Source of the DNA: a virus
Direction: 5' to 3' (one strand)
Length of the DNA stretch: 20,724 bases
Virus record (IMG/VR): IMGVR_UViG_3300032245_001426
Coordinates: 1 to 20,724 of that record
The position numbers were made by a program, and so were the translations under genes. Positions 1-20,724 of this stretch are shown one piece after another. Under the pieces are notes generated by a model. It did no database searches, had not been told where the DNA came from, and saw only the letters and a program-made list of their open reading frames with translations. The first letter of the stretch is position 1; each line of letters opens with the position of its first letter.

Positions 1-437
1 AATGTGAAAAAAAAGGCGGTAAGTGGGATGCAAAAACCAAAACCTGCAAAATTGATACACCAAAGCAATTTCAGAATGTAATTGCAAAGGCTTATGACAA
101 CCTTACATTCAAAACGGGTAGTGCTGAAATCACTAAAGCATCTCATCCATTTTTGGATGACATAGCCAATTATATGAAAGCCAATCCTTCATACGAGTTA
201 TATATCGTTGGACATACTGATTCTCAAGGTGATGAAGCATATAATCAAAAACTTTCAGAAGATAGGGCAAATGCAGTCAAAAATTACTTGAATAAAAAAG
301 GTGTTGGTGATGTAGTTTTATTTGCTGAAGGAAAAGGTGAAAGCGAACCTATTGCTGATAACAATACACCCGAAGGTCGTGAGAAAAACCGAAGAGTTGT
401 TTTTTCAGTAGTTAAATTAGAAGAAGTACCTGCTTAA
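1..437 (+). CDS. OmpA-family C-terminal peptidoglycan-binding domain protein (5' end missing)
   Basis: The frame is open from base 3, so the N-terminus lies outside the window; 144 residues are visible. From about residue 25 to the end it matches the OmpA C-terminal domain: a LTFKTGSAEI strand, then GHTDSQG, N..LS..RA..V..YL..KGV and a final EGR.KNRRV. In this family an Asp in HTD and an Arg 15 residues later bind diaminopimelate of peptidoglycan. Both are present (D73 and R88 of the visible part), so wall binding is likely retained. Just upstream are two Cys flanking a GGKWD segment. The gene heads a run of membrane and wall-active genes, with the next start 2 bases after its stop. A virion or periplasmic anchoring role is inferred. 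Family call is firm; the role in a phage is not. Confidence 0.85.
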   Translation, partial: CEKKGGKWDAKTKTCKIDTPKQFQNVIAKAYDNLTFKTGSAEITKASHPFLDDIANYMKANPSYELYIVGHTDSQGDEAYNQKLSEDRANAVKNYLNKKGVGDVVLFAEGKGESEPIADNNTPEGREKNRRVVFSVVKLEEVPA

Positions 438-439
438 AA

Positions 440-988
440 ATGAATCAAAAAACCCAAAATATCGTTTTGTACGGCTCAATAGCACTTGCTATTGGGTCTT
501 TGGTGTTTTTAGGCTTTAAGTTGTTCAGAAAGAAGGAAATCCTTGTTGAAGGAGAATATTCAGTTCCCGAAGGCACACCAAATAGAGTAGATGCCTTACA
601 TTCATTTGAAAGAAGAAAATCAGATGGCTTTGGAGGCAGAATGTTGACCAAAATAGAAGAGGCAATGATGAAACTTTACAATAGAGGGATAAACCCCGAT
701 GTGAAGGACATTAAAATCAATGTAGACTCAACGAATTACAAAGTAAAGTGGTCGGCAAAAGTAGTTCCGAGCAAAGATGGAAAGGCTTACATTGGTATGT
801 CATCCGTTGGTTCGGCAGGTTCAGATGCAGATGCTCGTGCTTTGGCTCAAATTGCAGGAATGAAAACGAAAGTTGAAGGTGCTGAAGATTATACATTAGT
901 TTTAGACTTTAAAAACCCGAAAGGTGTTTACATTCGTCAGTTTTTTTACAAGCATACAATACCCAATAAATATAAACCAAATAAATAA
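440..988 (+). CDS. Membrane-anchored protein of unknown function
   Basis: The 182-residue product is not a recognised family. It has one N-terminal membrane segment at about residues 8-28, followed by a basic FRKK stretch, so a short N-terminus outside and a soluble C-terminus inside, or the reverse, are both possible. The rest is a mixed alpha/beta domain with the sequence GFGGRMLTKIEEAMMKLYNRG and a later SVGSAGSDADARALAQ helix. Its N-terminus (K-x-x-N-I-V-L-Y) resembles that of the DUF2272-like protein at 1451, suggesting a shared anchor type. It starts 2 bases after the OmpA-domain gene stop, inside the same operon. A virion membrane protein is a guess from context. Confidence 0.75.
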   Translation: MNQKTQNIVLYGSIALAIGSLVFLGFKLFRKKEILVEGEYSVPEGTPNRVDALHSFERRKSDGFGGRMLTKIEEAMMKLYNRGINPDVKDIKINVDSTNYKVKWSAKVVPSKDGKAYIGMSSVGSAGSDADARALAQIAGMKTKVEGAEDYTLVLDFKNPKGVYIRQFFYKHTIPNKYKPNK

Positions 989-994
989 ATAGTT

Positions 995-1126
995 ATGGCA
1001 AACGAATACTTTACAAAAATGAACAAAGCACGAAAAGAAGGTGCGAAGTCTTTTACACACAATGGTAAAACGTATGTGGCATCAAAGACAAAAACGGGAA
1101 TGATTGTTTACAAAGAGAAAAAATAA
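995..1126 (+). CDS. Small basic protein (43 aa) with an FTHNGKTY motif
   Basis: This short reading frame begins at ATG 995, in the recurring context AGTTATGGCA, 6 bases after the previous stop, and ends at TAA 1124-1126. The product is Lys-rich. Its middle reads KEGAKSFTHNGKTYVASKTKTG. I recall small phage proteins carrying a similar A..G.K.F.(W/F)NGK.Y.T motif, so this may be a minor virion or scaffold-like protein, but this is memory of a pattern and not a search result. Tight packing (next start 5 bases after the stop) and the matching start context support it as a real gene. Confidence 0.6.
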   Translation: MANEYFTKMNKARKEGAKSFTHNGKTYVASKTKTGMIVYKEKK

Positions 1127-1131
1127 TAATA

Positions 1132-1404
1132 ATGGCAAGTAAGAAATTAAACGAAATGTCTTTGGCAGAGTTAGAAGCAAGAAAAATGACTCTTCGAACT
1201 CAAAATGCAATGATTGCTACGGCAGGTTTCGTTGGAGGTTTAGCGATGGCATATAAACAAGGTGGCGGTCTTTTCAAATATGCCGTTTATGGTCTTGGTA
1301 ATGCTATTGTACTTGGCTTTTTGCCGAGATTATTTTATTTCGTACCTAAAGAAAACGAAGTAGATGCGCTAATTGCTGATAAACAAGGGTCTTCAGAAGC
1401 CTAA
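1132..1404 (+). CDS. Small two-pass membrane protein
   Basis: A 90-residue protein with an N-terminal polar helix (residues 1-25, Lys/Glu/Leu rich), a short hydrophobic glycine-rich segment at about 27-41, a polar GGG turn, and a longer hydrophobic segment at about 47-71, ending in a charged tail. This hairpin-like topology is common among holins and internal membrane proteins of lipid-containing phages, but sequence alone does not separate them. It sits 5 bases after the previous gene in the same operon. Confidence 0.7.
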   Translation: MASKKLNEMSLAELEARKMTLRTQNAMIATAGFVGGLAMAYKQGGGLFKYAVYGLGNAIVLGFLPRLFYFVPKENEVDALIADKQGSSEA

Positions 1405-1450
1405 AAAAAAGATAAACGACACTTACCATATTGAATAAATTAGATAAATT

Positions 1451-2098
1451 GTGAGTAATAAAAGCAAAAATATAATCCTTTACACTACTGCAACTTTGAT
1501 TGCCGTAGGGTTGCTTTATACCATATTTCGGGTAAGTACCAAAAACTTTCTTGCAAATTCACCTTTCAGACGTAGAAGTGTTCGTATTGCAAAGCAAGAA
1601 CTTGAAAAGTGGAACAAACGCAAGGAAACATCATCAGAAACCCTACCTTATCTTCAAGAGTATTGGAGAACTTTAGGATGGAAAGATAATCAATGGTCAA
1701 CGGGTACGGCTTGGTCGGGTGCATTTATTTCTTACGTTTTCAGAAAAGCAAGAGCAACTGATGAAGATTTTAAATTCAGCGCAAGGCATTCAGTCTATAT
1801 TCAGAAAGCGATTGAAAATAAGAAAAACAAAAAGCGAAAAGGATTCAAAGGTTACAAACTTGATGAGAAAAAAGTTGAATTAGGTGATTTAGTATGCTAT
1901 TCAAGACAAGGTGGTGTCGATTACGATACAACGGGTGAATATATCAGTCATTGTGATATTGTAGTAGCTATTGATGGAGATAATGCAATAGGAATTGGAG
2001 GAAATGTATCTGATTCAGTAAGCGAAAGTAAAATACCTCTTCAAAATGGTTTTGTCAAAGAGGGTAAAAGAAGATTTGTCGTAATTAAAACGAAATAG
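1451..2098 (+). CDS. Membrane-anchored DUF2272-like (NlpC/CHAP-type fold) protein
   Basis: Starts at GTG 1451; 215 residues. An N-terminal membrane segment spans about 8-27 and is followed by a basic juxtamembrane stretch. The domain after about residue 45 resembles DUF2272 (related to CHAP/NlpC hydrolases): AWSGAFISYVFRKA (87-100), FSARHSVYI (109-117), LGDLVCYSR (144-152), ISHCDIVV (165-172) and IGGNVSDSV (182-190). CHAP-type enzymes carry a catalytic Cys at the start of the helix where WSGAF lies here, so the usual nucleophile is missing, as I recall for DUF2272 generally. H113, C149, H167, C168 and D169 are alternatives. It may cleave peptidoglycan peptides or only bind. It lies among other wall enzymes in the late operon. 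Confidence 0.7.
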   Translation: MSNKSKNIILYTTATLIAVGLLYTIFRVSTKNFLANSPFRRRSVRIAKQELEKWNKRKETSSETLPYLQEYWRTLGWKDNQWSTGTAWSGAFISYVFRKARATDEDFKFSARHSVYIQKAIENKKNKKRKGFKGYKLDEKKVELGDLVCYSRQGGVDYDTTGEYISHCDIVVAIDGDNAIGIGGNVSDSVSESKIPLQNGFVKEGKRRFVVIKTK

Positions 2099-2099
2099 T

Positions 2100-2471
2100 A
2101 TGTATGTAGGTGCAGATTCAAGCGGTGAAGGAGGAGCAAGTTATTTATCAAATCCATACGTCTTAATTGGCGGTGGAATTTTGATTTTGTGGTTCTTCAA
2201 ACGTAAAGGCATATTTAACTCAAACCCTAATGCTTTCAAAAGCGTAAAGGCTTTAGAGCAAAAGCGTAGATTAGAGATTCAAGCCAAAGCAAAGGAGAAT
2301 AAAGTTCCTGAAAAATTAGTGGCAGATGTTCAGAAAATGAACAAAAAAGAAGTTGCTCAAATGATTATAAGCAATCAGAAAATGTTGAATACAACGAAGA
2401 TGTCAAACGATGAGAGAAAGCAAATTTTGAATATGGTTGACTATCTTGAAAATGAGTTAGATAATAAATAA
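2100..2471 (+). CDS. Membrane protein with N-terminal anchor and helical tail
   Basis: A 123-residue product starting 1 base after the stop of the DUF2272-like gene, so translation is probably coupled. A Gly/Ser-rich start (residues 1-18) precedes a single hydrophobic segment at about 20-33 and a basic KRKG boundary. Residues 50-123 are charged and probably helical, with KALEQKRRLEIQAKAKEN, ending in DYLENELDNK. No family is recognised. The short N-terminus, single membrane span and helical soluble part resemble minor virion membrane proteins; this is inferred from layout only. Confidence 0.7.
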   Translation: MYVGADSSGEGGASYLSNPYVLIGGGILILWFFKRKGIFNSNPNAFKSVKALEQKRRLEIQAKAKENKVPEKLVADVQKMNKKEVAQMIISNQKMLNTTKMSNDERKQILNMVDYLENELDNK

Positions 2472-2481
2472 ATTTTTTGTT

Positions 2482-2613
2482 ATGGCAGAGGAAACAAAAT
2501 GGAGTGATAAAACTACAAAAGAGAAACTTGACATTGTATTTGTCGTTGTTGCTATTGTTGGTTTTTCATTAGGTGCATTAGTAAACTACCGATTGTTAAA
2601 AGGTAACAAGTAA
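2482..2613 (+). CDS. Small single-pass membrane protein (43 aa)
   Basis: ATG 2482 follows TTTTTTGTT and begins with MAEETKW, a start context (GTTATGGCA) shared with the 995 gene. Residues 1-16 are polar; residues 17-37 form one hydrophobic segment (DIVFVVVAIVGFSLGALV), followed by a short basic tail. The stop TAA shares its last A with the ATG of the next gene (TAATG), which supports a coupled, real gene. Function is unknown; a virion membrane component or an accessory lysis peptide is possible. Confidence 0.65.
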   Translation: MAEETKWSDKTTKEKLDIVFVVVAIVGFSLGALVNYRLLKGNK

Positions 2614-3275
2614 TGAAAGAAAAAGTACAAAGGCTTTCGATAGTTGTGCTACTTATGGCGGTCATTTTATTGGTTTGGGATGGTTGTAGTAAGGATGCAC
2701 AACTTTCGTTATTTAAGAAAAGGGTGGCAAACCTTAACTTGAAGGCTCAAGTATTTGAAGAAACTATCGGTAACGATAAATTACGACTTGCCGAACAAAA
2801 ACAAATCATTTTAAGTCAAGAAGATGCTATTGATAATGGCATTTTGATGATGAATGATTTTAAAAACGTAAGCAGTCAAGTTAGTGTAGAAACAAGAACG
2901 CAGATTGATAGCGTTTTTATTCCGTTTGAAACGATAAAAATTGATTCTCAAGTAGTTTATCAATGTATGGATAGAAGATTCAAACTGATAACTGATGAGT
3001 ACGGAATTTTCGGCATAACAAAACAAGATGGTGTCCTTTTGGACTCATTATATTTTGATGGTGGTTTGAGTATCACCATTGGAACAAAATCGGCAGGGTT
3101 TCTCAAAAAAGCAGAACCCGTTGTCGAAGTAAAATACACAAACCCATATATCAAAACCAAGTCTATGCAAAACGTGGTGATTCAAGAAGACTTGAAGTGG
3201 TACGATAGAAAGCGTAATTGGTTTGGTGTTGGTATAGGTGTTGGATTGATAGGAACATATTTAATTTTAAAATAG
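2613..3275 (+). CDS. Spanin-like protein, membrane signals at both ends
   Basis: A 220-residue protein with a hydrophobic N-terminus (about 9-22) ending in WDGC, so Cys25 could be lipidated, although the lipobox is weak. A predicted helical region (about 30-90) and a beta-rich middle (FIPFETIKIDS onward) follow. The C-terminus ends in a glycine-rich hydrophobic segment (about 203-219) after KWYDRKRN. An N-terminal lipoprotein signal plus a C-terminal membrane span is the architecture of unimolecular spanins such as phage T1 gp11, which link the two membranes in lysis. The protein is longer than that example, so a virion membrane protein remains possible. Confidence 0.55.
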   Translation: MKEKVQRLSIVVLLMAVILLVWDGCSKDAQLSLFKKRVANLNLKAQVFEETIGNDKLRLAEQKQIILSQEDAIDNGILMMNDFKNVSSQVSVETRTQIDSVFIPFETIKIDSQVVYQCMDRRFKLITDEYGIFGITKQDGVLLDSLYFDGGLSITIGTKSAGFLKKAEPVVEVKYTNPYIKTKSMQNVVIQEDLKWYDRKRNWFGVGIGVGLIGTYLILK

Positions 3276-3281
3276 ATAAAA

Positions 3282-3473
3282 ATGGCAGATAGTACGGCTA
3301 CGGCTACAACTCCCGATTTTGGTGTTTTTAACCAATTAGGTGATTATGGTATTTTGGGTTTAGCAACTTTGGCTTTAGGTTATGTAGGTTGGATTTTCAT
3401 TAAACGTCATCTTGCTGAAAAGGATGAGTTGAAAGAGAAACTTATGAAGCAAAACACTAAACGTAAGAAATAA
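3282..3473 (+). CDS. Small holin-like membrane protein, copy 1 of a tandem pair
   Basis: A 63-residue protein: Thr/Ala-rich start, then FGVFNQLGDYGILGLATLALGY with one membrane segment at about 22-41, and a very basic tail (KDELKEKLMKQNTKRKK). The next gene repeats the pattern with F-G-(V/I)-F-x-x-L-x-D-Y-G-I-L-G, so the two arose by tandem duplication. One span with a charged C-terminal tail is common in small holins and in virion membrane peptides; neither can be chosen here. The stop overlaps the next ATG by one base. Confidence 0.75.
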   Translation: MADSTATATTPDFGVFNQLGDYGILGLATLALGYVGWIFIKRHLAEKDELKEKLMKQNTKRKK

Positions 3474-3715
3474 TGTCTTTTGGTATTTTTGAGAGTTTAA
3501 CTGATTATGGAATCTTGGGATTTGCAGTCTTGGGATTAGGTTATTTGTGTTGGACATTCTTGAATCGATTGATGAAAAGCGAAGACGACTACAAGAAAAG
3601 AGTAGAGGAATTAGAGGGTGAATTAAGAGATGAGGTTTCCGATGCAATAAAAAAGAATACCGAGTCTTCCAAAACACTTAAAGAAACCATTTTGACGCTA
3701 TTTTCTAAAAAATGA
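3473..3715 (+). CDS. Small holin-like membrane protein, copy 2 of a tandem pair
   Basis: An 80-residue paralogue of the preceding gene. The FGIFESLTDYGILGFAVLGL stretch aligns without gaps to the first copy, and the following GY.(C/G)W.F(L/I) also matches. The membrane segment is at about 12-31. Unlike copy 1 it carries a longer, predicted coiled-coil tail (KRVEELEGELRDEVSDAIKK). The divergence in the tail suggests the copies have different cytoplasmic or internal partners. It starts on the last base of the previous stop and overlaps the next gene by 4 bases, so the three are likely translated together. Confidence 0.75.
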   Translation: MSFGIFESLTDYGILGFAVLGLGYLCWTFLNRLMKSEDDYKKRVEELEGELRDEVSDAIKKNTESSKTLKETILTLFSKK

Positions 3716-4101
3716 AAAAGAAAAGAAGAGTCATTTTAATTACGGCTATCGGTTTTATAGCAATAGTGTGTCTACAATTATTTTCAAGTGGGCATAAGCA
3801 CGTTGTAGTGGTTAAAGAGAATGTTTCATTAACAAATGATAATAAATCTCTTACAAGCCAAAATAAAGGACTTAAACAAAGTGTGAGTAAATTGAAATCC
3901 GAAAATCAACAACTTACTAATGAGTCTAATGAAATCAAACAAATAGTATCTGAAGTCATTAGTGATTTGGATAGCACAAAAACAATAGTAAAAAAGATTA
4001 AGAACGAATTAAATAATGAAAAGTCTATTAATCGTATTAACAATGGTGGTCGTGAATTTGAGTTTCAGCCAATCAAGTTACCCGATTCAGAAGGTAATTG
4101 A
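3712..4101 (+). CDS. Inner-membrane spanin-like (Rz-type) coiled-coil protein
   Basis: 129 residues: a basic KKKRR start, one N-terminal membrane segment (about 7-24), then a periplasmic coiled coil rich in Lys/Asn/Ser (about 36-110, with SLTNDNKSLTSQNKGLKQSV) and a short tail EFQPIKLPDSEGN. This is the i-spanin layout. The 3' 86 bases overlap the start of the next gene in another frame, and that gene encodes a secreted protein, which is the classic embedded Rz/Rz1 gene architecture. Overlap at the 5' side is ATGA-like with the holin-like gene. Function is inferred from topology and gene nesting, not from sequence identity. Confidence 0.65.
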   Translation: MKKKRRVILITAIGFIAIVCLQLFSSGHKHVVVVKENVSLTNDNKSLTSQNKGLKQSVSKLKSENQQLTNESNEIKQIVSEVISDLDSTKTIVKKIKNELNNEKSINRINNGGREFEFQPIKLPDSEGN

Positions 4102-4567
4102 TGGTGATACTTTTGTGATTTTACGAAAAAGCCAAGCAGATACAATAAATAAAATTTTTGAAAGTCAGAAAAAAAAGATTTCTGATGCTAAAGTATTATT
4201 GCTCGCAAAGGATTCTATATTGAAGCAAAAAGATTCATTGCTTAATATAGCTTATGCTTCTACTGCTAAATATGATTCTTTGAATGCTAAATACACCAAT
4301 ACATTGATGTTTTTAGATTATATAGAAAAATGGGTATATGATAGGGCGAAAGAAGGCTCATTCTTGTATTATTCGTATGATAGCACTTGTATTGAAGCAA
4401 TAGACCTTTCAGATTATGAAGTAAGAAAAAATGATTATACGGGAGCCATATTTTTTTATAGAATAACTGAAACTCCATTTATACACAAAAAGAAAAATGA
4501 CTCTTTTAGAAAGGGATGGGAACAAGAAATTACAAGAACGAATAGACCAAAAATTTATAAATTATGA
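4016..4567 (+). CDS. Secreted protein nested in the Rz-like gene (outer spanin candidate)
   Basis: ATG 4016 lies inside the 3' end of the Rz-like gene, in a different frame. The 183-residue product has a clear signal peptide (MKSLLIVLTMVVVNLSFS, then Q/SSYP), a KVIDGDTFVILRKSQADTIN segment, a predicted helical/coiled stretch with repeated KDSILKQKDSLL (about 60-75), and a C-terminal Tyr-rich domain. There is no Cys at the cleavage site, so it should be cut by signal peptidase I and not lipidated. It is much longer than Rz1. Gene nesting points to an outer spanin partner; the missing lipobox argues for a different way of holding the outer membrane. Confidence 0.6.
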   Translation: MKSLLIVLTMVVVNLSFSQSSYPIQKVIDGDTFVILRKSQADTINKIFESQKKKISDAKVLLLAKDSILKQKDSLLNIAYASTAKYDSLNAKYTNTLMFLDYIEKWVYDRAKEGSFLYYSYDSTCIEAIDLSDYEVRKNDYTGAIFFYRITETPFIHKKKNDSFRKGWEQEITRTNRPKIYKL

Positions 4568-4848
4568 GAAAATTATTTAGAGAACTTATTTCAGACGATA
4601 ACAACATCAATGAACAAGCGTTTGTTGGTGTGATTTCGTTTTTTGCTATGTTATTTGTTTTACTTGTAGATGTAATTACGGGTGTTTTGAGTAAAGAATT
4701 AATCATCAAGGAGTTTATCTTTGATGGCTTTATGCTACTTACTTTGGGTGCTTTTGGAATTACTACGGCAGGTAGAATTTTTAACCTAAAGAAAAAAGCA
4801 AAAGAAAACCAAGAAGAAGAAGAAGAACAAATAGAAAATATTGATTAA
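4564..4848 (+). CDS. Holin-like two-pass membrane protein
   Basis: 94 residues with a short charged N-terminus (RKLFRELISDDNN), a first membrane segment at about 20-42 containing a buried Asp, a second at about 51-73, and a highly charged C-terminal tail (KKKAKENQEEEEEQIEN). Two membrane helices, small size, charged tail and position directly before an M15 peptidase gene are typical of class II holins. The start overlaps the previous stop (ATGA). I consider this the best holin candidate of the window, ahead of the tandem small proteins at 3282-3715. Confidence 0.7.
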   Translation: MRKLFRELISDDNNINEQAFVGVISFFAMLFVLLVDVITGVLSKELIIKEFIFDGFMLLTLGAFGITTAGRIFNLKKKAKENQEEEEEQIENID

Positions 4849-4858
4849 AATAAAAGTT

Positions 4859-5347
4859 ATGCAATTAAGTACAAATTTATCATTAGCAGAAGTAACTCGA
4901 AGTGAAACTGCAAAACGTAAAGGAATTAGCAATATGCCTACTCCCGAACATATTGAGAACTTTAAAAAATTGGCAGAGAACGTATTTCAGCCAATTCGTG
5001 ACCATTTCGGTTGCCCAATTCATATTTCATCGGGTTATCGCTCTGAAGCCTTAAATAAGGCTATCGGTGGTGCAGGAAAAATGGTGAATGGAAAGTATGT
5101 CCCTTCTTCTCAACATTGCACGGGTGAGGCGATTGATATTGATATGGATGGCACATCAATTACCAATAAGCAAGTTTTTGACTATATTAAGGACAACCTA
5201 AATTTTGACCAACTTATTTGGGAATTTGGCACGGATGCTAACCCCGATTGGGTTCACGTTAGTTACGAATCTACGGGAAAACAACGTAAGCAAGTTTTGA
5301 AAGCCGTTAAGAAAGGTAGCGCAACATCTTATGTGCCTTTTAAATAA
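4859..5347 (+). CDS. M15-family peptidoglycan peptidase (endolysin candidate)
   Basis: A 162-residue zinc peptidase of the M15 (Peptidase_M15_3-like) family. Zinc ligands are visible as H86-x6-D93 (QHCTGEAIDID) and H133 (WVHVSY); E122 in LIWEFG fits the catalytic acid position, and ISSGYRS (56-62) is the usual family motif. It would cut peptide cross-links or stems of peptidoglycan. No signal peptide or membrane segment is seen, so it probably needs the holin. ATG 4859 is preferred over an upstream TTG at 4841 because it has the AAGTTATG context seen at other starts here. It follows the holin-like gene by 10 bases, forming a lysis cassette. Confidence 0.88.
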   Translation: MQLSTNLSLAEVTRSETAKRKGISNMPTPEHIENFKKLAENVFQPIRDHFGCPIHISSGYRSEALNKAIGGAGKMVNGKYVPSSQHCTGEAIDIDMDGTSITNKQVFDYIKDNLNFDQLIWEFGTDANPDWVHVSYESTGKQRKQVLKAVKKGSATSYVPFK

Positions 5348-5353
5348 TTGTAA

Positions 5354-6124
5354 GTGGCAGTAAAACTCAACATAAATAACGCAATAGACCTTTTCAAAGA
5401 AAAAGGTGGTGATACTCCTTTTGAGTATTCATTACGGAAAACTTTGGAATATGCTGAAAAAGATAAACGAATTACTTCTTTAAGTGATTTAGCGTATTTG
5501 TTGGCTACTGCGGAGGTTGAGAGTAACTATTCACTTCAAAGGTGGGAGGCAGATTATTTATGCGGAAAACAAGGGTATGCTTATCAAGATAGACCTTGTC
5601 AGAAAGCACTTGACTATTATAAGTCTACAAGTGGAGGCAAACAAAACTATTACAATTTAGGTACTGATAAACGTGGATTACCTTACTTCGGTAGAGGTTT
5701 AATTCAATTAACGGGCAAAAGTAATTACGAAACCTACGGCAAAAAGGTTGGAGTCGACCTATTAAATAATCCCGATAAAGCACTTCAAAAAGACATTTCT
5801 TATGATGTGGCGGTGGCTTATATGACTACTAAACGAGGTGGATATGGAAATAAAAGCACTTTTGATTTAGCAAAGGAAGGAAACTTCTCTTCAGCACGAA
5901 AAAGTGTTAAAGGAAGTAGTAGCGGTTCAAATTCAGTAAAGTCAGATTACGACAAATGGATGTCTATTTTGCAAGACAAAAAAGTCAATGCAAGAGTTGT
6001 AAGTGGCTCAACATCATCAATATCAAAAGAAAAGCAAGGTAAAAAAATAATACTTGCAACATTTATTTCACTAACTTTGATAGGAATAAGCATTTACGCA
6101 TATTCTTATTTTAAAAAAAAATAA
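5354..6124 (+). CDS. GH19-type muralytic enzyme with C-terminal membrane anchor
   Basis: Starts at GTG 5354, 6 bases after the M15 gene; 256 residues. The catalytic domain (about 20-205) has the GH19 chitinase/lysozyme signatures ATAEVESNY (51-59, with a candidate catalytic Glu at 54) and YFGRGLIQLTGKSNY (111-125), then LLNNPDKAL. A Ser-rich linker (about 185-230) leads to one membrane segment at about 231-252 and a KKK end. Soluble phage GH19 endolysins lack such an anchor; an anchored form fits a virion membrane protein that opens the wall during entry, or a membrane-tethered lysin. That choice is inference; the enzyme family is clear. Confidence 0.85.
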   Translation: MAVKLNINNAIDLFKEKGGDTPFEYSLRKTLEYAEKDKRITSLSDLAYLLATAEVESNYSLQRWEADYLCGKQGYAYQDRPCQKALDYYKSTSGGKQNYYNLGTDKRGLPYFGRGLIQLTGKSNYETYGKKVGVDLLNNPDKALQKDISYDVAVAYMTTKRGGYGNKSTFDLAKEGNFSSARKSVKGSSSGSNSVKSDYDKWMSILQDKKVNARVVSGSTSSISKEKQGKKIILATFISLTLIGISIYAYSYFKKK

Positions 6125-6128
6125 TACA

Positions 6129-6329
6129 ATGAATAAAAAAGCAATCATTTGGGGTGTCGTCATCGTAGGTGTCGCAGTCGGTGGCTACTTCTTATATAGA
6201 AACATAGTAACAACCTCTAATAATCCCGAAAAAAATACTCGTAGGATTAAAATAAAGAGAAACAAAAATATTTCTACATCGCAACTTGAAGAACAAGGTT
6301 CACAAGATAATCAAGACATCGAACTCTAA
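6129..6329 (+). CDS. Small single-pass membrane protein
   Basis: A 66-residue protein beginning MNKKAIIWG, with a membrane segment at about 5-23 (valine- and glycine-rich) followed by a strongly basic region (RRIKIKRNKN) and a polar Gln/Asp/Glu tail. The start and membrane segment resemble other proteins of this operon in style. It lies 4 bases after the GH19 gene and 13 bases before the transglycosylase gene. The basic region could touch nucleic acid or phospholipid head groups inside a virion, but nothing here proves it. Unrecognised family. Confidence 0.65.
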   Translation: MNKKAIIWGVVIVGVAVGGYFLYRNIVTTSNNPEKNTRRIKIKRNKNISTSQLEEQGSQDNQDIEL

Positions 6330-6342
6330 TTAGTTAGTTATT

Positions 6343-7080
6343 ATGGCAACGTCTACAATATCCGCACCTATTTCCAACTTCTATTCTCCATCTGCTTGGG
6401 GTAATAGAGCGTCTATTAAAGCAATGTTGGAAAAAATCAATAGTCAGTATGGAAGTTACATCAAAGTGGCTTCGGAAAACTCAAAAATCCCTGCTAAACT
6501 TATAGCATCTTTTATTGCGGTAGAAAGTGGTGGTAAAGCAAGCGTAGGTTATAATGCTAAAGAACCTGCATTATCTTCAAAAACTACGGGTTTGATGCAA
6601 TGGAATCGTGATTATGCTGATGAAACACTTGAAACGGAATACAAACAAGGTCGTTTGACTCCCGAAGAAAAAAGTATTTTAGCCAAATATGGTATCAAGT
6701 TTGATGCAAACGGACAAACCCGTGCTATAACTGCTCAAGACCAAATTAAACCCGAACTTAACATTTTGATTGGCTCAATGCTTTTAGGTCAATATGCAGA
6801 TAGTTATATCGGTGGTGGTAAATCAGTAATGGTAAATGGTGTTAGAAGAAATTGGGCAATAGATGAAAATAATGGTCAACTTCGTCTTGACCGAATTATT
6901 TCAGTATATAACGGAGGTTGTTGCGGTGCAATAGGTGATAGAGCCACCAAAGGAAGCCATCCAAATGCAAAAGCGTTAGCAGATGCTCAACCTTTTCCAA
7001 CAAACACTTATATTGCTAAAATGTACGGCATCAATGGAACATTAGATATTTTGTCTAAAGAACTTTCAAACATACTATAA
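6343..7080 (+). CDS. SLT-type lytic transglycosylase
   Basis: A 245-residue protein whose middle matches the lysozyme-like SLT fold: PAKLIASFIAVESGG with candidate catalytic Glu61, then TTGLMQWN (81-88), and a late ISVYNGG (186-192) in the place of the usual AYNGG. It would cleave the glycan chain of peptidoglycan to form anhydro-muramic ends. There is no signal peptide or membrane segment. The stretch between GLMQ and YNGG is longer than in minimal SLT domains. As the last gene of the late operon it sits just before a strong terminator. A virion-associated entry enzyme is the likeliest role, with endolysin as the alternative. Confidence 0.8.
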   Translation: MATSTISAPISNFYSPSAWGNRASIKAMLEKINSQYGSYIKVASENSKIPAKLIASFIAVESGGKASVGYNAKEPALSSKTTGLMQWNRDYADETLETEYKQGRLTPEEKSILAKYGIKFDANGQTRAITAQDQIKPELNILIGSMLLGQYADSYIGGGKSVMVNGVRRNWAIDENNGQLRLDRIISVYNGGCCGAIGDRATKGSHPNAKALADAQPFPTNTYIAKMYGINGTLDILSKELSNIL

Positions 7081-7141
7081 TTTTCTATTCCCCAACTTTT
7101 TTGTTATTCATAGTTTTTAAATTTATTGGGGGATTCTAAAT

Positions 7142-7176
7142 AAAAAAGGGAGGTTTTGTGCCTCCCTTTCTTTTTT
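7142..7176. terminator. Bidirectional rho-independent terminator
   Basis: The perfect stem AAAGGGAGG / CCTCCCTTT (7145-7153 and 7161-7169) with a 7-base loop has an A run before it and a T run after it, so it can stop transcription from both sides. It separates the plus-strand late operon from the converging minus-strand gene, whose stop codon begins at 7180. A weaker CCCCAA/TTGGGG pairing (7090-7095 with 7126-7131) lies just upstream. Confidence 0.85.
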
Positions 7177-7177
7177 A

Positions 7178-7435
7178 TCAGACCTTGATAAAATATTCCC
7201 ATAAAACTCTATCGTCAAACCTTTTCTCCAAATATGCCTTTGTTTTGGCGATTGCATTCTCCATACTTATAGATGAGGTCTTGTCAATGACATTAGAATC
7301 AATAACAATCTTAACATAGTGCCTCATATCCAAGCACTCCACAAAATAACGATGAGCATAGTCCAAAGATGGGCAATCCTCATAATAGAGTCGGATTTTA
7401 AATTCTCCGAAAACTCTCTCTTCAGCATTCTTCAT
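7178..7435 (-). CDS. Hypothetical protein (85 aa)
   Basis: Unrecognised small soluble protein, probably alpha/beta, with FGEFKIRLYYEDCPSLDYA near the start and a helical AIAKTKAYLEKRFDD near the end. ATG 7435 (MKNAEERV) is chosen; an upstream start would add a hydrophobic stretch that overlaps the neighbouring gene's end and is encoded by AT-rich spacer. A 44-base spacer separates it from the upstream gene on the same strand. Its stop codon lies next to the bidirectional terminator. Confidence 0.6.
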   Translation of the reverse strand: MKNAEERVFGEFKIRLYYEDCPSLDYAHRYFVECLDMRHYVKIVIDSNVIDKTSSISMENAIAKTKAYLEKRFDDRVLWEYFIKV

Positions 7436-7479
7436 AGCGACCAAAAAAAAATTAAAGGTGAAACAATAGATTTTTATTT

Positions 7480-7722
7480 TTAAAAATAATTTTCGAGCAA
7501 CCAATTATAAAATTTACGACCATCAAAGGTATTGTCATCTGATTTGAACCATTCATCTAAAAACCATCCAAACCATTCAGACCAAGTACCCGAAGTCGGC
7601 TCGGTATTTTCTACAAGGTATTCATACAATGAACCTTCTTCATAATTTCTCCATTTGATTTCCAAAGAAGCCATTATTTGTTTCAAATCAGAAACGCTAT
7701 TTAAAAGTGATTTTGCTTTCAT
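7480..7722 (-). CDS. Hypothetical acidic, Trp-rich protein (80 aa)
   Basis: Unrecognised. The N-terminal part is helical (KAKSLLNSVSDLKQIMASLEI), followed by a Trp/Asp-rich C-terminal half with WSEWFGWFLDEWFKSDD. ATG 7722 (MKAKSLL) is chosen; a longer reading frame continues upstream through the AT-rich divergent promoter region and is not plausible. It diverges from the plus-strand gene at 7849. Acidic small proteins of this kind are common among phage early host-takeover genes, but no function can be assigned. Confidence 0.6.
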   Translation of the reverse strand: MKAKSLLNSVSDLKQIMASLEIKWRNYEEGSLYEYLVENTEPTSGTWSEWFGWFLDEWFKSDDNTFDGRKFYNWLLENYF

Positions 7723-7741
7723 AGGACAAAGGTTATATGCA

Positions 7742-7762
7742 AGTGTGCATTCTACCTGCACT
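7742..7762. promoter_or_regulatory. Inverted repeat in divergent intergenic region (possible operator)
   Basis: GTGCA (7745-7749) and TGCAC (7757-7761) form a short inverted repeat with a 7-base centre, between the start of the minus-strand gene (7722) and the plus-strand promoter (7795-7824). The position suits a regulator binding site. The arms are short, so chance is possible. Confidence 0.3.
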
Positions 7763-7794
7763 CCAAAAAAAATTTGAAAAAAATGAAAAAATTT

Positions 7795-7824
7795 TTTGTT
7801 TTGTCGAAAAAAGATATACCTTTG
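7795..7824 (+). promoter_or_regulatory. Bacteroidota-type promoter
   Basis: The -7 element TACCTTTG (7817-7824) fits the consensus TAnnTTTG exactly, and TTTG (7795-7798) sits 18 bases upstream in the -33 position. Transcription would start about 7 bases downstream, leaving a short leader to ATG 7849. Confidence 0.65.
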
Positions 7825-7848
7825 ACTCAACAATTAACACTTTTAACT

Positions 7849-8232
7849 ATGGAAAACAAGAATGAAATCAAGATTGTAAGCAAGGAACTTACAAAGTATC
7901 GTGTCAGTTTGACCACTACTATTGAGATAGAAATAGATGTCTTTGCTGAAACCCCACACGATGCTCAAATAATCGCAGAACAAGAGGTCAAAATCTATGA
8001 ATACGCTGATAGTATTGGAATAGAAGTTGAAGGCGAAGACCTAACCCGTGAAGGCGACAATAAGGTGGAACTTATTTCAGTTAGTGGAGGTGGATATGTT
8101 GAAGCCTATGATTCTCAAGAAGTAGTTAAAATAACTATTTATGCAAGAGAAGAAGATGGTTTTGATAATCCCGAAAATGTCTTCACATCAGAAGAAGACT
8201 TAATCGAAGAGTATTCAGAAGAAGAAGAATAA
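7849..8232 (+). CDS. Hypothetical acidic protein (127 aa)
   Basis: ATG 7849 gives MENKNEIKIVSKELTKYRVSL. The N-terminal half looks beta-rich with a sensory-like strand pattern (YRVSLTTTIEIEIDVFAETPHDAQIIAEQEV), and the C-terminus is very acidic (SEEDLIEEYSEEEE). The ETPHDAQIIAEQEV part resembles small phage and plasmid proteins with a pattern of a strand, then an A.n..eA...A helix; no family name is justified. The reading frame is open further upstream but those codons lie within the promoter. It is first in a two-gene unit with the 8269 gene. Confidence 0.7.
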   Translation: MENKNEIKIVSKELTKYRVSLTTTIEIEIDVFAETPHDAQIIAEQEVKIYEYADSIGIEVEGEDLTREGDNKVELISVSGGGYVEAYDSQEVVKITIYAREEDGFDNPENVFTSEEDLIEEYSEEEE

Positions 8233-8268
8233 ATCACTTATATTTTAAACTTTAAAACAAACCAAGTT

Positions 8269-8505
8269 ATGCCACAAGTAAGAAAATTTAATCACGAAGA
8301 AGAAAAGATTTCAGATGCACTCGGAATGTCAGAAGAGAGTTTCGATAGAATGAAGGAGATTTCGATGGAATGTGTTTTACTTTGCTCATCGCCAAGTAAG
8401 ATAGCGGAATACCTTCACGAAAAAGCAGACTATGAGCAAATCTTGTTAATGGCTACGTTTTTTCTATCGGACAAAAAACAAGAGTTTGATAAGATTTTCA
8501 GATAG
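8269..8505 (+). CDS. Hypothetical helical protein (78 aa)
   Basis: Unrecognised all-helical small protein (EEEKISDALGMSEESFDRMK, then SPSKIAEYLHEKADYEQILLM). The spacing of helices recalls small phage proteins with a helical hairpin; I cannot name a family. The start ATG 8269 follows an A/C-rich leader ACAAACCAAGTT, a leader type seen at other starts in this window. A strong terminator lies 23 bases after the stop. Confidence 0.7.
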   Translation: MPQVRKFNHEEEKISDALGMSEESFDRMKEISMECVLLCSSPSKIAEYLHEKADYEQILLMATFFLSDKKQEFDKIFR

Positions 8506-8527
8506 CAAATTAAGTCAAGTTAAGTAT

Positions 8528-8552
8528 GGGGAGTTCGCTCCCCTTTTTTTTT
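8528..8552 (+). terminator. Rho-independent terminator with UUCG loop
   Basis: GGGGAG (8528-8533), TTCG loop (8534-8537), CTCCCC (8538-8543) and nine T residues (8544-8552). This is a textbook stable tetraloop terminator and ends the 7849-8505 unit. Confidence 0.93.
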
Positions 8553-8560
8553 GCCGTCAC

Positions 8561-8582
8561 ACCAACGTCATACCAACGTCAT
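8561..8582. repeat. Two tandem 11-bp repeats
   Basis: ACCAACGTCAT occurs twice head to tail (8561-8571 and 8572-8582), preceded by a degenerate GCCGTCAC. They lie between two converging terminators, outside any gene. An 11-bp period places both copies on the same face of the helix, which would suit a protein-binding site. Another set of 11-bp tandem repeats occurs at 17219-17251. Confidence 0.8.
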
Positions 8583-8591
8583 ATTTTCAAT

Positions 8592-8618
8592 AAAAAACCC
8601 CCTCATTTCTGAAGGGGT
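8592..8618 (-). terminator. Rho-independent terminator of the recombination operon
   Basis: Read on the minus strand: ACCCCTTCAG, AAA, TGAGGGGGT, then six T residues. The stem CCCCT-TCA/TGAGGGG has one bulged base. It ends the minus-strand operon whose last gene is recT. Confidence 0.75.
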
Positions 8619-8619
8619 C

Positions 8620-8652
8620 AACGGATAGAACAAGTGTAAAAAACTATCCGTT
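8620..8652. repeat. Inverted repeat downstream of recT
   Basis: AACGGATAG (8620-8628) and CTATCCGTT (8644-8652) are perfect 9-bp arms with a 15-base loop. The right arm includes part of the recT stop codon. On the minus strand the hairpin lies directly before the terminator, so it may protect the 3' end of the mRNA or uncouple ribosomes from the terminator. Confidence 0.6.
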
Positions 8653-9685
8653 ATTCTTTTGGTGTTGGAAACCAACCCATACTATCTTCGGGTTCTTCAT
8701 CATCATTAATGTAAGTGTCTTGAGCATATTGATTAGGGTCTTCTTCTGCAAACAAATCTAAAGCAGGTTGCTCATCTATTTCGATAGTAGAAAAAGATTG
8801 TTTTTCAACCTTCTCTTTTTCTTGGTCAAGCATTGCCTCTATTTCAGCTTCAGTAAAATCCATAGATGTATCATTTTTTGATACCTCATTGTCAATAACT
8901 GATTCTTGAACCACCTCTTCTTTTGATTCTTCTTCAAACTCGAAAGCAGTCATTAAAGAAGGTTTCTTTTTTGATGATAGAAGAGGTTTTGAATCAAATG
9001 AACCACCACCAACTAACGCATTGTTCTCATTTTCGATTTGTAACGCAGTTGCAAGAGCCTCTGAAGGGTTTCCGCTTATCAGCATCTTAAAGTGTCGTTT
9101 AATGACAACTTTCTTAATCATTTCCTCTTCCCAAGTTTGCCAAGCCGAAAACTTATTTGAACTACCTTCAGAAAGTCTTTTTACCTTTTCAATTTCCCAC
9201 ATAGGCATAAACTCAAACACTACTTCTCCATTTGGCAAGGTTGCTCTTGAATAACATCCAATTCTACCACGAGATTTATGTTCTTCTTCGGTTTTAGCAA
9301 AACAAGGTTTGTGACTGATTTTGTTATACGCTACATCGTAGTCAAAATCTTCATCTTCATAGACTATATGAGCAGAAATAGATTTGATGCAGTTGTTATC
9401 TCTTAACATCGCTACAAGACCCATATAAGAGAAGTCAAGAACGCATTTATTCTTTCGAGGAACAAGATAAGCCAAACGCATCACGGGATTCAATGTAACG
9501 CTTGTTCTTGCCACATTAACAACGGCATTCAAAATACTTTGAGGGTCGCATCTTTGTAGTGCATCAGAGTTTTGAAAGATTTGCATTGCAAACCCTAATT
9601 CGCTTGTCGCTTTTTCGGGATTGATTGCGGTGAATTTTGTGTGTGCCTCTTTTAAAGAGGATTTCCAACTTGTTTGATTACTCAT
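8651..9685 (-). CDS. recT: RecT-family single-strand annealing protein with acidic C-terminal tail
   Basis: 344 residues. The first about 235 match the RecT family: ALQRCDPQSILNAVVNVART, then SVTLNPVMRLAYLVPRKN, LDFSYMGLVAML and KKVVIKRHFKML. The protein binds single-stranded DNA and anneals complementary strands, working with a 5'-3' exonuclease, here probably the nuclease at 11273 in the same operon. The C-terminal ~100 residues are unusually acidic and low in complexity, ending DDEEPEDSMGWFPTPKE, somewhat like the acidic protein-docking tail of SSB. Most RecT proteins I know are about 270-300 residues. It is the last gene of the operon. ATG 9685 follows the leader AACAAGTAAAA also used by the gene at 10975. 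Confidence 0.9.
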   Translation of the reverse strand: MSNQTSWKSSLKEAHTKFTAINPEKATSELGFAMQIFQNSDALQRCDPQSILNAVVNVARTSVTLNPVMRLAYLVPRKNKCVLDFSYMGLVAMLRDNNCIKSISAHIVYEDEDFDYDVAYNKISHKPCFAKTEEEHKSRGRIGCYSRATLPNGEVVFEFMPMWEIEKVKRLSEGSSNKFSAWQTWEEEMIKKVVIKRHFKMLISGNPSEALATALQIENENNALVGGGSFDSKPLLSSKKKPSLMTAFEFEEESKEEVVQESVIDNEVSKNDTSMDFTEAEIEAMLDQEKEKVEKQSFSTIEIDEQPALDLFAEEDPNQYAQDTYINDDEEPEDSMGWFPTPKE

Positions 9686-9710
9686 TTTTACTTGTTTTTT
9701 TTTGTGTTTA

Positions 9711-10217
9711 TTAATTATCTGATTGAACCTCTTCGTCTACCTCTTTTGAGTTTAGTAAAGTTGATAGACTATCTATTTCCTCCTTATTTTTTGTGACTTC
9801 GCTTTGGAAATAGTCTAAAATTTTTGTTTCAGATATTGATTTGATTTCGGGATTAACGTCATTGAAACGCTCATTGTGTTGACTTACAAAAAGTTCAGCA
9901 TCAACTATTGATGGCGCATTAACCAAGACTTTTTCTTTGATTAGATTGTCTTCAACCCCAAAAAACTCTTGTTTGACTAAAAAGAATTTGTCATATACTT
10001 CTTCTTGTTTGAATACAATCCCATCAACATTAAACTTATCTATTTTAATGATTGTAAATTCACCACCACGAATAACACTACCAAGATGCTCATAAACATT
10101 TGCCTCGCAGTCCGTGAAGGTATGTCCATCGAATAGATAAGGTTCAACAACTCGCTTTGCTTTTCCGTTTTCTGATTGTTTTGTGTAACTTACTTTTACA
10201 AGAAATAATTGTTTCAT
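9711..10217 (-). CDS. DUF4494 family protein
   Basis: 168 residues matching my recollection of DUF4494, a family of Bacteroidota and their phages: FLVKVSYTKQSENGKAKRVV, then EPYLFDGHTFTDCEANVYEHL, and a later repeat of the same theme, KFFLVKQEF...KEKVLVNAPSIVDAELFV. The two halves look like an internal duplication of a strand, helix unit. The C-terminus is polar and acidic. The function of the family is unknown to me. Position between RecT and the Acb2-like gene, with 4- and 25-base spacers, puts it in the early recombination operon, so a DNA-metabolism role is possible. Confidence 0.7.
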   Translation of the reverse strand: MKQLFLVKVSYTKQSENGKAKRVVEPYLFDGHTFTDCEANVYEHLGSVIRGGEFTIIKIDKFNVDGIVFKQEEVYDKFFLVKQEFFGVEDNLIKEKVLVNAPSIVDAELFVSQHNERFNDVNPEIKSISETKILDYFQSEVTKNKEEIDSLSTLLNSKEVDEEVQSDN

Positions 10218-10221
10218 TTTT

Positions 10222-10485
10222 TTAATTTTTTAATCCTTTAGCAATTCCTTTAACTCCATACATTTGAGCAGTTTCTAAATGCTCCATTGCGATTTTAAAA
10301 CATCTGACTTGTTCCATATATTCATCTCCCGTAAGTGGTGAGTCAATTCTTTCTTGTTCACAAAAATCAATAGCAAAAGCCATCATTTGTTTGAATACTG
10401 CAATCTTATCATCAAATGAAGGATTGAAGTTAATGTGACATCTTTTTTCACCAAGTGTCATCGGTTTTTGTGTAGGTTGTTCCAT
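10222..10485 (-). CDS. Acb2/Tad1-like cyclic-nucleotide sponge (anti-CBASS/anti-Thoeris candidate)
   Basis: 87 residues. The N-terminal LGEKRCHINFNPSFDDKIAVFK pattern and the C-terminal helix with AMEHLETAQMYGVKGIAKGL match the small helical-hairpin family that includes phage anti-CBASS protein Acb2, where G-x-x-R-x-x-x-x-F-N-P-S opens the protein and a helix of the A...YE.A.MWAVKA type closes it. Family members form oligomers that bind and sequester cyclic di- and trinucleotides or gcADPR made by CBASS and Thoeris, blocking abortive defence. The length agrees. Ligand choice cannot be predicted here. It lies in the early operon, which suits an anti-defence gene. The call is from pattern memory; residue-level ligand contacts were not verified. 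Confidence 0.68.
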   Translation of the reverse strand: MEQPTQKPMTLGEKRCHINFNPSFDDKIAVFKQMMAFAIDFCEQERIDSPLTGDEYMEQVRCFKIAMEHLETAQMYGVKGIAKGLKN

Positions 10486-10513
10486 TTTTTATTGGGTTTT
10501 TATTAATTACTAA

Positions 10514-10975
10514 TTAAGGTGTTGTTACAAAGTTTAATGATGCGGTGCTACCACTCATTTTGAAAGTGTAAATTGCTCCATCGTTGCACTCATCGGTATC
10601 AGTAATTCTTATCTTTACTGATGTTGCGTTCTTGAAGTCAGCGAGAAAATCTTCGTTCTTAATGTCCCAAGTGATAAAGGCACGATTTTGGTCTTCGTTT
10701 ACTTGGCAAATACGACCATACTTTTTGTTCACTCCTGCTACTTGAAAAGACAATTCGATGAAAACGGGTTCGGAACAAAAGTAAACTCCACCCATCATTA
10801 ATACACCTGCGCTCTCAAATTGCTCTAACTTTAAGAAAGGTCTTTGACCATCTTCGGTGTAAGCAATTTTTGTTGGTTCATCAAAGCCGTTGTCAATCTT
10901 TTTAACAACCCATTGACCGAAAGCACTACTTGATAGGGAAAGTGCCAATCCTACTGAAAATAATAACTTTTTCAT
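10514..10975 (-). CDS. Secreted protein of unknown function (early operon)
   Basis: 153 residues with a clear signal peptide (MKKLLFSVGLALSLSSSAFGQ, cut near AFG/Q). The mature part is beta-rich with several Cys (YFCSEPVF, GRICQVN, TDECNDG), which may form disulfides in the periplasm. No family is recognised. A secreted protein made with recombination and anti-defence genes could act in superinfection exclusion or envelope modification; this is only a suggestion. ATG 10975 follows the same AACAAGTAAAA leader as recT. Confidence 0.7.
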   Translation of the reverse strand: MKKLLFSVGLALSLSSSAFGQWVVKKIDNGFDEPTKIAYTEDGQRPFLKLEQFESAGVLMMGGVYFCSEPVFIELSFQVAGVNKKYGRICQVNEDQNRAFITWDIKNEDFLADFKNATSVKIRITDTDECNDGAIYTFKMSGSTASLNFVTTP

Positions 10976-10990
10976 TTTTACTTGTTTTTA

Positions 10991-11230
10991 TTAGTTTACT
11001 GATATTACCGCTATGTCATCAACAAAAGTTAATTTACCCGTTGTTGTGATGTGATATTTATAATCTCTGATGTCTTCACACCAATCTACGCTTGTACAAG
11101 AAGGAACATTAATTATAATGTCTTTAACAAGTATTTCCTTATTATTCGAATCAATTATTCTCCAACGAGTTTCTTCCAATGTTGAATTGGTATTGAATCT
11201 GATTTTGTATGTAGGTTTATCTTTTGACAT
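10991..11230 (-). CDS. Hypothetical beta-rich protein (79 aa)
   Basis: Unrecognised. It starts MSKDKPTYKIRFNTNSTLEE, contains alternating hydrophobic strands (TRWRIIDSNNKEILVKDIII), a pair of Cys (SCTSVDWCED) and ends in strands (KLTFVDDIAVISVN). No signal peptide or membrane segment. Sits 15 bases upstream of the secreted protein gene in the same operon. Confidence 0.65.
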   Translation of the reverse strand: MSKDKPTYKIRFNTNSTLEETRWRIIDSNNKEILVKDIIINVPSCTSVDWCEDIRDYKYHITTTGKLTFVDDIAVISVN

Positions 11231-11272
11231 TTGATTTTATTTTTCGTTTATTTTTTTTTGACCAACACCTTA

Positions 11273-12160
11273 TTAAAGGTAAATTTCTTGAATTGCAGGT
11301 ATGTCCGTAAAATGCTTACAACTATCCGCTAAAGGACATTCTTTGCATACGGCAAACTTTGGGTATGGTGTCCAACCTTTTGACATTGTATCATCAAGGA
11401 ACTTTTTGACATTCAATAGGTTATTGTAGTGTATTTGAAGTGTTGCTTCATCTACATTAACCTTAAAAACTTTGTACTCCCAATCATTCTTGCTACTGAA
11501 TATCATAAAATAGAAAGGAATGTCTTCAATACCCCATTCATATTTGGCTAATAACTTGTAGTGAATTGCTTGAATCATTAAGCCATCTTTTTCTTCGATA
11601 GACTCATCTGCCCAACCATATTCACTCCATTTATCGTGTAATAAACCGCTTGTCTTTAGGTCAATGATTATACGCTTCTTGTTAGCCACCTTTGTCTTGA
11701 TGTTATTGTCGTGTGCAATAATATCCGTTATACCGCTATATTTTGGATTTGTGAAGGTGAAACCCGTTTGCTCAATGGAAAAGTTAAGACGTTTCATTAT
11801 ACGCTTAAAATTCTCTACTTGCGCATCCATACGCTGATAGTCAATAGAAGGCTTTCCCGTTTTAAGTAAAATTGGTTCGGGAGTATGTCCATCACGAGGT
11901 AATTGACCCGTTGCTTTGTATTCAAAGTAATTACCTAACTCTTGAGCCTCTGAAGAAGGAAATTCTACGCTCTTTGTGATGTATTTCGCTTCTATGCGTA
12001 AACCACACTCTTCTTTGAGTTTGTACTTGTACAACTCTTTAACGAGGCTTTGAGAAAGTTTAGGTGTAATGTTGTTGAGGTCTAATTTGACTTGAGCCTT
12101 TTTAATCTCATTTCTTTTCTCCTTTTCTTTGTAGGCTTTTTGAGGAATCTTTTTCGACAT
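11273..12160 (-). CDS. PD-(D/E)XK exonuclease with Cas4/AddB-like Fe-S cysteines (RecT partner)
   Basis: 295 residues. Nuclease motifs in order: LGNYFEY (75-81), YSGITDII with D146, IIIDLKTSG with D167-x-K169, and Q197 in MIQAIHYKLL. The only four cysteines are C52 and a C-terminal C272-x2-C275-x5-C281, the same pattern as the 4Fe-4S staple of Cas4, AddB and Dna2 nucleases. It should be a DNA exonuclease making the single strands that RecT anneals, as in RecE/RecT and phage lambda-type systems. ATG 12160 follows an A/C-only leader and lies inside the 3' end of the upstream gene. The family call is confident; Fe-S binding is predicted from Cys spacing only. Confidence 0.85.
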   Translation of the reverse strand: MSKKIPQKAYKEKEKRNEIKKAQVKLDLNNITPKLSQSLVKELYKYKLKEECGLRIEAKYITKSVEFPSSEAQELGNYFEYKATGQLPRDGHTPEPILLKTGKPSIDYQRMDAQVENFKRIMKRLNFSIEQTGFTFTNPKYSGITDIIAHDNNIKTKVANKKRIIIDLKTSGLLHDKWSEYGWADESIEEKDGLMIQAIHYKLLAKYEWGIEDIPFYFMIFSSKNDWEYKVFKVNVDEATLQIHYNNLLNVKKFLDDTMSKGWTPYPKFAVCKECPLADSCKHFTDIPAIQEIYL

Positions 12161-12359
12161 TGTTGTTATGGTTTGTTTGGTTTGTTTTTTTTATTTCTTC
12201 AAGTTCTTCACAAAAGAGTTTGTCCCTTAAATATTCGAGGTCAATCCTACCCCCGATTGAGTTCGGGGAATAGGATTTAGACCTTTCATCAATCAACTTC
12301 TTTATTGGTTTGGGATGATTGTTGTTTTTGTTTTTATGTCTATTATGTTTGATGCTCAT
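12108..12359 (-). CDS. Small basic Asn/Lys-rich protein (83 aa)
   Basis: Starts at ATG 12359 in an ATGA overlap with the stop of the winged-helix gene, and overlaps the exonuclease start by 53 bases. The N-terminus is very basic (SIKHNRHKNKNNNHPKPIKK), the middle SPNSIGGRIDLEYLRDKL is more structured, and the C-terminus is polar. No known family. A strong hairpin (12243-12277) falls inside this gene. Coupling and length support it as real, but codon content is low in complexity, so I am less sure. Confidence 0.55.
   Translation of the reverse strand: MSIKHNRHKNKNNNHPKPIKKLIDERSKSYSPNSIGGRIDLEYLRDKLFCEELEEIKKTNQTNHNNNVEKDSSKSLQRKGEKK
12161..12190 (-). promoter_or_regulatory. A/C-rich repeated leader before the exonuclease start
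   Basis: On the minus strand the 30 bases before ATG 12160 contain AACAAACCAAACAAACC, then ATAACAACA, with no G and no T except one. The ACAAACC unit also precedes the genes at 17879 and 8269, on the other strand. It probably replaces the Shine-Dalgarno site as an unstructured ribosome-loading stretch. Confidence 0.45.
12243..12277. repeat. Strong hairpin within a coding region
   Basis: AATCCTA (12243-12249) pairs with TAGGATT (12271-12277), and CCCCGA (12251-12256) with TCGGGG (12263-12268), leaving a TTGAGT loop and a one-by-two internal loop. This makes 13 base pairs in 35 bases, unusually GC-rich for this window. It lies within the 83-residue gene, about 85 bases upstream of the exonuclease start on that strand. 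Confidence 0.7.
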
Positions 12360-12778
12360 AGGTCTAATTGTTTTTGAATGACGTTTTCATAAGGTGATTG
12401 CTGATTTGTGTTAGTTAAGTTCCAATTTTTCAGCATACTTTCAGCATATCTTTTCGTTTCCTCAAGTGCATCAATCTTTGCGTTAACGGAACTCAACCAA
12501 CTTTCAATCTCTTCTTTGTTGGTAGCAATCCAATATCCTTTGGATGAGGCAATAAGTTTTGGAACGAGGTTATTAAATCTGATGTAAAACACTAACTTTC
12601 TTACTCTTGGTTCAGATATTTTAAATCCTTTAGCTTTTAGTGCCTTACAAATTTCGGGGTTCGTAACGCATTTGTCTACCCCTATCTTTGTCTTGAATCC
12701 TTGAATCATTAAAGGCAATAGGACATTCAACTCATAATCCGTGAGTGGTGCAGTTTGTTCTTCAAATGTAGGTATCAT
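12356..12778 (-). CDS. Winged-helix DNA-binding protein
   Basis: 140 residues. The segment CVTNPEICKALKAKGFKISEPRVRKLVFYIRFNNLVPKLI (split: CVTNPEICKALKAKGF, KISEPRVRKLVFYIR) has the helix, turn, helix and wing spacing of a winged helix, followed by SSKGYWIATNKEEIESWLSS, then a coiled-coil tail (about 90-115). Similar proteins occur early in operons of Bacteroidota phages as I recall. As first gene after the promoter at 12807 it may regulate the operon or act in replication initiation. Neither can be settled here. Confidence 0.7.
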   Translation of the reverse strand: MIPTFEEQTAPLTDYELNVLLPLMIQGFKTKIGVDKCVTNPEICKALKAKGFKISEPRVRKLVFYIRFNNLVPKLIASSKGYWIATNKEEIESWLSSVNAKIDALEETKRYAESMLKNWNLTNTNQQSPYENVIQKQLDL

Positions 12779-12806
12779 TGTTGTGTGTGTTATGGTATCG
12801 GTACAT

Positions 12807-12814
12807 CAAAGATA
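12807..12814 (-). promoter_or_regulatory. -7 element of the recombination operon promoter
   Basis: On the minus strand TATCTTTG fits TAnnTTTG exactly, about 29 bases before ATG 12778. A TTTG at 12831-12834 lies 16 bases upstream, slightly closer than the usual -33 spacing. It would drive the eight-gene operon down to the terminator at 8592. Confidence 0.6.
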
Positions 12815-12842
12815 AAAATTTTTTTTATAACAAAACAACAAA

Positions 12843-13064
12843 CTATTTATTTTTTAAAATAAATTTATTTGAAAAGTTTGCGCTCCAAACAAACACTCTG
12901 AAAAGCATTACTGAAGGACTATGTTTTTTCTTTTTAGTTTGCTTGTATCTCAATCTCATCAAGGGATATAGCAATGTCCACATAACAATAATAATAACAC
13001 CAAAAATTATTTCCAAAAATAAAAAAACTCTATGAAAAATTTTCAATCCAATCTCACTACTCAT
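12843..13064 (-). CDS. Small membrane protein (73 aa)
   Basis: Starts in an ATGA overlap with the stop of the upstream gene. One strongly hydrophobic segment at about 13-36 (FLFLEIIFGVIIIVMWTLLY) is followed by a very basic stretch (RLRYKQTKKKKH), which places the C-terminus in the cytoplasm. Unrecognised. It is the last gene of the minus-strand region 4 operon; an AT-rich spacer with the next operon's promoter follows. Confidence 0.6.
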   Translation of the reverse strand: MSSEIGLKIFHRVFLFLEIIFGVIIIVMWTLLYPLMRLRYKQTKKKKHSPSVMLFRVFVWSANFSNKFILKNK

Positions 13065-13591
13065 AGTGTCATAGTTTTAATGTCAAAAAATTCGTTATTG
13101 GCAATGTTTTGATGATTACCTACTTCCATTTCGACTACATAAATGTCATCGCTAATAGAATCAATATAGGTACTTTTCAATTCGTTTCCGTTAAAAAGTA
13201 AATATCTTTTGAGTCTATCTTTTAGAAAGTTGGCAAAACCAAAATGGTCAACGTATATGAGATAGGTATCAGAATGAGGAACGTAAACAAGTTTGTTTAC
13301 TTTTTTATTACTTAAATCCAAATCCAAAGTGTAGACGTTTTTCTCTAACTCAATCAAATCACGCTTAAAGTCTGATTCAGTAATCTGATACATCACGGAA
13401 ATACCCATACAAACGTTATTAAGTTCACGCATAAATTGCTTTAAACATCTTTTATAGTTTGGGCAAAAATTATCCCCATACTCAACGTAAGTTGCGCCTT
13501 CATTGGTGGTAGATATATTAGGTGGTGTCAAAACTTCTTTTACTACCTTATTCATATTCATATTCATATTCATATTCATTGCCTTTTTCAT
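13061..13591 (-). CDS. Hypothetical protein with a (Met-Asn)5 repeat at its N-terminus
   Basis: 176 residues. Starts MKKA, then five Met-Asn repeats coded by a perfect hexanucleotide repeat, then KVVKEVLTPP. The rest is a mixed domain with GDNFCPNYKRCLKQFMREL and YLIYVDHFGFANFLKDRL; two Cys lie close together. No family recognised. The true start could be any of six in-frame ATG codons, since each repeat unit offers one. It follows the XRE-type gene by 2 bases and overlaps the membrane-protein gene by 4. Confidence 0.65.
   Translation of the reverse strand: MKKAMNMNMNMNMNKVVKEVLTPPNISTTNEGATYVEYGDNFCPNYKRCLKQFMRELNNVCMGISVMYQITESDFKRDLIELEKNVYTLDLDLSNKKVNKLVYVPHSDTYLIYVDHFGFANFLKDRLKRYLLFNGNELKSTYIDSISDDIYVVEMEVGNHQNIANNEFFDIKTMTL
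13550..13579. repeat. Five perfect copies of a 6-bp repeat
   Basis: ATTCAT repeated five times (ATGAAT on the minus strand), in frame within the 5' end of the gene at 13061-13591. The unit is a multiple of three, so copy-number change would not shift the frame but would change the number of start-capable ATG codons. Confidence 0.95.
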
Positions 13592-13593
13592 TT

Positions 13594-13836
13594 TTATTCT
13601 TGATGTGGGGAAGAGGTTATCATTTCTACCTCTTCTTGATGAGGCATTTTAACCCTATCTATGAGTTCAAAAATTGGTACGTTGATGATTTCTGCCAAAC
13701 TACTTATAAAGTTTAGCGACAAGTCTTCTTTGGGCATCAAATGGTGATTGAATCTTTGAGGTGACATTCCCATTGTTTTTGCAAGACCTGCTATGTTGAA
13801 CTTTCGTTCTCTTAAATATGGTTTGATATAGTACAT
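13594..13836 (-). CDS. XRE/Cro-type helix-turn-helix regulator
   Basis: 80 residues. FNIAGLAKTMGMSPQRFNHHL (about 13-33) is the helix-turn-helix, preceded by a short helix and followed by LSLNFISSLAEIINVPIFELI, the usual helix pair of the XRE fold. It should bind DNA as a small repressor or Cro-like protein. It is third from the end in its operon and one base from the preceding gene. Candidate targets are the divergent region palindrome at 17775 and the IR at 7742, both inferred. Confidence 0.75.
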   Translation of the reverse strand: MYYIKPYLRERKFNIAGLAKTMGMSPQRFNHHLMPKEDLSLNFISSLAEIINVPIFELIDRVKMPHQEEVEMITSSPHQE

Positions 13837-13837
13837 A

Positions 13838-14434
13838 TTATTTTTTAGTTATTAATTTTTGTTTTTCTACTTTAAGGTAATACGCTCTTTGGTAAGCACT
13901 ATCTTTTGCTTTAACCAATGCTTCTTCACCATACTTTTCACGATAGCCGTAATAAGTCATTTTAAATTTTTCTTTGAAAGCATTTTCAATGTCAGTAGCA
14001 GTTACGTTTGACTTTTTGTAAGTACGAGTGGTAGAAGATTTTTTTTCTTTTTTGATTAGGTCAACTACTTGATTTTTAACTGAATCAGATGGCTTTGTTA
14101 CTTCTTGTTCAACTTTGTTAATAGTCATTGTCTTTAAAATAGATTTCGCTAAAGTTTCATAAACTTGCTCGAAATCAAACTGCGCCTTACTCATCTTTAC
14201 TTCTAATAATTCTTGCTTGTTTTTAAAGTCATCTTGTTTGTTTTTTAGTTCGCTCAACTCAAACTGCAAGTCGTATCTCATAATAGACTCAAGTTCAAAA
14301 ATCCTTTGTTTTAAAGATTCGAGTGATTTATCAACTTCTCTATTTCTAATTGCAAAATGTCGAATGCAATACTCTAATCCTGCAATAGTTATTACAAAGT
14401 TTAAACTGAAAAGGGTAATTTCTAAAGTGTTCAT
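13838..14434 (-). CDS. Membrane-anchored coiled-coil protein
   Basis: 198 residues. One N-terminal membrane segment at about 6-24, then a long coiled coil (about 34-100: NREVDKSLESLKQRIFELES, later ELKNKQDDFKNKQELLEVK), a basic linker rich in Ser/Thr/Lys, and a C-terminal helical domain with FKEKFKMTYYGYREKYGEEAL. It resembles no named family. Start leader ACACACCCATAACA is A/C-rich. Possible roles include membrane tethering of DNA or a signalling partner, both guesses. Confidence 0.7.
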   Translation of the reverse strand: MNTLEITLFSLNFVITIAGLEYCIRHFAIRNREVDKSLESLKQRIFELESIMRYDLQFELSELKNKQDDFKNKQELLEVKMSKAQFDFEQVYETLAKSILKTMTINKVEQEVTKPSDSVKNQVVDLIKKEKKSSTTRTYKKSNVTATDIENAFKEKFKMTYYGYREKYGEEALVKAKDSAYQRAYYLKVEKQKLITKK

Positions 14435-14455
14435 TGTTATGGGTGTGTTAAGGGG

Positions 14456-14668
14456 TTACTTTATAAATGTTCGGTCAACGTAATCTTTCCCGTTACCGAA
14501 AAATCCGCCATCCTCTATGCCTTCATCGTATGCCTTTCTCAAAGCGTTTTTCTCTTTATCAATCCAAATATTGTCATCTATTGACTTATATCCAAAATTG
14601 GTTTGTAAGTGCAAAATAAACTCCTGCATAGGTGTCAAATCGTTGTTTGATTTATTTTGTTGGCTCAT
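14456..14668 (-). CDS. Hypothetical protein (70 aa)
   Basis: ATG 14668 (MSQQNKSNND) is preferred; GTG 14683 is an alternative. The protein is polar, with TPMQEFILHLQTNFGY, then NALRKAYDEGIEDGGFFGNG, a helical segment followed by a Gly-rich turn. Small Bacteroidota phage proteins with an A...A...G..DG pattern are familiar to me but unnamed. Overlaps the upstream membrane-peptide gene by 17 bases. Confidence 0.6.
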   Translation of the reverse strand: MSQQNKSNNDLTPMQEFILHLQTNFGYKSIDDNIWIDKEKNALRKAYDEGIEDGGFFGNGKDYVDRTFIK

Positions 14669-14771
14669 AAGAAAATGGTTCACAAGTTAATTCTTTTAAG
14701 ATTGCTAATATGGAAATCACAATAGCAAAATAAATTGTCAACAAAACGATGTTTTTCACAAACTCTTTCAT
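14652..14771 (-). CDS. Short membrane peptide (39 aa)
   Basis: ATG 14771 sits in an ATGA overlap with the stop of the upstream small gene. The product MKEFVKNIVLLTIYFAIVIS continues to a Cys-containing tail and has one membrane segment at about 6-24. Overlaps at both ends, and the absence of any gap, support it as a coupled real gene. No function assignable. Confidence 0.5.
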   Translation of the reverse strand: MKEFVKNIVLLTIYFAIVISILAILKELTCEPFSYEPTK

Positions 14772-14854
14772 CGCATCATCCAATCAAAAATCATATATCC
14801 AATAGCAATTCCTGCAAGAAAATGTAATAGTCTATCGTATGTAATTTTGCTCAT
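14768..14854 (-). CDS. Very short membrane peptide (28 aa)
   Basis: ATG 14854 lies one base after the stop of the Cys-rich gene; the product MSKITYDRLLHFLAGIAIGY continues to MIFDWMMR. One short hydrophobic segment at about 9-24 contains a His and aromatic residues. It is coupled to the next gene through ATGA. Small size limits confidence; the alternative is a leader peptide for the following gene. Confidence 0.45.
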   Translation of the reverse strand: MSKITYDRLLHFLAGIAIGYMIFDWMMR

Positions 14855-14855
14855 C

Positions 14856-15236
14856 TTATCGGTCTTTATATTCATCTTCCATTAAATCTGCCCAATACTC
14901 ATTATAGCATTGCTTCGAGCAAAATTGACCACCATCCTTTTCCATAGGCTCATCGCATTGACAACAACGTGGTACAAAGCAATCAGAGCAATACCACTCA
15001 TTTTCGCTTACTTCAGTCATTTCTGACTTATCTGCCGTTGTTTCACATTCAACACAATAGGTATAGTTCGAATGAACGGGGCAAAATGTCGTTTCTTCTT
15101 CCAATATGCCTTGTGATAGGTATTCCTCCTTGCAATGAAGACATTTATGTAATTCGTAATTGTCTTCGTATTGCTCGTCTTTTTGGTAAGCCATCATTTT
15201 TTTTGTGATGACCTTAATTCTTTTTTCACTACTCAT
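14856..15236 (-). CDS. Cys-rich multi-zinc-site protein (126 aa)
   Basis: Cys pairs C32/C35, C52 with H55, C61/C64, C83/C86, C91/C92/C94 and C106/C110 suggest two or three zinc sites. The C-terminal CQCDEPMEKDGGQFCSKQC resembles FCS-type zinc ribbons (C..C...FCS..C). The N-terminal 25 residues are basic. It probably binds nucleic acid or a host protein. The gene overlaps its upstream neighbour by 4 bases. The zinc-site count is my reading of Cys spacing. Confidence 0.7.
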   Translation of the reverse strand: MSSEKRIKVITKKMMAYQKDEQYEDNYELHKCLHCKEEYLSQGILEEETTFCPVHSNYTYCVECETTADKSEMTEVSENEWYCSDCFVPRCCQCDEPMEKDGGQFCSKQCYNEYWADLMEDEYKDR

Positions 15237-15553
15237 AACTTAAACTTGTCTTCGCTTACAAACTCCGTTAATTTGTTAGAAGGTTTTTGTTGTGGATGTC
15301 TTCTAAAGGTGAACTCAACAATATCATCATCTTTTGACAAAATCATTGCCGTTGGAAAATACCCTCTATCCTTCAAATAGTCGAATTGCTCTACAATCTT
15401 TTTAGACAAATCACTCTTTAAAAAGACTCCCCTTTCATTATCCGTATCAGTCAAGATATGAGTAATCATTTCCTTCGAATCCTCATTGCTTACATACAAA
15501 AGGATGAATTTACCTGCTCCTTTTGCTCCTGCTTCTTCTTTCTTTTCGCTCAT
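15233..15553 (-). CDS. Hypothetical protein (106 aa)
   Basis: Unrecognised soluble protein. A flexible Gly/Ala/Lys/Glu start (EKKEEAGAKGAGK) precedes a strand-helix-strand core (FILLYVSNEDSKEMITHILT, then VEQFDYLKDRGYFPTAMILS) and a basic end (RRHPQQKPSNK). It overlaps both neighbours by 4 bases in ATGA junctions, so it belongs to a translationally coupled chain. Confidence 0.65.
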   Translation of the reverse strand: MSEKKEEAGAKGAGKFILLYVSNEDSKEMITHILTDTDNERGVFLKSDLSKKIVEQFDYLKDRGYFPTAMILSKDDDIVEFTFRRHPQQKPSNKLTEFVSEDKFKL

Positions 15554-15798
15554 TGTTCTTCGTTTTTTATGTGTTTTTCAATTAAAGGGATATACTTTTC
15601 AAGTGGTGTTTGTTTTGCGCTATGCACCATATCGTTCATTATTAACTTTAGAATAAAATTTGACGATTTCAAAAAGATAAATGCTATCGGTGTAAAAACG
15701 TTGGGTAATCTTGTAAAAAAAGACCCTATTACTCCTAAAATCCAAGCAATCAGAAAGATAGGAAACCAAAGAATCAATTTGATGATAAAAAAAGTCAT
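15550..15798 (-). CDS. Small membrane protein (82 aa)
   Basis: Starts in a TAATG overlap with the upstream gene. The first ~28 residues are hydrophobic (FFIIKLILWFPIFLIAWILG), then an amphipathic stretch (FTRLPNVFTPIAFIFLKSS) and a charged soluble tail. Possibly two membrane-associated helices. No family recognised. Confidence 0.65.
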   Translation of the reverse strand: MTFFIIKLILWFPIFLIAWILGVIGSFFTRLPNVFTPIAFIFLKSSNFILKLIMNDMVHSAKQTPLEKYIPLIEKHIKNEEQ

Positions 15799-16136
15799 TA
15801 GTTATGATGGTATTTGATGTTATTAAAAAAATCTTGAGCAATCGTTTTTGCAGTTGGATTATTGGTAAAATTTTCGCTAAATCCTATTGGTAAGGTGAAT
15901 GATTTAAACAAGAATCTGCCTATAAATTCTTTATTCATTTCCTCAAGTATTCGAGTATATTCTAAAGACAAAAAGTATTCGGGAAATTCGTGTACAACTA
16001 CTTCTTCATCATTTGGCACTTCATCAAAACTATCATACTTGTAGGTTTTGTCTAAATAGACTGATACCAAGTAAACGTGAGTTGAATCAATGTACCTTTT
16101 CAGTTTAGTTGTGTTTTCGTTTATTGTAGCATTCAT
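15798..16136 (-). CDS. Hypothetical protein (112 aa)
   Basis: Unrecognised. ATG 16136 (MNATINENTTKLKRY) is preferred because it overlaps the upstream gene by only 32 bases; ATG 16193 would lengthen it and overlap by 89. The protein alternates strands and helices (YLVSVYLDKTYKYDSF, then FPEYFLSLEYTRILEEMNKE) and has a polar end with FFNNIKYHHN. No Cys clusters or membrane segments. Confidence 0.6.
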   Translation of the reverse strand: MNATINENTTKLKRYIDSTHVYLVSVYLDKTYKYDSFDEVPNDEEVVVHEFPEYFLSLEYTRILEEMNKEFIGRFLFKSFTLPIGFSENFTNNPTAKTIAQDFFNNIKYHHN

Positions 16137-16314
16137 TGCATAGTTGTATATAGTCCATAAATGGGTTGCATTCAAACTCTGAAAAACTTTCATCCCTATC
16201 GGACATCTGAAACTCAAAATCATCCATACTGCCAAGAAATCCTTGACCTACTTTGAAACGAACTTTACACTCGTCACATTCAAAATCATTGACATCATTA
16301 TGATTATCTGACAT
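16105..16314 (-). CDS. Small zinc-binding candidate (69 aa)
   Basis: C13-x2-C16 (FECDECKVRF) and C59-x2-C62 (LCNECYNK), with C49 between them, fit a single zinc-ribbon-like site separated by an acidic loop. It is the first gene of the region 4 operon, 21 bases from the -7 motif at 16335. Small acidic zinc proteins early in phage operons often bind host transcription or replication proteins, which is only a suggestion here. Confidence 0.65.
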   Translation of the reverse strand: MSDNHNDVNDFECDECKVRFKVGQGFLGSMDDFEFQMSDRDESFSEFECNPFMDYIQLCNECYNKRKHN

Positions 16315-16334
16315 AGGCTATTTTTTATATTTAA

Positions 16335-16342
16335 CAAAATTA
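16335..16342 (-). promoter_or_regulatory. -7 element of the region 4 operon promoter
   Basis: TAATTTTG on the minus strand fits TAnnTTTG and lies about 21 bases before ATG 16314, in an AT-rich spacer. No clear -33 element was seen at the usual spacing, so the call is moderate. It would drive the minus-strand chain to 12843. Confidence 0.45.
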
Positions 16343-16425
16343 TTAGTGCAATAATACAAATTATTTTTAAAGAAAAATACTTTAGGTTAAAAATTATATA
16401 AATTTATTTTGTCACTACTTATTGC

Positions 16426-16433
16426 TATATTTG
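16426..16433 (+). promoter_or_regulatory. -7 element before the leader RNA and PAP2 gene
   Basis: TATATTTG fits TAnnTTTG. Transcription would start near 16440, about 130 bases before ATG 16573, leaving a long structured leader. A TTTG at 16408-16411 is only 14 bases upstream, closer than usual. It diverges from the minus-strand promoter at 16335. Confidence 0.5.
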
Positions 16434-16439
16434 TATTGT

Positions 16440-16549
16440 TATGGTGTGAGGGGAAAACACCCGTTCCATTTGATTGTGTTTTGCATTTTTTTCGTTTTCT
16501 CCAAGCAATAATTTGAGGAGGTCATTCGTGTCCTCCTCATTTTGTTTTA
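16440..16549 (+). ncRNA. Structured leader or small RNA candidate (~110 nt)
   Basis: Between the -7 element (16426) and ATG 16573 lies a stretch without a convincing gene. It has a 5' hairpin GGTGT/ACACC (16443-16447 with 16457-16461) and ends in a terminator-like hairpin TGAGGAGG/CCTCCTCA (16514-16521 with 16532-16539) followed by TTTTGTTTT. CTCC (16499-16502) could pair instead with GGAG (16517-16520), offering an alternative fold that would break the terminator. This fits either a stand-alone small RNA or an attenuator in front of the phosphatase gene. No known RNA family is recognised. The call is structural inference only. Confidence 0.45.
16514..16548 (+). terminator. Terminator-like hairpin upstream of the PAP2 gene
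   Basis: The 8-bp stem TGAGGAGG/CCTCCTCA with a 10-base loop (TCATTCGTGT) is followed by TTTTGTTTT. It lies 25 bases before the PAP2 start codon, on the coding strand, so it would terminate or attenuate the leader transcript before the gene is reached. Confidence 0.65.
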
Positions 16550-16572
16550 ATTTAGCCTATAAATTCCCCAAT

Positions 16573-17226
16573 ATGAATGATTTAAGATATGGCAATCTAA
16601 CCAAAGAACTACAAGCCAAGTTATCTGAAGAAAATGTTTTCACTCAATATATGGGTGAATTTGCTTTCATAGATTATCCTAACTATGCTGAAAGTAGTGA
16701 AGAAATAATCGAAATAATCGAAACGCAAAAAAAGTCACGAGAAAGCGGTAAATGGCAGGCTATAAAAGACTTTTGTGATTTGTGGGATGAAGATATAATG
16801 GGGGCATTGAAAAAAACGCTCACACGGCTAAATATTCCCTTTGATGAAGATTATATTGAATATCTCACTCAAGTATCAGATGATTTAGGGGCATTGGTTG
16901 TTCAACTGAAAAATCATTACCAAAGACCACGACCTTATCAAGTGGCTTTTTATACCGAGCAAGACTTACATTCTTACTATTCCTATTCAGCAGTATCACC
17001 TTCATATCCTTCGGGTCACGCTTGTCAAGCATTATTCTTATTTCACTTAATTGGATTTCACTACGAAGACAAAAAAGAAGAACTACTAAAAGTAGCTAAA
17101 CAAGTTGCAGATTCTCGTATCATTTTAGGTGTACATTACAAATCAGATAACCTATTTGGTTTTCAAATAGTTAAGGAACTTCTATTAAAGGATGACATTA
17201 AAGAAAAATACTTCCCGAATGTCTAA
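16573..17226 (+). CDS. Soluble PAP2-superfamily acid phosphatase
   Basis: 217 residues from ATG 16573; the open frame extends upstream through the leader RNA, but those codons are not a credible gene. All three PAP2 motifs are intact: K113-x6-R120-P121 (KNHYQRPRP), P146-S147-G148-H149 (YPSGHAC) and S181-R182-x5-H188-x3-D192 (SRIILGVHYKSD). The first His is the expected acid/base and the last His forms the phospho-intermediate. There is no signal peptide and no membrane segment, so it acts in the cytoplasm, unlike most bacterial PAP2 enzymes. Substrate unknown: nucleotides, second messengers or lipid headgroups. It is preceded by a structured leader and followed by 11-bp repeats that begin inside its stop region. 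Confidence 0.85.
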   Translation: MNDLRYGNLTKELQAKLSEENVFTQYMGEFAFIDYPNYAESSEEIIEIIETQKKSRESGKWQAIKDFCDLWDEDIMGALKKTLTRLNIPFDEDYIEYLTQVSDDLGALVVQLKNHYQRPRPYQVAFYTEQDLHSYYSYSAVSPSYPSGHACQALFLFHLIGFHYEDKKEELLKVAKQVADSRIILGVHYKSDNLFGFQIVKELLLKDDIKEKYFPNV

Positions 17227-17251
17227 AGTATGTCTAAAGTATGTCTAAAAA
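17219..17251. repeat. Three tandem 11-bp repeats
   Basis: ATGTCTAAAGT occurs at 17219-17229 and 17230-17240, and a third, partly diverged copy ATGTCTAAAAA at 17241-17251. The first copy includes the stop codon of the PAP2 gene. The 11-bp period places copies on one face of the helix. Confidence 0.9.
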
Positions 17252-17387
17252 GATAGGCAGTAGAATTAAGAATTAACAAAAATCTAAAAGGTATATACCC
17301 CCTATCTATTTTGTCGCAAAAATCTGCTAAATATGCGACATTCTCGTCACGAATTTGTCAAGTTTTTGTTACTAAAATCTTGACATT
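17251..17387. other. AT-rich convergent intergenic region with inverted repeats
   Basis: No gene was found here. It holds AGATAGG/CCTATCT (17251-17257 with 17301-17307), the 10-bp palindrome GGTATATACC (17290-17299), TGTCGCA/TGCGACA (17312-17318 with 17334-17340) and TGTCAAG/CTTGACA (17356-17362 with 17379-17385). The last pair adjoins the stop of the minus-strand gene. Together with the 11-bp repeats at its left edge this is the densest repeat cluster of the window, consistent with an origin or a protein-binding region, though not proof. Confidence 0.5.
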
Positions 17388-17555
17388 TTAAGCGCAGGGG
17401 GGTTGGCTAAATTCTTCAACCAAAGTTTTTATTTTTGTTGGCAATTCTTTACCTTTACGATATTCAATAGCGAAATGGTTTAACAACCGAAAGAACATCC
17501 TCCGTTCAGAGGGTGTTTTTTTTTGCATCACCTTTTCGAGTTTATCAGTTGACAT
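17388..17555 (-). CDS. Small basic protein (55 aa)
   Basis: ATG 17555 (MSTDKLEKVMQKKTPSERR) is chosen; longer starts overlap the upstream gene. The protein is Lys/Arg-rich and helical (RRMFFRLLNHFAIEYRKGKE), ending in PPCA. Overlaps the upstream gene by 11 bases. The codons for KKTPSERRMF double as a plus-strand terminator (17494-17524). Unrecognised. Confidence 0.55.
   Translation of the reverse strand: MSTDKLEKVMQKKTPSERRMFFRLLNHFAIEYRKGKELPTKIKTLVEEFSQPPCA
17494..17524 (+). terminator. Plus-strand terminator embedded in an antisense gene
   Basis: AACATCCTC (17494-17502) pairs with GAGGGTGTT (17509-17517) with one G-T wobble and loop CGTTCA, followed by a T run (to 17524). It would stop plus-strand transcription coming from the PAP2 gene, but it lies within the coding sequence of the minus-strand gene. 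Confidence 0.6.
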
Positions 17556-17751
17556 AGTGCCATTCGTGAATCTCGTGCGAATATCTAAAGTCACCGCATA
17601 TAGCAAATCCTATAAAGAACATATCCTCTTCAATAAGGTATTGACCTTTAAACACTCCCCCGTAAACATCGGTAAACTCAATTTTTCTTTCGACTTGTGG
17701 TCTTTCAAAACCATCAGCAAGTGGCGCAAGTATTTCAGTAGTATTTTTCAT
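17545..17751 (-). CDS. Hypothetical protein (68 aa)
   Basis: Unrecognised. The sequence MKNTTEILAPLADGFERPQV leads into strands (KIEFTDVYGGVFKGQYLIEED, FFIGFAICGDFRY) and ends in SHEIHEWHYVN. Its beta-rich core with a Gly-rich turn resembles small SH3-like proteins, without a specific match. It is divergent to the operon beginning at 17879, with the palindrome at 17775 between them. Confidence 0.6.
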   Translation of the reverse strand: MKNTTEILAPLADGFERPQVERKIEFTDVYGGVFKGQYLIEEDMFFIGFAICGDFRYSHEIHEWHYVN

Positions 17752-17774
17752 AGGGTAAATGTACTATAATTTTG

Positions 17775-17786
17775 AGTATATATACT
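17775..17786. promoter_or_regulatory. 12-bp perfect palindrome in divergent region (possible operator)
   Basis: AGTATATATACT is a perfect 12-bp palindrome between two divergent genes (starts at 17751 and 17879). A -7-like TACATTTA lies on each side (17756-17763 on the minus strand and 17837-17844 on the plus). The location suits an operator for a small phage repressor such as the XRE protein at 13594; this link is inferred. Confidence 0.45.
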
Positions 17787-17836
17787 AAAAATAACTTGAT
17801 AATCTTAAAATTATTTTTTTCAAAGAAATTTTGTTA

Positions 17837-17844
17837 TACATTTA
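17837..17844 (+). promoter_or_regulatory. Probable -7 element of the region 6 operon
   Basis: TACATTTA matches TAnnTTTG at seven of eight positions and lies 34 bases before ATG 17879. No clear -33 element. It would drive the plus-strand genes to the right edge. Confidence 0.4.
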
Positions 17845-17860
17845 CAATCTCATTAATAAC

Positions 17861-17880
17861 AAACCAAAACAAACCAAAAT
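17861..17880 (+). promoter_or_regulatory. Tandem A/C-rich leader before the 17879 gene
   Basis: AAACCAAAAC and AAACCAAAAT lie head to tail, the second running into the ATG. The ACAAACC theme is shared with the leaders of the exonuclease (12160) and the 8269 gene. Likely an unstructured ribosome-loading stretch. Confidence 0.45.
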
Positions 17881-18229
17881 GCAAAAAAATTATGCCTATC
17901 CCGTAGGGGATTTTTTAAGCGGATTTTCCGATGATGAAAACAATCCGTGTGATTATGAACTCGAATGCCAAAGAATGGTAATCAGAGGGGTTCAGTATCT
18001 TGATGACAACCAAGACTATGTTGATTTAATTAGAGATGAGAAAGTGGGTGTTTGGGATGCAAGAGTTAAACCACTTATTGCCTATATGTGCCTAAACGAA
18101 GAGAATCCCGAACAATCTATGGGTCAAACGGGTGCAATGGTAGAACATTGTGTTAAAATTGCCTTTATAGCGCAAAAAATGGGTTGGGAAGAATACATTG
18201 AGGCAATTACAAAAACCGAAGAACAATGA
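17879..18229 (+). CDS. Hypothetical protein (116 aa)
   Basis: ATG 17879 (MQKNYAYPVGDFLSGFSDDE) follows the A/C-rich leader; the open frame upstream is promoter sequence. The protein is acidic, with helical segments (ECQRMVIRGVQYLDD, then GAMVEHCVKIAFIAQKMGWEEY) and a Cys-containing NNPCDYELEC. No family recognised. First gene of the region 6 operon; it overlaps the next by 4 bases. Confidence 0.7.
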   Translation: MQKNYAYPVGDFLSGFSDDENNPCDYELECQRMVIRGVQYLDDNQDYVDLIRDEKVGVWDARVKPLIAYMCLNEENPEQSMGQTGAMVEHCVKIAFIAQKMGWEEYIEAITKTEEQ

Positions 18230-18432
18230 GTAACATCCAAACAAACGAGCCTATAACTTGGCTTTCTGAAAACCTATACGAAATGGGGTTTTTAGTTAGA
18301 GATTCTTTTGTCGTAAAGCACGTTGTTGCCAAAGCCAAAGAAAAAGAGTTAGATAGACTTAAAGAAGCATTTAGTATGGGCAGATTAGGTAAGTCTATCA
18401 AAGAATTTAACCAAACATTTAAAAACAAGTAA
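18226..18432 (+). CDS. Small helical protein, paralogue of the next gene
   Basis: 68 residues beginning MSNIQTNEPITWLSENLYEMG, then KHVVAKAKEKELDRLKEAFSMGR. It shares with the next gene the order: Trp near the start, an aromatic-rich helix, an A.(E/K)..E...(L/I)..AF helix. Such proteins, of the kind xxxAVEWL...ILEQAKEMEKEQI, are frequent in Bacteroidota phages, as far as I recall. Function unknown. ATGA overlap with the upstream gene. Confidence 0.65.
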   Translation: MSNIQTNEPITWLSENLYEMGFLVRDSFVVKHVVAKAKEKELDRLKEAFSMGRLGKSIKEFNQTFKNK

Positions 18433-18433
18433 A

Positions 18434-18694
18434 ATGAAACAGACAGCAGTAGAATGGCAATTTGAACAATTTTTTTATTCTTTTGAAAAATTCAATAATA
18501 GAGAATGTACATTTAATGACTATCTCAAAAGAAATTTAGAAATCCTTGAACAAGCCAAAGAAATGGAGAAAGAGCAGATAGAAAATGCCTTTGCAAATGG
18601 GGTTGATGATGAATATGAATACCATATAAATAACCAACCAAGAACAAATAGCGAACAATACTACAACGAAACCTTTAAACAACAAATAAAATAA
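18434..18694 (+). CDS. Small helical protein of the Bacteroidota phage AVEW type
   Basis: 86 residues: MKQTAVEWQFEQFFYSFEKF, then YLKRNLEILEQAKEMEKEQIENAF, and an acidic tail with SEQYYNETF. The TAVEW start and the QAKEMEKEQI helix are a recurring combination in small phage proteins of this host group as I remember it. It is related to the upstream gene. No catalytic motif; its role is unknown. Confidence 0.7.
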   Translation: MKQTAVEWQFEQFFYSFEKFNNRECTFNDYLKRNLEILEQAKEMEKEQIENAFANGVDDEYEYHINNQPRTNSEQYYNETFKQQIK

Positions 18695-18696
18695 AA

Positions 18697-18939
18697 ATGG
18701 AAAATCTAACAACTTTACAAGAAGCACAATTTTTAGTAAACCGATTCTATGAGGTACAAACCAATGGTGAGAATATGGATTACGATTCAGCCGTAGAATG
18801 TGCTAAAATAGCAGTAGACACAATCATCAGAAGTGAATGCCTTCATTACCCCGAAGATAGATTGTTTTGGAAATCAGTAATGAAAGAACTTGACTTTTTA
18901 AAAAAACAAGAACAAGATGTCAAAAGCGAAATACATTAA
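18697..18939 (+). CDS. Hypothetical helical protein (80 aa)
   Basis: Unrecognised small protein (MENLTTLQEAQFLVNRFYEV, then YDSAVECAKIAVDTIIRSEC, and a C-terminal FWKSVMKELDFLKKQEQDV). All predicted helices, two Cys. Starts 2 bases after the upstream stop and overlaps the next gene by 23 bases. Confidence 0.65.
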   Translation: MENLTTLQEAQFLVNRFYEVQTNGENMDYDSAVECAKIAVDTIIRSECLHYPEDRLFWKSVMKELDFLKKQEQDVKSEIH

Positions 18940-19156
18940 GACCAAAAACCGAGAAATTATTGTGTTTGGTGAAATTATGCTTCATAGTGACTTGAGAAAT
19001 ATGAACCCCGTTTCGGCAGGGTTCATATCTTTTGGAATAAATGAGGAAGGAAACCCAACTTGTAGTTGTTACGGAGAAAGCATATCTCTTCGTTTACAAA
19101 GCGATGAGGAAGATACATTTCTTGCTCAAATTCAATTAGGATTTAGGTATTACTAA
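18917..19156 (+). CDS. Hypothetical protein (79 aa)
   Basis: Unrecognised. Basic start (MSKAKYIKTKNREIIVFGEI), then strands with a CSC motif (PTCSCYGESISLRLQSDEED) and a short final helix-strand (TFLAQIQLGFRYY). May be a small beta-barrel-like protein. Overlaps the upstream gene by 23 bases, in a different frame. Confidence 0.6.
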   Translation: MSKAKYIKTKNREIIVFGEIMLHSDLRNMNPVSAGFISFGINEEGNPTCSCYGESISLRLQSDEEDTFLAQIQLGFRYY

Positions 19157-19166
19157 AACCAAAAAT

Positions 19167-19316
19167 ATGATTTTAATAAACTTTGGCAAATGGCATACCT
19201 CCGTAAATAACCGAAGCACTTGGGGAATAGTCAAGAAAAGAATTTACTTCAAAAAGTATAGGTGGACACCCTTTGTAAGAATCAAATTTCAAACACTTAA
19301 ACAACAAGAACAATGA
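19167..19316 (+). CDS. Short basic protein (49 aa)
   Basis: ATG 19167 lies 10 bases after the previous stop. The 49-residue product (MILINFGKWHTSVNNRSTWG, then a basic IVKKRIYFKKYRWTPFVRIK) ends in TGA overlapping the ATG of the next gene (ATGA). High Lys/Arg content suggests contact with nucleic acid or membrane. The coupled junction supports it as real. Confidence 0.5.
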   Translation: MILINFGKWHTSVNNRSTWGIVKKRIYFKKYRWTPFVRIKFQTLKQQEQ

Positions 19317-19591
19317 AAAGTAAACTAAAAATTTTATCAATCTTCATAGTGATGTTTTTCGCATCATTTGTTCCCGAATCAAACCACGAATTATTCGGTG
19401 ATTGGCATTGTAAAGGTGGTGTTACCATTGTAAATGAACACAATGTTGATGTAAAAGGATGCAACTATGCTAATTGTATGAGTCACAATCCAACTTGGCA
19501 TTGGGGTATTCGTCATTGGGTGTGGTTATTAGCAGGAATTACCTTCTCCGTTTGGACAATAGCAGAAGTTATTAACGAAGCAAACAAATAA
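19313..19591 (+). CDS. Membrane protein with signal sequence and Cys/His-rich loop (92 aa)
   Basis: Basic start and hydrophobic segment (about 7-22: KILSIFIVMFFASFV), a periplasmic part with C33, C50, C55 and several His/Trp (FGDWHCKGG, GCNYANC, NPTWHWG), and a C-terminal membrane segment at about 67-87. The Cys/His content could bind metal or form disulfides. Unrecognised; an envelope-modifying early protein is possible. Confidence 0.6.
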   Translation: MKSKLKILSIFIVMFFASFVPESNHELFGDWHCKGGVTIVNEHNVDVKGCNYANCMSHNPTWHWGIRHWVWLLAGITFSVWTIAEVINEANK

Positions 19592-19592
19592 G

Positions 19593-19841
19593 ATGGCAAA
19601 AAATAAGTACATAACTACAAGATTTAAGTACACCACCCCTCAAAATAAGTACACCACTTCGCTACCTAAAAACCCTGCAAACGAATGGGAAGCAATTAAA
19701 TGGGAAAGACGTATCAGACGTTTGTTGTACAAAAGACACAATTATTTAGAAAACTTTTGTGGTGCAGGAAAACAAAGCACATACTATTTTGACCAACAAC
19801 TTAAAGTAGCAGAACAACACCTTAAAAACTCATTAAGATGA
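19593..19841 (+). CDS. Small basic protein with KYTT repeats (82 aa)
   Basis: MAKNKYITTRFKYTTPQNKY contains three close K-Y-(I/T)-T repeats, followed by a strongly basic helical stretch (WEAIKWERRIRRLLYKRHNY) and a polar end. Very basic overall, so a DNA-binding role is plausible but unproved. Overlaps the next gene by 4 bases. Confidence 0.6.
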   Translation: MAKNKYITTRFKYTTPQNKYTTSLPKNPANEWEAIKWERRIRRLLYKRHNYLENFCGAGKQSTYYFDQQLKVAEQHLKNSLR

Positions 19842-20320
19842 AAGCAAAACTGAAAAAAGAAAGGGATGGAGATTATACTCTTACTCTAAATAACCCAAAA
19901 GAATATCCACACTCTTTACCATTATTATCCAAACAAAACTGCGATGAGATATTTGGAATATTTGATGTTGAGAAGTTGGCTCACGAGTTTTCACATAATG
20001 TTTGTGGGAGAAGTGCATACGCAGGAATAGGATTTTTCGCAGGTTTCAACAAAGCAATGGAGTTGAATAAAGACAAGCAGTTTACTTTAGAACAAGTCAT
20101 CGAAGCAATGACTTTGTACATAAGAAAAGAATATGCAATGAGTCAAGTTTTATCAATGATTTCAGAACTCCCTTTAGATTCGGAAATTGATGTTGAGATT
20201 GAGATGGAGTTAATGAATATTGATGAAATAAGAGAACAAGGAAAAGGTTTTTTGCACGGAAATACAAGGAAACCAAAACTTGATGAAAACGGATGTTTAA
20301 TACTTAAAAAACAACAATGA
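19838..20320 (+). CDS. Hypothetical protein (160 aa)
   Basis: Unrecognised. Beta-rich start (KLKKERDGDYTLTLNNPKEY), then a helical middle with VEKLAHEFSHNVCGRSAYAG, FFAGFNKAMELNKDKQFTLE and QVIEAMTLYIRKEYAMSQVL, and an acidic tail (EIDVEIEMELMNIDEIREQG). The helical middle resembles a generic Bacteroidota phage pattern in which an F..G...A helix precedes QFTLEQVIEA. The HEFSH string is discussed among rejected items. It overlaps both neighbours by 4 bases. Confidence 0.65.
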   Translation: MKAKLKKERDGDYTLTLNNPKEYPHSLPLLSKQNCDEIFGIFDVEKLAHEFSHNVCGRSAYAGIGFFAGFNKAMELNKDKQFTLEQVIEAMTLYIRKEYAMSQVLSMISELPLDSEIDVEIEMELMNIDEIREQGKGFLHGNTRKPKLDENGCLILKKQQ

Positions 20321-20724
20321 TAAAGACCATAGTGCCTAATGAAATAATTGAGCATTGTAAAAAGCAAATTACATTGTTCAATTTTGGTCAAAGAGATAGA
20401 GGAAACGGAAACAAAGAGCAACAACTTACGGGAATAATTAGTGAAAGTGTTATAAGAAAATCATTTGGTTTAGACCTTATTGATGGTGCTAATGGTTTTG
20501 ATGGAGGTTGGGATATTTTATTCAATGGAATAAAGATAGATGTGAAGACTATGGGTAGAACAACTGAAGTTAAGTACAAATACACTAACAACTTTATCAA
20601 ACTTCAAGAAAACTATATCGCTGACGTTTATATATTTTGTAGTTACAACAAAACATCCAAAGAGTTAACGATGTGTGGTTGGATTGACAAAAAGACATTC
20701 CAACAAAAAAGAAAATTTTACCCA
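20317..20724 (+). CDS. PD-(D/E)XK-like nuclease (3' end missing)
   Basis: Open to the window edge, 136 residues visible. ISESVIRKSFG (E43), then FDGGWDILFNG (D66) and IKIDVKTMG (D75-x-K77) give the E, D and D-x-K pattern of PD-(D/E)XK nucleases; DGGWDI followed by the DVK strand recalls restriction enzyme or Holliday-resolvase type folds. It probably binds Mg and cuts DNA. It differs in sequence from the exonuclease at 11273. Starts in an ATGA overlap with the upstream gene. Specific activity cannot be told. Confidence 0.65.
   Translation, partial: MIKTIVPNEIIEHCKKQITLFNFGQRDRGNGNKEQQLTGIISESVIRKSFGLDLIDGANGFDGGWDILFNGIKIDVKTMGRTTEVKYKYTNNFIKLQENYIADVYIFCSYNKTSKELTMCGWIDKKTFQQKRKFYP

Follow-up and report, generated by a model that had tools for sequence, protein, structure and literature searches.

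What does a small open reading frame sitting next to recombination genes do for the virus that carries it? The question arises in a stretch of 20,724 nucleotides, here called the window, from a 20.7-kb viral contig. On its minus strand an ORF with an ATG start encodes a protein of 87 aa, MEQPTQKPMTLGEKRCHINFNPSFDDKIAVFKQMMAFAIDFCEQERIDSPLTGDEYMEQVRCFKIAMEHLETAQMYGVKGIAKGLKN. A first-pass annotation, made from the sequence alone, had read this product as an Acb2/Tad1-like anti-defence protein on the strength of two motifs, and both are present: "GEKR...FNPS" spans residues 12-23 and "A..HLETAQMYGVKG", in the C-terminal helix, residues 66-80. The gene and its neighbours are as follows.

10222..10485, minus strand: acb2-like gene, Acb2/Tad1 hairpin family (PF24729 E 1.5e-5; AlphaFold2 pLDDT 93.5)
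10237..10338, minus strand: PF24729 profile positions 32-58 (second helix), from a six-frame search
9711..10217, minus strand: DUF4494 protein (PF14902 E 1.5e-24), 4 bp downstream of the acb2-like gene
8651..9685, minus strand: RecT single-strand annealing protein (PF03837 E 2.7e-28; phrog_148 E 3.9e-48)
10514..10975, minus strand: 153-aa product whose start resembles a signal peptide (nothing matched in Pfam or PHROG)
11273..12160, minus strand: probable exonuclease, also in this gene block (phrog_69 exonuclease E 5e-6; no Pfam match)

The order is acb2-like gene, DUF4494, then RecT, so that both genes named by the first-pass annotation do lie directly downstream; the probable exonuclease is further upstream. 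No close viral relative of the RecT protein was found. The gene for the 153-aa protein, also part of the recombination block, is the immediate upstream neighbour of the acb2-like gene, at a distance of 28 bp. Elsewhere in the window, positions 1451-7080 (plus strand) hold a row of cell-wall-acting genes with DUF2272, peptidase M15, GH19 chitinase-type and SLT transglycosylase domains, and a PAP2-superfamily phosphatase-like gene lies at 16474-17226 (plus strand). The ORF at 13061-13591 (minus strand) has the N-terminus MKKAMNMNMNMNMNK, with a short ATGAAT-type repeat that could vary in length.

By sequence comparison, the ORF at 10222-10485 is a real gene, because unrelated viral contigs carry homologues (60-78% identity) in which the motifs are invariant or nearly so. 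Scans of viral contigs returned 11 and later 110 relatives of the protein, 80 of which were retained, and an alignment of 67 sequences was built in which the closest 27 distinct sequences account for the identity range just given. G12, N21, K32, A36 and A66 are invariant in this alignment, and F20, P22, I39, D40, R61, E71, A73, M75, V78 and K79 nearly so.

Assignment to a family requires looking beyond the single protein. PF24729 (Acb2_Tad1_hairpin) is its sole Pfam match, at 25.5 bits (E 1.5e-5) against a cut-off of 27 bits. The first-pass annotation had proposed that a profile score below the family threshold should speak against its reading, and taken literally the score of the window protein does so. 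Its relatives tell otherwise: those scanned singly (62-74% identity) score 30-39 bits, above the cut-off, and for each of the 67 homologues in the alignment PF24729 (E <= 0.001) is the only family hit. Searches with the window protein alone gave only chance hits in the PDB and no match in NCBIfam, whereas a profile of the 67 homologues found T4 Vs.4 (Acb2, 7uq2) among solved structures with an E value of 1.4e-5. When hhalign was used to compare the 67-homologue family with 15 T4/PaP2-type Acb2 proteins aligned independently, the probability was 97.7% over 60 columns. T4 Acb2 itself matches PF24729 and phrog_717, and the window protein is a weak match to the latter.

The predicted fold agrees. 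Built on the 67-sequence alignment, the AlphaFold2 model reached pLDDT 93.5 and pTM 0.81; with just 9 close sequences as input, confidence was much lower, at pLDDT 68. The resulting protomer has a short N-terminal helix (residues 11-15) followed by two long antiparallel helices (26-47 and 53-85), the two-helix hairpin that had been forecast for it; about 25 residues precede the hairpin, and the model has no beta strands. According to a review, the Acb2 protomer consists of one short helix at the N-terminus and a pair of long antiparallel ones, and Tad1 carries an N-terminal antiparallel beta-sheet (PMC12043709); the model fits the former and not a complete Tad1. In a Foldseek search of predicted viral proteins, two named Acb2/Tad1 hairpin proteins came first, with probability 1.00 and E values of only 1.2e-3 and 6.1e-3. 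Against the PDB, Foldseek gave nothing significant and no Acb2, which we regard as a weak negative because a lone helical hairpin has little fold signal.

Taken together, relatives above the Pfam cut-off, the T4 Acb2 profile hit, the profile-profile comparison and the confident helical-hairpin model support a place for the product of 10222-10485 in the Acb2/Tad1 hairpin family, as a diverged member whose assignment is secured via its relatives. The family is already known; the member itself is new and diverged in sequence.

How closely does it resemble the proteins whose function has been established? Like Acb2 (anti-CBASS 2; the T4 Vs.4 and PaP2/PaMx33 gp24 type), it consists of one small domain (about 85-95 aa) with PF24729 and the same helix layout in the model. 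In the hhalign alignment, K32 of the window protein falls on K26 of PaP2 Acb2 and R61 on R67, positions that we take to be ligand-contacting in PaP2-type Acb2; K32 is kept in 67/67 homologues and R61 in 66/67. With Tad1 (Thoeris anti-defence 1), it has the hairpin domain in common by Pfam's definition; unlike Tad1, its model lacks the sheet.

The differences from T4 and PaP2 Acb2 are considerable. Identity is too low for detection by single-sequence search. The GY(R/K) loop with its tyrosine (Y8 in T4, Y11 in PaP2) is invariant in that tyrosine only in the T4/PaP2 alignment; the whole clade to which the window protein belongs instead has LGExR..FNPS, a region that hhalign left unaligned. One might guess that F20 is an aromatic substitute for the loop tyrosine. 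At the position of T4 T68, 50 of the 67 homologues have T, and the window protein and 13 others have E. In T4 Acb2, Y8A is described as binding-deficient and as abolishing function, and T68M as lowering affinity (PMC12657230). The replaced loop and the change at the T68 position suggest that ligand preference may differ from that of T4 Acb2. The literature that we searched contained no binding data for the FNPS-loop clade.

The genomic surroundings of the relatives bear on function, and also on the claim that the gene belongs to a recombination operon. Many of the relatives' contigs have little DNA in common beyond the acb2-like region, and the other window genes have almost no counterparts near it. 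We reject the recombination-operon position as a conserved feature: DUF4494 occurs in L018 only and RecT in L074 only. The argument for early expression in the first-pass annotation leans on this same neighbourhood, which is not conserved in relatives. A hairpin protein repurposed within the operon, for instance as a partner of RecT or an exonuclease and with no nucleotide sequestration, would account for the position of the gene here, with DUF4494 just 4 bp downstream and RecT and a probable exonuclease nearby, as well as for the homologue in an elemo phage that lies near an Erf-like annealing protein. Set against this, the window's RecT is found in 0/33 close loci (L017-L049) and its DUF4494 in 1/33, at a distance of 2.7 kb, and the gene is found in phages with hardly anything else in common, its repeated overlaps being with sponge genes instead. 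We consider such repurposing very improbable.

What does recur beside the relatives is a pair of anti-Thoeris families unrelated to the Acb2-like protein, Tad2-like (PF11195) and RyR-domain/RyDEP (PF02026), whose genes adjoin, overlap or are fused with theirs. Phage RyR-domain proteins are reported to degrade or sequester 2'/3'cADPR and to defeat Thoeris (PMC13232231, preprint). Tad2-like genes are present in 6/51 records, and their starts are never more than about 350 bp from the acb2-like gene. The two reading frames overlap by 1-4 bp in L021, L032, L033, L035 and L048. RyR-domain genes are present in 9/50 records. They overlap the acb2-like gene in L017, L027 and L028, and in L063 the gene comes 40 bp downstream; L045 is the sole record in which the two are far apart. 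In L025 the acb2-like gene is followed after 337 bp by a 205-aa ORF (L025:1820-2437) that fuses RyR and Tad2-like domains, and in L059:153-749, L068:4611-5261 and L088:4533-5243 a single ORF joins RyR to the Acb2/Tad1 hairpin (PF24729), in each fusion with both domains above the Pfam cut-offs.

The nominal product of chance closeness is 1.7e-10 for six Tad2 hits and 3e-12 for eight RyR hits, figures that are post hoc and ignore kinship. Kinship there is: L021, L032, L034 and L044 share 6-8 kb, L025 and L035 share 4 kb, and L059, L068 and L088 are related. After allowing for it, Tad2 is left with at least four unrelated backgrounds and RyR with about five. This coupling of acb2-like relatives with Tad2-like and RyR genes in unrelated phages is new here; a literature search that covered few subscription papers found no published report of Acb2-RyR fusions. 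We regard this recurrent overlap or fusion as strong, if indirect, evidence for a place of the acb2-like gene in signal-disarming cassettes, and it lends further support to the anti-defence role first proposed for the window protein.

Some other genes keep similar company. In four loci a 104-aa gene and the stop codon of the acb2-like gene overlap by 1 bp (L036:5246-5560, L038:2370-2684, L046:5240-5554 and L049:5243-5557); the 104-aa gene is a candidate for a further anti-defence gene, and its homologue in L018 gave no Pfam hit. A protein of ~93 aa, GroES-like by eye, recurs near the acb2-like gene in about 15 loci (L019:4687-4968 and relatives), with 0 Pfam or PHROG hits.

We judge it very probable that the gene encodes a diverged Acb2/Tad1-hairpin sponge, which as a putative hexamer would bind cyclic nucleotides, most likely CBASS signals. 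Homology and gene coupling make the sponge function likely. The protein would most likely fold as the predicted hairpin with its short N-terminal helix, and protomers would assemble into a hexamer. The hexamer would then take up small signals of the cyclic nucleotide type, most likely CBASS cyclic di- or trinucleotides, without cutting them; with the signal captured, the effectors of the infected cell would stay off and the phage would be protected. Counting against a sponge are the score of the window protein below the Pfam cut-off, the Foldseek search of the PDB without Acb2, the absent GY(R/K) tyrosine, the E at the T4 T68 position, and a window that was searched for Tad2-like and RyR genes and contains neither.

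The same fold could instead be adapted to Thoeris signals of the ADP-ribose type (2'/3'cADPR or relatives) and not to CBASS cyclic oligonucleotides. The anti-Thoeris nature of both partner families (PMC13232231) and an N-terminal loop unlike that of T4/PaP2 Acb2 point that way. The coupling may, however, equally reflect complementary targets, with one protein for CBASS and its partner for Thoeris; moreover, the equivalents of K26 and R67 are retained, and the window protein lacks the additional beta-sheet of Tad1, which does bind such signals. On balance we hold a Thoeris-tuned sponge to be unlikely and favour the sponge for CBASS signals.

A Bacteroidota host is likely, because the named phages nearest by the acb2-like protein mostly infect Flavobacterium and the named-phage relatives by DUF4494 infect Bacteroides/Parabacteroides. 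Scans of cellular genomes with the two proteins returned no close relative and no host. That the host has CBASS or Thoeris is plausible.

As a tentative proposal, which we put forward as somewhat doubtful, phages may carry an interchangeable "signal-sponge cassette" in which the FNPS-type Acb2 hairpin, Tad2-like and RyR proteins are swapped, translationally coupled or fused, and by which CBASS and Thoeris would both be disarmed from one locus. The FNPS clade would have re-built its loop with a ligand preference of its own, and the 104-aa gene would be a further anti-signal factor.

For the family, these results extend the Acb2/Tad1 sponges to a clade with a different N-terminal loop, spread across unrelated phages and likely including phages of Bacteroidota. 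The couplings and fusions with Tad2-like and RyR genes are independent genomic evidence of function, and gene coupling of this kind is a simple route to further anti-defence genes, such as the overlapping gene in L036, L038, L046 and L049.
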